NCBI RefSeq assembly: GCF_029945965.1
Contig: NZ_JAQSDO010000006.1
Coordinates: 1-64,000, forward strand
Length of the DNA stretch: 64,000 nucleotides
Source: Thermomonas sp.
GTDB lineage: Bacteria > Pseudomonadota > Gammaproteobacteria > Xanthomonadales > Xanthomonadaceae
Direction of reading: 5' to 3'
Shown here: positions 1-64,000 of the stretch, one piece after another
Layout: every line of letters starts with the position of its first letter
How positions within the stretch are numbered: the first letter of the stretch is position 1
Translations under genes and position numbers: made by a program
Notes under the pieces: model-generated
Seen by the model: only the letters and a program-made list of their open reading frames with translations
What the model was told of the DNA's origin: nothing
Databases searched by the model: none

Positions 1-497
<497 letters not shown>

Positions 498-535
498 TTC
501 GTTGCAAACTGAGAACTAGGCAACATCGAACCAAG

Positions 536-568
536 GAAGCCCCGCATCGCGGGGCTTCTTCTTTTTTT
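536..568 (+). terminator. rho-independent terminator after gap
   Basis: A 10-bp perfect stem (GAAGCCCCGC at 536-545, GCGGGGCTTC at 549-558) has a 3-base loop and is followed by a T-rich run (559-568). This is a textbook intrinsic terminator for gap. Confidence 0.95.
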
Positions 569-630
569 CACCGCGTCGGCTAAGGTGGCGGCCATGATCC
601 CGGCTGAACGGGGCTGGGGACGACCGCGCC

Positions 631-3351
631 ATGGAACAGATGCTCGTCTTGCTTGCCCTGGTCGTACTCGCGGTTCCGGTGCTGCTGATCGTCTGCCTGG
701 TCAAGATCAGCGGGATGAATCGCCGCGTAGGAGATCTGGAAACCGAAGTGCAGCGCCTGCGCAGGCCAGCCCAAGCAGCGGAAACTGGACCCACGCCGGC
801 AACGGCACAGCCTGTGCAGGCAGTCCAGCCGCAACCGTCCGAACCGCAAGAGCCCACCTTGTCCGACCTGATGGCCCAGCGCACTGCCTCGGCGCCATCT
901 GTTTCGCCAATGCCTCCAACTGCGCCAGTCGCCATGCCGGAAACCGCGCGCGTCGCGCCAGTTGCGGCATCGGCGACACCGCTCGTCACGCCGCCGCCGA
1001 TCACGCCATCGCCTCGTCGAGTGGAGCCGGTGCGTCCCAATCCGGTCGAAGTCCTGTTGCGTCGGGTCAAGGCCTGGTTCACGGTCGGCAACGTGCCGGT
1101 CAAGATCGGCATGCTGGTGCTGCTGGCCGGCGTGGCCGCATTGCTGCGCTATGCCAGCGACCAGGGTTGGATGCGGATGCCGATCGAATTCCGCCTGGCC
1201 GGCATCTCTGCTGCGGCGCTGGCGGCACTGGTGTTTGCCTGGCGCAAGCGCGAGAGCAACCGCAGTTTTGCACTGGCATTGCAGGGCGGGGCAATCGGGG
1301 TATTGCTGCTGACGGTATTCGCGGCGTCCAAGATGTACGCGTTATTGCCGGCTGGCGCGGCATTCGCGATCAGCATTGTGCTGGTGGCGGGCCTCGGCGT
1401 GTTGGCGGTGCTGCAGGATTCACGCACCTTGGCAGTACTCGGGATTCTTGCCGGCTTCCTCGCGCCGATCTGGCTGTCGAACGGTGGTGGCAACCATGTC
1501 GCGCTGTTCGCCTATTACGCGATGCTCAATGCCGCGATCTTCGCGATCGCCTGGGTGAAGTCGTGGCGGATCCTCAATCTGCTTGGTTTCGCATTCACCT
1601 GGGGTATCGGCATCGTCTGGGGTGTGCTGGATTACCAGCCGGCCAAGTACGCCAGCACCCAGCCGTTCCTGCTGCTGTTCTTCGCGTTCTACCTGCTGCT
1701 GCCGATCCTGTATGCACGCAAGCGGCCAGCGCGGCCCAACGACCGCATCGACGGCTGCCTGCTGTTCGGCACGCCGCTGATCGCGTTTTCGCTGCAAGCC
1801 GGATTGATGCATGGCGACCGTATGCCGTTGGCGTTCTGCGCGCTCGGGCTGGCATTGATCTACGCGGTGCTGGCGCGCTCGCTGATCCATCGCGAACGCT
1901 ATGCCGTGCTGGGTCAGGGCCACGCGATATTGGCAGTTGGCTTTGCGACCCTCTCGGTGCCGCTGGCGTTGTCGGCGCGGGCCACCGCCAGCGCGTTTGC
2001 GCTGGAAGGCGCCGGCCTGGTCTGGCTCGGTTTGAAGCAGGGCCGTCGCCTGCCGCGCTGGACCGGTAGCGGATTGCAGGTCGCGGCAGCTGTCGCGCTC
2101 CTCATCGGCGTGACGGCATGGAGGCACGATGCGACCGCCGTCGCCAACCCGACCTTCATGGGCGCCTTGCTGATCGCGCTGGCCGGTTTTGCCAGTGCGT
2201 GGACGCATCGCGATGCAGGCAAGCGGCAGCCCGCGCTCATCTGGTACGGCTGGGGTTTGTTGTGGTGGTGTGGCAATGCCATCAATGAGGTTGAGCGCTT
2301 CGTCGAATACACCTCGCGCGTCGACGTGTTGCTGGCGTTTGCGGCGATCACTGGCTGGCTTGCTGCGGAAGTGCATCGCCGCAAGCCGGCATCGGCGCTG
2401 GTGCTGACCACGCTTGCATCGATGGCCATCGCCATTCCGCTGGCTTTTGCCCAGGTCGATATCCACGAGCAGCCCTTCGCCGGCAACGGCTGGTGGGCAT
2501 GGCTGGTGTTCGCGGTGTTGGGCATGCGCAGCCTGCAATGCCTGCGCGAAGGCGAGAATCGTTTTGCGGTTGGCGCGCAATTCACCTGGTGGCTGGTGTG
2601 GCCGACGATGGCTTCATTGCTCGGTGCATGGATCGCCGATCGCTTTGGGCTGGCGCAAGGCTGGGAGATTGCGCTGCTGGGCTTGCCATGGCTCGTCGCA
2701 TTGGCCCTGGCGCAATTCCGCTGGGCGTGGCTGGCGATGCCGCTGGGCACACGCTTCGATGCCTGCCGCGTGGCGTTGACCGGCACCTATGTCGCAGTAC
2801 TTGCGGTCGGTTGGGTGTGCGCATTGTTCGCGGCCGGCATCACTGCGCCGCTGCCGTGGGTGCCGCTGCTGAATCCGCTTGATCTGGCACAGTTGGCGGC
2901 ATTGGCCTTGCTGGCGCGCTGGCTGTGGTCGCCGCATGCGAATGCCTTGCTGGTACGCCGACGGATCGCGGTGTTGTCACTGGCCGGATTTGCACTGGTG
3001 ACCTGCATCACCTTGCGCGGCGTGCACCATTGGGGCGCGGTGCCATGGGACGGCGAGCTGCTATCGACCAGCCTTGCGCAAACCAGCTTGACCATTGTCT
3101 GGAGTGTGCTGGGCGTGGTTGGCTGGATCGGCGGCTCACGTCGTGGTCAACGTGCGCTGTGGCTGGCCGGGGCGGTGTTGATGGGCGTGGTGTTGGCAAA
3201 ACTTGTCCTGGTTGATCGCCAGCATCTTGGCAATCTGCTGGGCATCGGTTCCTTCATCGCCTTCGGCCTGTTGTGCACGCTGGTGGGCTACTTCGCGCCC
3301 GCACCGCCACGCGCACATGCTGACGACGAATCTGCGGAGACAACATCATGA
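631..3351 (+). CDS. DUF2339 family polytopic membrane protein
   Basis: Large inner-membrane protein of unknown function, 906 residues. It starts with a transmembrane helix (MEQMLVLLALVVLAVPVLLI), then a short coiled-coil-like stretch (RRVGDLETEVQRLRR) and a Pro/Ala-rich linker to about residue 140. The rest is an almost continuous series of hydrophobic helices (well over twenty). This N-terminal anchor, linker and many-helix body is the DUF2339 layout. The next gene (DUF3999) starts inside its stop codon (ATGA overlap), so the two are translationally coupled and probably act together in the envelope. The function is not known. Confidence 0.85.
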   Translation: MEQMLVLLALVVLAVPVLLIVCLVKISGMNRRVGDLETEVQRLRRPAQAAETGPTPATAQPVQAVQPQPSEPQEPTLSDLMAQRTASAPSVSPMPPTAPVAMPETARVAPVAASATPLVTPPPITPSPRRVEPVRPNPVEVLLRRVKAWFTVGNVPVKIGMLVLLAGVAALLRYASDQGWMRMPIEFRLAGISAAALAALVFAWRKRESNRSFALALQGGAIGVLLLTVFAASKMYALLPAGAAFAISIVLVAGLGVLAVLQDSRTLAVLGILAGFLAPIWLSNGGGNHVALFAYYAMLNAAIFAIAWVKSWRILNLLGFAFTWGIGIVWGVLDYQPAKYASTQPFLLLFFAFYLLLPILYARKRPARPNDRIDGCLLFGTPLIAFSLQAGLMHGDRMPLAFCALGLALIYAVLARSLIHRERYAVLGQGHAILAVGFATLSVPLALSARATASAFALEGAGLVWLGLKQGRRLPRWTGSGLQVAAAVALLIGVTAWRHDATAVANPTFMGALLIALAGFASAWTHRDAGKRQPALIWYGWGLLWWCGNAINEVERFVEYTSRVDVLLAFAAITGWLAAEVHRRKPASALVLTTLASMAIAIPLAFAQVDIHEQPFAGNGWWAWLVFAVLGMRSLQCLREGENRFAVGAQFTWWLVWPTMASLLGAWIADRFGLAQGWEIALLGLPWLVALALAQFRWAWLAMPLGTRFDACRVALTGTYVAVLAVGWVCALFAAGITAPLPWVPLLNPLDLAQLAALALLARWLWSPHANALLVRRRIAVLSLAGFALVTCITLRGVHHWGAVPWDGELLSTSLAQTSLTIVWSVLGVVGWIGGSRRGQRALWLAGAVLMGVVLAKLVLVDRQHLGNLLGIGSFIAFGLLCTLVGYFAPAPPRAHADDESAETTS

Positions 3352-4718
3352 AGCGCTTGCTCTGGTTGACCCTGCTGCCGGCTTTGATCGCGTCCGCGCA
3401 AGTCGAAACCCATGCCGAGAATTACGCGCGGCAATGGCCGCTGGCCCTGCAATCGCAGGACGCGGGCGCCTATCGGGTGGTGCTGGATCGCGAGGTTTAT
3501 CGCAGCGCGACACTGTCCTCGCTGCGCGACATCGACGTCCGTAATGCAGCAGGTGCCGCGGTGCCTGCTGCATTGTTCTCACCCGAACAACCGCTGGCGC
3601 AGGCATCGCATCAGCGTGTATTGCCGTGGTACCCGTTGCCGCGCGACCAGGCCGCGCCGGGCCGTGACATCACCCTGATCAGCGAGCGCGATGCCGATGG
3701 CAGCCTGCGCCGGGTGGAGGCGCACGTCGGCGAATCCGGAAAACCGGGCGCGGAACCAACCGCGAATGCATGGCTGATCGATGCCAGCCAGATCGATGCG
3801 CGGATCAAAGCCCTGCATCTGGATTGGCCTGCACAAGCCTCAGCACTCGACGTGGCATATCAGGTCGAAGGCAGCGACAACCTGCGCGACTGGCGCATCC
3901 TGCAACCACGCGCACAACTGCTGGACCTGACCCGCGACGGCCAGCGCCTGCAGCAGCGACGGATCCCACTTGACGGGCAAGCGAAATACTTGCGGCTGTC
4001 GCCGTTGCAGACCGATGCGGTACTGCCGCTGGCTGGAGTGACCGCAGAACTGGCTACGCCTGCGGCCGCAGAGACTTGGCAATGGGAAGCGTTGCGTGGG
4101 CATGAAGTGGTCGAAAACGGACGCACGTATTACCAGTTCACCCTCGATGGCCGCTTCCCGATCGCACGTGCCGATGTCGCGCTGGACGCCAATGCGGCAG
4201 GCGAATGGACGCTGGAAAGCCGCGATGCCGACGATGGCTACTGGCAGCGCCGCGCCGGCCCATGGATGGCGTTCCAGGTAGGCGCAGGCGACGGTGGCTT
4301 ACGCTCCGCCGAGCAGTCGCTTGCGGGCATCGCCCGTGACCACCAGTGGCGGTTGTCGTCGCGCGCACCGATCAATGCTGCGCCCGTATTGCGCCTGGGC
4401 TATCAGCCTGAAGTGATGGTATTCCTTGCCCAGGGTCAGCCACCATTCGCTTTGGTCGCGGGCAGTGCGCGCGCGACACGCGCTGATGCGCCATTACCGC
4501 AACTGGTCGAAGCGATCCGCGCGCGTCGTGGCGCGGATTGGCAGCCCGCAACCGCAACACTGGGCGCACCGGCCGAGCTATCAGGCGCGCAGGCGCTGCA
4601 ACCTGTGCCAGCGCAACGCGACTGGAAGTCGTGGCTGTTGTGGGGCTTGCTGGTGCTGGGCGCGGTGCTGGTGACGGGGTTTGCGACCAGCTTGTTGAGG
4701 CAGTCGAAGACGCCGTAA
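3348..4718 (+). CDS. DUF3999 family envelope protein
   Basis: 456 residues. The N-terminus is a signal peptide (MKRLLWLTLLPALIASAQ), the body is soluble and beta-rich, and one transmembrane helix (SWLLWGLLVLGAVLVTGFA) is followed by a short basic tail. The topology is therefore a periplasmic domain anchored at its C-terminus. The sequence reads as DUF3999, which commonly sits next to DUF2339. Its ATG overlaps the upstream stop by four bases. No catalytic motif is recognisable and the role is unknown, presumably envelope-related. It converges on the TPR gene downstream. Confidence 0.82.
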   Translation: MKRLLWLTLLPALIASAQVETHAENYARQWPLALQSQDAGAYRVVLDREVYRSATLSSLRDIDVRNAAGAAVPAALFSPEQPLAQASHQRVLPWYPLPRDQAAPGRDITLISERDADGSLRRVEAHVGESGKPGAEPTANAWLIDASQIDARIKALHLDWPAQASALDVAYQVEGSDNLRDWRILQPRAQLLDLTRDGQRLQQRRIPLDGQAKYLRLSPLQTDAVLPLAGVTAELATPAAAETWQWEALRGHEVVENGRTYYQFTLDGRFPIARADVALDANAAGEWTLESRDADDGYWQRRAGPWMAFQVGAGDGGLRSAEQSLAGIARDHQWRLSSRAPINAAPVLRLGYQPEVMVFLAQGQPPFALVAGSARATRADAPLPQLVEAIRARRGADWQPATATLGAPAELSGAQALQPVPAQRDWKSWLLWGLLVLGAVLVTGFATSLLRQSKTP

Positions 4719-4743
4719 TGACAATCTGCGCAAACGTTTACGC

Positions 4744-6429
4744 TCAGGGCGGTAGGCCGATCTCCAGCAGCAGCTCGCGGTAGCGTGGATCGTCGCGTAA
4801 TGAACGCAGTGCCGGATCGTACTTGAGGTATTGCAAGCCGGCGTCGTGCTGCGACACCGCGCGTTGCAACCAGTCGAACGCCGCATCGTGCTCGCCGCGC
4901 CAGGCGAATGCACCGGCGATCTGATATGCGCTGTCGTGCGCATGTTCGGTGACCAACGCCTGCATGAAACGCGAGGATTCCGCATCGGCGCCACGGTCAT
5001 GCTCCACCATCGCCAGCCCGGCGAGCCTGAAGGTGTCGTCGTTGCAGCGTGCATACCAGAGACGCGCGCCCTCGGCATCGCCTTCGAGTAATGCCGCCAT
5101 GCCCAGGCCCAACGGTGCACGACCATGGTCGGGCGCGATGTCCAGGGCATGCTCCAGCGATTGGCGTGCCCCCGCGATGTCCCCATCTGCGAGCTGGTAA
5201 CGCGCCAGGATTTCCCAGGCCTGCGCCGACAGCGGATCCAGCTGGGTGGCCAGCCGGGCGGCGGACAAGGCCTCGGGCAGGCGGCCCAACGCCGCAAGCA
5301 GTCGGCTGTACTGCCAATGGGTCATCACATCGCCCGGATTGAAGACCAGTGCCTGCGCGAAGTCGGCGTCGCCACCGTTCCAGTCCAGGTCGAACACGAA
5401 GCGCAGCACCGCGCGAGCTGTATAGGCCTCGCCCAACGTGGGGTCGCATGCCACGGCTTGCTCCGCCACTTTGCTGGCGCGCTGGCGCCCGGCCAGCATC
5501 GCCGCGTCGGATCTGGTGTGGTCCGCGGCATAGGCTTCGGCCAGCGCCAGCCCGGCGAGCGCGGCCGCGTACCCAGGCTCAAGCGCGGTCGCTTGCCCGA
5601 ACGCCTGCACCGCGCGCCGGAACCCGTCCTCGCTGGCGCGGTTGAGCAATTGCCGTCCCAGCAGGAAGTGGTTGTATGCCTCCGGACCTGGCACGTGATG
5701 GCCGGCGGTGGTGGGCTGCTGCGCCGGCAACAGCCTTAGCCTGAGCGCTTCGACGACTGCGGCGGCAATCTCGTCCTGTACCGCGAAGATGTCGGTCACT
5801 TCGCGATCGTAGGTTTGCGACCACAGGTGGTAGCCGTCCTGCACCTTGACCAGCTGCGCGGTGATCCGCACCCGATCGCCAGCCTTGCGCACGCTGCCTT
5901 CCAGCACGTTGGCGACATTGAGCGCGTGGCCGATCTCGACGATTGTTGTCGGCTTGTCCTTGAACGAGAACGATGAGGTGCGCCCGGCGACATGCAGGCC
6001 CGGTACTTGCGCCAGCAGGTTGAGCAGCTCCTCGGACAAACCATCGGAAAAATAATCCTGTTCCCGGTCCGAGCTCATGTTGACTAGTGGCAGCACTGCG
6101 ATTGATGCCGTTGCCGGTGTGGGCGCCGCCGCCCAGGGCGTTTCGTTGGCGACAGATACGGCGGGTGTTGCTGCTGGCTGCCCGGCGCGAGGGGCCTGCG
6201 TTTCGCGCGCCAAGCCGGCGCTGGTCCAGGCGTAGCTCCACGAGAACAGCAACGCCAGCGGGAAGCCCAGCACCGCCATCAGCACTAGCAAGCGCATCAC
6301 CCAGTTGGGGATGTCGAAGGTCGGGATCAGCAGCGACGCGACCTGCAGCAGCAGCCACGAAAGCGCGCAGTAGGCGACTGCCATGCGGATGACATGGCGG
6401 CGCTTGAGTTCCGCCCAAACTACGCGCAT
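4744..6429 (-). CDS. membrane-anchored TolB-like/TPR protein (adenylate-cyclase-associated type)
   Basis: 561 residues from the chosen start. An upstream in-frame ATG at 6462 would add 11 residues, but GGGAG lies 8 bases before the ATG at 6429 and the protein then begins MRVVWAELKRRHVIRMAVAY, typical of this family. Two transmembrane helices (about residues 12-75) are followed by a linker and a TolB-N-like domain (FSDGLSEELLNLLAQ to VLEGSVRKAGDRVRITAQLV to LWSQTYDRE, about residues 130-230). The remainder is a set of tetratricopeptide repeats. Such proteins usually accompany class III cyclase or winged-helix signalling modules, but no cyclase domain is present here. It probably serves as a scaffold or sensor; the partner is unknown. 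Confidence 0.75.
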   Translation of the reverse strand: MRVVWAELKRRHVIRMAVAYCALSWLLLQVASLLIPTFDIPNWVMRLLVLMAVLGFPLALLFSWSYAWTSAGLARETQAPRAGQPAATPAVSVANETPWAAAPTPATASIAVLPLVNMSSDREQDYFSDGLSEELLNLLAQVPGLHVAGRTSSFSFKDKPTTIVEIGHALNVANVLEGSVRKAGDRVRITAQLVKVQDGYHLWSQTYDREVTDIFAVQDEIAAAVVEALRLRLLPAQQPTTAGHHVPGPEAYNHFLLGRQLLNRASEDGFRRAVQAFGQATALEPGYAAALAGLALAEAYAADHTRSDAAMLAGRQRASKVAEQAVACDPTLGEAYTARAVLRFVFDLDWNGGDADFAQALVFNPGDVMTHWQYSRLLAALGRLPEALSAARLATQLDPLSAQAWEILARYQLADGDIAGARQSLEHALDIAPDHGRAPLGLGMAALLEGDAEGARLWYARCNDDTFRLAGLAMVEHDRGADAESSRFMQALVTEHAHDSAYQIAGAFAWRGEHDAAFDWLQRAVSQHDAGLQYLKYDPALRSLRDDPRYRELLLEIGLPP

Positions 6430-6557
6430 CGCCTCCACTCCCGGCGCCATGCGCGCCACCATGCTGGATGGATGGTAGCCGATGCCGAAGCGTCGGCAGG
6501 TTTGAAGGCGGCCGTACGTCGCGAGACAATGCGGTTTTCCAGTGAGTGATGACCTCG

Positions 6558-7748
6558 ATGCCCATCGTCCGCATGACCGACCTCGACCTGACCAGCAAGC
6601 GCGTGCTGATCCGCCAGGATCTCAACGTGCCAATCGAGCATGTTGATGGCAAGCCGGGGCATATCACCTCCGAACAACGCATCACTGCTTCGTTGCCGAC
6701 CATCCGGTTGGCGCTGGAAAAAGGTGCCGCGGTGATGGTCACCTCGCATCTTGGCCGGCCCAGGGAAGGCGTGTGGAGCGAGGCGGATTCGCTGGCGCCG
6801 GTGGCCAAGCGCCTGGGCGAATTGCTCGGACGCGCGGTGCCGCTGGTGAAGGACTGGGTGGACGGCGTGGAGGTAGCGCCGGGTAATGTCGTCCTGTTGG
6901 AAAATTGCCGCATGAATATCGGCGAGAAAGCCGACGACGACGTGCTCGCGCAGAAATATGCCGCGCTATGCGACGTGTTCGTGATGGATGCATTCGGCAC
7001 CGCGCATCGTGCTCAGGCGTCCACGCACGGTGTCATCAAATTCGCGAAACAGGCCGCGGGCGGGCCGCTGCTGATGGCGGAACTCGACGCGCTGGCCAAG
7101 GCGTTGCAACATCCTGCGCGGCCACTGCTGGCGATTGTCGCCGGATCAAAAGTCAGCACCAAGCTAGAACTGCTGTCCTCGCTGGTGAACAAGGTCGACC
7201 AGTTGATCGTTGGTGGCGGTATCGCCAACACCTTCATCGCCGCGATGGGCCATGGCGTCGGCAAGTCGCTGGTCGAGATGGACCTGCTCGACACCGCCCG
7301 CCAGATCATCGCCGACGCCAAGGCGCGCGGCGCCGGGATCCCGCTACCGATCGACGTGGTGGTGGCGCCTGCATTCGCCGCCGATGCACCGGTTACGATC
7401 AAGGCCGTCGATGCAGTGAGCGATGACGACATGATCCTCGACATCGGCCCGCAAACTGCGGACGTCTACGCACAGCTGATCGCCAAGGCCGGCACCGTGG
7501 TCTGGAACGGCCCGGTGGGCGTGTTCGAGTTCGACGCGTTCGGCAAGGGCACCGAAGCGGTTGCACGCGCGATAGCGGCCAGTGATGCGTTTTCAATCGC
7601 GGGTGGTGGCGACACGTTGGCGGCAGTCGACAAGTACGGGATTGCCGATGCCGTGTCCTACATCTCCACCGGCGGCGGCGCGTTCCTGGAGTTCCTGGAA
7701 GGCAAGACGCTACCTGCAGTGGCGGCACTCGAAGCCCGCGTCTGCTGA
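6558..7748 (+). CDS. pgk: phosphoglycerate kinase
   Basis: Cytoplasmic glycolytic enzyme that transfers the acyl phosphate of 1,3-bisphosphoglycerate to ADP. It has 396 residues from the ATG giving [11 protein letters not shown], which matches the family; in-frame GTG/ATG codons at 6546 and 6549 are alternatives. Landmarks are [11 protein letters not shown] and SHLGRP (substrate site), [31 protein letters not shown] and the nucleotide-site GGGDT with a nearby [13 protein letters not shown]. Length is normal. pyk follows about 90 bases downstream in the same direction. Confidence 0.98.
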
Positions 7749-7835
7749 GTTCGTTTTCAGGCGTGCGGTGCTGCGGTTGGTCGGCGCCGCATGCTAGCGT
7801 GCGGGCAACAGGAGCCCATACATGACTGATCTCGC

Positions 7836-9317
7836 ATGAAAGAGAAAGACGCCACTCCGCACCAGCGCCGCACCCGCATCGTTGCCACGCTTGGGCCAGC
7901 TACCGATCCGCCCGAGGTGCTGGAGGCAGTATTACGGGCTGGTGTCGATGTGGTGCGGTTGAATTTCTCGCATGGCGATCCGTCTTCGCAGGTCGCGCGT
8001 GGCGAAGCGGTACGAGCTATGGCGCTGAAGATCGGGCGCGAGATCGGCATCCTCGCCGACCTGCCGGGCCCGAAGATCCGCATTGAAACCTTCGCCGAGG
8101 GCAAGGTGCAGTTGCGTGCGGGTGAACGCTTCGACCTGGTGGCGCGCAACGACGTACCGCCCGGCGATGCAACCCAGGTCGGTGTCAGCTACCTTGAGTT
8201 GCCGGGCGATGTCGTTGCCGGCGACTTGCTGTTGCTCGACGATGGTCTTGTGCAGTTGGAAGTGACCGCGGTGGAGGGCGAGCGCATCGTCACCCGCGTG
8301 ATCAACGACAGCGTGCTGTCCAATCGCAAGGGGCTGAACAAGCAGGGTGGTGGACTGTCACTGGGCGCGATCACCGAAAAGGATCGCGAGCTGATCGCGG
8401 TGGCCGCCGGCATGGACGTGGACTTCATCGCGGTCTCGTTTTGCCGCAATGCCGAAGACATGCACGAAGCACGCCGGGTGGCACGCGCGCATGGCAGCAA
8501 GGCCGCGCTGGTGGCGAAGATCGAACGCGCCGAGGCGATCGAGAACCTGATCGAGATCGTCGATGCCAGTGAAGTGGTGATGGTCGCGCGTGGCGACCTG
8601 GGCGTGGAGATCGGCGATGCCGAATTGCCGGGCCTGCAGAAGAAAATCATCCGTGTAGCAGTGGCACGCGAGAAGGTGGTGATCACCGCCACCCAGATGC
8701 TGCAGTCGATGGTTGAAAGTCCGATCCCGACCCGCGCCGAAGTATTGGACGTGGCCAACGCGGTGATCGACGGCACCGACGCGGTGATGCTGTCGCAGGA
8801 AAGTGCCGCCGGCAGCTGGCCGGTGAAGGCCGTCGAGGCGATGGCGCGGATCTGCGTGGGTGCGGAAAAGCAGTTCGTGGCTGACGTCGATTTCGAGAAG
8901 GCACGGCGCGGCCTGGAACGCGCCGATCACGCCATCGCGATGGCCACCATGTTCCTGTCCGAACACATCGGCGTGCGCGCGGTGGTGGCGATGACCGAAT
9001 CCGGCGGCACCGCGCGGTTCCTTTCGCGGTTCCGTTCCTCAGTACCGATCTATGCGTTTTCGCGACACGCTGGCGCACGCCGTCGCATGGCGCTGATGCG
9101 CGACGTGTTCCCGATGGACTACGACAGCCGCGGCCAGACCCCACGTGAGGCCGCTCGCGGCGGCATCCGCCTGCTGGTCGATGCTGGTTTCCTGGCAATC
9201 GGAGACCGGGTGGTATTCACCAGCGGCGAGCACATGGAAACCCGCGGTGCCACCAATACCCTGCGCCTCTTGCAGGTCGGTGAAAACGGGCAGGCCGAGG
9301 GGCTCGGCGAACTGTAG
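7836..9317 (+). CDS. pyk: pyruvate kinase
   Basis: Final ATP-yielding step of glycolysis (phosphoenolpyruvate + ADP to pyruvate + ATP). 493 residues. VVRLNFSHGD, GPKIRIE, MVARGDLGVEIG and ITATQMLQSM (metal and substrate loops) are intact, and there is a C-terminal regulatory domain from about residue 350. No Shine-Dalgarno sits directly before this ATG. A GGAG precedes a five-codon ORF (7822-7839) whose TGA overlaps the pyk ATG, suggesting that pyk may be translated by re-initiation. The gene lies downstream of pgk and upstream of the aldolase. Confidence 0.97.
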   Translation: MKEKDATPHQRRTRIVATLGPATDPPEVLEAVLRAGVDVVRLNFSHGDPSSQVARGEAVRAMALKIGREIGILADLPGPKIRIETFAEGKVQLRAGERFDLVARNDVPPGDATQVGVSYLELPGDVVAGDLLLLDDGLVQLEVTAVEGERIVTRVINDSVLSNRKGLNKQGGGLSLGAITEKDRELIAVAAGMDVDFIAVSFCRNAEDMHEARRVARAHGSKAALVAKIERAEAIENLIEIVDASEVVMVARGDLGVEIGDAELPGLQKKIIRVAVAREKVVITATQMLQSMVESPIPTRAEVLDVANAVIDGTDAVMLSQESAAGSWPVKAVEAMARICVGAEKQFVADVDFEKARRGLERADHAIAMATMFLSEHIGVRAVVAMTESGGTARFLSRFRSSVPIYAFSRHAGARRRMALMRDVFPMDYDSRGQTPREAARGGIRLLVDAGFLAIGDRVVFTSGEHMETRGATNTLRLLQVGENGQAEGLGEL

Positions 9318-9395
9318 TCCATTCTTTTTGCATGTCATGAATTGGGGGGGGTAGAGTCAGGTTTCCTTGGCCAGCATTTTTGGAAGGCGGGTTCA

Positions 9396-9983
9396 ATGAA
9401 GATTCCATTCGCTGTTTTGGCAGTATTGGCCGCCGGGACTGTTTCCGCCCAGCAAATGGACATGCGCATCGTTGATGAAGGAAAGCTCGACGGCGCCCAA
9501 GTCTTTGCGGTCGCAGGCAATCAGGTTGCCCCGGATTATCCGGCGGCATACGTCGCCAGTGGCGACGATGTCTGCATCGCGATGGCCTATACGATCAAGC
9601 CTGACGGCAGTACCGGCGATTTCAAGGTGTTGCAGGCATGGAGTAGCGACTCCTCGCAAGCGCAATCCAAAGTTGGCTATGTCGATGCATTCGCGGCGAA
9701 GGTGATTGATGTGGTTTCGAAATGGCGTTTCGTCCAGCAGGAGCGTACCGATGCACAGCCTGTTAGCACGGTGGCGACATTAACCTTCAAAGGCAACGGC
9801 GGCACGCGCAGGCTTGGCGACCGTTGCCGGGTCAGCCAGCTTGTAAACTATTACAAGACTGTCGGCCGCGCCGATCTCAGGACGGCGCAGGAATTGAAAC
9901 GGACTGCCGACCAAGTAATGAATCAAATAATCTCGGTCACGGTTCATCAGTTGTATGACGAAGCATACCTTCGGAACCACTGA
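9396..9983 (+). CDS. secreted TonB-C-terminus-like protein (paralogue 1)
   Basis: 195 residues with a clear signal peptide (MKIPFAVLAVLAAGTVSAQ); the start is supported by GGAAGG about 8 bases upstream. The middle reads YPAAYVASGDDVC, YTIKPDGSTGDFKVLQAWSS, VSKWRFVQQ, VSTVATLTF. That order (YP..., a strand with PDG, an S-rich turn, W-F-P/Q) resembles the C-terminal domain of TonB energy transducers, but there is no N-terminal membrane anchor or proline-rich spacer. It is a diverged relative of the two genes that follow. The function is unknown; a periplasmic binding or adaptor role is inference. Confidence 0.6.
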   Translation: MKIPFAVLAVLAAGTVSAQQMDMRIVDEGKLDGAQVFAVAGNQVAPDYPAAYVASGDDVCIAMAYTIKPDGSTGDFKVLQAWSSDSSQAQSKVGYVDAFAAKVIDVVSKWRFVQQERTDAQPVSTVATLTFKGNGGTRRLGDRCRVSQLVNYYKTVGRADLRTAQELKRTADQVMNQIISVTVHQLYDEAYLRNH

Positions 9984-10145
9984 ATCAAATGTTCTTTGCC
10001 ACAAGCCGTGCAAATTATATCCAATCCACACCATATGTACCCCGTCCTATACCAGCACGCCAAAAGAGCAGTGCGCCGATCCGTTTGGCGGATGACGTAG
10101 GCCGGTGCTAATTAAAGTCGAGAATTCGATTTGCAGAGGTGCGAA

Positions 10146-10805
10146 ATGGGCAAGTCATGTTGGCTGTGCGTGTTGCTTGTGCTGGCAATCAATGCACCCT
10201 ATGCGCGCGCGGAAGACAAGATCCCGGTCGTGAATGAAGATGCGATCGGCAAGACGTGGACACTCCCGCCAGGCAGCAAGCTGACAGGTCTGGGATACCC
10301 GCCGGAGTACCGGGATCACCAGGAGGAAGTCTGTCTTGCCGTTGGATACCTGATCAACCCAGACGGACATACCTCGGACCTCGCCTTGCTCAAGTCCTGG
10401 AGTTCCGGGGAACCCAAGCGCGACCGCGCCCGATACTGGGGCGCGTTCGCCGGCGTGGTATCGGCCGAGCTTTCGCAATGGCGCTTTGTGCCCAAGTCGG
10501 AAGTGGGTGTGCCTAACGCGGTGTATACGGTGGCAACCTTCGTGTTTGCATCACCCAGCGTGCTTGAATCCAGCATGCGGTGTGCAATTCCCAATCTCAG
10601 CCAGCAGATCCTCGGGCTCATGCAGGACACCCGGCGACGCCGTCGCATGACATCGACTGGCGTGTTCACCCGGCTTGACCTCGACCGGATGGTGGTACCG
10701 CGTTACCAAAACTATCGCGGCATCGGCGCGAGCCAGATGAACGGGCCACCACAACGACCGCCACCGCCACCACGACCGGAAGGGACGAAGGAGGGGTCGG
10801 ATTAG
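10146..10805 (+). CDS. secreted TonB-C-terminus-like protein (paralogue 2)
   Basis: 219 residues. An AGAGGT motif lies 5 bases before ATG 10146, which is preferred over an upstream ATG at 10131. Signal peptide MGKSCWLCVLLVLAINAPYARA, then the TonB-C-like core (YPPEYRDHQEEVCLA, YLINPDGHTSD, LSQWRFVP, VYTVATFVF). The tail is Pro-rich and ends in a charged stretch. It is highly similar to paralogue 3 over its whole length, including the signal peptide and about 30 bases of upstream DNA, so the two arose by recent tandem duplication. No catalytic motif is seen. Confidence 0.65.
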   Translation: MGKSCWLCVLLVLAINAPYARAEDKIPVVNEDAIGKTWTLPPGSKLTGLGYPPEYRDHQEEVCLAVGYLINPDGHTSDLALLKSWSSGEPKRDRARYWGAFAGVVSAELSQWRFVPKSEVGVPNAVYTVATFVFASPSVLESSMRCAIPNLSQQILGLMQDTRRRRRMTSTGVFTRLDLDRMVVPRYQNYRGIGASQMNGPPQRPPPPPRPEGTKEGSD

Positions 10806-10880
10806 TGGAACCCAGGTGTTTGACCTTGCCATGGGTCAGTGTTAAATCAGAGTCGTGAATTCAATTTGCAGAGGTGCTGA

Positions 10881-11507
10881 ATGAGCAAGTCATGTTGGTT
10901 GTGCGTGTTGCTGGTGCTTGCAATCAATGCGCCTAATGCACGGGCGGCGGAGGACAAGATCCCGGTCGTGAATGAAGATGCACTCAATAAGACATGGATA
11001 TTTCCGCCAGAAATCAAGCTTAAAGGCTTGGCATACCCGCCTGAGTACCGGGATCACCAAGAGGAAGTCTGTCTTGCCATTGGCTATGTGATCAACCCGG
11101 ACGGACATGCATCGGATCTCTCCTTGCTCAAATCCTGGAGTTCAGGGGAACCCAAGCGAGACAAGGATAAATACTGGGCCGCGTTCGCCGACGCGACGTC
11201 AGCCGAACTTTCGCAATGGAAGTTCGTGCCCGCGCCTGAAGCGAAATCGCCAGGCGCGGTGTACACCGTGTCGACGTTCGTATTCGCCTCACCCAGCGTG
11301 CTTGAATCCAGCAAACGGTGTGCAATCCCGAGCCTTACCCAGCACATCCGCGATCTGCTGCGGAACAACCGCACACACCGTCGCATGGCTTCGAATGGCG
11401 TGTTCAACCGGCTTGACCTCGATCCCACGCTGGAAGCTCGCTTCTACAATGCCAACGGCGCCGGCACGAGCACGAAGGAGGCGCCGCCACCTCCCGGCGT
11501 AAAATGA
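10881..11507 (+). CDS. secreted TonB-C-terminus-like protein (paralogue 3)
   Basis: 208 residues. Signal peptide MSKSCWLCVLLVLAINAPNARA is nearly identical to paralogue 2, followed by the same core (YPPEYRDHQEEVCLAIGY, VINPDGHASD, LSQWKFVP, VYTVSTFVF) and a short Pro-rich C-terminus. The sequence before the ATG (GAATTC..TTTGCAGAGGTGCTGA) is conserved with that of paralogue 2, so both probably have equivalent expression signals. No terminator is visible between the paralogues. The function is unknown. Confidence 0.65.
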   Translation: MSKSCWLCVLLVLAINAPNARAAEDKIPVVNEDALNKTWIFPPEIKLKGLAYPPEYRDHQEEVCLAIGYVINPDGHASDLSLLKSWSSGEPKRDKDKYWAAFADATSAELSQWKFVPAPEAKSPGAVYTVSTFVFASPSVLESSKRCAIPSLTQHIRDLLRNNRTHRRMASNGVFNRLDLDPTLEARFYNANGAGTSTKEAPPPPGVK

Positions 11508-11537
11508 CGAGCGGGTGGGTCAGGCCAGCCAGCGGGC

Positions 11538-11543
11538 TATAAT
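11538..11543 (+). promoter_or_regulatory. candidate -10 element for the aldolase gene
   Basis: A perfect TATAAT lies 33 bases before the fba start. The matching -35 region (around 11515-11520, GTGGGT) is weak. AGGAAG just before the ATG provides the ribosome binding site. Confidence 0.5.
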
Positions 11544-11576
11544 CACGGGTTATCACTACAAGCCTGCAGGAAGCCC

Positions 11577-12581
11577 ATGAGCATCGAACAACTCGCCGAA
11601 ACCGCCCGTGCCATGGTTGCCCCGGGCAAGGGCATCATCGCCGTCGATGAATCTTCTGGCACCTGTGCCAAGCGTTTCGCCGGTGTTGGCATCGAAAACA
11701 CGGAAGAGAACCGCCGCGCCTATCGCGAAATGCTGCTGACCGCGCCAGGCGCCAACCAGTACCTGTCCGGCGCGATCCTGTTCGACGAGACGATTCGCCA
11801 GTCGACCAAGGCTGGCGTGCCGTTCACCAAGTACATGATGGACAACGGCATGATCCCCGGGATCAAGGTCGACATGGGTACCCATCCGCTCGCCGGCTTC
11901 GAGGGTGAGGTCATCACCGAAGGCCTGGATGGCCTGCGCGCGCGCCTGGCCGAGTACTACAAGCTGGGTGCGCGCTTTGCCAAGTGGCGTGCGGTAATCA
12001 CCATCGGCGAAGACATCCCGTCCGGCACCTGCATCGAGGCCAACAGCCATGCGTTGGCACGTTATGCCGCGCTGTGCCAGGAGCAGGGCCTGGTGCCGAT
12101 GGTCGAGCCCGAAGTGCTGATGGACGGCGACCATGACATCGAGACCTGCTACGAAGTCACCGAGGTCGTGCTGCGTTCGCTGTTTGACGCGCTGTACAAC
12201 CAGAGCGTGATGCTGGAAGGCACGATTCTGAAAGCCTCGATGGTCGTGCCGGGCAAGGGTTGCGACGAGCAGGCCAGCATCGAGGAAGTGGCCGAGTCCA
12301 CCCTGATGTGCCTGAAGTCGACGGTGCCGGCGATCCTGCCGGGCATCGTGTTCCTGTCCGGTGGCCAGAGTGATGAAGCCGCGACCGCGCACCTGGACGC
12401 GATGAACCGGATGGGCCCGAACCCGTGGCCGCTGAGCTTCAGCTATGGCCGCGCGATGCAGCAGGCTGCAATGGCGTTGTGGGCGAAGGACATGACCGGC
12501 AACTACGCCAAGGCCCAGCAGACCGTGTTCGAGCGCGCCAAGGCAAATGGTCTGGCTGCTTTGGGTCAGTGGGGCGAGTAA
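11577..12581 (+). CDS. fba: class I fructose-bisphosphate aldolase
   Basis: Schiff-base aldolase that cleaves fructose 1,6-bisphosphate to dihydroxyacetone phosphate and glyceraldehyde 3-phosphate. 334 residues. GKGIIAVDESSGTCAKRF, AILFDETIRQ, KWRAVI and GTILKASMV (with the Schiff-base lysine) are the class I signatures; no class II zinc motif is present. It closes the glycolytic cluster gap, pgk, pyk, fba. A good -10 hexamer lies upstream and a terminator-like hairpin downstream, so it is probably monocistronic. Confidence 0.96.
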   Translation: MSIEQLAETARAMVAPGKGIIAVDESSGTCAKRFAGVGIENTEENRRAYREMLLTAPGANQYLSGAILFDETIRQSTKAGVPFTKYMMDNGMIPGIKVDMGTHPLAGFEGEVITEGLDGLRARLAEYYKLGARFAKWRAVITIGEDIPSGTCIEANSHALARYAALCQEQGLVPMVEPEVLMDGDHDIETCYEVTEVVLRSLFDALYNQSVMLEGTILKASMVVPGKGCDEQASIEEVAESTLMCLKSTVPAILPGIVFLSGGQSDEAATAHLDAMNRMGPNPWPLSFSYGRAMQQAAMALWAKDMTGNYAKAQQTVFERAKANGLAALGQWGE

Positions 12582-12638
12582 GGTGCTACTACGCGCCGTC
12601 CGTGCGTCCCGCTGACGGCGGTTCGCTACGCGCTCCAA

Positions 12639-12673
12639 CAACACGCTGGCCTAGTGCCGGCGTATTGTTTTTT
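12639..12673 (+). terminator. rho-independent terminator after fba
   Basis: Imperfect 12-bp stem (CAACACGCTGGC at 12639-12650 against GCCGGCGTATTG at 12656-12667; one mismatch and one G-T pair) with a 5-base loop, followed by six T (12668-12673). Confidence 0.8.
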
Positions 12674-12738
12674 GCGGGTTTGATGATTGACTAGACATGG
12701 CGGGGGTATGCTCGGCATGGATCACGGGGGACTGGCAC

Positions 12739-13206
12739 GTGTCGAATGACCAATCGTTGCAGGCGCAACTCAAGGATGCCGTCGCGCGTGGCGACAAGGA
12801 CGCGATCAAGGCGTTGATGCGCCAAGGCGGCATTGGTGGATTGTTGCAGACCTTGCGTGCAGTGCAGGCCACGGCCGTCCAGCAATCCATGCAGGCATCC
12901 ACGCAGTCGGCGGTGCAGGTGCCTGCTGTGGTCAAGAACGCATTGCAGCAAGGCAACTTGATCGAAGCGGTCAAACGCCTGCGCGAGGCCAACCCGGGGA
13001 TCTCGCTGAAGGCTGCCAAGGATCATGTCGACGCGTTGGGTGCCAGGATGCCAGTGAAGCAGATACAAAGAGCTGCTTCGACCTTCGCCAGCACTCGCGA
13101 ACGAACGCCAACCGTAGTGATGGGCGACAAGCCCGGCGGGTTACGCTGGCTGTTCGTGTTGATCGCGTTCGTGGGATTGGCCGGGTGGTGGTGGTCGACC
13201 ATATGA
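12739..13206 (+). CDS. small protein with L7/L12-C-terminal-like segment and C-terminal membrane anchor
   Basis: 155 residues from a GTG that follows GGGGGA by 7 bases; the upstream ATG at 12697 has no ribosome site. The N-terminal part is helical and Gln/Ala-rich. Residues about 78-100 (GNLIEAVKRLREANPGISLKAAKDHVDAL in part) match the ribosomal protein L7/L12 C-terminal pattern: EAVK..RE, a GxSLK turn, then AKDxV. A basic linker leads to one C-terminal transmembrane helix (LRWLFVLIAFVGLAGWWW). It is probably tail-anchored with the domain in the cytoplasm. The L7/L12-like call is motif-based and the function is unknown. Confidence 0.6.
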   Translation: MSNDQSLQAQLKDAVARGDKDAIKALMRQGGIGGLLQTLRAVQATAVQQSMQASTQSAVQVPAVVKNALQQGNLIEAVKRLREANPGISLKAAKDHVDALGARMPVKQIQRAASTFASTRERTPTVVMGDKPGGLRWLFVLIAFVGLAGWWWSTI

Positions 13207-13341
13207 TCGCGGCACTGCCGGCGGCAACGCTCGAAGGTGCATTTGGTTGACCGTGAAGTCGGTCGCAGGGTGCAAGCGGATGGCACAGGGCCTGTCACCC
13301 CGCAACGGCTAGAATCAACGATCCTTCGTACGAGTCGCGCC

Positions 13342-14439
13342 ATGCTGCCAAGCATCCGCAATCTTTTCCTTGCCTGCATGTCGTTGGCGATCCTCACTGG
13401 CTGTGGCAATGACAAGGGCGCCGCGGGTCCCGGGGCACGTGGCATGGATCGACCTGTTCCGGTGACCACGCAGGTGGTGCAGCCACGCGAGTTCAGCGAT
13501 ACCTTGCGCGCACTTGGCACCGTGCATGCGCGCGAAGCGGTGACCATCACCGCCAAGGTCAGCGAGACCGTGCAGCAGGTGCATTTCGACAGTGGCGACA
13601 CGGTGGTACGTGGTGCGCCGCTGGTGAGCTTGTCCGGCCAGCAGCAACAGGCTGCAATGTCCGAAGCGCAGGCCGCCGCCAGCGAGGCCACGCGCCTGTA
13701 TCAGCGCCAGTCCGACCTGGCCGCACAGCAGTTGATTGCGCGTGCATCGCTGGATGCGCAGGCGGCTACCCGCGACGCCGCCAACGCCCGTGTTGCGCAG
13801 ATCCGCGCGCAACTTGCTGATCGCGTGATCCGCGCGCCGTTCGCCGGCGTGCTCGGAATTCGCAAGGTCAGTCCAGGCGCGCTGGTCACGCCAGGTACGG
13901 CGATTGCCACGCTCGACGACATCGCCCGCGTCTACGTCGACTTCCCGCTGCCGGAAAGTGATCTGGCATTGGCGGGTGTTGGACAGCGGGTCAGCGGCAG
14001 CAGCTCCAGTTGGCCCGGCCGCAGTTTTGATGGCACCGTTTCAGCAATAGATCCGCGCATCGATGCCGCAAGCCGCGCGCTCACCGTGCGCGCCGATTTC
14101 CCGAATCCGGACCAGGCCCTGCGCCCGGGCATGCTAGTCGAGGTCAGCCTGCATCGCGCGGCGCGGCAAGCGCTGTTGCTGCCGGAGATCGCAGTGGTGC
14201 AAGTCGGTGACAAGACCTTCGTCTGGCTTGTCGGTGCCGATGGCAAGGTTGCCCAGGCCGATGTGAAGATCGGCGTGCGCCGCGATGGCATGGCCGAAGT
14301 CGTCTCCGGCCTGACGGCTGGTGATCGCATCGTGGTGGAAGGCACCGGCAAGCTGCGCGCAGGCAATGACGTGCAGGACGCCGCCAACGAAAAGGCAGCC
14401 CCCACCCCAGCCCTCCCCCGCAAGCAGGGGAGGGAGTAA
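13342..14439 (+). CDS. RND efflux periplasmic adaptor (membrane fusion lipoprotein)
   Basis: Links an RND pump to an outer-membrane channel. 365 residues from ATG 13342, which begins a lipoprotein signal (LFLACMSLAILTGC, lipobox LTGC). Then come a barrel-sandwich/lipoyl half (VHAREAVTITAKVSETV, VHFDSGDTVVRGAPLV), a short coiled coil (AMSEAQAAASEATRLYQRQ), the second lipoyl half (DRVIRAPFAGVLGIRKVSPG) and the beta-barrel and membrane-proximal domains. The last dozen residues (PTPALPRKQGRE) are encoded by a GC-rich inverted repeat. The permease follows 6 bases later, so they form an operon. The exported substrate cannot be predicted. Confidence 0.92.
   Translation: MLPSIRNLFLACMSLAILTGCGNDKGAAGPGARGMDRPVPVTTQVVQPREFSDTLRALGTVHAREAVTITAKVSETVQQVHFDSGDTVVRGAPLVSLSGQQQQAAMSEAQAAASEATRLYQRQSDLAAQQLIARASLDAQAATRDAANARVAQIRAQLADRVIRAPFAGVLGIRKVSPGALVTPGTAIATLDDIARVYVDFPLPESDLALAGVGQRVSGSSSSWPGRSFDGTVSAIDPRIDAASRALTVRADFPNPDQALRPGMLVEVSLHRAARQALLLPEIAVVQVGDKTFVWLVGADGKVAQADVKIGVRRDGMAEVVSGLTAGDRIVVEGTGKLRAGNDVQDAANEKAAPTPALPRKQGRE
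14411..14434. repeat. short GC-rich inverted repeat within the 3' end of the adaptor gene
   Basis: CCCTCCCC (14411-14418) and GGGGAGGG (14427-14434) form an 8-bp perfect stem around CGCAAGCA. It resembles the purine/pyrimidine-strand intergenic hairpins common in this order, but here it is read as coding sequence immediately before the stop. Confidence 0.6.
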
Positions 14440-14445
14440 AAACGC

Positions 14446-17400
14446 ATGCGCCTGTCGGATATCTCGATCCAGCGGCCGGTATTCGCGACCGTCTTGAGCT
14501 TGTTGCTGGTGGTGCTGGGGGTGATGTCGTTCAGCCGCCTCACCTTGCGCGAACTGCCCGCGATCGATCCGCCAATCGTCTCGGTGCAGGTCGATTATCC
14601 GGGCGCATCGGCCAGCGTGGTCGAAAGCCGCGTCACCCAGCCACTGGAAGACGCGCTGGCCGGGATCGAGGGCATCAACACGATCGATTCGCGCAGCCAG
14701 AACGGTAGTTCTTCGATCAGCATCGAGTTCCTCGCCAGCCGCGATGTGGAAGCTGCGGCCAATGACATCCGCAACGCGGTCAGTCGCGTCGCCGACCGCA
14801 TGCCGGACGAAGCGCAGGCGCCGGAAATCAGCAAGGTCGAAAGTGATTCCGACGCGATCATCTGGTTCAACCTGCGCTCGTCCACCATGGACACGCTGCA
14901 GCTGACCGACTACGCAAACCGCTATGTCGTGGATCGGTTTTCCAGCCTCGAAGGCGTCGCCCAGGTACGCATGGGTGGTGGCCAACGCTATGCGATGCGG
15001 GTCTGGTTGAACGGCGATCAGCTGGCGGCGCGTGGACTCACCACAGGTGACGTGGAAGCGGCCTTGCGCGCCGAGAACATGGAGCTGGGCGCGGGTCGGA
15101 TCGAATCGGCCGACCGTGACTTCATTTTGCGCGTGGCGCGCGATTACACGAGTGCCGAAGCCTTTGCGCAGATGCCCATTGCAAAAGGCGCGGATGGCTA
15201 CGTGGTCAAACTGGGCGATGTGGCAAGGGTTGCACTGGACTCGGTGGAACGCCGCTCCTACTACCGCAGCAATGGCGAGCAGGCGATGGGCCTTGGCATC
15301 GTCAAGACCTCGACCGCAAACAGCCTGGATGTCGCGCGCACTGCGCAGGAAGAAGCCAAACGCATAGGCGCCACGCTTCCGCAGGGCACAGATATCTACG
15401 TGGCCTTCAACAGCACGTTGTTCATCGAAGCCGCGGTCGAGCGCGTGTACGAAACCCTGGCCGAAGCCATCGTGCTGGTGCTGCTGGTGATCTGGCTATT
15501 CCTGGGCAGCATGCGCGCCGCGTTGATCCCGGCGGTGACCGTGCCGGTATGCCTGATCGCAGCGTTCACCGCACTGTATGTATTCGGGTTCTCGATCAAC
15601 TTGCTGACCTTGCTCGCGCTGGTGCTGTCCATTGGCCTGGTGGTGGACGATGCGATCGTGGTGGTGGAGAACATCCAGCGCCGTGTCGACCTGGGTGAGC
15701 CCGCTCTCGTCGCCGCCAAGCGTGGCACCAAGCAGGTCGCCTTCGCGGTGATTGCCACGACCGCCGTGCTGATCTCGGTGTTCCTGCCGGTCGGTTTCCT
15801 GCAGGGCAATACCGGGCGCCTGTTCCGTGAGTTGTCGGTGGCATTGGCCGCGGCAGTGGCGATCTCGGCATTGGTCGCGCTCACGCTGACGCCGATGATG
15901 GCGTCCAAGCTGTTGCGCCCGCATAGCGGTCCGCATGCGGTGCACGGCAACCGGGTGAGCGAGTGGCTCAACGGCAAGTTCCAGGCAATGGCCGGACGCT
16001 ATCGCGGCGTGCTGGATCGCCACGTGCATCGAATCTGGCTGTTCGGCGCATTGATGCTGGCCGCGCTTGCTGCTTCGTTCTTCCTGTTCAAACTGCTGCC
16101 GAGCGAGCTGGCGCCAGCGGAAGACCGTGGTTCGTTCCAGTTGTCGATGGACGGGCCGGAAGGCGCCGGTTTCGATTACACCGTCCGGCAGATGCACAAG
16201 GTCGAGGCGATCCTGGCGAAGGAAGTCGGCGACGACAAACCCATCATCCGCGCCAATCCGCGCGTGCCCGGCAGCTGGGGGGGCAGCGAAGAAATGCACA
16301 CCGGTCGCGCCAGCATCTTCCTGCAGCCATGGAACAAACGCTCGCAATCGACTGCGGAAGTGGCCGACGAATTGCAGAAGGCGTTTGCCGGCCTGACCAG
16401 CGTGCGTGTGCGTACCCAGGTTGGCGGCGGCCTGGTGCGCACGCGCGGACAACCGTTCCAGTTGGTGCTGGGTGGCCCAGACTACGCCGAGCTGGCGAAG
16501 TGGCGCGACATCATGTTGTCCAAAATCGAGGACAACCCGGGCCTGGTCGGTGCCGATTCGGACTACAAGGAAACCCGTCCGCAGATGCGGGTGAAGATCG
16601 ACCGCGCGCGCGCATCGGACCTTGGCGTGTCGGTCGGCGATGTTGGCCGTGCACTGGAAACCATGATGGGCGGGCGCCGCGCCACCACTTTCGTCGACAA
16701 TGGTGAGGAGTACGACGTGGTGCTGCAGGCCGCGCGCAATGCACGTTCCTCCCCCGCCGATCTTGGTGCGATCCAGGTGCGTGGCGGCCATGGCGAACTG
16801 GTACCGTTGTCGAACCTGGTGACCTTGAAGGAAATCGCGGAACCCGGCTCGTTCAATCGCTTCAACCGGCTGCGCTCGATCACGATCTCCGCTGGCCTCG
16901 CGCCTGGCTATCGCTTGGGCGATGCGGTGACTTGGGCACAGCATGAAGTGGATACCTCATTGCCGGATTACGCGCAGGTCAGCTGGAAGGGCGAGTCGCG
17001 CGAATTGCAGCAATCCGGTGGCGAGGTGCTGCTGACCTTCGCGCTGGCGCTGCTGATCGTGTACCTGGTGCTGGCGGCGCAGTTCGAGAGTTTCCTGCAT
17101 CCGCTGGTGATCATGCTGACCGTGCCACTGGGCGTGCTGGGCGCGTTGATTGGCCTGTGGATCAGCGGCGGCACGCTCAATCTTTTTTCACAGATCGGCA
17201 TCGTGATGCTAGTCGGGCTGGCGGCGAAGAACGGCATCCTGATCGTGGAGTTCGCCAACCAGCTGCGCGACGAGGGTCGTAACGTCCACCAGGCCATCGT
17301 CGAATCCTGCGCGATCCGCCTGCGTCCGATCCTGATGACCTCGATCGCCACCGTGATGGGTGCGGTACCGCTGGTCGTCGCGGGAGGGCCGGGCTCGGCC

Positions 17401-17580
17401 AGTCGCGCCACGATTGGTATTGTGGTGATCTTTGGGGTGATGGTCTCGACCTTGCTGTCGCTGTTCGTGGTGCCGGCGTTCTATTCGTTGCTGGCGCCGT
17501 TCACGCATTCGCCCGAAGCATTCAAGCACGAACTCGAAACATTGGAAGCAAGCACCCCGGAGGTGTCCGCACATGACTGA
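14446..17580 (+). CDS. RND multidrug efflux permease (HAE1 family)
   Basis: Proton-driven inner-membrane pump of the AcrB type, 1044 residues (normal length). It starts MRLSDISIQRPVFATVLSLLLVVLG (TM1) and has a large periplasmic loop, a central set of membrane helices (about 330-540) with GLVVDDAIVVVENIQR carrying the paired Asp of the proton relay, a second periplasmic loop, and a C-terminal helix set (about 855-1030). The adaptor precedes it; no outer-membrane factor gene is in the window, so it presumably uses a TolC encoded elsewhere. It overlaps the following methyltransferase gene by 8 bases. Confidence 0.96.
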   Translation: MRLSDISIQRPVFATVLSLLLVVLGVMSFSRLTLRELPAIDPPIVSVQVDYPGASASVVESRVTQPLEDALAGIEGINTIDSRSQNGSSSISIEFLASRDVEAAANDIRNAVSRVADRMPDEAQAPEISKVESDSDAIIWFNLRSSTMDTLQLTDYANRYVVDRFSSLEGVAQVRMGGGQRYAMRVWLNGDQLAARGLTTGDVEAALRAENMELGAGRIESADRDFILRVARDYTSAEAFAQMPIAKGADGYVVKLGDVARVALDSVERRSYYRSNGEQAMGLGIVKTSTANSLDVARTAQEEAKRIGATLPQGTDIYVAFNSTLFIEAAVERVYETLAEAIVLVLLVIWLFLGSMRAALIPAVTVPVCLIAAFTALYVFGFSINLLTLLALVLSIGLVVDDAIVVVENIQRRVDLGEPALVAAKRGTKQVAFAVIATTAVLISVFLPVGFLQGNTGRLFRELSVALAAAVAISALVALTLTPMMASKLLRPHSGPHAVHGNRVSEWLNGKFQAMAGRYRGVLDRHVHRIWLFGALMLAALAASFFLFKLLPSELAPAEDRGSFQLSMDGPEGAGFDYTVRQMHKVEAILAKEVGDDKPIIRANPRVPGSWGGSEEMHTGRASIFLQPWNKRSQSTAEVADELQKAFAGLTSVRVRTQVGGGLVRTRGQPFQLVLGGPDYAELAKWRDIMLSKIEDNPGLVGADSDYKETRPQMRVKIDRARASDLGVSVGDVGRALETMMGGRRATTFVDNGEEYDVVLQAARNARSSPADLGAIQVRGGHGELVPLSNLVTLKEIAEPGSFNRFNRLRSITISAGLAPGYRLGDAVTWAQHEVDTSLPDYAQVSWKGESRELQQSGGEVLLTFALALLIVYLVLAAQFESFLHPLVIMLTVPLGVLGALIGLWISGGTLNLFSQIGIVMLVGLAAKNGILIVEFANQLRDEGRNVHQAIVESCAIRLRPILMTSIATVMGAVPLVVAGGPGSASRATIGIVVIFGVMVSTLLSLFVVPAFYSLLAPFTHSPEAFKHELETLEASTPEVSAHD

Positions 17581-18445
17581 GCGTGAATCGCCATGGAAAA
17601 CCCGCGCACAGCGTGACGCGCGACCTGCACGCCAGGAACCCGCACCACGTGTCTACCGTGAACGCCCGCCAGTGGTTGAACCTGCAGCAGCGGATGCGCC
17701 GCAAGACGAACGTCGCAATCCTGAACTGCGCATCCATGGCATGAATGCACTCACCGCCGTGTTTGCCAAGCGGCCACAGGCCATCCGCAAGCTCTATCTG
17801 CTCGAAGCGCGCATCCCGCAGTTGCAGCCCTTGCTCAAGTGGTGCGTGGCCAATCGCGTCGGCTATCGCGTGGTCGAAGACGGTGACTTGCAGAAACTCG
17901 CCGCCAGTGCCCATCACGAAGGCGTGGTTGCCGATGTGCTGCGCGCGGAGCCGCAACCGCTTACCACGTGGCTACGTGAACTGCCCGAAGGTCCGCAATG
18001 CGCGCTGTGGCTGGATGGCGTGGGCAATCCGCACAACCTTGGCGCGATCCTGCGTAGCGCCGCGCACTTCGGCGTAGCGGCCGTGCTGCTGCCGAAGCAT
18101 TCGATGCTGGCGCTATCCGGCGCGGCTGCGCGCGTGGCCGAAGGTGCCGCGGAAGCAGTGCCGTTCGTACGATTGGGGCGCGACGACAATGCGCTTGCGC
18201 AACTGCATGGAGCCGGCTTCCAGCTGGCTGCGACCGTGGTAAGCGGTGGCAGCGATCTGTTCAAGGCGAAGCTGCCGCAGCGCCTGGTCTATGTGCTTGG
18301 CGCCGAAGGCGAAGGCATGTCGGGCGAACTCACCACGACATGCGACCTCAAGCTGTCGATTCCTGGCAGCGGAGCGGTTGAAAGCCTGAATGTGTCTGCT
18401 GCGTGTGCCGTATTGCTGGCGCAGTGGGTGAGCAGCCGCGCGTAG
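17573..18445 (+). CDS. TrmH/SpoU-family RNA 2'-O-methyltransferase
   Basis: SAM-dependent ribose methylation of rRNA or tRNA; the target nucleoside cannot be deduced. 290 residues. A basic, disordered N-terminus (about 50 residues) precedes an L30e-like substrate-binding domain (IHGMNALTAVFAKRP to VVADVLRAE). The SPOUT knot domain then shows LWLDGVGNPHNLGAILRSA, LGAEGEGMS and IPGSGAVESLNVSAA, the three SpoU motifs with the conserved Asn-Arg and the Ser-Asn. The ATG overlaps the permease stop and is served by GGAGGTG, so translation is coupled. Confidence 0.93.
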   Translation: MTERESPWKTRAQRDARPARQEPAPRVYRERPPVVEPAAADAPQDERRNPELRIHGMNALTAVFAKRPQAIRKLYLLEARIPQLQPLLKWCVANRVGYRVVEDGDLQKLAASAHHEGVVADVLRAEPQPLTTWLRELPEGPQCALWLDGVGNPHNLGAILRSAAHFGVAAVLLPKHSMLALSGAAARVAEGAAEAVPFVRLGRDDNALAQLHGAGFQLAATVVSGGSDLFKAKLPQRLVYVLGAEGEGMSGELTTTCDLKLSIPGSGAVESLNVSAACAVLLAQWVSSRA

Positions 18446-18497
18446 GGCGAGCCTTGGATCTGCGCGGTGCTGCTGGCGCAGCGTGTGAGCGGTCCAT

Positions 18498-18566
18498 GTA
18501 GAGCGGGCCTTGGCCCGCTAGCCGACGCAACTTCGAATCGAAGCAGCGGGTCAAGACCCGCTCTAC
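18498..18566. repeat. GTAG-type REP pair (inverted doublet)
   Basis: A 22-base element starting GTAG (18498-18519; stem AGCGGGCC/GGCCCGCT) is followed after 25 bases by its near-reverse complement ending CTAC (18545-18566). Each arm is itself a hairpin, and the pair makes a larger one. This matches the GTAG-headed REP/SMAG doublets of Stenotrophomonas and relatives. It lies between the convergent methyltransferase and M28 peptidase genes. Confidence 0.8.
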
Positions 18567-18618
18567 GCGGCTCTCAGGAATCATAGGGTGGGTCCAGGCC
18601 CGCCCTGAGGTGTGTCTG

Positions 18619-20022
18619 TCAGTGCGCTTGGGTTTCAGCCGGTTTCGGCGCGCTGCCGAAATCGCCATCTGCCTGCGCTGTTAGCCATGTGAGCACCACG
18701 TAGGCGGCCACGTTCTGCGCGAGTTGCTTCGGGTCGATCTTGTCGAGTGTGTCTTCGGCGGTGTGGTGCAGATCGAAGTACTTGGTGCCGTCGTGCCCCA
18801 GCGATGCCCAAGCCATGCCGAGTCCGGCCATCATCTCGATATCCGATTCCGGTCCACCCGTGCCCGGCATCCACTTAATGCCCAGCGGCTCCAGCGCGCT
18901 GGAGATTTGCGCCATCACCTCTGGTTGCAGCTTGGCCGCGCTGCTGTCGAACTGGTAGATCCGGTCGGCGCCGAAATCGCTTTCCGCGGCGATCACATGC
19001 TTGCTCACTTCGCCCGCATGCTTTTCGGCATACGCACGACCGCCCCATAGCCCTTGCTCCTCGTTGGCGAATGCGACCACGCGGATGGTCCGGCGCGGCT
19101 TCATCGGCTTGAGCAATGCGCCGGTGGCCATGGTGATGGCAACGCCGGCGCCATCGTCGATCGCGCCGGTACCGAGGTCCCAGGAATCCAGATGACCGCC
19201 GAGCAGCACGATCTCGTCAGGCTTTACGCTGCCGGTGATTTCGCCAATGACATTTTGCGAGGTATAGGTACCGTCGAAGCCGCAATCCAGCGAGAGCCGC
19301 ACGCGGGTCGGGCCAATCGCGACCAGGCGCGCGAGTTGCGCCGCATCAATCGTCGAAAGTGCAGCGGCCGGGATCGGCGTCAGTCCGGCGGCAAGGCGTG
19401 TCATGCCGGTGTGTGCGGCGCGCGAGGTGTCGGTGCCTGCCGAACGCATCAGGAACGCCGACGCACCCTTCTGGATCGCCACCGATGGCCCGCCGCCACG
19501 GATGCCGCCGCCGTTGCGGTAGTCGCTACCGTCCTGCTTGCGCTGCATCTGGTAATCGACGAAGGCGATCTTGCCCTTCAGTGATCCATCCGGCGCCGCC
19601 TGCAGTGCGGCCAGGTCGGGGAAGCGCACGACTTCGCCTTCGACCGTACCGCCAGGGCTACCGCCGAGTGCGGTCAGCACCAGGTTCTGCGCGCTGCCGC
19701 CAAGGACTTCGCCATGTTCGCTGCGACGCACCCATTTCGGGAACGTGACCGGCTCGGTCCATACCTTGTCGTAGCCGAGTGCCTTGAACTTGGCCACTGC
19801 CCAGGCGACTGCGCGCGCATCGGCTTCGCTGCCGGCAAGGCGCGGGCCGACTTCGGTGGTCAGCGACTCCACTACCTTCCAGCCGGTGTCGTCATGCAGT
19901 GCCTTCTCACGCAATTGGCTGGCTGTGGCCAGTGTTGCAACGCTGACATGGGTCGCACGTTGGGCATGGAGCGGGCCGCTGAGGGTAACGGCAAGGGCAA
20001 GCAGCAGGACAGTACGGCGCAT
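18619..20022 (-). CDS. secreted M28-family zinc aminopeptidase/carboxypeptidase
   Basis: 467 residues from ATG 20022, which has GGAG 8 bases upstream and begins a signal peptide (MRRTVLLLALAVTLSGPLHA). It has a PA-like inserted domain (about 115-240) and then the M28 zinc site: GGHLDSWDLGTGAIDDGAG (His and bridging Asp), FANEEQGLWG (catalytic and metal Glu), ESDFGAD (Asp) and HHTAEDTLD (His). It is probably a periplasmic or secreted exopeptidase of the carboxypeptidase Q type. It is convergent with the methyltransferase gene, separated by REP sequences. Confidence 0.9.
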   Translation of the reverse strand: MRRTVLLLALAVTLSGPLHAQRATHVSVATLATASQLREKALHDDTGWKVVESLTTEVGPRLAGSEADARAVAWAVAKFKALGYDKVWTEPVTFPKWVRRSEHGEVLGGSAQNLVLTALGGSPGGTVEGEVVRFPDLAALQAAPDGSLKGKIAFVDYQMQRKQDGSDYRNGGGIRGGGPSVAIQKGASAFLMRSAGTDTSRAAHTGMTRLAAGLTPIPAAALSTIDAAQLARLVAIGPTRVRLSLDCGFDGTYTSQNVIGEITGSVKPDEIVLLGGHLDSWDLGTGAIDDGAGVAITMATGALLKPMKPRRTIRVVAFANEEQGLWGGRAYAEKHAGEVSKHVIAAESDFGADRIYQFDSSAAKLQPEVMAQISSALEPLGIKWMPGTGGPESDIEMMAGLGMAWASLGHDGTKYFDLHHTAEDTLDKIDPKQLAQNVAAYVVLTWLTAQADGDFGSAPKPAETQAH

Positions 20023-20144
20023 TGCGCGATCTCCATGGAGTAGGCGCCAGGATGCAAACATGGGCGCGAAAACGACGAAACCCCGAGCGTAGCAGCCCGC
20101 GGTTCCAATGCGCTGTGCCGGTGGTCATGCCGGCATCGCGAAGT

Positions 20145-20558
20145 CTATTTTTTGAGTGAGTCGCGGATCTCGCGCAGCAACAGGACTTCCTCGGAAGGCT
20201 CGGCCGGTGCGGCGGGCGCTGCTTCCTGCTTGTGGTGCATGCGGTTGATCGCCTTGACCACCAGGAAAACGGCCAGTGCGATGATCACGAACTGCACCAG
20301 GGTATTGAGGAACGCGCCGATACCGATCGCCACCGCAGGCACTGCTTCACCAGCGGCGTTCACTGTGGCGTCCTTCAGCGTAATGACCCATTTCGAAAAA
20401 TCCACCCCGCCGATGAGCAGTCCGATCGGCGGCATGATGATCTTGTCGACGCTCGCGGTGACGATCTTGCCGAATGCCGCGCCGATCACCACAGCGACTG
20501 CCAGGTCGATCACGTTGCCCTTGGCGATGAAATCCTTGAATTCGCTGACCATGCCCAT
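20145..20558 (-). CDS. mscL: large-conductance mechanosensitive channel
   Basis: Emergency pressure-release channel of the inner membrane, a pentamer. 137 residues. [28 protein letters not shown] is the N-terminal amphipathic helix plus the pore helix with its Gly/Ala packing face. A periplasmic loop, the second helix ([24 protein letters not shown]) and a charged cytoplasmic bundle ([13 protein letters not shown]) follow. Length and layout are normal. Confidence 0.97.
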
Positions 20559-20607
20559 GCGCGCATCCTTTTGTTGGGATGATGTCGTTGATGCTTCGGC
20601 CGGAAGC

Positions 20608-21339
20608 TCAAGCGACCTGTGGCGGCTGGATGCAACCCTGCAATTCGATCAGGTTGCCCAGCCTCGCCAGATAGCGATCGCCAACCTGCAATGGCCCTAC
20701 GCCCGCCGGCGTGCCCATGAATATCACATCGCCCGCGCGTAGCGCATAGAGCTTGGACAGTTCATGCAGGATGTCGCCGACATCCCAGATCAGGTCCGAC
20801 AGAGGGCCGTGCTGGCGGGTTTCGCCATTCACCTGCAGGCTGATGTCGAGCGAGGTGTAATCGCCAATCATGTCGGCAGGCAATAATGCACTGACCGGTG
20901 CCGAGTGGTCGAACGCTTTGCCGGTATCCCACGGCAAGCCCTTGGCCTTGGCGGCGGCTTGCAGGTCGCGGCGGGTCAGGTCGAGGCCGATGCCGTAGCC
21001 GAACACCAGTGCCATCGCTGCATCGGGCGCCAGAACGCCCACAGGCGCATCACGGCCGAGCGCAACGAGCAGTTCGACTTCGTGATGCAGGTTGTTGGTA
21101 CCAGGCGGGTAGGGCACTTGCCCATCGATGACGATCGCATCGGCCGGCTTGCAGAAAAATACCGGCGAACCGCGATCTTCCTTCGATGCCGGCGCCGCAG
21201 CACCCATTTCGCGTGCATGGTCGGCGAAGTTGCGACCGACGCAATAAATACGCCGAACCGGGAAATCGCCGAGCACGCCATCGCTGGCATTGCGTACCGG
21301 AATCCGCGGCGTCGCCGCGGCAGCGACAAGGTCAGCCAC
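20608..21339 (-). CDS. fumarylacetoacetate hydrolase family protein
   Basis: 243 residues. Metal-dependent C-C hydrolase fold acting on acylpyruvate-type substrates. [18 protein letters not shown] is the usual N-terminal segment; [11 protein letters not shown] supplies two Glu metal ligands and [13 protein letters not shown] the Asp. KAFDHSAP and [15 protein letters not shown] are typical of fumarylpyruvate hydrolase/acylpyruvase members, to which this length also fits. The exact substrate is not determinable. It starts one base after the stop of the small membrane protein gene upstream, so the two are co-transcribed. Confidence 0.88.
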
Positions 21340-21624
21340 TCAGCGTGCCTGCGGCAGTTCAGCCTTGGGCAATACGCGGTACTCGCCGGGAATGGTGTCG
21401 CCACCATGAGCGATCGGTTTGCTGCGCTGCTTCCACAGGCGCACCAGCAGGCCTACCGCCAGCATCGCGATGCCGACGAACACGCTCACGAACAACAGGC
21501 CCAGCAACAAGGCTACGCCAACCGCGCCCAGCACCCAGCGCAGGATGCGATGGCGCGGCCTGCGCGGCGCCTTGAACGGGTCAAAGCGGAAACCTTGGAA
21601 CGAACGGGCACGGAATACGGACAT
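21340..21624 (-). CDS. small single-pass or hairpin membrane protein, unknown function
   Basis: 94 residues. A basic, Phe/Arg-rich N-terminus (MSVFRARSFQGFRFDPFKAPRRPRHR) is followed by a long hydrophobic segment (ILRWVLGAVGVALLLGLLFVSVFVGIAMLAVGLLV), probably one long helix or a helical hairpin, then a basic cytoplasmic tail. It lies immediately upstream of the FAH-family gene. No known domain is recognised. Confidence 0.6.
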   Translation of the reverse strand: MSVFRARSFQGFRFDPFKAPRRPRHRILRWVLGAVGVALLLGLLFVSVFVGIAMLAVGLLVRLWKQRSKPIAHGGDTIPGEYRVLPKAELPQAR

Positions 21625-21683
21625 CGAGGTTGAATCCCCAGGGCGCTAATGCGCCATGACACAATGACGACAGTATCGGACGG

Positions 21684-22088
21684 GTGCGGATTCGAGTTGT
21701 GAGTAGTTCGTTAAATGGTGATGGCGTCGACACCTCGCACATGCCCTTGTTGCGGGTGGATGCCCTGGCCGCGGACAGCCTGCATGAGGTCGAGGCGGTG
21801 CTGGATGGCGATGCGGAATCACTGATCGTGCATCGCGATGCCGCGGGCGCGGTGCATGCGTGGTTGAACGTGTGTCCGCATGCGGGCCGGCGCCTGGATT
21901 GGGCGCCTGGCGAGTTCCTGCGCAGCAAGGACGGTCTGCTGGTATGCGCCGTGCATGGCGCCAGTTTCGAACTTGCCGGTGGCGAGTGCGTGGCCGGTCC
22001 CTGCCGTGGCGAGCGATTGCGCGAAGTTGCAGTGCATTGCGTGGATGGCGATGTGCGGCTTGGCGCCGCGTCGGATGCAGCCACTTAA
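21684..22088 (+). CDS. Rieske [2Fe-2S] ferredoxin-like protein
   Basis: About 134 residues. The cluster motifs are CPHAGRRLDW and CAVHGASFE (CxH-x17-CxxH), preceded by NVCPH and followed by a PCRGERL segment equivalent to the usual Gly-Pro loop. It is probably a small soluble electron carrier of the type annotated as Rieske 2Fe-2S or nitrite-reductase-small-subunit-like. The start is uncertain: GTG 21684 and GTG 21699 are both possible and neither has a convincing ribosome site. Its TAA overlaps the stop of the convergent permease gene by sharing TTAA. Confidence 0.85.
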   Translation: MRIRVVSSSLNGDGVDTSHMPLLRVDALAADSLHEVEAVLDGDAESLIVHRDAAGAVHAWLNVCPHAGRRLDWAPGEFLRSKDGLLVCAVHGASFELAGGECVAGPCRGERLREVAVHCVDGDVRLGAASDAAT

Positions 22089-23923
22089 TAAAGCAGGTTG
22101 ATCATCACCACGATAATGGCGGTGTAGGCCAGGGTCAGTGGGCCACCCGTGCGCCACATGTCGCGCACCGTGTATGCAGCCGGGCCGGTAATCATCGAGA
22201 TCGACGGGTTGGATGCGGTGATGAAGTTGTTGGAGGCGGACAGCGCCACGATCAATGCGAACGCGGTGGGATTGCCGCCTACTGCCAATGCCAGGCTGAT
22301 TGCCAATGGCACCATCACAATCGTCGCGCCAACGTGGCTGATGACCAGCGAAAAAGCAGTGGTGAACAGTGCCAGCACCAGTTCGATAAGCCATACCGGC
22401 ATGCCTTGCGGCAGGCGATCGAAGCTGTGCCCGGCAATCCAGGCCGCTGTGCCGCTGGAATCCATCGCCCAGCCCAGAGGGATCAGGCACGCCATCAGGA
22501 ATACGGTCTTCCAGCTGATGGCTGCATAGGCCTCGTCCATCTTCAACACGCCGCTGACCAGCATGCCGGCAACGCCTGTCATCAGCGCGATCGAGGTAGG
22601 GATGCGCGAGGAAAGTGCGAGCAGCATGCTCACCGCGAAAATCGCCATGGCGATCTTGAATTTGTGCGGGCGCTGCTCGCCCTTCGGATAATCAGTCACC
22701 ACCACGAAGTCGCGGCTCTCGGCCGCTTCCGCAAGGTCGGTCCAGATGCTGTGCAGGACCAGCATGTCGCCCGCGCGGATGGCGATGTTGCGCACGTCTT
22801 CGCGCAATACGTGTTTGTCGCGGTTGATCGCCAGCAGGCTGATGCCGAAATGCTTGCGCAATTGCAGGTCGGCCTGGGTCTTGCCGATGAAGCGCGATGT
22901 CGGGGGGACCACCGCCTCCGAAATGCCGGCACGGCTGGGGTTGAACAGGTCGCCGAAGGTTCGCAGGCGGGTCGACAGGCGCAGGAAGTTGTTTTGCGCG
23001 AAGTCGGCAACCTGCTCGCGTGGACCCATCGCGCCGAGCACGCTGCCGACCCAGATGCGCGCATCCGCCGGTGGTGCCAGCCGCGATTCATTGCCGGTCA
23101 GCAAGGCCAGCATCAACGGCGAACCGGGTACTGCTTCGGCCTCGCCAATGCTCATCCCGACCAGCGGGCTGTCGGCGCTGACGGTGAGTTCATAGACATC
23201 GCCATCAATGCCGTAGGCGCGGGCGAAATAACTTTGGGTGCGGGCCGGAGTGACCGCTTCGTCCACGTCCTCGCGCAGCAGTTTGGCGCCGAAGAAATGA
23301 AAATAAAGCAGCGATGCAGCCAGCAACGCCAGCCCGATCGGCAGCGGTGCGAACATTTTCAGCGGTTCCAGTGTCGCCGCACCCGAAGGCATGTTGGCAT
23401 TGGCCGAAACCAGCAGGTCGTTGAGCAGGATCAGCGGCGAGTTGCCGACCATGGTCAGGCTGCCGCCCATGATGATTGCTGCCGACATCGGCATCAGCAG
23501 CCTGGACAGGCTGATGCCGGTGCGCGCAGCCAGCCGCGATGCTACTGGCAGGTAAAGCGCAGTGACCGAGGTGTTCTGGATGATTGCCGAGTTGAGGCCG
23601 GCAACACCGGATGCCAGCAGCAGCAGCCGCTGTTCAGCCCCGTTGGCGCGCCGCAACAGCCAGCTGGCGAGGCGATTGAGTGCGCCAGTGCGGTCCAGTC
23701 CCGCGCCCAGAATCATGGTGGCGATGACGTTTATCACCGCGCCGGAGGAAAAGCCGCCGAACAGGTCTTCGGGCGCAATCAGGCCGGTCAGGCCCAGCAC
23801 CACAAGCACCACCAGGGCGACCACATCGGCGCGGATGCGATCGAACAGGAACATCAGCATCGTGAAAAACACCAGCCCGAGCACCAGTTGCATGTCCGAG
23901 GTGAGCGTCAGCGCGGTATCCAT
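22085..23923 (-). CDS. SLC13/DASS-family permease with central TrkA-C domains
   Basis: 612 residues. An N-terminal half of about six membrane helices includes NSAIIQNTSVTALYLPV and the NSPLILLNDLL Asn-Ser-Pro turn. A cytoplasmic insertion (about 230-430) contains two RCK/TrkA-C-like domains (VYELTVSADSPLVGMSIGEAEA and FIGKTQADLQLRKHFGISLLAI). The C-terminal membrane half carries SNNFITASNPSISM. This arrangement is that of bacterial sodium-coupled sulfate or anion permeases of the SLC13 group. The ligand is not predictable from sequence; sulfate or dicarboxylate are possibilities. Confidence 0.88.
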   Translation of the reverse strand: MDTALTLTSDMQLVLGLVFFTMLMFLFDRIRADVVALVVLVVLGLTGLIAPEDLFGGFSSGAVINVIATMILGAGLDRTGALNRLASWLLRRANGAEQRLLLLASGVAGLNSAIIQNTSVTALYLPVASRLAARTGISLSRLLMPMSAAIIMGGSLTMVGNSPLILLNDLLVSANANMPSGAATLEPLKMFAPLPIGLALLAASLLYFHFFGAKLLREDVDEAVTPARTQSYFARAYGIDGDVYELTVSADSPLVGMSIGEAEAVPGSPLMLALLTGNESRLAPPADARIWVGSVLGAMGPREQVADFAQNNFLRLSTRLRTFGDLFNPSRAGISEAVVPPTSRFIGKTQADLQLRKHFGISLLAINRDKHVLREDVRNIAIRAGDMLVLHSIWTDLAEAAESRDFVVVTDYPKGEQRPHKFKIAMAIFAVSMLLALSSRIPTSIALMTGVAGMLVSGVLKMDEAYAAISWKTVFLMACLIPLGWAMDSSGTAAWIAGHSFDRLPQGMPVWLIELVLALFTTAFSLVISHVGATIVMVPLAISLALAVGGNPTAFALIVALSASNNFITASNPSISMITGPAAYTVRDMWRTGGPLTLAYTAIIVVMINLLY

Positions 23924-23966
23924 TCTGCGACGAGCGTTTCCCTGTATTCAGCCGGCAAGCGCCGGG

Positions 23967-24701
23967 TCAGCAGCGGTCGTACAGTAGGTCCCAGACGCCA
24001 TGACCGAGTTTCTGGCCACGGGTCTCGAAATGCGTTTGCGGGCGCCAGTCCGGTCGCGGCACCGCACCACGCAGTCCCGCGCGATTGACGATACCCAGCG
24101 TTGCATCCAGCACATCCCACATCTGCTCGGCATAGTCCTGCCAATCGGTGGCGAGGTGCAAGCGGCCATCGGCCGCAAGCTTGCGCACCAGCAGTGCGGC
24201 GAAGGTGGAATTCACCAGCCTGCGCTTGTTATGGCGCTTCTTGTGCCACGGATCCGGGAAGTAGATGCGCACTTCATCCAGCGTGCCATCGGCGATCTCT
24301 TGTTCTAGCACCTCGACTGCGTCGTGGTGGTAGAGACGGACGTTGCCGGTATCGTCATCGCCAAGCGCATTGAGCAGGCGGCCGACGCCCGGCGCATGCA
24401 CTTCAATACCGATGTGGTCGCGCAGCGGATCGTGTTGCGCTGAGTAACGCAGGGCTTCGCCATTGCCGAAGCCTATTTCGAGGATGCGCGGCGCGGTACG
24501 CCCGAACAATGCATCGAAGTCGCGCGGGCTTCCTGCGTAATCAATGCCGAAGCGCGGCCACAGTTCATCGAACGCGCGCTGCTGGGCTTCGGTGAAGCGA
24601 CCCTGGCGAAGCACGAAGCTGCGCACCTTGCGCTGGCCCTCGATAATCGTGAACGGCTTCGGCGGCACCTTGCCGCCAGCACTGGAGAACGGATCCGTCA
24701 T
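23967..24701 (-). CDS. trmB: tRNA (guanine-46-N7)-methyltransferase
   Basis: Methylates G46 in the tRNA variable loop using SAM. 244 residues from ATG 24701, which leaves a single base after the thiG stop (translational coupling); the open frame extends further upstream into thiG but that part is not family-like. [15 protein letters not shown] is the SAM-binding motif, [16 protein letters not shown] the catalytic and tRNA-binding loop, and [14 protein letters not shown] is also conserved. The thiS-thiG-trmB order is usual in Xanthomonadales. Confidence 0.96.
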
Positions 24702-24702
24702 C

Positions 24703-25506
24703 TCAGCCGATGAGCCCATCGATCGGCGAGGACGCACTTGCGAAACGCTTGCGCGGGATACGGCCGGCCAGGAATGCTTCGCGTCCGGCCTCGACCGCCT
24801 TGCGCATGGCACTGGCCATCAGCACCGGGTTCTTGGCGCCGGCGATCGCGGTGTTCATCAGCACGCCATGACAACCGAGTTCCATCGCGATGGCCGCATC
24901 CGATGCGGTGCCGACGCCGGCATCGACAATGATCGGCACCTTGGCGTTCTCGACGATTTCGATCAGGTTGTATTTGTTCTGCACGCCCAAGCCCGAGCCG
25001 ATCGGCGCCGCCAGCGGCATCACCGCGACGCAGCCGATTTCCTCCAGACGCTTGCACAGGAGTGGATCGTCGCTGGTGTAGACCATTACGTCGAAGCCGT
25101 CCTTGACCAGGATCTCGGCGGCGGCGAGGGTAGCGACGACATCGGGATATAACGTGCGCGGGTCGCCCAGTACTTCGAGCTTCACCAGCTTGTGGCCATT
25201 CAGCAGCTCACGCGCCAGCCGGCAGGTGCGCACCGCGTCGTCGGCGGTGTAGCAGCCGGCGGTGTTGGGCAGGATGGTGTAGCGCTCGGGCGGCAGTACG
25301 TCGAGCAGGTTGGGCTCGTCGGGGTTCTGACCGACGTCTTTGTTGAAGAACGGCGTCCGGCGGATCGCGACGGTGACGATCTGTGCACCGGCGGCCTCGG
25401 TGGCGCGGCGGGTCTCGTCGAGGTCCTTGAACTTGCCGGTGCCGGTCAGCAGGCGCGAGGCATAGGCCTTGCCGGCGATATGGAGCAGGTCGGATGTCTG
25501 TGTCAT
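24703..25506 (-). CDS. thiG: thiazole synthase
   Basis: Forms the thiazole phosphate moiety of thiamine from deoxyxylulose phosphate, dehydroglycine and ThiS-thiocarboxylate. 267 residues from the ATG giving [48 protein letters not shown] (Schiff-base lysine), [23 protein letters not shown] and [10 protein letters not shown] are all intact. thiS lies immediately upstream on the same strand. Confidence 0.97.
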
Positions 25507-25537
25507 CTGGTCATTATTGCCGATGCGGACGATTGCC

Positions 25538-25738
25538 TCACCCCCCCCCCAGCGCATGCACGATTTCGACGCGGTCGCCGTCTTGGAGCTTATGTTCGGG
25601 ATGTTGTGCACGCGGCACGATGGTGCCATTGACCTCGACCGCGACGCGGCGCTCGGCCAGGCCTTCGGCCTTCAGCAGGCTGGAGATGGTGTCATTGGCT
25701 AGAGTTTGGCGGGCTTCGCCATTGAGTTGGATCTGCAT
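25538..25738 (-). CDS. thiS: sulfur carrier protein ThiS
   Basis: Ubiquitin-like sulfur carrier, 66 residues. The start [12 protein letters not shown] follows an in-frame open region that is not conserved. The C-terminus reads [10 protein letters not shown]; the terminal Gly-Gly is the site of adenylation and thiocarboxylation. The three glycines and the codon before them are encoded by a run of ten G (25541-25550, C on the plus strand), so a one-base slip would alter the essential tail. Confidence 0.95.
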
Positions 25739-25899
25739 GCAGGGATTTTCGCCTGTTTTGCGGACCGGGCGTGCGGCGGCGCAACTTGTGAGCGTTATAA
25801 TTTCGTGAAACCATTCGAACCATTCGGTGTCGTACTGTTGCTGCAACGCGATTGTCCACAGCATCCACCGCCTGAATTCCGCCCCCTCAGAGGATCGTC

Positions 25900-27759
25900 A
25901 TGAAAGCCAAATTCTCCCGCACCGTGCTGGCCGCTGCCCTGGCCCTGGCCGCGATGCCGCTGTATGCGCAAAACCAGCCGACCTTCACCCAGACCGTGTT
26001 CTTTGGCGACAGCCTGACCGATGGCGGTTATTTCCGTCCGCTGTTGCCTCTCAGTGTGCAGGCGGTGACCGGCCAATTCACCACCAATCCGGGTCTGGTC
26101 TGGTCGCAGTACCTGGCCGACTACTACGGCAGCAATGCCGACAGCGCCTGGTTTGGCACCGGCGCAGGCACCACGCCCGGAGCCGGCAACAACTGGGCGG
26201 TCGGTGGCGCTCGCGCCGGGCAGGATAGTTTTGGAGCACTGGGATATACGCCATCGATGGCGTCGCAGGTCACCAACTATCTGTCCCGTAACGGCGGCCA
26301 TGCCGATCCTGGCGCGCTGTACACGGTCTGGGGTGGCGCCAACGACCTGTTCGCGGTGCAGGCCAACCCGGCCAATGCGCAGGCAATCATCGGTGGCGCA
26401 GTGGCCGCACAGGTCGGCATCGTCGGCACACTGACCACTGCCGGTGCCAAGTACATCCTGGTGCCGACCATTCCAGACCTCGGCCTGACCCCGTCCTCGC
26501 GTGCCGGTGGTGCAGTCGCGATGGCGCAGGGCACGGCGCTGACCGCCAGTTACAACAACGCACTGTTCGGTGCACTGGCATCGGCAAACATGCGGGTGAT
26601 CCCGCTGGACACGTTCCACTTCCTGCAGGAAATCGTCACCAATCCGAGCACCTATGGCATCGTCAATGTTACCGGCACCGCTTGCCTGCCACCCGGTAGT
26701 TCTTCGCTGACCTGCAACCCGACCTCGCTGGTCAGTCCGAACGCACCTTATGACTATGCCTTCGCCGATGGCGTGCATCCGACCACCGGTTCGCACAAGA
26801 TGCTCGCGCAGTTCGCGGAATCGGTGATCGAAGGCCCGCGCCAGATCGCGATCCTGCCGCATTCCGAGGCCACGATTGGCCGGGCCCGCACTGAAATGTT
26901 GTCGACCAACCTGGGCAATCGTCCAGAAAGCGATGGCATGCGCTGGTGGGCCAGTGCCCTCAATACCAATCAGCGCTTCGGGCGCGGCGGCACCGCTGAC
27001 GGCTTCGATGGCGATGCGCCAAGCCTCAACGGTGGCATGCAGTGGGCGGCCGGCAATCTCACCTATGGTGCGTTCGGTGCGTACGGCAAGGCCAATATGG
27101 ATTGGGGCATGCGCCGCGGCAACTTCAAGCAGACCGATACCACCCTGGGCGGTTTCGTTGGCTGGTATGGCGATGGTCCGTGGGCGAATGCGCAGCTGAG
27201 CTACACCTGGCTCAACTTCGACGTCAAGCGCGACATCGTGCTTGGCCCGGCGGTGCGGACCCACTACGGCTCCGCCAACGGCAGCAACCTGACCGCCGCA
27301 GGCAGTGCGGGTTGGACCTTCACCCACGGCATGTTGAGCCATGGTCCGGTGCTCGGCCTGGTGTCGCAGAGGATCGACGTGAATGGCTTCGCCGAATCCG
27401 CTCCGGCGATGTCGACCTCGCTCGCGTATCCGAGCCAGTCTTTCAATTCGTTGGTAGGCAGCATTGGCTGGCAGGCCAGTCTTGCACTGGGCGAACACAT
27501 CACGCCCTACGCCAAGCTGACCTGGGATCGCGAGTTTGAGAAGCCGGCGGCGGAAGCCTTCGCCATGGCGCAGTCGATGCCCGGTACCCAGCCGTATGCG
27601 GTTCCGGGCCTGGTGCTGGATCGCGAATACGGTACCGCGCAGTTCGGCGTCCGCAGCGAGATGTTCGGCATGGATGTGCAGACCGGTACCCGCATCACCG
27701 TCAACCAGGACAATGGCAACAACGCGACGTTCTTCGTGACCGTGGCCAGGAAGTTCTGA
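25900..27759 (+). CDS. GDSL-type autotransporter esterase/lipase (EstA-like)
   Basis: 619 residues. Signal peptide MKAKFSRTVLAAALALAAMPLYAQ. The passenger (about 25-310) is a GDSL hydrolase: FFGDSLTDGG (nucleophile Ser), NNWAVGGARAG, WGGANDLF (oxyanion Asn) and DYAFADGVHPT (catalytic Asp and His). A beta-barrel of about 270 residues follows with alternating aromatic strands, ending in VARKF, the terminal Phe recognised by the Bam complex. It therefore displays an esterase on the cell surface. It is transcribed divergently from thiS. Confidence 0.94.
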   Translation: MKAKFSRTVLAAALALAAMPLYAQNQPTFTQTVFFGDSLTDGGYFRPLLPLSVQAVTGQFTTNPGLVWSQYLADYYGSNADSAWFGTGAGTTPGAGNNWAVGGARAGQDSFGALGYTPSMASQVTNYLSRNGGHADPGALYTVWGGANDLFAVQANPANAQAIIGGAVAAQVGIVGTLTTAGAKYILVPTIPDLGLTPSSRAGGAVAMAQGTALTASYNNALFGALASANMRVIPLDTFHFLQEIVTNPSTYGIVNVTGTACLPPGSSSLTCNPTSLVSPNAPYDYAFADGVHPTTGSHKMLAQFAESVIEGPRQIAILPHSEATIGRARTEMLSTNLGNRPESDGMRWWASALNTNQRFGRGGTADGFDGDAPSLNGGMQWAAGNLTYGAFGAYGKANMDWGMRRGNFKQTDTTLGGFVGWYGDGPWANAQLSYTWLNFDVKRDIVLGPAVRTHYGSANGSNLTAAGSAGWTFTHGMLSHGPVLGLVSQRIDVNGFAESAPAMSTSLAYPSQSFNSLVGSIGWQASLALGEHITPYAKLTWDREFEKPAAEAFAMAQSMPGTQPYAVPGLVLDREYGTAQFGVRSEMFGMDVQTGTRITVNQDNGNNATFFVTVARKF

Positions 27760-27829
27760 TAGCACCAGTGGCGCACGCTTGCGCGTGCGTTGCGCCGCCC
27801 GTTGCGCTCGGCATAGACTTGCCGCGCAA

Positions 27830-27903
27830 GCGGGTGTAGCTCAATGGCAGAGCTGTAGCTTCCCAAGCTACTGACGAGGGTTCGATTCCCTTCACCCGCT
27901 CCA
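27830..27903 (+). tRNA. tRNA-Gly (anticodon CCC)
   Basis: 74 bases fold as a complete cloverleaf: acceptor GCGGGTG/CACCCGC, D-arm GCTC/GAGC, anticodon stem GTAGC/GCTAC with loop TTCCCAA (anticodon CCC), T-arm GAGGG/CCCTT with TTCGATT, discriminator T and an encoded CCA end. Confidence 0.96.
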
Positions 27904-27910
27904 GATCGAC

Positions 27911-27943
27911 AACGGCGGCACCCCGGATGGGGTGCTGCCGTTT
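27911..27943 (+). terminator. hairpin downstream of tRNA-Gly
   Basis: A 14-bp stem with one mismatch (27911-27924 against 27929-27942) around GGAT. The T-run is only three bases, so this is a processing or termination hairpin rather than a textbook terminator. Confidence 0.6.
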
Positions 27944-27998
27944 GCTTCGGGGCGCGCTTGCGGTTGTTGAAGCATCGAACATCCCCCGAGTCACGCCG

Positions 27999-28916
27999 AT
28001 GAAACTCGCGATCCTGTCCCGCAACAGCAAGTTGTATTCCACGCGCCGACTGGTCGAGGCCGCACGCAACCGTGGCCATAGCGTGCGCGTGCTGGATCCT
28101 TTGCGTTGCTACATGCGGATCAGCACCGAAGGCTTTGAGATGCACTACAAGGGCGCCAGCATCGCCAACTATGCGGCGGTGGTGCCGCGGATCGGCTCCT
28201 CGGTGACCCGTTATGGCTGCGCTGTATTGCGCCAGTTCGAACTGATGGGCAGCTTCACCCCGAACAGCGCGGCGGCCATCGCGCGTGCACGCGACAAGCT
28301 GCGTTGCCACCAACTTCTGGCGGCGGAAGGGATCGGTCTGCCGGTGACGGTGTTTGGCGACAATCCCGACGATACCGGCGACCTGCTGGCCATGCTCGGC
28401 CCGCCACCGCACGTGATCAAGCTCAATGAGGGTACCCAGGGCGCGGGCGTGATGCTGACCGAGAAATTGTCTGCCTCGCGTGGGGTGATCGAAACCCTGC
28501 GCGGCCTGTACGCGCATTTCCTGGTACAGGAATTCATCGCTGAAGCGAAAGGCGCCGACCTGCGCTGTTTCGTGGTCGGCAACCAGGTGGTTGCAGCGAT
28601 GTCGCGACATGCCCCGAAGGGCGACTTCCGTTCCAACCTGCACCGCGGCGGTACTGCCAGGGCAGCGCGCGTGAGCAAGGCGGAAATCGCCACCGCGGTA
28701 CGGGCCGCACAGGTGCTTGGCCTGGGCGTGGCCGGCGTCGACCTGATTCGGTCCAAGCGTGGCCCGCTGGTGCTGGAAGTCAATTCCTCGCCGGGGCTTG
28801 AAGGGATCGAGCACGCCACTGGCATCGATGTCGCCGGGCACATCATCGGCCACGTGACATCGGAAGGCAGCGTTGCCAACAAACACCCACGCAACACGGA
28901 TTTGACGGATTCTTAA
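27999..28916 (+). CDS. rimK: RimK-family ATP-grasp ligase (ribosomal S6 glutamate ligase type)
   Basis: 305 residues from the ATG giving [22 protein letters not shown], the family start. ATP-grasp features are [15 protein letters not shown] (phosphate loop), [20 protein letters not shown], and [26 protein letters not shown] with the metal-binding Glu and Asn. RimK adds glutamates to the C-terminus of ribosomal protein S6, and the close fit suggests the same here. No strong ribosome site is visible. A terminator-like hairpin follows at 28993. Confidence 0.92.
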
Positions 28917-28992
28917 TCGCTATGCGGCTAACGTGGCGCTGTGGCGCTGCTTCCACCCCCGGAGCCGCCATGCAGGACAGCAAGTGACCTTC

Positions 28993-29024
28993 GGCCCAGG
29001 TGGATTCCCGCCTGGGCCTCTGTT
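28993..29024 (+). terminator. terminator-like hairpin after rimK
   Basis: 11-bp stem (GGCCCAGGTGG at 28993-29003 with CCGCCTGGGCC at 29008-29018, one wobble pair), loop ATTC, followed by TCTGTTTG. The T-tract is weak. The rest of the 300-base gap before the response regulator shows no gene. Confidence 0.6.
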
Positions 29025-29212
29025 TGTCCGTGCTAGTTATCCAAGATAGTTGTCTGAATTGTCCTTGCGGTCGCCACAGACCCGCGACGATGCGAGAGTG
29101 GCAGGCCCAACTGTCTGAGACGTGCTGTGCCAGAATCGTTGAACCATGAACATCGGTGCAGGTCACAGCCAAGGCTGCATCTGTCCTGCAAGCCCGCCGA
29201 AAGGAACCCTGC

Positions 29213-29896
29213 ATGCGCATCCTGGTCATTGAAGACAACCCCGATATCGCCGCCAACCTGGGCGATTACCTTGAAGACCACGGACATACCGTGGACTTCG
29301 CCGCCGACGGCGTGACCGGCCTGCACCTGGCTGTAGTGCATGAATTCGATGCGATCGTGCTGGACCTCAACCTGCCCGGCATGGATGGCCTTGAGGTCTG
29401 CCGCAAGTTGCGCAACGAGGCGCGCAAGCAGACCCCGGTGCTGATGCTGACCGCGCGCGATTCGCTGGACAACAAGCTGGCCGGCTTCGATTCCGGCGCG
29501 GACGACTACCTGATCAAGCCGTTTGCGTTGCAGGAAGTCGACGTGCGCCTGAACGCGCTGGCCCGGCGCGGGCGCGGCCCGCAGGCGCGGATACTCAACG
29601 TGGGCGAGCTGGAGTTCAACCTCGATACGCTTGAAGTCCGCCGCGAAGGCAAGTTCCTGCAACTCAACCCGACCGCGTTGAAGATACTGCAGTCGCTGAT
29701 GGAGGCCTCGCCGGCGGTAGTGACCCGGCAGGAACTGGAAACCCGGGTGTGGGGCGAGGAGTTGCCGGATTCGGACTCCCTGCGTGTGCATATCCACGGC
29801 CTGCGCGCAATGATCGACAAGCCATTCGCCACGCCGATGATCCAGACCCGGCATGGTATCGGCTACCGGATCGCCGTACTCGATGTCGAAAGCTGA
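29213..29896 (+). CDS. OmpR/PhoB-family response regulator
   Basis: 227 residues from ATG 29213 (AAGGAA 7 bases upstream). The receiver domain (1-120) has the acidic pair in VIEDNPD, the phosphorylated Asp in AIVLDLNLPGMDG, Thr in LMLTARDS and Lys in LIKPFAL. The C-terminal winged-helix DNA-binding domain (130-225) ends in SLRVHIHGLRAMIDKPF..IQTRHGIGYRI. It is coupled to the overlapping histidine kinase gene. The stimulus and regulon are unknown. Confidence 0.95.
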   Translation: MRILVIEDNPDIAANLGDYLEDHGHTVDFAADGVTGLHLAVVHEFDAIVLDLNLPGMDGLEVCRKLRNEARKQTPVLMLTARDSLDNKLAGFDSGADDYLIKPFALQEVDVRLNALARRGRGPQARILNVGELEFNLDTLEVRREGKFLQLNPTALKILQSLMEASPAVVTRQELETRVWGEELPDSDSLRVHIHGLRAMIDKPFATPMIQTRHGIGYRIAVLDVES

Positions 29897-31223
29897 CCCC
29901 GCGCCGCAGCGGTCGGTTGCCCGTGGCCGGCACCGGCTACGCACACGCATCATTGTTTCCTTCATGTTGCTGGGTTTTGGCCTGACGGCACTGTTCGCCG
30001 TAGCAATGGTCAACTTGCGAAACCGCCTGGAAAATCAGCTCATCGAGAACACCCTCAAGCGTGAGGTCGCAAATCTCGTGCAGCATGTCGAGACGCGTCC
30101 CGACGAGCCTCCTTACTACCTTGTCTTCGATGCCCGTACCTTCAGCGACGACAACGCCTACAAGATCAACCCGCTGTATCGTGACCTGAAGTCAGGCGTG
30201 CACGAGATTCGTGAGCCTGACGTCAATGGCGTTATCCAGGTTTACAAGGTCGCAGTCCGCATGGGGCTGAGCAAGGAAGGAAAACGGTTCACAAGTCTGG
30301 TGCGGTACAACGTCACTGATGCCGCAGCAACATCGGATGTATTGACTCAATGGCTGTTTGGAGCGGTGTTGGCGTTTACCCTGCTCGCCCTCGTGTTGGG
30401 CTGGTGGTCGGCCTCCCGCGTGATGGCCCCGGTGTCCGACCTCGCCCAGCGATTGCGACGCAGTGGCATGAGTTCCGACACAGATGAACTGGCGCCGTAT
30501 TTCGCCGAGGACGAAGTGGGCGAGCTGGCCAAGGCCCTCGACGACTACGCGGGCCGCCTGACCGAGGTCGTGCAGCGCGACCGCGAGTTCAATGCCGATG
30601 TAAGTCATGAACTGCGCACGCCACTGGCGGTGATTCGCGGTGCAGTGGAGTTGCTGCTGTCCAAACCCGAACTGGATGAACGCACGCGCAGTCGCTTGCA
30701 GCGCATCGAGCGTTCCGAATTGCAATGCACCGACTTGATCAGCGCGTTGCTGCTGCTGTCGCGCAACGAACGTGCGCAGGGCCATTGCGACGTGGCCAAG
30801 CTGGCCAAGCAACTGCTGGACAACCATCGTGCGCAGCTTGGTGGCAAGCCGCTGGAGCTGCGTCTGGAAGGCGAACCGAAGCTGATGATCGATGCGCCGG
30901 AATCCGCGGTAGCGGTGGCCTTGGGCAACCTGATCGGCAATGCGGTGAAGTACACCCGCAGCGGTGAGGTGGTGGTGCGTCTGCATGCCGATGCGGTGGA
31001 AGTGGTGGACTCCGGCCCCGGACTGAGCGCTGACGATGCCGCGCGCCTGTTCGAGCGTGGTTATCGCGGTACCCACGCCGGCCATTCGCAGGGCGGCGGC
31101 ATTGGCCTGTCGATCGTGCGCCGGATCTGTGCGCTGTACGGCTGGGATGTGCGTGTGCGTCCTGGCGATACGCAGGGCGTAGTGGCCATGCTGCGCTTTG
31201 GGGCGCAGGACATCCTGGGCTGA
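29883..31223 (+). CDS. sensor histidine kinase
   Basis: 446 residues; its ATG lies 14 bases inside the response regulator gene, so the pair is translationally coupled. TM1 (TRIIVSFMLLGFGLTALFAVAM), a periplasmic sensor of about 120 residues without recognised fold, TM2 (LFGAVLAFTLLALVLGWW), HAMP, then HisKA (FNADVSHELRTPLAVIRG, phosphorylated His) and HATPase (NLIGNAVKYT, VVDSGPGLS, GGGIGLSIVRRI). It partners the regulator just upstream. Convergent with ilvE. Confidence 0.95.
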   Translation: MSKADPAPQRSVARGRHRLRTRIIVSFMLLGFGLTALFAVAMVNLRNRLENQLIENTLKREVANLVQHVETRPDEPPYYLVFDARTFSDDNAYKINPLYRDLKSGVHEIREPDVNGVIQVYKVAVRMGLSKEGKRFTSLVRYNVTDAAATSDVLTQWLFGAVLAFTLLALVLGWWSASRVMAPVSDLAQRLRRSGMSSDTDELAPYFAEDEVGELAKALDDYAGRLTEVVQRDREFNADVSHELRTPLAVIRGAVELLLSKPELDERTRSRLQRIERSELQCTDLISALLLLSRNERAQGHCDVAKLAKQLLDNHRAQLGGKPLELRLEGEPKLMIDAPESAVAVALGNLIGNAVKYTRSGEVVVRLHADAVEVVDSGPGLSADDAARLFERGYRGTHAGHSQGGGIGLSIVRRICALYGWDVRVRPGDTQGVVAMLRFGAQDILG

Positions 31224-31242
31224 TTGCGCAAAAGAGCGAGTG

Positions 31243-32160
31243 TTACGCGTCCAGCATCTCCAGCCAACCGTGCTTGTCCGGCGTGCTGCCATCGAACAGT
31301 CCGAAGAACATCGACTGGATGCGCTGGGTCATCGGGCCGGGCTTGCCGGCGCCGACCTGGCGGCCATCGACCGAACGGATCGGGGTGATCTCGGCGGCGG
31401 TGCCACACATGAACAACTCATCGCATAGATAGAGATATTCGCGCGGCAGGTCGCGTTCGACCACTTCGATCCCGTTGGCACGGGCCAGGATAATGATCGT
31501 ATTGCGGGTGATGCCGTTGAGCAGCGCGGCGCTGACTGGCGTGGTGTGCAGCGCGCCGTCGAACACCAGGAACAGGTTCTCGCCGGCGCCTTCGCTGAGC
31601 AGGCCGGTCGAGGCCAGCGCAATACCTTCGCCGAAGCCAAGCCTGCGCGCCTCGCGCGCGATCAGTTGCCCGGACAGGTAATTGCCGCCGGCCTTGGCGC
31701 CGGCCGGAATGGTGTTCGGCGCGACCCGCTGCCAGCTGGACACGCAGGCGTCGATCCCTTGTTCAAGCACGCCCTCGCCGAGATAGGCGCCCATCGGCCA
31801 CGTCGCGACGGCAACATCGATCGGCGTTTCCGCGGACAGGCCGAACCCGCCAAGGCCGCGGTAGGCGACTGGACGCAGGTAGGCCTTGGCCAGTTCATTG
31901 CGCCTCACGACTTCGCGGCAGGCGGCGTTGATCTCATCCTGCGTGTACGGGATCACCATGTCGTAGATCTTGGCCGAGGCGAACAAGCGCTTGGTGTGGT
32001 CGGTCAGGCGGAAGATCGCCGGGCCCTTGGGCGTGTCGTAGCAGCGGATGCCCTCGAATATCGACGAGCCATAGTGCAGCGCATGCGCCATGACATGAGT
32101 AGTAGCCTCGGCCCAGGGCATGATTTTGCCGTTCTGCCAGATCCATTCGGGGTATTGCAT
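31243..32160 (-). CDS. ilvE: branched-chain amino acid aminotransferase
   Basis: PLP enzyme for the last step of leucine, isoleucine and valine synthesis. 305 residues from the ATG giving MQYPEWIWQNGKIMPW, with GGAG about 9 bases upstream; the frame is open further upstream but not family-like. HALHYGSSIFEGIRCY, YLRPVAYRG, KAGGNYLSGQLIAREARRLGFGEGIAL (PLP lysine in KAGGNY), SEGAGENLF and GTAAEITPI are class IV aminotransferase signatures. Confidence 0.96.
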   Translation of the reverse strand: MQYPEWIWQNGKIMPWAEATTHVMAHALHYGSSIFEGIRCYDTPKGPAIFRLTDHTKRLFASAKIYDMVIPYTQDEINAACREVVRRNELAKAYLRPVAYRGLGGFGLSAETPIDVAVATWPMGAYLGEGVLEQGIDACVSSWQRVAPNTIPAGAKAGGNYLSGQLIAREARRLGFGEGIALASTGLLSEGAGENLFLVFDGALHTTPVSAALLNGITRNTIIILARANGIEVVERDLPREYLYLCDELFMCGTAAEITPIRSVDGRQVGAGKPGPMTQRIQSMFFGLFDGSTPDKHGWLEMLDA

Positions 32161-32224
32161 CGCCGCCACTCCAGGGAACTTCAAACCTCGATTTTGCCTG
32201 AATCCGCCGCGACGCGGCACTTGC

Positions 32225-32806
32225 TCAGAAATGCACCCACCAGCAACCGAGGTTCTTGCGCAGGCCAAACACCGTGCGCGAGGGCGTGCTGTTGTTTGCC
32301 AGCGTCTGCTCGACGCGCAGGCCAACCAGACGCGGCCTGACCGCAGGTCGCGGGATGACGGCGCCATCCTGGTCGAATTCAAGGACGCCGGCATACGGAT
32401 CGCTATAGGGGTCATAGCCACCCGAGTACATCGGTTGCACATCGACCAGTGGACGCTTGGCGATTATTTCCAATCGCTTCATCAACCGATAACCACTGGC
32501 GGTGGATGCACCGCTGAAATCATAAAGCCCCGCCAGCTGGTTGACGTCACTGGTCTGGATCGCATTGCCCAGCGAATACGCCAGGTCCTGCACACTGCGC
32601 GCGCAACCGCGATACACGTGACTGTTGTTGATCCCGATAATCCCGTTGGAGGACAGGCGCTCGGTCGCGCCGATGTCCTCGCATTTGCGATCGGTATAGA
32701 TCAGGTTGCCGTCGCTGGCCGTGCAGCGGCGTACCTGCGCCTGTGCGGCATGCGGCATGTACGCGGCGATTAGCAGCAGGAGTGACGTCAGGAGGATGCG
32801 ATGCAT
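32225..32806 (-). CDS. secreted DUF4124-like protein
   Basis: 193 residues from ATG 32806, which begins a signal peptide (MHRILLTSLLLLIAAYMPHAAQA). The mature N-terminus VRRCTASDGNLIYTDRKCEDIGA has the DUF4124 pattern (x-C-x-D-G-x-x-x-Y-[ST]-D-x-x-C). The remaining 120 residues are unrecognised, with two further Cys (GCARSVQ, LGCWW) that could form a disulfide. It is a periplasmic protein of unknown role, lying between ilvE and metF on the same strand. Confidence 0.7.
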   Translation of the reverse strand: MHRILLTSLLLLIAAYMPHAAQAQVRRCTASDGNLIYTDRKCEDIGATERLSSNGIIGINNSHVYRGCARSVQDLAYSLGNAIQTSDVNQLAGLYDFSGASTASGYRLMKRLEIIAKRPLVDVQPMYSGGYDPYSDPYAGVLEFDQDGAVIPRPAVRPRLVGLRVEQTLANNSTPSRTVFGLRKNLGCWWVHF

Positions 32807-32852
32807 GCACCAGCCTAACCGCGCGGGCACGGCCGGGGAAGCGGATTACGGA

Positions 32853-33677
32853 TCAACGCAGGCGTTCGAGTACGGACAAGGTTGGCTTCGACAGGTTCAG
32901 CGTATAGAAATGCAACGCTGGCGCGCCACCGGCCATCAGCCGCGCGCACATGCTGGCGACCACATCGGCCGCGAACGCGCGGATGCTGTCGGCATCGTCG
33001 CCATAGGCGCGCATGCGCTGGCCGATCCAGCGCGGGATTTCGGCGCCGCAGGCTTCGGAGAAACGCTTGAGCTGGCTGAAATTGGAGATCGGCATGATGC
33101 CGGGAACGATCGGCACCTCGATGCCGGCTGCGCGCACGTCATCGACGAAGCGGAAGTAGGCATCGGTGTTGTAGAAATACTGGGTGATCGCACCGTTCGC
33201 ACCGGCATCGACCTTGGTCTTGAAATTGCGCAGGTCGACCAGTGCATCCTCCGCCTGCGGATGCGTTTCCGGATAGGCGGCGACCTCGATGTGGAAGTGA
33301 TCGCCCTGTTCGGCACGGATCAATGCGACCAGTTCGCTGGCGTAACGCAGGTCGCCACTACTCACCATGCCCGACGGCGTGTCGCCGCGCAGTGCGACCA
33401 CGCGGTCGCAACCCAGCGCGCGATAGAGCTTGAGCAGCGAGCGGATTTCCTCGCGGTTGCCGCCCACGCAGGTGATGTGCGGCACGCCGGCCACACCATG
33501 TTCGCTGCGTAGCCGTTGCACGGTTTCCGGGGTATGGCTGAGGGTCGAACCGCCGGCGCCGAAGGTGACCGACATGAACTGCGGAGCGTGCGCTTTCAGC
33601 CTCTGCACGCTGCGGTCCAGTTGTGCGCGCTGCTCGTCGGTCTTGGGCGGATAGAACTCGAAACTGATCGGCAGCAT
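32853..33677 (-). CDS. metF: 5,10-methylenetetrahydrofolate reductase
   Basis: FAD enzyme that supplies methyl-tetrahydrofolate for methionine synthesis. 274 residues from the ATG giving MLPISFEFYPPKTDEQ. SFEFYPPKT (catalytic Glu), SVTFGAGGS, HITCVGGNREEI, RGDTPSG, IEVAAYPETHPQA and TQYFYNTDAYFRF are MetF landmarks. Its promoter region holds a perfect 14-bp palindrome (33716-33729). ahcY lies further upstream on the same strand, but a diguanylate cyclase gene in the opposite direction separates the two. Confidence 0.96.
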   Translation of the reverse strand: MLPISFEFYPPKTDEQRAQLDRSVQRLKAHAPQFMSVTFGAGGSTLSHTPETVQRLRSEHGVAGVPHITCVGGNREEIRSLLKLYRALGCDRVVALRGDTPSGMVSSGDLRYASELVALIRAEQGDHFHIEVAAYPETHPQAEDALVDLRNFKTKVDAGANGAITQYFYNTDAYFRFVDDVRAAGIEVPIVPGIMPISNFSQLKRFSEACGAEIPRWIGQRMRAYGDDADSIRAFAADVVASMCARLMAGGAPALHFYTLNLSKPTLSVLERLR

Positions 33678-33705
33678 ATGCGGGGTTCGGCGCGAGGATG
33701 CCGAC

Positions 33706-33711
33706 ATTCTA
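33706..33711 (-). promoter_or_regulatory. candidate metF -10 element
   Basis: TAGAAT read on the minus strand, 29 bases before the metF ATG, with TTTATT at 33734-33729 at a 17-base spacing as a weak -35. The palindrome at 33716-33729 falls in the spacer. Confidence 0.45.
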
Positions 33712-33715
33712 TCGC

Positions 33716-33729
33716 TTCATCCGGATGAA
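33716..33729. promoter_or_regulatory. palindromic operator candidate upstream of metF
   Basis: TTCATCCGGATGAA is a perfect 14-bp palindrome lying between the putative -35 and -10 of metF, where a bound repressor would block polymerase. The half-site TTCATCCG recurs upstream of metK (minus strand, around 44278-44285), and the shorter TTCATCC occurs twice upstream of ahcY. This suggests a methionine-cycle regulator; its identity is not shown by the sequence. Confidence 0.6.
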
Positions 33730-33813
33730 ATAAAACAGTTAACGCGAAGCCTGGTTGCCGCAGCGCTTGACCTGTGCGGGATCCGGCGGGCAATGTGCAT
33801 CCAGGGGGAACCG

Positions 33814-34971
33814 ATGCACGATGTAATGGAAACTGCGCCTGCGTCGACTACAGCGACGCCACGCGTGCTGCAGGAATTGACCGAAACCTTGCAGCGCCTG
33901 CGCCTGGGTGGACCGTTCTATGTCCTGCTATGGGGCTTGGCGGGCTTGGCAGGCAACTTGTGGGAACGCGCGCGCTGGCCATTTCTGGTGATCGGCGTGT
34001 GCTTCATCGTGCTGACCATCATCCGTTTCCGCGTGCGCGGATTACCCAAAGGTTCAAGCAAATGTTCAAGCGACGTCGAGATGCGCAAGCGGCTTGATGC
34101 CATCTGGATGCTGTTGCTGGTGAATACGGCGCTGTGGGGCGGGGCGGCGGGCTGGTTGTTGCTGGTGGCGCCAGACGAGAGCGCACGCACCGTGGCCGCC
34201 GTGAGTTCCTACGCATTTGCCACCGCCTTCGCGCACAACTTCCCGATGCGCCTGCGGCAGGCGCTGCTGGCCATTGGCTTGATCTACCTGCCGACGCTGG
34301 CAGGCTTCATGCTCGTTGGTTCGCGCGTGGAGTTGGTGGCGGTCAGTGCGCTGTACTTGCTGTACGTGGTCCTGGCGCTGCGCCGGAGCCATGTCGAATA
34401 CCTGCAGCGCCTGGACCTGGAGGACGAACTGCGTCGCCAGCGCGACCTGTTCGAGCAGCAGAGCCGGCGCGATGGACTCACCGGCCTGGCCAACCGGCGC
34501 CTGTTCTCGAGTGTGATCGAGGAAGGCATGGCCACGACCCGCCGCCATGGCGATGCATTAGTGCTGATGATCCTCGACCTGGACCATTTCAAGGTGGTCA
34601 ACGACAGCCATGGTCATGCTGCAGGGGATATCTGCCTGCGCGGCTTCGCCCGGCAGTTGCAGCAGGCATTCGACAACCCGGACGAAATGGTCGCGCGGCT
34701 GGGTGGCGAGGAATTCGCGGTCGTGATTCATGGCCAGGCGCTGGAGGCTGCGCTGGATCGTGCCGAAGCCTTCCGTATCGACCTTGTAGGCACGCCACAA
34801 ATGCTCGATGAAACCAGTAGCCTCACGCTGGCGGTCAGTATTGGTGTGGCGGTATTCGACCCGGCACGGCATGCGGATGTCGATGCGTTTTATCGCGATG
34901 CCGATGCTGCCCTGTACCGCGCCAAGGAACTGGGCCGAAACCGGGTCTGCACGCCGGACATCGATTCGTAG
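33814..34971 (+). CDS. membrane-bound diguanylate cyclase (GGDEF)
   Basis: 385 residues from ATG 33814 (GGGGGA upstream). Five to six transmembrane helices (about 35-205) form an unidentified sensor. A short coiled coil (RLDLEDELRRQRDLFEQQ) links to the GGDEF domain (about 225-380) with DGLTGLANRRLF, LDLDHFKVVNDSHGHAAGD and the active-site GGEEF. An allosteric RxxD site six residues before GGEEF is absent (NPDE instead). It makes cyclic di-GMP, inferred active. It sits between metF and ahcY on the opposite strand. Confidence 0.92.
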   Translation: MHDVMETAPASTTATPRVLQELTETLQRLRLGGPFYVLLWGLAGLAGNLWERARWPFLVIGVCFIVLTIIRFRVRGLPKGSSKCSSDVEMRKRLDAIWMLLLVNTALWGGAAGWLLLVAPDESARTVAAVSSYAFATAFAHNFPMRLRQALLAIGLIYLPTLAGFMLVGSRVELVAVSALYLLYVVLALRRSHVEYLQRLDLEDELRRQRDLFEQQSRRDGLTGLANRRLFSSVIEEGMATTRRHGDALVLMILDLDHFKVVNDSHGHAAGDICLRGFARQLQQAFDNPDEMVARLGGEEFAVVIHGQALEAALDRAEAFRIDLVGTPQMLDETSSLTLAVSIGVAVFDPARHADVDAFYRDADAALYRAKELGRNRVCTPDIDS

Positions 34972-34989
34972 CCTCGGTTCCACAAACAC

Positions 34990-35013
34990 AGCGGGCGCCT
35001 TCCAGCGCCCGCT
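34990..35013. terminator. hairpin between diguanylate cyclase and ahcY
   Basis: 9-bp perfect stem (AGCGGGCGC / GCGCCCGCT) with loop CTTCCA between two convergent genes. Neither side has a strong T-tract (minus strand GTGTTTGTGG is the better), so it is probably a bidirectional terminator of moderate strength. Confidence 0.6.
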
Positions 35014-35038
35014 GCTTGCAAACGATTCGGCGATTCGA

Positions 35039-36484
35039 TCAGTAGCGGTAATGCTCCGCCTTGTACGGGCCATTGACCGAAACGCCGAGATACTCGGCCT
35101 GATCCTTGCTCAGCGTGGTCAGCTTCACCCCGATCTTCTCCAGGTGCAGGCGCGCCACTTCTTCGTCCAGGTGCTTGGGCAGGATGTAGACCTTGTTCTC
35201 GTAGCTGTCCTTCTTTTCCCACAGGTCGATCTGGGCGAGGGTCTGGTTGGCGAACGAGTTGGACATCACGAAGCTCGGGTGGCCGGTGGCGCAACCCAGG
35301 TTGACCAGGCGGCCTTCAGCCAGCAGGAAGATGCTGTTTCCATTCGCAAACGTGAACTTGTCGACCTGGTCCTTGATGTTGGTCTTCTGAGCATCCTTGA
35401 GCGCGTACAGCGCATCGACCTGGATCTCATTGTCGAAGTGGCCGATGTTGCAGACAATCGCCTGGTCCTTCATCGCCTGCATGTGCTGCACGGTGATGAT
35501 GTCCTTGTTGCCAGTGGTGGTGACGTAGATGTCGCCGCGGCCCAAGGTCGCTTCGAGTGTGTTGACCTCGAAACCTTCCATCGCTGCCTGCAACGCACAA
35601 ATCGGGTCGATCTCGGTGATCACTATGCGCGCGCCGTAGGCACGCAGTGACGCCGCGCTGCCCTTGCCGACATCACCGTAGCCGCAGACCACTGCGACCT
35701 TGCCGGCCAGCATCACGTCCATCGCGCGCTTCAGGCCATCGGCCAGCGACTCGCGGCAGCCGTAAAGATTGTCGAACTTGGACTTGGTGACGGAGTCGTT
35801 GACGTTGATCGCTGGCACCAACAACTTGCCCTGTTCGGCGATCTGGTACAGGCGGTGCACGCCGGTAGTGGTTTCTTCCGATACGCCTTTCCAGTCCTTG
35901 ACCACGCGGGTCCAGTAACCGGGGCGTTCGATGGCAACACGCTTGAGCAGCGCCTTGATCACGCCTTCCTCGTGCGAAGCGGCCTTTTCATCAACCCAGG
36001 TCGAACCCTTCTCGAGCTCGAAGCCCTTGTGGATCAGCAGGGTGACGTCGCCGCCGTCATCGACCACGAGTTCCGGGCCCGTCTGGGTGCCATCGGCCAG
36101 GGTGAAGGTCAGCGCGTCGAGCGTGCAGTCCCAGTATTCCTCCAGCGATTCGCCCTTCCAGGCGAACACCGGGGTGCCGGTCGCGGCGATCGCGGCGGCG
36201 GCATGGTCCTGGGTCGAGAAAATGTTGCAGGACGCCCAGCGCACATCGGCGCCGATGTCCTTGAGGGTTTCGATCAGCACTGCGGTCTGGATGGTCATGT
36301 GCAGCGAGCCGGTCACGCGCACGCCATCCAGCGGCTTGCTGTCGGCATGCTTGCGGCGGATCGACATCAGGCCCGGCATCTCGTGCTCGGCGATGTCAAT
36401 TTCCTTGCGGCCGAAGTCGGCCAGCGCGATGTCGGCGATCTTGTAGTCGCCGTCGGTACTGAAGGTCTTGAGTTGGGCGTTCAT
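35039..36484 (-). CDS. ahcY: S-adenosyl-L-homocysteine hydrolase
   Basis: Cleaves SAH to adenosine and homocysteine, removing the product inhibitor of methyltransferases. 481 residues from the ATG giving [53 protein letters not shown]-equivalent [37 protein letters not shown] (NAD-binding), [10 protein letters not shown] and the C-terminal tail YKAEHYRY are present. An SAH riboswitch occupies the leader, so expression should rise with SAH. Confidence 0.98.
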
Positions 36485-36540
36485 GTGAGCTACTCCGGTT
36501 TCCGTGCTCGCCGTTGCGGCAGAGCGGGGATGAATGCAAA

Positions 36541-36627
36541 CCGGGCGCCGTTGGTGCGTGGAAATCCTGCCGAGCCTGATTCCGGCATGCCTTGACGGCA
36601 TCCGGACTTGCAGCGCCCCTCGGCAGG
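36541..36627 (-). promoter_or_regulatory. SAH riboswitch in the ahcY leader
   Basis: Read on the minus strand, CTGCCGAG (36626-36619) pairs with CTCGGCAG (36574-36567) as P1. GGGGCGCTGC follows the 5' P1 strand, a TCCGG..CCGGA hairpin lies inside, and AACGGCGCCC (36552-36543) can pair back with GGGCGC as the pseudoknot. The conserved strings CCGAGGGGCGCTGC, CAGGCTCGG and AACGGCGC are those of the SAH riboswitch class found before ahcY in beta- and gammaproteobacteria. It ends about 57 bases before the ATG. Confidence 0.93.
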
Positions 36628-36634
36628 GAGCGGC

Positions 36635-36640
36635 ATTATA
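36635..36640 (-). promoter_or_regulatory. ahcY -10 element
   Basis: Perfect TATAAT on the minus strand, placed so that transcription would begin just ahead of the SAH riboswitch P1 stem. The -35 region (around 36658-36663) is poor and overlaps a TTCATCC string (36666-36660). Confidence 0.7.
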
Positions 36641-36694
36641 TCGCAGGATCGCGATGGAGGGATGAATGGCGTGCTTGCCCATCCCTACTCACAA

Positions 36695-37132
36695 TCAGAC
36701 GCTGCTGCCTGCCGGGTACAGCACTGCCAGAAAATTTGCCGGCGCCAGAATCGAAAAGCGCACCTGTTCGGCCAATGCCAGCAGGTCGGCATCACCGCTG
36801 ACCAGCACGTCTGCGCGGCCGGTCGCAGCCAGATACAGGAATGGCATATCGAAGGGGTCGCGGCACGCGGGCACAACAGGCGGCTTGGCGATGCGAATGA
36901 CCCGCGTATGCGGCAGGTAGTCAGCCAGAAGCTCATGCTGCGCGTCAGCGGGCAGCTTGAACTTCGGATAGGCCAGCACCCGGATCAACTCCTGCACCGT
37001 GTCGTTGCTCACCAATGGCTCGAAGGCGCCACGTTGCCACGCAAGCCGCAGTTGCCCGGACACACCGCCACGGAACAGCAATGCAGACACCACCACATTG
37101 GTATCCAGCACCACCCGTGGTGGGTGCTTCAT
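36695..37132 (-). CDS. PIN-domain toxin (putative toxin-antitoxin RNase)
   Basis: 145 residues. VVLDTNVVVSAL (first Asp), VQELIRVL (Glu), CRDPFDMPFLYLA (Asp pair) and VSGDADLL (last Asp) form the acidic PIN nuclease site; the overall pattern is the TIGR00305-type 'toxin component, PIN family'. The start overlaps the stop of the upstream AbrB-type gene (ATGA), the normal antitoxin-toxin arrangement. It probably cleaves RNA when free of antitoxin. Confidence 0.88.
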   Translation of the reverse strand: MKHPPRVVLDTNVVVSALLFRGGVSGQLRLAWQRGAFEPLVSNDTVQELIRVLAYPKFKLPADAQHELLADYLPHTRVIRIAKPPVVPACRDPFDMPFLYLAATGRADVLVSGDADLLALAEQVRFSILAPANFLAVLYPAGSSV

Positions 37133-37431
37133 GGCTTGCGTTTGCCGGCCTTGCGCGGTGTCGCCGCGCGCGCAGGTGACTTCATTGCGTAAGTGCCCGC
37201 CGGTTCGGCAACGCGCTGCCGCGCCCAGGCGACGGCGTCATCCAGATCAGCCTGGGTCAGGTCGAGTTCCGCCAACTTGGCCCGCACCGCATCAGCACGC
37301 TGGATGCGCACCGGCGTCAGCACAATCGCTCCGTCGCGCACCTCGACATCGAAATACTCTGTTGCTCCAACCGCAAGCGTTGCCGCCTTGGGCAGGGTGA
37401 GCTGGTTCTTGGAGGTGAGTTTGGCAAGCAT
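37129..37431 (-). CDS. AbrB/MazE-type antitoxin
   Basis: 100 residues. The swapped-hairpin DNA-binding domain is at the N-terminus (MLAKLTSKNQLTLPKAATLAVGATEYFDVEVRDGAIVLTPV), as in SpoVT/AbrB antitoxins. The C-terminal half is helical and charged, ending in a basic tail (SPARAATPRKAGKRKP), and should wrap the PIN toxin. A perfect 17-bp palindrome lies 14 bases upstream of its start, a likely autoregulatory operator. Confidence 0.85.
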   Translation of the reverse strand: MLAKLTSKNQLTLPKAATLAVGATEYFDVEVRDGAIVLTPVRIQRADAVRAKLAELDLTQADLDDAVAWARQRVAEPAGTYAMKSPARAATPRKAGKRKP

Positions 37432-37444
37432 GTCGGTTGCCGAA

Positions 37445-37461
37445 AGTAAGGATTCCTTACT
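37445..37461. promoter_or_regulatory. palindromic operator of the PIN/AbrB module
   Basis: AGTAAGGA-T-TCCTTACT is a perfect inverted repeat with a one-base centre, 14 bases before the antitoxin ATG. Its position and symmetry fit autorepression by the AbrB-type antitoxin. The inference is not tested. Confidence 0.7.
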
Positions 37462-37518
37462 CTAGCAGGTGTTGGTGATTGTGCGATTAATCAGTGCGTC
37501 GTGGACGAAGTGCAGGGA

Positions 37519-37605
37519 AGAAAAGGGGTCAGAGTGAATTTCCTGCCGAGGAACATTGATCGTTCGAGGATGTTGGTCAGGAAACTTCACTCTGACCCCT
37601 TTTCT
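37519..37605. mobile_element. 87-bp MITE-like inverted-repeat element
   Basis: Perfect 20-bp terminal inverted repeats (AGAAAAGGGGTCAGAGTGAA at 37519-37538 and its complement at 37586-37605), with further inward pairing (TTTCCTG..AACAT against ATGTT..CAGGAAA). There is no coding capacity. Ends of the GGGGTCAGAGTG type are widespread in Xanthomonadales and may be mobilised by a transposase in trans; no target duplication is evident. Confidence 0.75.
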
Positions 37606-37626
37606 TGCTTGCGATGAAGGGATGAA

Positions 37627-38175
37627 TCAGTGTGCCGTGGATGACACGCGGAACGGCAGGATCTTCGCTGCCGGCCGCAAGTGCTGGCGCAGCAGGTCCG
37701 CGGCAAAGTGGAAATCCCGGCCCAGATCCTTGCGGCTGAACGGTGTCTCCAGCTCGCGCAGCGCGACCTCGAAAGCGTTCAGCCCGTTATGCGCGATCAG
37801 CGACCAGACCAGAAATTTACGCTGGTTCATCGACGCGATCAGGCTGCGGTTGCTGTTATGGGCGAAGACGAATGGATGACTCAGCGCGTCGAGTTCGGCC
37901 TGTGCCAATGGACCATCGATCCCGCATGTTGCAAGCAGACCGGCCAACTGCCGCGCGGCCATGACATGCAGCTGTCTGAGGTCGGCCACCAAGCCCGGCA
38001 GCACCAGCACGGTGCCTGTGGCCGCGTTCATCAGCACCACATAAGGATTGCGATCGATGAAATCGATGTCCGCACACCAGGCGCCCAGGGGGTTGTCGCC
38101 GGGCGGTGGCTCCGGCAGTTTCGGTGGTTGGCGCAGGCGCTTGAGGAGTTTTTTGGAGCAGTGGAGGGTGGTCAT
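37627..38175 (-). CDS. DUF6933-like protein
   Basis: 182 residues from ATG 38175 (the frame is open further but lacks a better start). MTTLHCSKKLLKRL is the typical beginning of DUF6933-type proteins, followed by NPLGAWCADIDFIDRNPYVVLMNAATGTVLVLPG. The C-terminal half is helical (NRSLIASMNQRKFLVWSLIAHNG, FHFAADLLRQHL). The function is unknown. It is divergent from the restriction-modification operon and shares a 177-base intergenic region with it, so its expression may be affected by the methyltransferase operator. Confidence 0.6.
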   Translation of the reverse strand: MTTLHCSKKLLKRLRQPPKLPEPPPGDNPLGAWCADIDFIDRNPYVVLMNAATGTVLVLPGLVADLRQLHVMAARQLAGLLATCGIDGPLAQAELDALSHPFVFAHNSNRSLIASMNQRKFLVWSLIAHNGLNAFEVALRELETPFSRKDLGRDFHFAADLLRQHLRPAAKILPFRVSSTAH

Positions 38176-38297
38176 GGACTTATTTTCAGGTGGGGTCACG
38201 CAAAGGACAACCGCCACGTAGACCAAGCGGCGCGGCGGTACGTGTCAACGGTAGTGCGGTTCGAGGAAAGCTGCGCGGCTGGCATCCAGTCTCATGA

Positions 38298-38340
38298 TCT
38301 GGGACGATGACCGGACACCCTGTCCGCTTTCCGTCCCAGA
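38298..38340. promoter_or_regulatory. nested inverted repeats upstream of the methyltransferase (candidate autoregulatory operator)
   Basis: Outer arms TCTGGGACG (38298-38306) and CGTCCCAGA (38332-38340) are perfect 9-bp complements. Inside lies CGGACA-CCC-TGTCCG (38312-38326), also perfect. The block ends 12 bases before the methyltransferase ATG. The inner site has the GGACA-N3-TGTCC form that, from memory, M.SsoII-type methyltransferases bind through their N-terminal HTH to regulate their own operon. This methyltransferase also has an N-terminal HTH. Confidence 0.65.
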
Positions 38341-38352
38341 GATTCCGCCGCC

Positions 38353-39600
38353 ATGGAAGACCCGATTCCCTACCTGCTGGCACTTCGCCGGCATCACTCC
38401 CAGACCGATATCGCCCGCGCACTGCAGACCACCGCACGCACCGTTCGACGCTGGGAATTGCGGGAAACCGACCCGCCTCCTTATTTGCTGGACGCACTCC
38501 GCCAGCGTCTGCTGCTGCCGCAGGCGCAGCCGCCATTACCCGGGAATGCCGCATTCCGCTTCATCGATCTGTTCGCCGGCATCGGCGGCTTGCGAACTGC
38601 CTTTCAGGCGCAGGGCGGCCAATGCGTGTTCACCAGCGAATACGACGCCTACGCGCAGAAGACCTATCTGGCCAACTTCCCCGACGCCATCGACCACATG
38701 GCTGGCGACATCACTCTGGTGAAGGCCAAGGACATCCCCGATCACGATGTGTTGCTGGCCGGCTTTCCGTGCCAGCCCTTCAGCATTGCCGGCGTGTCCA
38801 AGAAGAATGCGCTGGGGCGGGCGCATGGTTTTGCCGATGAAACCCAAGGCACGCTGTTCTTCGACGTGCAGCGGATCATCGCGGAGAAACGCCCGGCCGC
38901 ATTCCTGCTGGAGAACGTGAAGAATCTGGTCAGTCACGACAAGGGCAATACCTTCCGGGTGATCCGTGGCGTTCTGGAAAATGAGCTGGGCTATCACATT
39001 CATTGCAAGGTGCTGGATGGCGGCCATTGGGTACCGCAACACCGCGAGCGCATCCTGATCGTCGGCTTCCGCGAACCGACCGATTTCGACTGGCAGGACG
39101 TGCGCATTCCCGAAGTGCGGCGAGTGCTGGGCGACATCCTGCATCCGCAGGACGGCAGCGAGACGCCGGAAGGCCACTACACCACCGGCCCGAAGGCCAA
39201 GGTGGACGCGCGCTACACCCTCACCCCGAACTTGTGGGCGTATCTGCAGGCGTATGCGGCCAAGCACAAGGCGGCGGGCAACGGGTTCGGGTTCGGGCTG
39301 GTGAACGAGCAGAGCGTGACCCGCACCTTGTCCGCGCGCTACTACAAGGATGGTTCCGAGATCCTGCTGTCGCAGGGCGCGCGAAAGCGGCCACGCAGAC
39401 TGACGCCGCGCGAGTGCGCGAGGTTGATGGGGTTCGACAAGGACTTCGTGATTCCGGTGAGCGATACGCGGGCGTACAAGCAGTTCGGAAACAGCGTGGT
39501 AGTGCCGATGATGACCGCAGTGGCGAAAGTGATGACGCCGCGCGTCATGCAGTTGATTTCGGAAGACCCTCAAATGCAACAATCACTCATGGTCGCTTAG
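38353..39600 (+). CDS. DNA (cytosine-5) methyltransferase, Dcm/M.EcoRII-like, with N-terminal HTH
   Basis: 415 residues. Residues about 5-50 form a helix-turn-helix ([19 protein letters not shown]). The catalytic core shows [14 protein letters not shown] (motif I), FTSEYD (II), [18 protein letters not shown] (IV, nucleophile Cys about 140), LLENVKN (VI), PQHRERI (VIII), [18 protein letters not shown] and [14 protein letters not shown] (IX) and QFGNSVVVP (X). The target-recognition stretch is close to E. coli Dcm, so CCWGG with 5-methylation of the inner C is the best guess. It heads an operon with a 90-residue ORF, vsr and a MvaI/BcnI-type nuclease. Confidence 0.93.
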
Positions 39601-39609
39601 GAGATCGAA

Positions 39610-39882
39610 ATGGAAAGTCGGATTCCTGCTTACGATTCAGCTAACCCGGACGGGATGCTCACGTGGTTTGCTGAAATGTCCGCACGTGGCCTGTTGTTTC
39701 ACCCTGAAGAAGATCCGGCAGAGATCCTGCGCATCGGCACATGGGAACGAACATTCACGGATGCCGAAGCTGACCGAGTGCGTGGGATTCTTTGCAACAT
39801 GTTCGCCCAGCATGGCGACGAAACGATCAGCGCCTGCTGTCCGGTCTTCATGCGTGCTGTCGGCCAACGACTGGATGCCTGA
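39610..39882 (+). CDS. 90-residue protein of unknown function within the R-M operon
   Basis: Starts 9 bases after the methyltransferase stop with GGAGATCG upstream, and its TGA overlaps the vsr ATG by one base (TGATG), so it is embedded in the operon by coupling. Acidic and soluble: MLTWFAEMSARGLLFHPEEDPAEIL, then FTDAEADRVRGILCNMF and a C-terminal CCPVFMRAVGQRLDA. No DNA-binding or nuclease motif. It is GC-rich, unlike the following vsr. It is not a recognisable controller protein; it could be an accessory factor or a passenger. Confidence 0.65.
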   Translation: MESRIPAYDSANPDGMLTWFAEMSARGLLFHPEEDPAEILRIGTWERTFTDAEADRVRGILCNMFAQHGDETISACCPVFMRAVGQRLDA

Positions 39883-40283
39883 TGACGGACGTCGTGGACC
39901 GCGCCACGCGAAGCCGGATGATGTCCGGCATCCGTGGCCGGGACACGAAGCCGGAACTAGCTGTGCGCAAGTACCTGCACGCAGCCGGTCTACGCTTTCG
40001 GCTCAAATCTAGACTTCCAGGGAAGCCTGATCTGGTATTACCTAAATATGAAGCTGCGGTATTTGTGCATGGCTGTTACTGGCATCGGCATGCAAATTGT
40101 CGATTTGCCAGTACGCCATCGTCCAACAAGGACTTCTGGCTTGAGAAATTTGCAGCCAATATTGAGCGCGACAAGAAAGTAAAGGTGCTCTTGCGGAACC
40201 TTGGCTGGCGGCATTTCGTTGTATGGGAATGCCAATTGTCGCCACTGGCACTAGACTCTCTCATACGGAAAATCATCGATTGA
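39882..40283 (+). CDS. vsr: very short patch repair (Vsr) mismatch endonuclease
   Basis: 133 residues from the ATG overlapping the previous stop. It nicks 5' to the T of T:G mismatches produced by deamination of 5-methylcytosine. DRATRSRMMSGIRGRDTKPE (N-terminal helix), LPGKPDLVLP (catalytic Asp), FVHGCYWHRHANC and VWEC (structural zinc His/Cys and active-site His), FWLEKFAANIERDKK. The presence of vsr beside a C5 methyltransferase is classical. Codon composition becomes clearly AT-richer from about 40000 onward, suggesting acquisition from another source. Confidence 0.95.
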   Translation: MTDVVDRATRSRMMSGIRGRDTKPELAVRKYLHAAGLRFRLKSRLPGKPDLVLPKYEAAVFVHGCYWHRHANCRFASTPSSNKDFWLEKFAANIERDKKVKVLLRNLGWRHFVVWECQLSPLALDSLIRKIID

Positions 40284-40293
40284 AGGAATATCG

Positions 40294-41505
40294 TTGAGCG
40301 CACAGCTTGAAGCTTATGCAAGGTTGCTTGCAGATGGCATCGACTTTGAGTCAGCTGAGATCTTCGTAAAGGTGCTTACATCAAATGATGACGCCGGCCG
40401 ACATGGTGTTCTAATTCCAGGAGAATCGTATTCGTTTTTTCCTGACCTCCAGATCCCAGATCCGGCCATCAACGCAACCGTATTGTTTTCCGGGATCGAT
40501 GCGATCTCCAAAGAGCGCAAGGACTTTGGATGGAAGTATTACCAGCGTTACCCGGAACGTCGCGTTACAAGACTGAATCCGTGGTTGAACGAAATGACTC
40601 ACGGACGAAGATTGGCAATCTTTCTGCGAGCGAAAATTCCAGCTGGGCTCGTTACATATTTTGCAGATGCCAGTGTCGAAGGTTTAGATGAAAGATTCGA
40701 CAGGTTGGTCGACATGTTCTTTGGCTCGGATGCTCCATCAAATCCAGGATCGTTCGTGCGTCTGCCAGTCGATGCGCCGAAATTCAGCGTGGATGATGCA
40801 CTTTCAGATCTTCTTCGTCGTTACGACCATGTAAGTGCCTGTGGCTGGCTGGACTCAATGCGAACTGGCTCGACTGGCATTGGATACACCTTCGAGAGTT
40901 TGGTCGGTGTTGAGGAAAATAACGACCAAGGCGCGGACTTTCGGGGTATAGAACTGAAATGCAAGCTTAAACGCGACCACGGCCCAGCCATCGGCAAGGT
41001 CAATTTGTTCCAGCTGGCCCCGCGCTGGACCACCCCGCAATCCAGCATCGAACGTTTGCGGATGATGGGCCGGCAAGATGCGGACGGCCGCTATTCCTGT
41101 TATTCGCAGGTCACCACCACCGCCAATAATTTGGGACTCTGGCTAGGAGTACAACTGCCGCCTGAGGGAATCCACATGCACAAGGATGCCCAGCAGATAG
41201 GAGTCTGGGCGCGTGAGCGTCTCGCGGAACGGCTGGCGGAGAAGCACTCTCGCGCGGCCTTCGTCACAGCGGAATCCAGACGATTGCGTGCTGCCACCCA
41301 ATACAGGTACATCGATCTGGTGTATTGCGAACGGCCCGATATCCAGAAGTTCATTGACATGGTTGATATGCGCCGCATCGTCTTCGAGTTCACGATGACA
41401 GAACGGCCACCCGGACAAGTTCGGAATCACGGCTATCCGTGGCGGCTGGTTGACCCGCGTGAGCTAGGCAGGTTGTTCGCCATGCAGGTGAAATTGCGCG
41501 GCTAA
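40294..41505 (+). CDS. MvaI/BcnI-family type II restriction endonuclease
   Basis: 403 residues from a TTG start (AAGGAA 6 bases upstream), 10 bases after vsr. The core GIGYTFESLVGVEENNDQGADFRGIELKCK (about 193-222, given here with Glu, Asp, Glu-x-Lys as catalytic residues) is the MvaI/BcnI pattern. Those enzymes are monomeric nickases that cut CCWGG or CCSGG. About 190 residues precede the catalytic core, an N-terminal extension of unknown role. The gene is AT-richer than the window average. The rare start codon may restrain nuclease synthesis relative to the methyltransferase. Confidence 0.87.
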   Translation: MSAQLEAYARLLADGIDFESAEIFVKVLTSNDDAGRHGVLIPGESYSFFPDLQIPDPAINATVLFSGIDAISKERKDFGWKYYQRYPERRVTRLNPWLNEMTHGRRLAIFLRAKIPAGLVTYFADASVEGLDERFDRLVDMFFGSDAPSNPGSFVRLPVDAPKFSVDDALSDLLRRYDHVSACGWLDSMRTGSTGIGYTFESLVGVEENNDQGADFRGIELKCKLKRDHGPAIGKVNLFQLAPRWTTPQSSIERLRMMGRQDADGRYSCYSQVTTTANNLGLWLGVQLPPEGIHMHKDAQQIGVWARERLAERLAEKHSRAAFVTAESRRLRAATQYRYIDLVYCERPDIQKFIDMVDMRRIVFEFTMTERPPGQVRNHGYPWRLVDPRELGRLFAMQVKLRG

Positions 41506-41675
41506 GGCGCTTCTTCCGTACCGATCTATCTTGCAGGCACGGCGCGCCACGTGAGGCGCAGCCGAGCATGCTTGGTGAATAGGCATCGAAACGCAAATTC
41601 ACCGCATCACTGCGGCCCGGAAGAGCCAACCCTCCCCTTCAACAAGAGGAGCGGGCGAGAGCATTTGCGCGCGGG

Positions 41676-41708
41676 GTTATACCACCAGATATTTTTTGGT
41701 GGGATAAC
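41676..41708. repeat. inverted repeat downstream of the endonuclease
   Basis: GTTATaCCACC (41676-41686) and GGTGGgATAAC (41698-41708) pair with one mismatch around a T-rich loop. It could be the operon terminator or an operator for the next gene. Confidence 0.55.
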
Positions 41709-41754
41709 TCCTTCTGTCTGAGGACACCGCCAGAATCAGCCCAGATCGACGTTG

Positions 41755-41783
41755 TACGCAAATTCGTATTGATTGCGTATAAC
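41755..41783 (+). promoter_or_regulatory. repeat-containing promoter region of the nucleotidyltransferase gene
   Basis: TACGCAA (41755-41761), TTCGTA (41763-41768) and TTGCGTA (41773-41779) are inverted copies of one half-site, directly overlapping TATAAC (41778-41783), a possible -10. The layout suggests autoregulation of the gene at 41827. Apart from this and the hairpin at 41676, the 320-base gap shows no gene. Confidence 0.5.
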
Positions 41784-41826
41784 AGCGGGAGTACGCTCAA
41801 ACCTGCCTGCACACCGGGAGTCCCGA

Positions 41827-42876
41827 ATGCCCCGTTTCGCGCCGCTTTCGTCATCGGCTCAAACATCCTACGCACAGCTGCTGGATGCGGTGCATGGTGC
41901 GGATCTGACCCGCACGGTGGCCAACCTGCGCGGCACGTTTGCGCGCAAATCCGTGCGTGGACGTGAGTATTGGTATTTCCAGTACACGGAGATCTCCGGC
42001 AAGGTGCGGCAGGTCTACGTGGGGCCACAAAGCGAACGCGTGCAGGCGCTGATCGACGCCCACGCCGCTGGCGGTGCATTGCCCGCGCTAGAGGCATTGG
42101 CCCGTTCGTCCGCGGCACTTGGCAATGCGCCGGTGCTGGCGCGGCATTACAAGGTGGTGCAGCGGCTGTCGGATTACGGGTTTTTCCGTGCGGGCGGCGT
42201 GCTGGTGGGCACGCATGCCTTCCTGACCTTCGGCAACATGCTGGGCGTGCGTTGGGAGGACGGCCAGCGCACGCAGGATGTCGATTTCGCGCATGCCGGC
42301 AAACAACTGGCAATTGCGCTGCCGACTAACGTGGAGATCGATACGCATGCCGCGATCGAATCATTGCAGATGGGACTGCTGCCAATCGTGCATGCGGACG
42401 GAGGGACAGGTGCGACCTATCTTGATCCGCGCGATCCCGAATTCCAGCTGGATTTCCTGACGCCACTGCATCGCGGCGGCAACGAACCATTCCTGCATCC
42501 GCAACTCGGGATCAAGTTGCAGCCGCTGAAATTCATGGAATACCTGCTGCAGGATGTGCAACAGGCCGCTTTGTTTACATCGGCAGGGGGCGTGGCGCTG
42601 GTGAATGTGCCGCATCCGGCGCGCTATGCGCTGCACAAGCTGATCGTGGCAGGCGAGCGACCGGCATCGCGCATCGCCAAATCGAACAAGGACGTGCAAC
42701 AGGCCGCAGCCTTGTTGGCTGTCATGCACGAGCAAGCCGCATGGCAGGTCGATGAGGCGTGGCAGGACCTTGTGGCGCGCGGTCCCGGATGGCGGTCGCG
42801 TGTGGTGCGCGGTCGTGATGCGTTGCTGCGGGTTGCACCGGAGCTGGATGCGGCAGCTTGGCTGGTTTTGCCGTAA
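41827..42876 (+). CDS. GSU2403-family nucleotidyltransferase-fold protein
   Basis: 349 residues from ATG 41827 (GGGAG upstream). An N-terminal region with REYWYFQYTEISGKVRQVYVGP leads to the nucleotidyltransferase core: GGVLVGTHAFLTFGNML, then QRTQDVDFAHAG with the Asp-x-Asp metal pair, and FQLDFLTPL supplying a third Asp. The C-terminal half is helical (LHKLIVAGERP, DVQQAAALLAVM). The family has no firmly known role; its fold and island location next to restriction and toxin-antitoxin genes make a defence or toxin function plausible but unproven. Confidence 0.75.
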   Translation: MPRFAPLSSSAQTSYAQLLDAVHGADLTRTVANLRGTFARKSVRGREYWYFQYTEISGKVRQVYVGPQSERVQALIDAHAAGGALPALEALARSSAALGNAPVLARHYKVVQRLSDYGFFRAGGVLVGTHAFLTFGNMLGVRWEDGQRTQDVDFAHAGKQLAIALPTNVEIDTHAAIESLQMGLLPIVHADGGTGATYLDPRDPEFQLDFLTPLHRGGNEPFLHPQLGIKLQPLKFMEYLLQDVQQAALFTSAGGVALVNVPHPARYALHKLIVAGERPASRIAKSNKDVQQAAALLAVMHEQAAWQVDEAWQDLVARGPGWRSRVVRGRDALLRVAPELDAAAWLVLP

Positions 42877-42913
42877 GACTAGGCGGCTGGGTTGCGCAAA
42901 CAACCTGCGCAAC

Positions 42914-42941
42914 AAAAACGGGCCGCAGTGCTGCGGCCCGT
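42914..42941 (-). terminator. terminator of metK (minus strand)
   Basis: ACGGGCCGCAG/CTGCGGCCCGT, an 11-bp perfect stem with a 2-base spacer, followed on the minus strand by TTTTG. It serves metK and may also stop transcription from the nucleotidyltransferase gene. A copy of the common GGATTCCCGC..GCAGGAATGACG type repeat lies beside it at 42952-42978. Confidence 0.85.
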
Positions 42942-43021
42942 ATCGAAAAGCCGGATTCCCGCTTTCGCAGGAATGACGAGTTGGCAAAGGCGCGCGCGCG
43001 TGACGCTAGTGCGCCGAACCG

Positions 43022-44257
43022 TTACTTCAGCTTCGCAGCCTTGCGCAGTTCTTCGGCCTTGTCGGTCTTCTCCCAGGAGAAGGCGGTAGCCTTGTGTTGC
43101 TTGCCGGCGCCATCGGTGTAGCTGATTTCTCTCGGCTTGCGGCCGAAGTGACCATAAGAAGCCGTCGCCTGGTACATCGGATGGATCAAGTCGAGCATCT
43201 GCAGGATGCCGTACGGACGCAGGTCGAAATGGCCGCGGATCAACTGCTCGATCTTGTCATCGGAAATCTTGCCGGTACCGAAGGTGGTCACCGAAATCGA
43301 GGTGGGGTGCGACACGCCAATCGCGTAGCTCACCTGGACTTCGCAGCGATCGGCCAGGCCTGCGGCGACGATGTTCTTGGCGACGTAACGCGCGGCGTAC
43401 GCGGCTGAACGATCGACCTTCGACGGATCCTTGCCCGAGAATGCACCGCCGCCGTGGCGCGCCATGCCGCCGTAGGTGTCGACGATGATCTTGCGACCGG
43501 TCAAGCCGCAATCGCCGACCGGGCCGCCGATCACGAAGCTGCCAGTCGGATTGATGTGCACCTTGTTCTTCGACAGCGCATCGAGCATGGCCTTGGGCAG
43601 CACCGGCTTGAGGATTTCTTCGTAGACGCCTTCGACCAGATCCTTGTGCTTGATGCCGGGGTCATGCTGCGTCGAGAGCACCACGGCATCGAGGCCGATC
43701 ACCTTGTGCGCGTTGTCATAGCGCAGCGTGACTTGCGACTTCGCATCCGGACGCAACCACGGCAACTTCGAATTCTTCTGCTTGCGCACCTTGGCCTGCT
43801 GCTCGACCAGGCGGTGGGCGTAGAAGATCGGCGCCGGCATGAACTCGGGCGCTTCGTTGCAGGCATAGCCAAACATCAGGCCCTGGTCGCCCGCGCCTTG
43901 TTCTTCAGGCTTCTTCTGCTTCTTGCCGGTGCCATCGACGCCGGCAGCGATGTCGGTCGACTGCTTCCCGATCAGGTTCAGTACGCCGCAGGTCTCGCCG
44001 TCGAAACCGACTGACGAGGAGTCGTACCCGATGTCCATGATGACCTTGCGCGTCAGCGCTTCCAGGTCGATCCATGCCGAGGTGGTGACTTCGCCGGCGA
44101 CGATCGCCACGCCGGTCTTGACCATGGTCTCGCACGCCACGCGCGCACGCTTGTCCTGCGCGAGGATCGCGTCGAGGACGGCGTCGGAAATCTGGTCGGC
44201 GACCTTGTCCGGATGGCCTTCGGACACCGATTCGGAGGTGAACAGGTAGCTCGACAT
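43022..44257 (-). CDS. metK: S-adenosylmethionine synthetase
   Basis: Makes SAM from methionine and ATP. 411 residues (slightly longer than E. coli). [105 protein letters not shown] and the KAxFSWE tail are all present. The upstream DNA contains TTCATCCG (also in the metF palindrome), and AAGGA lies about 10 bases before the ATG. No SAM riboswitch is evident. Confidence 0.98.
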
Positions 44258-44439
44258 CAGGCTTATATCCTTATATTCGGATGAAAAGATGGCTGCACAT
44301 GATACATGGCGCCGGGCAGGCGTGCATTTTGCGGCATTTCCGCGCGATGCTGTGTTGTGCGCGTGTTAAGTAGCGTGGACGCGACGGAGCGCGAAGCATT
44401 ACGCCTGTTCTGGCAACTCCTGCGTATTCCGCTAGCTGC

Positions 44440-45444
44440 TCAAGCCGCCGCGCAAACATCCGGAATCACGCCCGCGACCAGCGCATCGAAATAATCGCCG
44501 GTCAGTCGCAACTGCGCGTCGGCACTGATGGCCTGGTTGACCACCGCTCGGAACGCATGGTTTTCAGGTCGATCCCTGGCATACCAACCCAGGTGCTTGC
44601 GTGCGATGCGCACGCCCATCTGTTCACCATAGAAATCGTGCAAGGCCTGCAAATGGCCAAGCAGGACCGCGCGCACCTGTTCCAGCGAGGGTTCCGGCAA
44701 GCGTTCGCCGGTGGCCAGGAAATGCGCGATCGCACCCAACAGCCATGGCCGCCCTTGCGCCGCACGCCCCACCATCACCGCATCGGCACCGGTATGGCGC
44801 AGGACCCAGGCTGCCTTGTCAGGTGAATCGATATCGCCATTGGCGATCACCGGAATGCTTGACCGCGCCTTGATCGCGGCGATCGTGTCGTATTCGGCGC
44901 TGCCGGTGTATTGCTGGTCACGGGTGCGTCCGTGCACGGCCAGTGCTTTGATCCCGGCATCTTCGGCGATGCGCGCGATTTCCGGCGCATTGCGATGGGT
45001 GGCATCCCAGCCAGTACGGATTTTCAGTGTCACCGGTACATCGACTGCGGCCACCACGGCTTGAAGGATGCGCGCGACCAGCGCCGGCTCCTGCATCAGT
45101 GCGGAACCCGCCCAGGCGTTGCAGACCTTCTTGGCCGGGCAGCCCATGTTGATGTCGATGATCTGCGCGCCATGCTCGACGTTGTGGCGCGCTGCGTCGG
45201 CCATGATCGCGGGCACGGTGCCGGCAATCTGCACGCTGACCGGGTCGGGCTCGCCGACATGGTCCATCCGGTGCACCGATTTCGCCGTGGTCCAGAAACG
45301 CGGATCGCTGGTGGTCATTTCAGACACCGCCAAGCCCGCACCCAACTGCTTGCACAACAGCCGGAACGGTTTGTCGGTGACTCCTGCCATCGGGGCGAGG
45401 ATCACGCGCGGCTCAATGCGATGACGGCCGATCTGCATCGGCAT
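44440..45444 (-). CDS. dusB: tRNA-dihydrouridine synthase, DusB type
   Basis: FMN enzyme that reduces uridine in the tRNA D-loop. 334 residues from ATG 45444 (MPMQIGRHRIEPRVILAPMAG; ATG 45438 is an alternative). APMAGVTDKPFR, INMGCPAKKVCNAWAGSAL (catalytic Cys), VTLKIRTGWD, LAVHGRTRDQQYTG, PVIANGDI and VMVGRAAQGRPW are diagnostic. In many gammaproteobacteria fis follows dusB; here it does not, as metK lies downstream after 180 non-coding bases. Confidence 0.93.
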   Translation of the reverse strand: MPMQIGRHRIEPRVILAPMAGVTDKPFRLLCKQLGAGLAVSEMTTSDPRFWTTAKSVHRMDHVGEPDPVSVQIAGTVPAIMADAARHNVEHGAQIIDINMGCPAKKVCNAWAGSALMQEPALVARILQAVVAAVDVPVTLKIRTGWDATHRNAPEIARIAEDAGIKALAVHGRTRDQQYTGSAEYDTIAAIKARSSIPVIANGDIDSPDKAAWVLRHTGADAVMVGRAAQGRPWLLGAIAHFLATGERLPEPSLEQVRAVLLGHLQALHDFYGEQMGVRIARKHLGWYARDRPENHAFRAVVNQAISADAQLRLTGDYFDALVAGVIPDVCAAA

Positions 45445-45477
45445 AGTGTAGTCATCGTTGCCGGCAAGAACCCGTAA

Positions 45478-45509
45478 TGACAAAGCCCGGCAGGGGCCGG
45501 GCTTTGTCA
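45478..45509 (-). terminator. terminator downstream of the YegP-like gene
   Basis: A 14-bp perfect stem (TGACAAAGCCCGGC / GCCGGGCTTTGTCA) with a 4-base loop sits between the YegP-like stop and the dusB start. T-content after the stem is low on both strands. Confidence 0.7.
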
Positions 45510-45528
45510 TGGAATGGGCGTTGCCTGG

Positions 45529-45864
45529 TCAGGCGATTTCGCTGAGGACCTCGGCACCCGGTGCATTGGTCATCACCGCCTGGATGCCGTTGTCGCACGC
45601 GGACACGCTGCTATACATCTCGCTCTTGCCGATGATCTGCCCGTTGCTGGCCTTGAGGCTGAAATACGGACTGCCATCCTTCGCGGTCTTGCACTCGAAG
45701 TGGGTGGGATTGACCGAATGCATGCGCACCGATTCGACGCCCATCTGGCAAGCTGGCAGCGAGCTGTAGCCTTCGCTACTTAGGATCACCTGGCCTTTTC
45801 CGGTCTTCAGGTTGAACTGGAATTCGCCGTTGCTGCGACTGCTGATTTCAAACTTGCCTGTCAT
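45529..45864 (-). CDS. YegP family protein (two DUF1508 repeats)
   Basis: 111 residues from ATG 45864 (GGAGGAA upstream). Two tandem DUF1508 units: GKFEISSRSNGEFQFNLKTGKGQVILSSEGYSS and FECKTAKDGSPYFSLKASNGQIIGKSEMYSS, each with the F-L-K-x-x-N/T-G-x-x-I-x-x-S-E-x-Y pattern and each followed by a helical A-C-x-x-G-[IV] segment. This is the classic small YegP protein. The function is uncharacterised. Confidence 0.92.
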   Translation of the reverse strand: MTGKFEISSRSNGEFQFNLKTGKGQVILSSEGYSSLPACQMGVESVRMHSVNPTHFECKTAKDGSPYFSLKASNGQIIGKSEMYSSVSACDNGIQAVMTNAPGAEVLSEIA

Positions 45865-45937
45865 GCGGGTTTCCTCCGGGCACGATTGCACGATGTGGAT
45901 ATGCCACTAGGATAAACCCAGACTGGTGATACGACGG

Positions 45938-46936
45938 TTAAGCCGTCTTGAAGCGCGCGGCCATCTCCGCCAGGGTCGGCATCGCAAGCGCGGCGCCTTC
46001 GTGTTCGGTGGACAGGCCGGCGTAGCGGCTCGCGAAACGCACATGCGCGTTGAATGGCAGTTGCGGCTGGCTGGCCAGTGACGCCGCCAGCGCGCCATTG
46101 AAGGCATCGCCCGCGCCGGTGGTGTCGACCGTGCGCACTGCTTCGGCGGACACTCTGCAGTAAGCGCTGGTATCGCCGCGCAACTGCTTATCCGCATGCG
46201 ACACGAAGCAGCCACTCGCGCCCAGGGTCACGATCACCGTGCTCTCGTGGCCAAGTTGGCGGCACAATGCATGCAGGCGACTCTGGTCGAGGCTGCCAAC
46301 GTCATTTGGATTAATGCGCTCGCCGACATGCCGGCCCAGCAGGGCAGCGAATTCGGTTTCGTTCGGGGTCAGGATGTCGGCCAGTTCGAGTTGTGCGCCG
46401 CCGACGGTGGCATTGGCCGGGGCTGGGTTGAGGATGGTCAGTGCACCGCGCTGCCGGCCAAGCCACAAGGCTTCCTCCACCGCATCGGCCGGCGACTCAA
46501 GTTGCGCCAGCACAACGTCTATACCCGCAATCGAGTTCAGCGTCTCGGTGACGAAGCCCGGCTCCAGCCAGGCATTCGCACCAGCGCCCACGACAATACT
46601 GTTGCGGCCCTGTGCATCCACATAGATGCCGGCGGTTCCGGTTGGCAGCGTGCACTCGGCATCGCGCAGGTCGATGCCATCAGCGCTGCACAACGCGCGT
46701 GCGAGTTGCGCGCCGGGGTCGCCACCAAGCGCACACACGAAGCTGGTCTCGGCGCCGGCACGCCGCGCCGCCATCGCCTGGTTGAAGCCCTTGCCTCCCG
46801 CACCGCTGCGGTACTCGCCGGCCAAGGTCGCACCCGGTTGCGGCAACGAGGCGACACGCCAGACATGGTCGACGTTGAAGGAACCGACCACACAGACGTG
46901 GCCCATTTGCGATTGACCGATGCGGGGCTTGTCCAT
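45938..46936 (-). CDS. rbsK: ribokinase (PfkB family)
   Basis: Phosphorylates ribose at O5. 332 residues from ATG 46936; ATG 46906 (MGHVCVVGSFNVDHVW) or 46960 are possible, as none has a strong ribosome site. VVGSFNVDHVWRV, GGKGFNQAMAARRAGA, LTPNETEFAALLG, and DTTGAGDAFNGALAASLA (catalytic Asp and anion hole) are PfkB/ribokinase signatures. It lies just downstream of a nucleoside permease gene (7-base gap), so nucleoside uptake and ribose salvage appear co-transcribed. Confidence 0.92.
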   Translation of the reverse strand: MDKPRIGQSQMGHVCVVGSFNVDHVWRVASLPQPGATLAGEYRSGAGGKGFNQAMAARRAGAETSFVCALGGDPGAQLARALCSADGIDLRDAECTLPTGTAGIYVDAQGRNSIVVGAGANAWLEPGFVTETLNSIAGIDVVLAQLESPADAVEEALWLGRQRGALTILNPAPANATVGGAQLELADILTPNETEFAALLGRHVGERINPNDVGSLDQSRLHALCRQLGHESTVIVTLGASGCFVSHADKQLRGDTSAYCRVSAEAVRTVDTTGAGDAFNGALAASLASQPQLPFNAHVRFASRYAGLSTEHEGAALAMPTLAEMAARFKTA

Positions 46937-46943
46937 TCGCGGG

Positions 46944-48227
46944 TCAGGGGTTGCTGACATCGGCCTGGCCATGTGCACCTGCATGCGCCAGCGCGCGCGA
47001 GTCGTGACGATGCTTGAACAGTGGCACGAACAGCAGCGCCATCGCCAGCGAGTACAGCGCGAACGTCACCCAGATGCCGTGCCAGTCCTTGGTGCCATCG
47101 GCACCCGTGAAATACGCATCGATCATCCAGCCGCTGATCGAACTGCCCAGCACCGCGCCGATGCCGTTGGTCATCAGCATGAACAAGCCTTGCGTTGACG
47201 CGCGGATGCGTGGGTCGCTCTGCTGCTCGACGAACAGTGAGCCGGAGATGTTGAAGAAGTCGAACGCCATGCCGTACACGATGCAGCTGGCCACGATCAT
47301 CCACAGCCCCGGACCCGGATCGCCGTAGGCGAACAGGCCGAAGCGCAGGAACCACGCCACCATGCTCAGGGTCATCACCGTCTTGATCCCGAAGCGCTTG
47401 AGGAAGAACGGAATGGTCAGGATGAACAGTGTTTCCGAAATCTGCGAGATCGACATGATGATCGCGGGGTACTTCACCGCCAGCGCATCCTGATAGAGCG
47501 GGTTGTTGCTGAACTCGCCGAGGAAGGTGCCGCCGTAGGCATTGGTCAGCTGCAGCGCCGCGCCCAGCAGCATCGCGAAGATGAAGAATACCGCCATGTT
47601 GCGATCACGGAACAGGCGGAACGAGGACAGGCCGAGCACATCCAACAGCGAGCGGCTGTCGCCGCTGGACAGGCGCGGCGGCGCCTTCGGCAGGGTGAAC
47701 GCGTACAGGCCCAGCACCAGAGATGCCGCCGAGGCGATGTAGAACTGGCCGGGCGAGGTTTCCAGCTTGAGCAGGCTGGTGGTCCACAACGCGGCGATAA
47801 AACCAATCGTGCCCCAGACGCGGATCGGCGGGTAATCGCGGATCACGTCCTTGCCGTCCTGCTTGAGCGCGTTGTAGGCCACCGCGATCGCCAGCGAGAT
47901 CGTCGGCATGTAGAAGATCATGGTGACCAACATCACCCAGAACATGGTGCGTGGATCGTTGACCTGCGGCACATAGAACAACATGACGGCGCCGGCCAGG
48001 TGCAATGCGCCGTAGAGCTTCTCGGCATTGATCCATTTGTCGGCGACCACGCCCATCAGCGCAGGCATGAACAGCGATGCGATGCCCATGGTCGAGAAAA
48101 TCGCGCCGAAACTCGTGCCGGACCAATGCTGGTTCTCGAACCAGTAGCGGCCGATGGTGATCAGCCATGCCCCCCAGATGTAGAACTGGAGGAAATTCAT
48201 CACGGTCAGGCGCAGTTTCAGACTCAC
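46944..48227 (-). CDS. nucleoside permease (NupG-type MFS transporter)
   Basis: 427 residues from a GTG (AGGGGA 6 bases upstream) giving MSLKLRLTVMNFLQFYIWGAWLITIG, the usual NHS/NupG start. About twelve membrane helices; SGTSFGAIFSTMGIASLFMPALMGVVADKWINAEKLYG and RVWGTIGFIAALW are characteristic loops. It imports nucleosides with protons; the coupled ribokinase gene supports a purine or pyrimidine ribonucleoside salvage role. Confidence 0.88.
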   Translation of the reverse strand: MSLKLRLTVMNFLQFYIWGAWLITIGRYWFENQHWSGTSFGAIFSTMGIASLFMPALMGVVADKWINAEKLYGALHLAGAVMLFYVPQVNDPRTMFWVMLVTMIFYMPTISLAIAVAYNALKQDGKDVIRDYPPIRVWGTIGFIAALWTTSLLKLETSPGQFYIASAASLVLGLYAFTLPKAPPRLSSGDSRSLLDVLGLSSFRLFRDRNMAVFFIFAMLLGAALQLTNAYGGTFLGEFSNNPLYQDALAVKYPAIIMSISQISETLFILTIPFFLKRFGIKTVMTLSMVAWFLRFGLFAYGDPGPGLWMIVASCIVYGMAFDFFNISGSLFVEQQSDPRIRASTQGLFMLMTNGIGAVLGSSISGWMIDAYFTGADGTKDWHGIWVTFALYSLAMALLFVPLFKHRHDSRALAHAGAHGQADVSNP

Positions 48228-48335
48228 ATCGCATCCCCTGTCATGCGGGATCGGTGATACCCGCTGCAGCAGGGTAGGGCAGAGGCGGCAATCGCGGCAA
48301 TAGCGCCATGCGGCGCTGTGCTGCTGCATGCAAAT

Positions 48336-49472
48336 TCAGGGATCGCGGGCCAGCACCCGGTTGCGGCCTTCCTGTTTGGCCTGGCGCAGGCGAATGTCGG
48401 CGCGGCGCAGCAATGCGGAGAGATCGGCGCCCTCTTGTGGCCAGACCGCGATCCCGGCACTGAAAGTCAGCCGCATAAGGTCTGCGCCGGTCTCAGGCTG
48501 GAACGGCTGCGAGGCCACCGTGCGCCGCATCGATTCCAGCCGTTCCCATGCGCGGCCAAGCGGCATCGGTAGCAGCAGGGCGAATTCCTCGCCGCCAAGC
48601 CGGGTCAGCCAGTCGCCTTCCTCCAGTTGTTGTTGCAGCACGTCGACCACATGGCGCAGTGCGCGGTCACCGGCCAGGTGACCCAGCTCGTCGTTGATGC
48701 GCTTGAAGTAGTCCAGGTCGATCAGGCAGACCGACAGCGAACCGCCGCTTTCTCGCGCCGCATCCAGCACGCTGGGGAAGCGATGTACCAGCCATGTGCG
48801 ATTCGGAAGGCCGGTCAATCCATCGGTGCCGGACATGTCCACCAGCCGCTGCATGCGATAGACAATGGTGGTGGTCAGTGCGGTCATCAATGCGATCAGC
48901 ACCATCCGCTGCACCTGGTTGGAAACGGTAGCGATGCCGTATTCGATGGAGGCCAGCCGATCCGGATTGCCCACAAGCTGGAATACCAATAACACCAGCA
49001 AGGCGTACTGCAGCAGCGCCAGCACTCCCGCGTACAAGGTGAGCCGGCCATCGTTGCGCAGGGCGGTCATGGCGATCGAGATCAGGTAGAACACCCAGAC
49101 CACCATGCTGTTCAGGCCAGTGGCTGGCGAATCGAAGGCCAGTGCGACCAGCACCAGTGTAGTCAGGGTAACGTCGTAGGTGGCGGTGGCATAGGGCAGC
49201 CAGCGGAAACGCCCTTGTTGCCGGGCCAGTGCCAGCCAGATTTGCGACATCACGATGGCCAATATCGCGCCGGTCAGGCCGATCATGGTCTCGCTGTATT
49301 TGCCGCCACTGAGCAGGTTGATCAATGGCAGCAACAGCAACAGCATCGACAACACTGCGCGGATCCGCGCGACGAGCAGCTCGCCACCTGCGCCCAGTTC
49401 CAGCATCAGTGCATCCGGCTGCGTCAACAGGCGTTGCCAGAAATCGCGCAGGCCGGATGGCAGGATGGGCAC
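48336..49472 (-). CDS. membrane-bound diguanylate cyclase (GGDEF)
   Basis: 378 residues. Six hydrophobic helices (about 40-215) form an uncharacterised membrane sensor. GGDEF domain (about 220-375): DGLTGLPNRTWL, LIDLDYFKRINDELGHLAGD and the active-site GGEEF. The RxxD inhibitory site is degenerate (EEGD), as in the other cyclase of this window. Unrelated in sensor sequence to the gene at 33814. Adjacent to the nucleoside permease on the same strand but with a 110-base gap. Confidence 0.92.
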   Translation of the reverse strand: MPILPSGLRDFWQRLLTQPDALMLELGAGGELLVARIRAVLSMLLLLLPLINLLSGGKYSETMIGLTGAILAIVMSQIWLALARQQGRFRWLPYATATYDVTLTTLVLVALAFDSPATGLNSMVVWVFYLISIAMTALRNDGRLTLYAGVLALLQYALLVLLVFQLVGNPDRLASIEYGIATVSNQVQRMVLIALMTALTTTIVYRMQRLVDMSGTDGLTGLPNRTWLVHRFPSVLDAARESGGSLSVCLIDLDYFKRINDELGHLAGDRALRHVVDVLQQQLEEGDWLTRLGGEEFALLLPMPLGRAWERLESMRRTVASQPFQPETGADLMRLTFSAGIAVWPQEGADLSALLRRADIRLRQAKQEGRNRVLARDP

Positions 49473-49616
49473 GCAGGAATTCCCCTGATGTTCGATGCAA
49501 GTAGGTGCGCAGGCAGCATAGTGCGCCGGAGCGCACGCGGCCAGCGATGCACGGTCAATGCCTCAGTTGAGCGCCGTGCATCTACAATCAATGTGTCGAA
49601 GCAGCGAGTCATTCCC

Positions 49617-50576
49617 ATGCAATACCGTCGTCTTGGAAGTTCCGGCCTGCAGCTGTCGGCGTTGTCGTTTGGCGCATGGGTGACCTTCGGCGGTCAGGTC
49701 GGTCGCAGTGCCGCGCGCGAGATGATCGCCGCGGCTTGGGACCACGGGGTCAATTTTTTCGACAACGCAGAGACCTACGCCAATGGCGAGGCCGAACGCG
49801 TGATGGGCGATGTGCTGGCCGACCTGCGCCTGCCGCGGGACGGTTGGTGCGTGTCGAGCAAGGTGTTCTTCGGTGCGGTCGACGATCCGCGGCCCACCCA
49901 GAAGGGGCTGTCGCGCAAGCATGTCGCTGATGCCTGCCATGCCGCGCTCAAGCGCCTGCGGGTGGATTACCTGGACCTGTACTTCTGTCATCGGCCAGAC
50001 CCGCATGCGCCGATCGCCGAGACGGTATCGGCGATGGACAACCTGATCCGGCAGGGCAAGGTCCTGTACTGGGGCACGTCGGAATGGAGCGCGGACGAAA
50101 TCCGCGAGGCGCATCGTGTTGCCATGGCGCACAACCTGCAGGCGCCGACCATGGAGCAGCCGCAATACAACCTGCTCGACCGGCAGCGAGTAGAAGTGGA
50201 GTACGCGCCGCTGTATGCCGAATTCGGCATGGGCACCACGGTCTTTTCGCCGCTCGCATCCGGGCTGCTCACCGGCAAGTACAACGACGGCATTCCCGCT
50301 GATTCACGGCTCGCGCAGGAAGGCTACGGCTGGCTGCAGCGCGGATTGCAGGGCGAGCGCATCGCGGCATTGCGCCGCTACACCGCGCTGGCGCAGGACT
50401 TGGAGGTAGCACCATCGACGCTTGCACTGGCCTGGTGCCTGCGCAATCCGAATGTGTCCACGGTGATGCTGGGCGCGTCGAAGGTCTCGCAGTTGCTGCA
50501 GAACTTCGAAGCGCTGGAGGTTTCGCAGCGCTTCGACGATGCCGCCTGGGGCGAGGTCGAAGCCAGCCTCGCCTGA
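49617..50576 (+). CDS. aldo/keto reductase (Kv-beta/YghZ-like)
   Basis: 319 residues from the ATG giving MQYRRLGSSGLQLSALSFG. NADPH-dependent TIM-barrel reductase: FFDNAETYANGEAERVMGD (catalytic Asp and Tyr), VSSKVF (Lys), YFCHRPDP (His), and a cofactor-binding C-terminus (VMLGASKVSQLLQNFEAL). The length and the FSPLASGLLTGKYNDGIP segment fit the potassium-channel beta-subunit subgroup. The substrate is not predictable. TACAAT at 49583 may be the -10; a terminator follows the stop. Confidence 0.9.
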   Translation: MQYRRLGSSGLQLSALSFGAWVTFGGQVGRSAAREMIAAAWDHGVNFFDNAETYANGEAERVMGDVLADLRLPRDGWCVSSKVFFGAVDDPRPTQKGLSRKHVADACHAALKRLRVDYLDLYFCHRPDPHAPIAETVSAMDNLIRQGKVLYWGTSEWSADEIREAHRVAMAHNLQAPTMEQPQYNLLDRQRVEVEYAPLYAEFGMGTTVFSPLASGLLTGKYNDGIPADSRLAQEGYGWLQRGLQGERIAALRRYTALAQDLEVAPSTLALAWCLRNPNVSTVMLGASKVSQLLQNFEALEVSQRFDDAAWGEVEASLA

Positions 50577-50589
50577 TCGAGCAAAACGG

Positions 50590-50613
50590 AGCCCCGCAAG
50601 TGCGGGGCTTTGA
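50590..50613 (+). terminator. terminator after the aldo/keto reductase
   Basis: AGCCCCGCA / TGCGGGGCT 9-bp stem with a 2-base spacer, followed by TTGAT. Good stem, short T-run. Confidence 0.75.
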
Positions 50614-50733
50614 TGGTGTTTCAGTTGACGGTCGGTGGCACAGGTGGTGGTGGTGGGGCTCTTGGTGCCGGCGGCGGTGGCGGGGGCAAAGGGTCGCACC
50701 GGCAATGCAATATCGTCCACGCAACGGGGCGCC

Positions 50734-50739
50734 TATACT
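50734..50739 (+). promoter_or_regulatory. candidate -10 of the SPFH/nfeD operon
   Basis: TATACT 28 bases before the SPFH gene, with AAGGAGAA as ribosome site between them. No clear -35. Confidence 0.45.
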
Positions 50740-50766
50740 TGAATCCTTAGCCAAGGAGAACGTCCG

Positions 50767-51720
50767 ATGGGCCCGTTACTCGCGATGATCGTACTTTTCG
50801 CCGGGGTGGTGATCCTGTTCAAGACCGTGCGGATGGTGCCGCAAGGCTATCAATGGACGGTTGAGCGCTTCGGCCGCTACACCCAGACCCTCAACCCCGG
50901 GCTGCACTTCCTGATCCCGGTGGTCTATGGCGTTGGCCGCAAGATCAACATGATGGAGCAGGTGCTGGAAGTGCCCAGCCAGGACGTGATCACCAAGGAC
51001 AACGCGGTGGTCAAGGTCGACGGCATCGTGTTTTTCCAGGTGCTGGATGCAGCGAAGGCGGCATACGAGGTCGCGACGCTGGAAATTGCGATCCTCAACC
51101 TGGTGATGACCAACATCCGTACCGCGATCGGTTCGATGGACCTGGACGAATCCTTGTCCAAGCGCGACGAGATCAATACCAAGGTGCTGATGGCGGTCGA
51201 CCAGGCCACCCATCCGTGGGGCATCAAGGTCAACCGCATCGAACTGAAGGACATCGCGCCACCGCGCGACCTGATCGACTCGATGGCGCGGCAGATGAAG
51301 GCCGAGCGCGAGAAGCGCGCGAATATCCTTGAGGCCGAGGGCTTCCGCCAGGCCGCGATCCTCAAGGCCGAGGGTGAGAAGCAGGCGACCATCCTGGAAG
51401 CCGAGGGTGAGCGCGAAGCCGCGTTCCGTGCGGCCGAGGCGCGCGAGCGGCTGGCCGAGGCCGAAGCCAAGGCAACCCAGATGGTGTCCGACGCGATTTC
51501 CAGCGGCAACGTGCAAGCGATCAATTACTTCGTCGCGCAGAAATACATCGAAGCGTTCAAGGAATTGGCGCAGGCACCGAACCAGAAGTTCGTGCTGATG
51601 CCGATGGAATCCAGCGGGATGCTCGGGTCGCTGGGCGGCATCGCCGAACTCGCTCGGGAAGCAATGGATCGCAAGCCGGGCGGCAACCCGGCGATGCCCG
51701 CGCCGAAGACAGGCACCTGA
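50767..51720 (+). CDS. SPFH/band-7 membrane protein (QmcA/stomatin type)
   Basis: 317 residues. N-terminal membrane helix ([18 protein letters not shown]), the SPFH domain ([58 protein letters not shown]), then a long Ala/Glu coiled coil ([32 protein letters not shown]) that drives oligomer formation. Followed 3 bases later by an NfeD-family gene; the two families are regularly paired and are thought to organise membrane microdomains or protein quality control. Confidence 0.93.
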
Positions 51721-51723
51721 CCG

Positions 51724-52164
51724 ATGCGCTGGGACATCTTCGGTTGGGCGGCGATCGCGCTCCTGCTGTTCGCCGCGGAGGCGCTGGCACCCGGCGCCTT
51801 CATGCTGTGGCTCGGGTTCGCCGCGGCCGCCGTGTTCCTGGCGGTGTGGATCATTCCCGTCGAGATCCCATTGATCGTGCAGGCGACGGCGTTTGTCGTG
51901 CTCAGCTTCGCCTCGATCCAGGTTTATCGCACCTGGTTCCGCGGCCGTGAGAATGACAACAGCGACCAGCCGGCATTGAACCGCCGTACGGCGGCACTGG
52001 TCGGCCGGGTGGTGCCGCTGGAACGCGCCATCGTCGATGGCCGCGGTCGCGTGCAGATCGCCGATGCCTATTGGGACGTCAGTGGCCCCGACCTGCCTGC
52101 CGGTACGCCGGTGCGCATCAGCGGTGGCGACGCGATGAGCTTGCAGGTTGAGGCGGCCGGCTGA
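51724..52164 (+). CDS. NfeD-family membrane protein (short, YbbK type)
   Basis: 146 residues. Three to four hydrophobic helices at the N-terminus (IFGWAAIALLLFAAEALAPGAFMLWLGF, AVFLAVWIIPVEIPLIVQATAFVVLSF) are followed by an OB-fold beta domain (ALVGRVVPLERAIVDGRGRVQIADAYWDVSGPDLPAGTPVRISG). It lacks the serine protease domain of long NfeD. It partners the SPFH protein encoded immediately upstream. Confidence 0.92.
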   Translation: MRWDIFGWAAIALLLFAAEALAPGAFMLWLGFAAAAVFLAVWIIPVEIPLIVQATAFVVLSFASIQVYRTWFRGRENDNSDQPALNRRTAALVGRVVPLERAIVDGRGRVQIADAYWDVSGPDLPAGTPVRISGGDAMSLQVEAAG

Positions 52165-52172
52165 TCGCTTTT

Positions 52173-52239
52173 GTAGGAGCGCCGTTTACGGCGCGATCAC
52201 GGCCTCTCGGGGGTATCGCGCCGTAAACGGCGCTCCTGC
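52173..52239. repeat. GTAG-type REP pair (inverted doublet)
   Basis: A 25-base arm starting GTAGGAGCGCCG (52173-52197) is repeated as its reverse complement at 52215-52239 with a single difference (GCAG for GTAG). Each arm contains GCGCCG-TTTA-CGGCGC. It is the same kind of element as at 18498 but with a different stem sequence. It lies between nfeD and gcvT. Confidence 0.8.
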
Positions 52240-52313
52240 GGCCGCACCTGCAGCCAGCCATGCGTTTGCCGCTTCCCTGCGATAATGCCAGCTCCACATC
52301 GCAGGCGGCAGGC

Positions 52314-53429
52314 ATGACCCAGAAGACCATCCTCAACGAAGCCCATCGCGCGCTTGGCGCCAAGATGGTCGATTTCGGCGGCTGGGACATGCCGATCCAT
52401 TACGGCTCGCAGCTTGACGAACACCACCTGGTCCGCCAGGCCGCGGGCATGTTCGATGTTTCGCACATGACCGTGGTCGATCTCACCGGTGCGCGCGTGC
52501 GCGAGTTCCTGCGCAGGCTAGTCGCCAACTCGGTGGACAAGTTGGCCAAGCCAGGCAAGGCGCTCTACACGACCATGCTCAATCCGCAGGGCGGAGTGAT
52601 CGATGACCTGATCATCTATTTCATGGACGAGTCCTGGTTCCGGCTGGTGGTCAATGCGGCCACCCGCGAAAAGGATCTGGCGTGGATCACCCAACAGGCG
52701 GCGGCGTTCGATGTCGAGGTGCGCGAGCGTCCCGAGTTCGGCATGGTTGCAGTACAAGGCCCGACCGCTCGCGACAAGGTGATTGGCCTGTTGCGCGAGG
52801 ATGATCGTGCGAAGCTCGCCAAGCTGGGTCGCTTTGCCGCGCGCGAGGCGGTGACCGAAGACGGCATCCAGGTGTTCATCGCCCGCACCGGTTACACCGG
52901 CGAGGACGGTTTCGAAGTCGTGGTGCCGGAAGTGCAGACCGTCGCCTTCTGGAATGCGCTGCTCGCCGCCGGGGTGAAGCCGGCTGGCCTGGGCGCACGC
53001 GATACCCTGCGCCTGGAGGCCGGCATGAACCTGTATGGGCAGGACATGGACGAGACCGTATCGCCGCTTGAATCCGCACTGGCTTGGACGGTTGCGTTTG
53101 ACAACGGCCCCGATGGCCAGTCGCGCGACTTCATCGGCCGTGGCGCGCTTGAAGCGCAACGAGACGCCGGCGTGCCACGTCAGATGATCGGCCTGGTGAT
53201 GGACGACAAGGGCGTGCTGCGCCATGGCCAGAAAGTGCTCACCGCCAATGGCGAGGGCGAAATCCTGTCCGGCACCTTCTCGCCGACGCTGGGCAAGGCG
53301 ATTGCCTTTGCGCGCGTGCCTGCTGGTGACTGCACGGACGTACGCGTGGACATCCGCGGCAAGGAGGTTCCTGTCCGCATCGTGAAGTTCCCGTTTGTCA
53401 GGGAAGGCAAAATCCAGGACGGAATCTGA
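52314..53429 (+). CDS. gcvT: glycine cleavage system T protein (aminomethyltransferase)
   Basis: Transfers the aminomethyl carbon from lipoyl-GcvH to tetrahydrofolate, releasing ammonia. 371 residues from the ATG giving [67 protein letters not shown] (catalytic Asp region), [41 protein letters not shown], and [16 protein letters not shown] are intact. gcvH follows after 64 bases; gcvP is not in the window. No glycine riboswitch is recognisable in the short leader, which holds GATAAT at 52281. Confidence 0.97.
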
Positions 53430-53493
53430 ACTTTTCACCCGCAGCTTCGCTAGACTTTCCTTACCCTCACGTTTCAAGCCACTGGAGCACCCG

Positions 53494-53889
53494 ATGAGCG
53501 AGATCCCCGGCGACCTCAAATTTCTCAAGTCCCACGAATGGGCACGCGTCGAAGATGACGGCAAGGTCACCATCGGCATTTCCGACCATGCGCAGGATCT
53601 GCTTGGCGACCTTGTCTACGTGGAATTGCCCGACGTTGGTGATCAGATCAATGCCGGCACTGCATGCGCGGTGGTGGAATCGGTCAAGGCCGCTTCCGAT
53701 GTCTATGCCCCGCTGAGCGGCAAGGTGCTCGAGGTCAACACCGCGTTGTCCGACAAGCCGGAGACGATCAACGAGGACGCCTACGGTGACGGTTGGTTGT
53801 TCACCATGGAGATCGATGACGCCGAACAACTCAACGACCTGCTCGGTCCGGACGACTATGCCGAGCTGTTGGAAGACGACGACCACTGA
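53494..53889 (+). CDS. gcvH: glycine cleavage system H protein
   Basis: Lipoylated shuttle protein of the glycine cleavage complex. 131 residues from ATG 53494 (GGAG upstream). [58 protein letters not shown] with the lipoyl-lysine in SVKA, and [15 protein letters not shown] are the family landmarks. It has its own possible promoter (TAGACT before it) but probably also reads through from gcvT. A strong terminator follows. Confidence 0.97.
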
Positions 53890-53927
53890 TCGCGATCTTC
53901 AACTCGGGTTCGCATCGCATCGTCTCG

Positions 53928-53962
53928 ACCCGCGACGGCAACGTCGCGGGTTTACTTTTTTT
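53928..53962 (+). terminator. rho-independent terminator after gcvH
   Basis: 10-bp perfect stem (ACCCGCGACG / CGTCGCGGGT) with a GCAA tetraloop, then TTTACTTTTTTT. Confidence 0.95.
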
Positions 53963-54327
53963 CGGCGGCGCACGTCCGTCAAAACGAACGTGATGTGCCT
54001 CTACAGTCGAAAAAAGTTCGCGCAGTTTTCGCGCAAACCGACTTGTGCGACGCGCAAACACATGTTCGCGTTGCGATTTTCGAAAGCTGTTCGATGCATG
54101 TGTCCTGCGTGCGGACGGCATGCGTCGAAGCGAGTCATGCAAGCTATGACACATTCAACGTTTGCATGCGTGCATCGCTGCGAGCCGCGCCAATGCTTGC
54201 GTGTGGCGCCCTTGCATGCAGTCGCGCGATTGCGCGAAGCAATCGTTGGCGGATGTTCGCGCGGTATAGATGCGCATGTATGGCGAAGCGTAGGCGCCCG
54301 ACCTTGAAAAAAAACCTTGTCGGGTTA
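53963..54327. other. non-coding stretch of unusual sequence upstream of the histone-like gene
   Basis: No supported gene in about 365 bases. It is rich in CGCGCAAA, TTCGCG and TGCATGCG-like strings with several runs of strictly alternating purine and pyrimidine (for example TGCATGCGTGCA near 54163-54174 and ATGCGCATGTAT near 54269-54280), a pattern that favours Z-DNA. Short open frames here lack ribosome sites and domain content. Confidence 0.5.
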
Positions 54328-54356
54328 TTGACAGTTGAAAAACGCGTGATTAGGTT
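54328..54356 (+). promoter_or_regulatory. sigma-70 promoter of the histone-like gene
   Basis: TTGACA (54328-54333), exact 17-base spacer, TAGGTT (54351-54356). It is the best promoter match noticed in the window. Transcription would start near 54363, leaving a GC-rich leader of about 330 bases before the ATG at 54697; no conserved gene is seen in that leader. Confidence 0.75.
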
Positions 54357-54696
54357 TCGCCCAACAGACGTATCCAGCAGAAGCGAGTGAGCAGACACAA
54401 CGCGATAGCCGGCAAGACACCATGGACCTCCACCTGCAACATCAAACTGGTGGACGCCGGCATCGCATCCTTCGCAGAAAGCACCCCGACACCCACGAAC
54501 AGGACCTGCGGCGATCTACGCCGTGGGGTTGTCGATGGGCGCGGGACGTCGAACGGTGGCATCGCGGCAGTTGCGCACGCCACCACCACATCCGTTCCGG
54601 CGCGCGCTGCGCGCCGGCGGTCGATCACGGGTCCGATACCCGTGGTGTCTTTTGAAACTGGGCGTTACCGATAGACCATTGACGAGGAGCCATCAC

Positions 54697-55203
54697 ATGG
54701 CCATGAAGAAAGCTGCGAAGAAACCGGCCGCCAAGAAGGCCGCGAAGAAAGTCGCCAAGAAGCCGGCGGCCAAGAAGGTCGCGAAGAAGGTAGCAAAGAA
54801 GCCAGCCGCCAAGAAGGCAGTGAAGAAAGTTGCCAAGAAGCCAGCTGCCAAGAAGGCCGCTAAGAAAGTAGCGAAGAAGCCGGCCGCCAAGAAGGCTGCA
54901 AAGAAGGTAGCGAAGAAGCCGGCCGCCAAGAAGGCTGCAAAGAAAGTAGCGAAGAAGCCAGCCGCCAAGAAGGCTGCGAAGAAAGTAGCGAAGAAGCCAG
55001 CCGCCAAGAAGGCTGCGAAGAAAGTTGGCAAGAAGCCAGCTGCCAAGAAGGCTGCGAAGAAAGTAGCTAAGAAAGTAGCTAAGAAGCCAGCCGCCAAGAA
55101 GGCTGCTGCCAAGAAGCCAGTCGCCAAGAAGGCTGCTGCGAAGCGGCCGGCGAAGAAGGCCAAGCCTGTTGCAATGCCGGCGATGCCTGCACCAATGATG
55201 TAA
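54697..55203 (+). CDS. histone H1-like lysine/alanine/proline repeat protein
   Basis: 168 residues from the ATG with AGGAG 8 bases upstream. Nearly all of it is repeats of about 13 residues (KKPAAKKAAKKVA), ending in KRPAKKAKPVAMPAMPAPMM. This is the eukaryotic H1 C-terminal-tail type found in several bacteria: a very basic, disordered protein that binds and compacts DNA. The DNA repeats are about 39 bases and nearly identical, so copy number may vary between strains. A strong promoter and terminator flank it. Confidence 0.92.
   Translation: MAMKKAAKKPAAKKAAKKVAKKPAAKKVAKKVAKKPAAKKAVKKVAKKPAAKKAAKKVAKKPAAKKAAKKVAKKPAAKKAAKKVAKKPAAKKAAKKVAKKPAAKKAAKKVGKKPAAKKAAKKVAKKVAKKPAAKKAAAKKPVAKKAAAKRPAKKAKPVAMPAMPAPMM
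54708..55100 (+). repeat. 39-bp coding tandem repeats (minisatellite)
   Basis: About ten imperfect units of the AAGCCAGCCGCCAAGAAGG..-type sequence, each encoding KKPAAKKAAKKVA or a close variant. Middle units (about 54840-55030) are almost identical, which makes the array prone to expansion or loss. Confidence 0.8.
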
Positions 55204-55266
55204 TCCAGCCTGGCTTGATCAGGCAAGCCCGATCGGCGACCTGCGATCGGGTGATGAACACTGCAG

Positions 55267-55304
55267 ACCCTTCCCGTTGCCCAGGCGGGAGGGGTTTCTT
55301 TTTT
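55267..55304 (+). terminator. terminator after the histone-like gene
   Basis: Stem ACCCTTCCCG (55267-55276) with CGGGAGGGGT (55286-55295), one wobble, then TTTCTTTTTT. A second hairpin (CCCGATCG/CGATCGGG, 55228-55251) lies just before. Confidence 0.88.
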
Positions 55305-55307
55305 GAA

Positions 55308-56657
55308 TCAGCGCGGTGCGGCGGTTGCCGCAGAAGCATCGCTGCCCGGAGGTGCATCGTCCTGGTCGACGTACTGGGTTGCAGGCTGGGTGATGTCGTC
55401 GTCCAGCCATTGCCCATCGTTGATGCCCAGTGCGCTGTCCAGGATCGTCGGCAACAGGCCGGACGGCAATGCACTTTCGCTGTTCCACAAGATCACGATG
55501 CCGAGATCACGGTCGGGCAGCAAGGCCATCGCCCCGCGATAGCCCTGTACGGCGCCGCCATGGAATGCGATTTCATGCCCGGCATAGTTGAGGTCGCGCC
55601 AGCCCAGCGCATAACCCGCTGAACTCAGTCGTGTACGACGCCAGCCAGAGCCGCGCATTTCGCTGGGCGTGTCGATGACGGCCTGATGCAGGGTCGCCAG
55701 CAGCGGCGCCGGCAGCACGTCGGGCCGATGTCCGGTCTGCGCGATCATCCATTGCGCCATGTCGCTGATGCTGGCATTGACGCCCGCAGCCGGCGCCACC
55801 CGGTAATAGTTCGGCTTCGGCATCAACGGCACCCAGCCGTGACCGCCACGCACGTGCGGCTTGGCCCAGCGACCGCTGGCTTCGATGCCTTCCAGCCCAT
55901 AACTGGCATCGTGCATGCCCAGCGGCTTGAAGATGCGACGGGCGACCGTCTCGCTGTAGAACTGGCCTGTGGTCGCGAATACGATGTCGCCAATCAGGCT
56001 GAACGCCACGTTCTGGTAGGCGTAGCACTGGCCAGGCGCGCAGGCCATTGGCGCATTGGCAAGCTTTTGGGTCAAGGTATGGAAATCGGCATCGGCTTCC
56101 AGGTCACGGTCGAAGGCATTGCGGGTCAGGCCCACGCGATGACTGAGCAGGTCGGCGACGGTGACCTGTTGCGCTGCGTCGGGTTGCGACAGGCGGAAGT
56201 CAGGTAGGTAATCGACCAACTTGCTGTCCCAGCGCAACACGCCATCGTTCACCAGGATCCCGGTGACCGCGCCTGCGAAAGACTTGGAGAGCGAAGCCAG
56301 CCGGAACACGGTATGTGCATCAACCGGCAGTCCGTCGCGGGAATCGGTGACGCCATAGCCGCGCGCACTTAGCACGCGTCCGTTCTGCACGATGGCCACG
56401 GCAAGCCCGGGGATGCGGCCGCCAGCCACCATTTCCTCGGCCATGGCCTCGAACCTGCGCACATCAAGCGTTGGCGATGCCGGAACAGCTTGCATTGCCG
56501 GGACGCCGGCCAAGGTTGCCGGTTGCGGCGCACGCGCAGGATCCGCGACGCGTGTGTTCCACTTCAGGTCGGCTTGCGCGGCCGAGGCCACTGCAAGCGG
56601 CAACAGCATGGCAAGCAAGCCCAGGCGTCGCGCTTTCCGAGTGCTGCTGTCTTTCAT
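55308..56657 (-). CDS. secreted serine beta-lactamase/DD-peptidase-like hydrolase
   Basis: 449 residues from ATG 56657, beginning a signal peptide (KARRLGLLAMLLPLAVASAAQA). Class C beta-lactamase/penicillin-binding fold: FRLASLSKSF (Ser-x-x-Lys nucleophile), YAYQNVAFSLIGDI (Tyr-x-Asn) and IAFHGGAVQGYRG (His-Gly-Gly in place of Lys-Thr-Gly). The His-x-Gly variant points to an esterase or peptidase of the AmpC-like family rather than a resistance enzyme. The C-terminal about 40 residues are acidic and low complexity. Confidence 0.88.
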   Translation of the reverse strand: MKDSSTRKARRLGLLAMLLPLAVASAAQADLKWNTRVADPARAPQPATLAGVPAMQAVPASPTLDVRRFEAMAEEMVAGGRIPGLAVAIVQNGRVLSARGYGVTDSRDGLPVDAHTVFRLASLSKSFAGAVTGILVNDGVLRWDSKLVDYLPDFRLSQPDAAQQVTVADLLSHRVGLTRNAFDRDLEADADFHTLTQKLANAPMACAPGQCYAYQNVAFSLIGDIVFATTGQFYSETVARRIFKPLGMHDASYGLEGIEASGRWAKPHVRGGHGWVPLMPKPNYYRVAPAAGVNASISDMAQWMIAQTGHRPDVLPAPLLATLHQAVIDTPSEMRGSGWRRTRLSSAGYALGWRDLNYAGHEIAFHGGAVQGYRGAMALLPDRDLGIVILWNSESALPSGLLPTILDSALGINDGQWLDDDITQPATQYVDQDDAPPGSDASAATAAPR

Positions 56658-56740
56658 CGGCGGAGCCCCCTGCGTATGCTTCGAGTACTGGTCGATTCTA
56701 GCGCCTGTTTCCACGCTTGCATGAACAAGGAGAACTTCGG

Positions 56741-57337
56741 ATGGTTGGTTTTTTGATTCTGCTGGCAATTGTGGTGGTGATCGGGTTCTGGGGCGTCGGC
56801 ATCTACAACGGCCTGGTGACCGCGCGCAACGCATTCAAGAACGCCTTCGCGCAGATCGACGTGCAGTTGCAGCGTCGCTTCGACCTGATCCCGAACCTGG
56901 TCGAGGTCGCCAAGAAATACATGGCGCATGAGCGCGAAACGCTGGAGGCGGTGATCGCCGCACGCTCGGCAGCGCAGGCGGGCCTGGCTGCGGCCAAGGC
57001 CAACCCGGGCGATGCCGAGGCGATGGCACAACTGGCCGCGACACAGGGCCAGCTGAGTGCAGGCCTGGGCCGGCTGATGATGGTGGCCGAGGCCTACCCG
57101 GACCTGAAGGCCAACCAGAACATGATGCAGCTCACCGAAGAGCTGACCAGCACCGAGAACAAGGTCGCGTTCGCGCGGCAGGCATTCAACGATGCAGTGA
57201 TGAGCTACAACAACAAGCGCGAAGTGTTCCCGTCCAGCATCTTCGCTGGCATGTTCAACTTCGCCGCGGCCGCCTTGCTGGAAATCCCGGCCGAGAAGCA
57301 GGCCGAGGTCCGCGCGGCGCCGAAGGTCGAATTCTGA
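56741..57337 (+). CDS. lemA: LemA family protein
   Basis: 198 residues. One N-terminal membrane helix (VGFLILLAIVVVIGFWGVGIYNGLV) followed by a helical bundle with NAFAQIDVQLQRRFDLIPNLVEVAKKYMAHE, the LemA signature, and AFARQAFNDAVMSYNNKREVFPSSIFAGMF. AAGGAG lies about 9 bases before the ATG. It is followed by an M48 protease gene; the LemA-M48 pairing is recurrent and the proteins are thought to act in membrane quality control. Confidence 0.95.
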   Translation: MVGFLILLAIVVVIGFWGVGIYNGLVTARNAFKNAFAQIDVQLQRRFDLIPNLVEVAKKYMAHERETLEAVIAARSAAQAGLAAAKANPGDAEAMAQLAATQGQLSAGLGRLMMVAEAYPDLKANQNMMQLTEELTSTENKVAFARQAFNDAVMSYNNKREVFPSSIFAGMFNFAAAALLEIPAEKQAEVRAAPKVEF

Positions 57338-57392
57338 TTCGAGCTGCCGGTGTGCACGCCCCGGCGTGCCCACCGGCGCTGAGACGACACAC

Positions 57393-59285
57393 ATGAACTT
57401 CTTCGAACACCAGGCGGCTGCCCGGCGCACGTCATCGCGGCTGGTCATCCTGTTCGCACTGGCCGTGGTCGGCATCGTGCTGGCCGTGGACCTTGCGGCT
57501 TGGATCGCCACCCGCGGTTCGCCCAGCGTGGTCGCGTTCACCAGCGTGGTTACCTTGGCGGTGATCGCGTTGGGATCGATGTACCGCATCTCCAGCCTGA
57601 GCGGTGGTGGCGAACCGGTGGCGCTGCAGATGGGCGGCGTGCCGGTGCCGGAAAACACCACCGACCTCAACCTGCGCAGGCTGCGCAATGTGGTCGAGGA
57701 AATCGCGATTGCGTCCGGCGTGCCGGTGCCGAAGATCTACGTGCTCGAGCATGAAGATGCGATCAATGCATTTGCCGCCGGCTTTTCGCCCTCGGACGCG
57801 GTGATCGCGGTCACCCGTGGTGCGCTCGACAAGCTCAACCGCGACGAGCTGCAAGGCGTTATCGCGCATGAGTTCAGCCACATCCTCAATGGCGACATGC
57901 GGCTGAACATCCGCCTGATCGGGATCCTGTTCGGGATCATGATGATCGGCCTGATTGGCCGCAAGATCCTGGTGTATGGGCGTTTCAGCGGGCGTAGCAA
58001 GGGTGCTGGCGCGATGCTGGCGGCGGCGCTGGTGGCCTTGATCGTCGGCTATGTCGGCTTGTTTTTCGGACGCATGATCAAGGCCGGCGTCAGTCGGACC
58101 CGCGAGACCCTGGCCGATGCCAGCGCGGTGCAATTCACCCGACAGTCGCAAGGCCTGGCCGGCGCACTCAAGAAGATCGGCGGCCTTGAGGCAGGCGCAC
58201 GCTTGAGCGACCCTGGCAGTACGGAGGAAGTGAGCCACATGCTGTTTGGCGATGGCATGGGTTTCTCTGGCCTGTTCGCCACTCATCCACCATTGCTCAA
58301 GCGCATCCAGGCGCTGGAACCGAGTTTCCGCGGTGATGAACTGCAGCGCCTGCAGTCAAAGTGGATGGTCTCGCCACCGAATGGCTTGCAGGAAGACATC
58401 CACATGGGACTGGATGGTGGAGTCGGATCGCGCCTGCCAGGCGTGAACCAACAGTTGAACGTGACTCCGCCGATGGTTGCATCGCAGGTCGCAATGCCGG
58501 CAGCTGACGACTACAGCCGCGCCGATACCATCGCGACCGCAATCCCCGAAGCACTGCGCGACCTGGCCGCGGATCGCGAATCGGTGATGCCGTTGTTGCT
58601 CGCGCTGTTGCTGGGCGACGACGAGAATCTGGCTGCGCGTCAGCACGTGGAAATCGCTGGCCGGCTTGGCGACACCTGCGCCGACCATGCTGTGCGCATC
58701 CACCAGCAATTGACTGCCGACCTGCATCCGATGTTGCGCCTGCCGCTGGCGTCGCTGGCATTCCCGGTCCTGCGCCTGCGCCCGCGTCCGCAACTGGACA
58801 GCTTCATGGATGCGGTGTTCGCCGTGGTCAATGCCGATGGCGAAGTCTCGTTGTTCGAGTACTGCCTGGGTCGTCTGCTCACCGTGCAGGTGCGCGAATC
58901 GCTGGATCCTTCGCGCTACGCACGCTTTGGCCGGCGCAAGCCAGGCAACGTCAAGCAGGAGTTCGCGACGTTGCTGACGGTGGTGGCGCAGGCAGGCAGG
59001 CCGGACGATGTCTCCGCGGCGCAGCGCGCCTATCTCGCCGGCATGCAGCGCGTGCTGCCGCGCGACCACGTGCCGTATGCGCCGCCCGCCAACGGCGTGC
59101 TCGCACTGGATGCCGTGTGGGAGCCACTGGACGCGCTCGACCCACTGGCGAAGCAAGTCATGGTGGAGGCGATCACTGCCGCGGTCAGCAATGACGGCCG
59201 GGTCAGCGTGGCCGAGGCCGAATTGCTGCGCACCATCTGCGGTGTGCTGCATTGCCCGCTGCCGCCGATGCTGGAGCGGGGTTGA
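57393..59285 (+). CDS. M48-family membrane metalloprotease with C-terminal TerB-like region
   Basis: 630 residues from ATG 57393. Two N-terminal membrane helices, the zinc site VIAHEFSHILNGD (HExxH), two more helices (LIGILFGIMMIGLIG, MLAAALVALIVGYVGLFFG) and the third ligand in RETLADASAVQF, as in HtpX. ATHPPLLKRIQALEP closes the protease domain at about residue 320. The extra 300 residues are unlike HtpX; the end (DAVFAVVNADGEVSLFEY and AAVSNDGRVSVAEAELLRTIC) shows two TerB-like Asp-Gly-x-[VI]-[ST]-x-x-E motifs. It forms an operon with lemA. Confidence 0.9.
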   Translation: MNFFEHQAAARRTSSRLVILFALAVVGIVLAVDLAAWIATRGSPSVVAFTSVVTLAVIALGSMYRISSLSGGGEPVALQMGGVPVPENTTDLNLRRLRNVVEEIAIASGVPVPKIYVLEHEDAINAFAAGFSPSDAVIAVTRGALDKLNRDELQGVIAHEFSHILNGDMRLNIRLIGILFGIMMIGLIGRKILVYGRFSGRSKGAGAMLAAALVALIVGYVGLFFGRMIKAGVSRTRETLADASAVQFTRQSQGLAGALKKIGGLEAGARLSDPGSTEEVSHMLFGDGMGFSGLFATHPPLLKRIQALEPSFRGDELQRLQSKWMVSPPNGLQEDIHMGLDGGVGSRLPGVNQQLNVTPPMVASQVAMPAADDYSRADTIATAIPEALRDLAADRESVMPLLLALLLGDDENLAARQHVEIAGRLGDTCADHAVRIHQQLTADLHPMLRLPLASLAFPVLRLRPRPQLDSFMDAVFAVVNADGEVSLFEYCLGRLLTVQVRESLDPSRYARFGRRKPGNVKQEFATLLTVVAQAGRPDDVSAAQRAYLAGMQRVLPRDHVPYAPPANGVLALDAVWEPLDALDPLAKQVMVEAITAAVSNDGRVSVAEAELLRTICGVLHCPLPPMLERG

Positions 59286-59321
59286 CTCAGGAATTTCAAG
59301 CTAGGCGCGGGTTCGCCTGGC

Positions 59322-60326
59322 CTACCTGTGGTTTTCCATCCCAATCCATTCCTTGGTGTCGGCAACGAAATTGCCCGCGGATTGAAATGCCGATTGGCCC
59401 ATGCTGCTGATGTCGCGGGCGAACTGGCGTACATGGGGTCTGCCGATTGCGGCGTAAATCCAGCGATGCGGGGCGGAATACGGTTTCGAATGACGTTGCC
59501 GTGCGCAACTGTCAGGGTTGTTGGTGACCGCGATATCAACGCCGCTGGTGTAGGCCCAGCGGCAACTCGCAGCGAACCGTTCCTCGGTGTATTGACGTCG
59601 CCATGTGTCGAAGGACACCAGCTTGGCATGGTCATGCGCTGCCTTGATGCGGTCCTTGCTGATGAAGTTGCGATCCATTTCAATGATGCGCAGTTGCGGA
59701 TCGTCCAGGGACAATGCCCAATCCAGATCCTCGTCGCTCAGCGCCTTGAACTGCAGGGTGCTGTCCATCGACAATGCGCGCACAGTCTGATAACGCTTGC
59801 GATCACCACCCAGCTGGAAATAGATACGGTCGATCGCATTCCATTGCCTGGCCATGTCGATGCCGGGCGCGATGGTTGCCTCGGTCTTGAACTCGGCGTC
59901 CAGGATCGCATGGTCTCCAGCAGCCTGTATGACGTCGGAGAACAGGGGCACGGGCTCGCCGGAATCCTTCAGCCGACAGGATGCGACCTGCGCATAGGTC
60001 AGATCGCCGATGGCGCCCGTGCAATCCGTATGCGATTGCAGCAGCGGGTCGTGGTAGACAAACACCTTGCCGTCGCTGGTCGCTTGCAGGTCGATCTCGA
60101 TGACATCGGCATGGCCTGCAGCAATCGTCTGCTTGATCCGGGTCAGGCCGCCTTGATTGTGGAAGAAGCCACCGCGATGGGCGGCGACCAGAGGCGGCGA
60201 CATCGCTGCAACCGACGCGTGGCCGGCTTCGATTGCTGATCGGGCGACATCGTCAAGACCGATTCCGCGTTGCGATGACAAGGCCAAGGCGCAGATCGCA
60301 AGTGCGGTGCAAATTGGCATTGTCAC
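59322..60326 (-). CDS. secreted glycerophosphodiester phosphodiesterase
   Basis: 334 residues, with a signal-like N-terminus (MPICTALAICALALSSQ from the third codon). GDPD fold: VAAHRGGFFHNQ (catalytic His-Arg), DVIEIDLQATSDGKVFVYHDPLL (Glu/Asp metal ligands and second catalytic His), ILDAEFKTE, and a C-terminal GVDIAVTNNPD. It hydrolyses glycerophosphodiesters to glycerol 3-phosphate and alcohol. The last 40 residues are not conserved. Convergent with the M48 protease gene. Confidence 0.88.
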   Translation of the reverse strand: MTMPICTALAICALALSSQRGIGLDDVARSAIEAGHASVAAMSPPLVAAHRGGFFHNQGGLTRIKQTIAAGHADVIEIDLQATSDGKVFVYHDPLLQSHTDCTGAIGDLTYAQVASCRLKDSGEPVPLFSDVIQAAGDHAILDAEFKTEATIAPGIDMARQWNAIDRIYFQLGGDRKRYQTVRALSMDSTLQFKALSDEDLDWALSLDDPQLRIIEMDRNFISKDRIKAAHDHAKLVSFDTWRRQYTEERFAASCRWAYTSGVDIAVTNNPDSCARQRHSKPYSAPHRWIYAAIGRPHVRQFARDISSMGQSAFQSAGNFVADTKEWIGMENHR

Positions 60327-60480
60327 GATCCCGGTTTGAGTGCATGCACTCTCGGCGATCGCTCCGTAAGCTTGTCTCAGCCCGGGGTTAGCGAAACGTT
60401 GCTGCGCGCACCAAGCCCGGATCCGGCACGCCTTGATCAGGCTTCACTAACTCAACCTTGCCGGCTTGTCAGATGAGTCG

Positions 60481-62055
60481 TCACTTGATGAGATCCGCCG
60501 CGCGTTCCGCAATCATGATCGTCGGCGCATTGGTATTGCCGCTCGGCAGCGCCGGCATCACCGAGGCATCGACCACGCGCAGGCCGTCGACACCACGCAC
60601 GCGCAGCTGCGCATCCACCACCGAGTCCGCGTCATCGCCCATCCGGCAGGTGCCGACCGGGTGATAAACCGACTCCGCCTTGGCGCGGATGAACTCGACC
60701 AGCTCGGCATCGGACAGATTGGTGCGGGTGGGATGAATCGGCGTGCCGCGATACGGATCGAACGCGGCCTGCGCGAAAATCTCGCGGCTGATTTTCGCGC
60801 ATTCGACCATCATCTTCAGGTCGAAGCCTTCGTCATCGCCGAGATAGTTGGCCTGGATAGTCGGCTTGTCGTTGGGCTTGTTGCTGGCCAGCGATAGACG
60901 GCCGCGGCTGTGCGGGCGCAGGAAGCAGGCGTGCAGGGTGTAGCCGTCGCCGGACAGGCGGTTGCGGCCATGGTCATCGAGCATCGCCGGGACGAAATGG
61001 AACTGGATGTCGCTGCGTTCATCGGTCGCCAGCGGCGAGCGCGTGAAGCCGCCGGCCTCGGCGAGGTTGCTGCTGCCCGCGCCGCGATGGCCCCGCAGGT
61101 AATAGTCGAACGCCATCTTTGCTTCGTTGATGCGGTCATAGGTGATGCGCTTGGTGGAATGCTGCAACGTGCAGATGTCGAGGTGGTCCTGCAGGTTGCC
61201 GCCGACGCCTTCGGCATCGTGCACGACCTCGATGCCATGGCCGCGCAAGTGGTCGGCAGGACCGATGCCTGACAGCATCAGCAATTGCGGGGAATTGATC
61301 GTGCCACCGCACAGGATCACTTCGCGCGCGGCCTTGGCATGCGTGGCCTTGCCGGCATGCACGTAGTCGATGCCATTCGCACGCCGCGACATGTCGAAGG
61401 TGACGCGGCTGGCCATGGCGCCGGTGTGCACGGTCAGGTTGGGGCGATGCTTCGCCGGGTTGAGGTAGGCCACCGCAGTTGAGCAGCGCGCGCCATCACG
61501 CTGGGTGACCTGGTACAGGCCGACGCCTTCCTGCGAGGCGCCATTGAAGTCGGCATTGGACGGGATGCCGGCCTGTTTGGCAGCATCGATGAAGACCTGC
61601 GACAGCACGTTGTGGTGGCGCAGGTCGCTGACACCCAGCGGACCATTGCCGCCATGCAATGAATCGGCGCCACGGCTATTGCCTTCGGCGCGCTTGAAGT
61701 AGGGCAGCACCGTGTCCCAGTCCCAACCGGACGCGCTGCGCGCCCAGCCGTCGTAGTCCTGCTCGACGCCGCGGATGTAACACATTGCATTGATCGAACT
61801 CGATCCGCCCAGTACCTTGCCGCGCGGCCACCACAGGCGGCGTCCCTTGAGCTGCGGCTCGGGCGCGGTGTTGTAGTTCCAGTTCACGCCCTTGCGATTG
61901 ACCAGCTTGGCCAGCCCGGCGGGCATGTGGATGAAGGGGTGCCAGTCACTCGAACCCGCCTCCAACAGCAATACTGTGGCATCGGGATCCTCGCTCAGGC
62001 GGTTGGCGAGTACGCAGCCGGCAGAACCGGCGCCGATGATGATGTAGTCGAACAT
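60481..62055 (-). CDS. GMC-family FAD oxidoreductase (choline/alcohol dehydrogenase type)
   Basis: 524 residues from ATG 62055 giving MFDYIIIGAGSAGCVLANRLSED (FAD-binding). NWNYNTAPEPQLKGRRLWWPRGKVLGGSSSINAMCYIRG, GAMASRVTFD, LCGGTINSPQLLMLSGIGP, and the catalytic VYHPVGTCRMGDDADSVVD and LPSGNTNAPTIMIAERAADLI are family signatures. It resembles long-chain or choline-type alcohol dehydrogenases; the substrate is not determinable and no betaine aldehyde dehydrogenase lies adjacent. Transcribed away from the permease gene. Confidence 0.92.
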   Translation of the reverse strand: MFDYIIIGAGSAGCVLANRLSEDPDATVLLLEAGSSDWHPFIHMPAGLAKLVNRKGVNWNYNTAPEPQLKGRRLWWPRGKVLGGSSSINAMCYIRGVEQDYDGWARSASGWDWDTVLPYFKRAEGNSRGADSLHGGNGPLGVSDLRHHNVLSQVFIDAAKQAGIPSNADFNGASQEGVGLYQVTQRDGARCSTAVAYLNPAKHRPNLTVHTGAMASRVTFDMSRRANGIDYVHAGKATHAKAAREVILCGGTINSPQLLMLSGIGPADHLRGHGIEVVHDAEGVGGNLQDHLDICTLQHSTKRITYDRINEAKMAFDYYLRGHRGAGSSNLAEAGGFTRSPLATDERSDIQFHFVPAMLDDHGRNRLSGDGYTLHACFLRPHSRGRLSLASNKPNDKPTIQANYLGDDEGFDLKMMVECAKISREIFAQAAFDPYRGTPIHPTRTNLSDAELVEFIRAKAESVYHPVGTCRMGDDADSVVDAQLRVRGVDGLRVVDASVMPALPSGNTNAPTIMIAERAADLIK

Positions 62056-62239
62056 ATTGTCCAAAAGTAGCGACCGTCCTACGGCGATGACCACCCCGAC
62101 GCTATGCGTCATGGCTAGAGCAAATGCTCGGTGGAAGTATTCAGGGAGACTACTCAGGGAGATTGCGGCGGTGGCGCATGCCGGTCGCTGCGGTTACCTT
62201 TGCCAACACCGCGCAACACCGCGCAACGACCGGGCCAAG

Positions 62240-63595
62240 ATGACGGACACCGCCGCCACAACCGGCCGCATTGGCCGCTTCAAATCCGCGTTCGGCGAAT
62301 CGCCGGCGCTGCTGTGGTCGTTCCTGTATTTCTTTTGTCTGCTCAGCGGCTATTACGTGCTGCGCCCTGTGCGCGAAGCGATGGGCGCGTCCAGCGACAT
62401 GGCGACGCTGTTCCCGCCGGCCATGATCGAATTCTTTGCGGCGCGCGGCATGCCTTTGAAGGACCTGAGCCTGCAGGTGCTGTTCAGCATGACCTTCGTG
62501 ATCATGTTGGTGTTGCAGCCGGTCTACGGCGCACTGGTCAGCCGCTATCCGCGCCGGGTATTCCTGCCGGTGGTGTATGGCTCCTTCATTGCAACCCTGT
62601 TGCTGTTCTACCTCGCGTTCCATAGCGCAATGCCCGGTCGCGGCATGGCGTTCTTCCTGTGGCTGACCGTGTTCAATTTGTTTGCGGTGGCGGTGTTCTG
62701 GAGCTTCATGGCCGATGTCTTCGATACCGTTGAGGCCAAGCGCTACTACGGCTACATCGGTGCGGCTGGAACGCTCGGCGCGATGCTCGGCCCGACCTTG
62801 ACCCGAACGTTGGTGGAACGGATCGGCATCGCGAATTTGATGCTGGTGTCCGCGGGGTTTCTCTCGATCTGCGTGTTCTGCCTGTTGCGCCTGCGCCTGC
62901 ATGCGGTGCGCCGCGAGGCCGAGCGCAAGCTGGTCAGCGGCGAGGTACCAATGGGCGGCAGCGTGCTGGCCGGCCTGAAACTGATCGCGCGTGAACCCTT
63001 GCTGCGCTGGCTGGCCGTGCTGACCTTGTTTGGTGTCGGGGTCGGAACACTGCTTTACAACGAACAGGCGGCGATCGTCCGCAGGCTCTACCCGGATGCG
63101 CAGCTCGCGACCGCCTATTACGCCAATATCGATCTGGCGGTGAACGGGCTGGCGCTGTTCGTGCAAATCTTCGTGACCCGCGGACTGCTTTCGCGTTTCG
63201 GCATTTCCCCTGCATTGCTTGTGCCGGCAGGCGCGATCCTGCTGGGCTATGCAGCGCTCGCTGCATCGCCGTTGCCGCTGATGGTGGCCGTGGTGCAGGT
63301 GGTGACCCGCGCCAGCGAGTTCTCGCTGTCCAAGCCGGCACGCGAAACCATCTATACCCGCGTCGGTCGCGAGTGGCGCTACAAGGCCGGTGCGGCGATC
63401 GACACGGTGATCTATCGCGGAGGCGACCTCACCTTCGTCTGGGTGCACAAGGCGCTGTCGGCGTTTGGTTCCAGCGCGGTGTTCGGTGTCGGCGTGCTGG
63501 TTGCCGGGGGCATGACCCTGGGTGCATGGAAGGTGCTGCGAGAGGCGGAGAAATTGCCAGACGAACACCCACCGGATCGGCGCGCGGCCCCTTGA
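62240..63595 (+). CDS. major-facilitator/ATP:ADP-antiporter-like permease
   Basis: 451 residues from ATG 62240 (an open frame upstream to 62057 is not family-like). About twelve membrane helices. FLYFFCLLSGYYVLRPVREAMG near the N-terminus and SEFSLSKPARETIYTRVGREWRYKAGAAIDTVIYRGGD near the C-terminus are characteristic of bacterial proteins grouped with nucleotide (Npt/Tlc-type) transporters and often annotated simply as MFS. The substrate is unknown. Its stop overlaps the start of the phosphoesterase gene (TGATG). Confidence 0.8.
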   Translation: MTDTAATTGRIGRFKSAFGESPALLWSFLYFFCLLSGYYVLRPVREAMGASSDMATLFPPAMIEFFAARGMPLKDLSLQVLFSMTFVIMLVLQPVYGALVSRYPRRVFLPVVYGSFIATLLLFYLAFHSAMPGRGMAFFLWLTVFNLFAVAVFWSFMADVFDTVEAKRYYGYIGAAGTLGAMLGPTLTRTLVERIGIANLMLVSAGFLSICVFCLLRLRLHAVRREAERKLVSGEVPMGGSVLAGLKLIAREPLLRWLAVLTLFGVGVGTLLYNEQAAIVRRLYPDAQLATAYYANIDLAVNGLALFVQIFVTRGLLSRFGISPALLVPAGAILLGYAALAASPLPLMVAVVQVVTRASEFSLSKPARETIYTRVGREWRYKAGAAIDTVIYRGGDLTFVWVHKALSAFGSSAVFGVGVLVAGGMTLGAWKVLREAEKLPDEHPPDRRAAP

Positions 63596-64000
63596 TGCTG
63601 CGCTGGAAACGCTGGGGTTGGCACCAACGCGTGGCATGGCTGGCGTTGGCAGGTTTCCTGGCGGTTTGCGTGGACGGATTCTATGTCGAGCCTGCACGCC
63701 TGGTAGAGCGCGATTACACGCTTCCGTTGTCGAACTGGCCAGCCTCGTGCGATGGCCTGCGGGTCGATGTGGTCAGTGATACCCACACCGGCTCGCCGCG
63801 CAATGGGCTGGACAAACTTGACCGCATCGTTGCGAAGCTGTCTGCCAGCGATTCCGACATCGTATTGATGACAGGCGACTACGTGATCCTGAGCGTGCTG
63901 GCCGGTACCTATATTCCGGCCGAGACAATCGCCGAACATCTCAAGCCGCTGACCGCACGCAAGCGGGTCTATGCCGTGCTCGGCAACCACGACTGGTGGA
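63595..64000 (+). CDS. calcineurin-like metallophosphoesterase (3' truncated by window)
   Basis: 135 residues are visible. A hydrophobic N-terminal helix (RVAWLALAGFLAVCVDGFY) anchors it, followed by DVVSDTHTGSP (Asp and His metal ligands), DIVLMTGDYV (Gly-Asp) and YAVLGNHDWW (Asn-His-Asp). The pattern is that of YkuE-type membrane-associated phosphoesterases. It is coupled to the upstream permease by a one-base overlap of TGA and ATG and continues past base 64000. Confidence 0.92.
   Translation, partial: MLRWKRWGWHQRVAWLALAGFLAVCVDGFYVEPARLVERDYTLPLSNWPASCDGLRVDVVSDTHTGSPRNGLDKLDRIVAKLSASDSDIVLMTGDYVILSVLAGTYIPAETIAEHLKPLTARKRVYAVLGNHDWW

Follow-up and report, generated by a model that had tools for sequence, protein, structure and literature searches.

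As of 2013, a role in regulation had been proven for just six C5-methyltransferases, by the count given in PMC3695355. In the SsoII and Ecl18kI systems, a C5-methyltransferase with an HTH domain is preceded, at a distance of about 40 bp, by a site with the core GGACA-N3-TGTCC. The regulatory site of M.SsoII is reported as AGGACAAATTGTCCT (PMC3978073), and the site of M.Ecl18kI, from plasmid pECL18, is GGACAAATTGTCC and begins at -44. The M.Ecl18kI substitutions R35A and R38A are described as abolishing binding to the site (Kd >4000 nM), with loss of regulation (PMC3695355). The methyltransferase and nuclease genes of these systems are divergent, the Ecl18kI promoters compete, and the target is CCNGG (PMC3978073). 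M.EcoRII is also described as an autorepressor (PMC3978073; PMC12707154, section 11).

The 64-kb stretch of DNA analysed here (the window) carries a methyltransferase gene, M, with similar features. Its product is 48% identical to M.Ecl18kI over 392 aligned positions, which include the HTH, and belongs to the same subfamily as the EcoRII methyltransferase, and a core of the SsoII/Ecl18kI type, GGACACCCTGTCC, begins at -40 relative to its start. Unlike in SsoII and Ecl18kI, however, M lies with its nuclease gene, R, and with vsr in one co-directional operon, and the predicted target is CCWGG rather than CCNGG.

The operon and its gene products

The operon consists of four genes in one direction, with the nuclease fourth: M (38353 to 39600, + strand), encoding a Dcm/EcoRII-like C5-cytosine methyltransferase (PF00145, 1.9e-82) with a predicted N-terminal HTH; an ORF of 90 aa (39610 to 39882, +); vsr, for a Vsr mismatch endonuclease (39882 to 40283, +; PF03852, 3.5e-28; TIGR00632, 6.1e-41); and R, for a UbaLAI-like restriction endonuclease with a TTG start (40294 to 41505, +; PF15515, 5.4e-29). 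Because the intergenic gaps are short (9 bp, a 1-bp overlap, and 10 bp), the four genes likely share a single transcript. The 90-aa ORF, considered as a possible counterpart of the separate small HTH gene of C-protein-controlled systems, matched neither Pfam nor NCBIfam families with E values up to 1; a similar ORF follows M in 20 of 131 homologous loci, counting the window and one duplicate.

No HTH model exceeded the Pfam cut-off in M (the best was HTH_28, 5.6e-4), and the assignment of an N-terminal HTH rests on the M.Ecl18kI alignment and a structural model. The predicted structure has helices at residues 5-11, 17-23, 28-35, and 45-54, and then a linker, modelled at low confidence, at 55-64. 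Helix 28-35, the predicted recognition helix, contains R29, R32, R33, and W34, of which R29 and R32 align with Arg35 and Arg38 of M.Ecl18kI. The N-terminal HTH proposed in an earlier reading from the sequence alone (the sequence-only reading) is retained in this form, as four predicted helices within residues 5-54.

R is predicted to share the two-domain build of UbaLAI. Residues 13-164 match the UbaLAI N-terminal domain (chain 5o63, 1e-39), which we take to be B3/EcoRII-N-like, and residues 171-339 match MvaI (2oa9, 3.8e-7), consistent with an MvaI/BcnI-like catalytic domain. The earlier reading had already placed an MvaI/BcnI-type nuclease and vsr in the M operon; with the N-terminal domain added, the nuclease can be refined to UbaLAI-like. 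The specificity of UbaLAI is CCWGG, and by analogy with such relatives the target of the window system is predicted to be CCWGG as well. The TTG start of R may keep R low.

Two other systems share part of this arrangement. In the E. coli Dcm/Vsr system, M and vsr are adjacent and M is of the same family, but no R lies beside them and the recognition helix of Dcm has lost its R-W; no high-scoring operator was found at dcm, the best candidate reaching 8 of 12 in the score described below. In Burkholderia phage KL3, gp47-gp46-gp45 encode M, vsr, and R in one direction, as in the window, although this R is of the EcoRII-C type, unlike the UbaLAI-like R of the window.

A nested palindrome precedes M

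Two nested inverted repeats, with no strand assigned to their parts, lie upstream of M: an outer left arm, TCTGGGACG (38298 to 38306); an inner palindrome, CGGACA-CCC-TGTCCG (38312 to 38326; CGGACA at 38312-38317, CCC at 38318-38320, and TGTCCG at 38321-38326); and an outer right arm, CGTCCCAGA (38332 to 38340). The inner palindrome is the predicted operator of an HTH dimer, has the core of the M.SsoII/M.Ecl18kI site, and is kept before homologues. The repeats end 12 bases (38341-38352) before the M ATG at 38353, at the coordinates that the sequence-only reading had given, in an intergenic region of 177 bp between this ATG and that of a divergent gene (38175, minus strand). When the whole was read as a 20+3+20 inverted repeat, 16 of 20 pairs matched, a value reached by 5 of 2,000 dinucleotide shuffles of the 177-bp region (gaps of 0 to 10 allowed). 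At d=14-18, all five pairs are complementary in the window compared to two of five at the Ecl18kI locus (L132). The only other equally good or better palindrome with 20-bp arms in the 64-kb window is at about 52182 (17 of 20 pairs, gap of 9).

The window has a single perfect GGACA-N3-TGTCC, and the same place is the only one with zero mismatches among the matches listed, perfect ones first, for the 3.24-Mb genome. Since simple arithmetic on base number alone gives about three perfect sites per genome, the evidence lies in the position and conservation of the site, not in its rarity.

CCWGG is absent from the 177-bp control region (38176-38352). Control of the CfrBI type, through a methylated target in the M promoter, was rejected for this reason, which presumes that the target is CCWGG. 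No CCWGG is listed in the 1.9 kb that span the control region and the M gene (38090-40016); it is otherwise frequent in the window (242 strand matches versus 146 expected). At 37520-37604, inverted copies of AAAAGGGGTCAGAGTGAA lie about 65 bp apart. Allowing up to one mismatch, the genome has 45 copies of this sequence, of which 34 form such pairs; it represents a dispersed REP-like hairpin element.

The inner site is conserved before homologous genes

Homologues were gathered by similarity of the M protein, not by the site, which gave 131 loci and then 46 more (177); the Ecl18kI plasmid locus entered the set via a primer match. Some loci were fetched twice (e.g., L002 and L012), and counts over 131, 156, and 177 contain duplicates. 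For the first set, the stretch searched for the best GGACA-N3-TGTCC match began 200 bp before each gene and reached 15 bp inside it. This match had 0, 1, 2, 3, 4, and 5 mismatches in 41, 30, 23, 22, 14, and 1 of the 131 loci, respectively, whereas the best match inside genes had 1, 2, 3, and 4 mismatches in 1, 31, 64, and 35. Matches with 0 or 1 mismatch were thus found upstream in 71 of 131 loci compared to 1 of 131 inside genes, and in 58 of the 117 non-redundant loci.

A 12-position score combined the inner GACA..TGTC with the outer GG..CC, and sites scoring 10 or more were considered high. High-scoring sites were present in 118 of 156 HTH-bearing loci, compared to 1 of 17 loci without the HTH pattern (at least two of which, L124 and L172, seem to carry an HTH made of different residues) and 4 of 706 control stretches of coding DNA inside genes; the pattern-only loci L133-L147 were omitted from this count. 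The other 38 HTH-bearing loci had no high-scoring site in the stretch searched. In four of the 177 loci (L024, L064, L132, and L170), motif I was not recognised; these were left unclassed, although two of them, L024 and L132, carry perfect sites. Viral contigs contributed six relatives, of which L149-L151 and L153 fall in the class without the HTH pattern.

Of the 91 non-redundant high-scoring sites, 73 were centred 25 to 39 bp before the start. Among loci with an NCBI phylum name, with plasmid and phage records counted apart, high scores were reached by 48 of the 64 from Pseudomonadota, all 6 from Actinomycetota, and the single one from Acidobacteriota, but not by the single one from Bacteroidota. 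This suggests that the same control is common in a large Dcm/EcoRII-like branch spanning at least three phyla. A variant operator, GGACA-AA-TGTCC, with an inner spacer of 2 in place of 3, was seen in L041 and L066.

Residue 32 of M and the bases at ±6

The relation between the recognition helix and the site was analysed with sites located without use of the ±6 positions. Of the 127 loci that scored at least 9, 100 were kept after dropping contexts more than 80% identical. G(-6)/C(+6) was present in 55 of the 66 sites with Arg at residue 32, and absent from the other 11, compared to 3 of the 34 with another residue (Fisher 2e-13). The right side alone showed the same trend, with C at +6 in 63 of 66 versus 8 of 34. 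Where residue 32 was Tyr, +6 was A in 14 out of 14, and in six Arthrobacter-type rows with Ala, Met, or Gly it was A or G. Positions -7 and +7 differed moderately between the residue-32 classes, as did -15, +15, and +18 (p 0.006 to 0.02). The pattern rule misplaced residue 32 in at least one row, L011, which was scored Q and is D by eye; both are non-Arg.

In a tree of the catalytic domain, residue 32 differs within only eight well-supported independent pairs. On average, the base followed the residue in 4.6 of these pairs and opposed it in 0.0 (sign test, median p 0.06). Among the control columns listed, the same/opposite values were 0.7/1.0 at -18, 3.1/1.4 at -15, 0.9/2.2 at -1, 1.1/0.4 at 0, and 0.9/2.0 at +1, and +18 leaned towards the same direction. 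The apparent code between residue 32 and the base is therefore strong in count and direction and rests on few independent events. It provides a testable residue-to-base code for the operator.

Proposed repression of the operon by its methyltransferase

We consider it highly probable (roughly 85%) that M represses its own operon, based on the anatomy of the control region, the conservation of the site, its covariation with M, and the homology of M to proven autorepressors. Two M molecules would bind the inner palindrome via their N-terminal HTHs, using recognition helix 28-35, and R32 would read the first G of GGACA, as suggested by the covariation and by the R38 mutant of the homologue. Operators of the family overlap a -10-like hexamer, and bound M would block RNA polymerase at a promoter serving the whole operon. 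After entry into a new host, M would be made first; once no longer busy on unmethylated targets, it would occupy the operator and hold both M and R low. The flexible linker at 55-64 would let the methylase domains rest on the flanking DNA, the site of the outer repeats. Because repression in EcoRII reportedly depends on the targets being methylated, the signal we favour is titration of M by unmethylated CCWGG sites. Since R and vsr are co-directional with M, repression at the M promoter should lower, and so limit, R also. How a restriction system knows that its new host is safely methylated would in this way become testable with short oligonucleotides.

The outer repeat and its possible reader

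The outer arms were counted at 76 sites located solely through the inner motif, with at most two mismatches and 20 to 100 bp before the start, among the 117 non-redundant of the 131 loci. G was present at -18, -17, and -16 in 67, 89, and 88% of them, and C at +16, +17, and +18 in 91, 96, and 76%. The outer pairs also covary (0.64 versus 0.39 shuffled at d=15 and 0.68 versus 0.47 at d=18, with shuffles that ignore relatedness), and most Arthrobacter-type loci have outer arms of GGGT..ACCC. Judged by this conservation, the outer flank in this branch is sequence-specific. The sequence-only reading had made its proposal depend on conservation across homologous loci, and both the inner and the outer repeats are indeed conserved. 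The outer repeat is a second conserved element, shared by distantly related bacteria, in a flank treated as non-specific in the SsoII model as published in PMC6100179.

Outer arms are also found in other systems. An example is L193, an EcoRII-type plasmid in which residues 2 to 404 of R align with EcoRII (1na6, 1.6e-250) and in which GGGTC..GACCC, at the spacing of the window, surrounds GTGA..TTCAC, centred at -31. The window thus matches L193 in having an outer GGG..CCC and an inner palindrome before M, a feature taken from L193 itself and not from a published definition. L193 differs from the window in its convergent R, its inner half-site, and Asn in place of the key Arg. For the methylase of Streptococcus phage phi1207.3, an outer GTGTC..GACAC surrounds GGACAATTTGACC, though this palindrome coincides with the annotated start, and translation may in fact begin further in.

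The frequency of the base at -17 was the same in both residue-32 classes (0.88), that at +17 was 0.98 and 1.00, and -16 and +16 were likewise independent of residue 32. Because the outer repeat is conserved but does not follow R32, we infer that it is read elsewhere in the enzyme, perhaps by the methylase domain. The tentative reading, to which we give somewhat less than even odds, is that the two M molecules on the inner site also hold the outer arms, through their methylase domains, so that both domains read the operator and it competes directly with the methylation targets. For M.SsoII, PMC6100179 describes HTH domains on the site and methylase domains on the flanks, with a footprint of 48/52 nt, which spans the distance of the outer arms. 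The fixed position of GGG..CCC at ±16-18 in sites picked by the inner motif, the covariation at d=15 and d=18, and the arms in L193 and phi1207.3 fit this, as does the statement that M.EcoRII represses only when its substrate sites are methylated (PMC12707154, section 11). However, in the account of PMC6100179 all specific contacts of M.SsoII are within the site, and flank binding is called non-specific. In addition, the G at -17 and -16 is better kept than that at -18, a poor fit to a plain CCWGG register, and the weaker outer columns differ by residue class (0.62/0.32 at -15, 0.65/0.35 at +15, and 0.79/0.56 at +18), which may be explained by relatedness.

The outer arm could also be seen as an imperfect CCWGG. 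CCWG occurs at +17 to +20 in 35 of 100 sites, but it is completed to CCWGG in only 2 of these 35 on the right side and in 0 of 13 on the left, and its AG may stem from the ribosome-binding site. This idea was suggestive, and it was not adopted because of this confounding.

A second HTH pair on the outer arms, forming a tetramer as C proteins do, is disfavoured and seems quite unlikely. The consensus outer arm resembles the inner half-site (GGGACA versus CGGACA), and the class differences at -15, +15, and +18 would agree with such an arrangement. However, if the same helix read both repeats, the base at -17 should vary with residue 32 like that at -6, and it is unchanged; furthermore, M.SsoII is reported to bind its site 2:1 (PMC3978073, PMC6100179).

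Binding of the outer arms by the methylase domains may be part of a more general design, which we consider doubtful when taken as a whole. HTH-C5-methyltransferases of the Dcm/EcoRII branch would have a two-tier operator, with the inner tier read by the HTH and the outer by the methylase domain, and its occupancy would report saturation of the targets. The code between residue 32 and base ±6 would be re-writable, which would allow such systems to coexist without cross-repression. The outer repeat may then reveal how the enzyme detects that its task is complete. The texts available in the literature searched contain no description of the outer arms or the residue-32 code; older EcoRII, Ecl18kI, and UbaLAI papers are outside its scope, and we do not claim that these features are unpublished.

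The promoter and alternative explanations of the palindrome

In the family consensus, CATAAT lies over the centre of the operator, and TTNNCA is enriched 17 bp before it. This -35 signal is of modest strength, with 20 of 76 sites having at least 4 of 6 bases at a 17-bp spacer. Of 100 sites, 81 have A and 11 have T at the operator centre. This polarity would not be imposed by a symmetric dimer, whereas a -10 box could impose it, which would put the transcription start to the right of the centre. The weak point of the promoter reading is the window's own hexamer at this position, CACCCT (38316 to 38321, + strand), a poor -10. A strict sigma-70 scan of 38150-41760 found no promoter at the operator; it gave one match, at 41103, versus a shuffle mean of 1.9.

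The sequence-only reading had proposed the logic of SsoII for this operon, including activation of the nuclease. The autorepression half is supported by the same HTH type and operator core, a similar distance to the start, both Arg residues, and conservation of the site before homologous M genes. The other half, in which binding of M would free a competing R promoter and raise R as in SsoII/Ecl18kI, is very unlikely here despite the shared HTH and core site, because R is co-directional with M and the divergent gene encodes DUF6933. An SsoII-like layout does exist in this branch, in L032 (a Solimicrobium relative), where vsr and the nuclease are divergent upstream of M, but vsr is on the M strand in 85 of the 89 loci where it was found.

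The palindrome might alternatively act as an RNA hairpin in the leader, for attenuation or translation control. Its RNA fold has -30.3 kcal/mol (z -2.05), and in inner pairs 2-6 there are slightly more G-T than A-C mismatches (16 versus 11). Over the inner and outer pairs of the 76 sites, however, G-T is not favoured (39 versus 46 A-C), and in the outer pairs A-C predominates (27 versus 14). With a -10-like box at the palindrome centre, the left arm should also escape transcription, and the site changes along with HTH residue 32. The position of the -10 box and the lack of an overall G-T excess thus favour a DNA operator, and the hairpin was rejected as extremely unlikely.

Finally, the divergent gene 177 bp away raises the idea that the palindrome is the operator of another regulator, a host factor or one that controls DUF6933, but this is scarcely credible since the site also precedes M where DUF6933 is absent, scores below 10 in 16 of 17 loci without the HTH pattern in M and only 8 of 12 at E. 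coli dcm, and correlates with residue 32 of M itself. The shared control with the DUF6933 gene suggested by the sequence-only reading did not hold up, and the gene was rejected as a partner because it is not conserved: it occurs in 3 of 131 loci, namely the window and one contig fetched twice (L002 and L012).

Partner nucleases in relatives

From the gene content of relatives, the same M-plus-operator module is joined to different nucleases. An EcoRII-C nuclease was found in the four plasmid relatives and the one phage relative that were scanned, and two Thauera plasmids have an enzyme annotated as MvaI/BcnI-family or HNH. The orientation of R also varies, being convergent in some relatives such as L181 and L193. 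In addition, 16 of the 177 M proteins, duplicates included, have a C-terminal extension of about 256 to 275 aa (L003, L022, L023, L025-L027, L042, L063, L071, L072, L076, L077, L085, L095, L120, and L121). The extension of L003, whose M is 89% identical to that of the window, was the one scanned and matches an HNH_2 nuclease domain; M and R therein appear to be fused in one protein.
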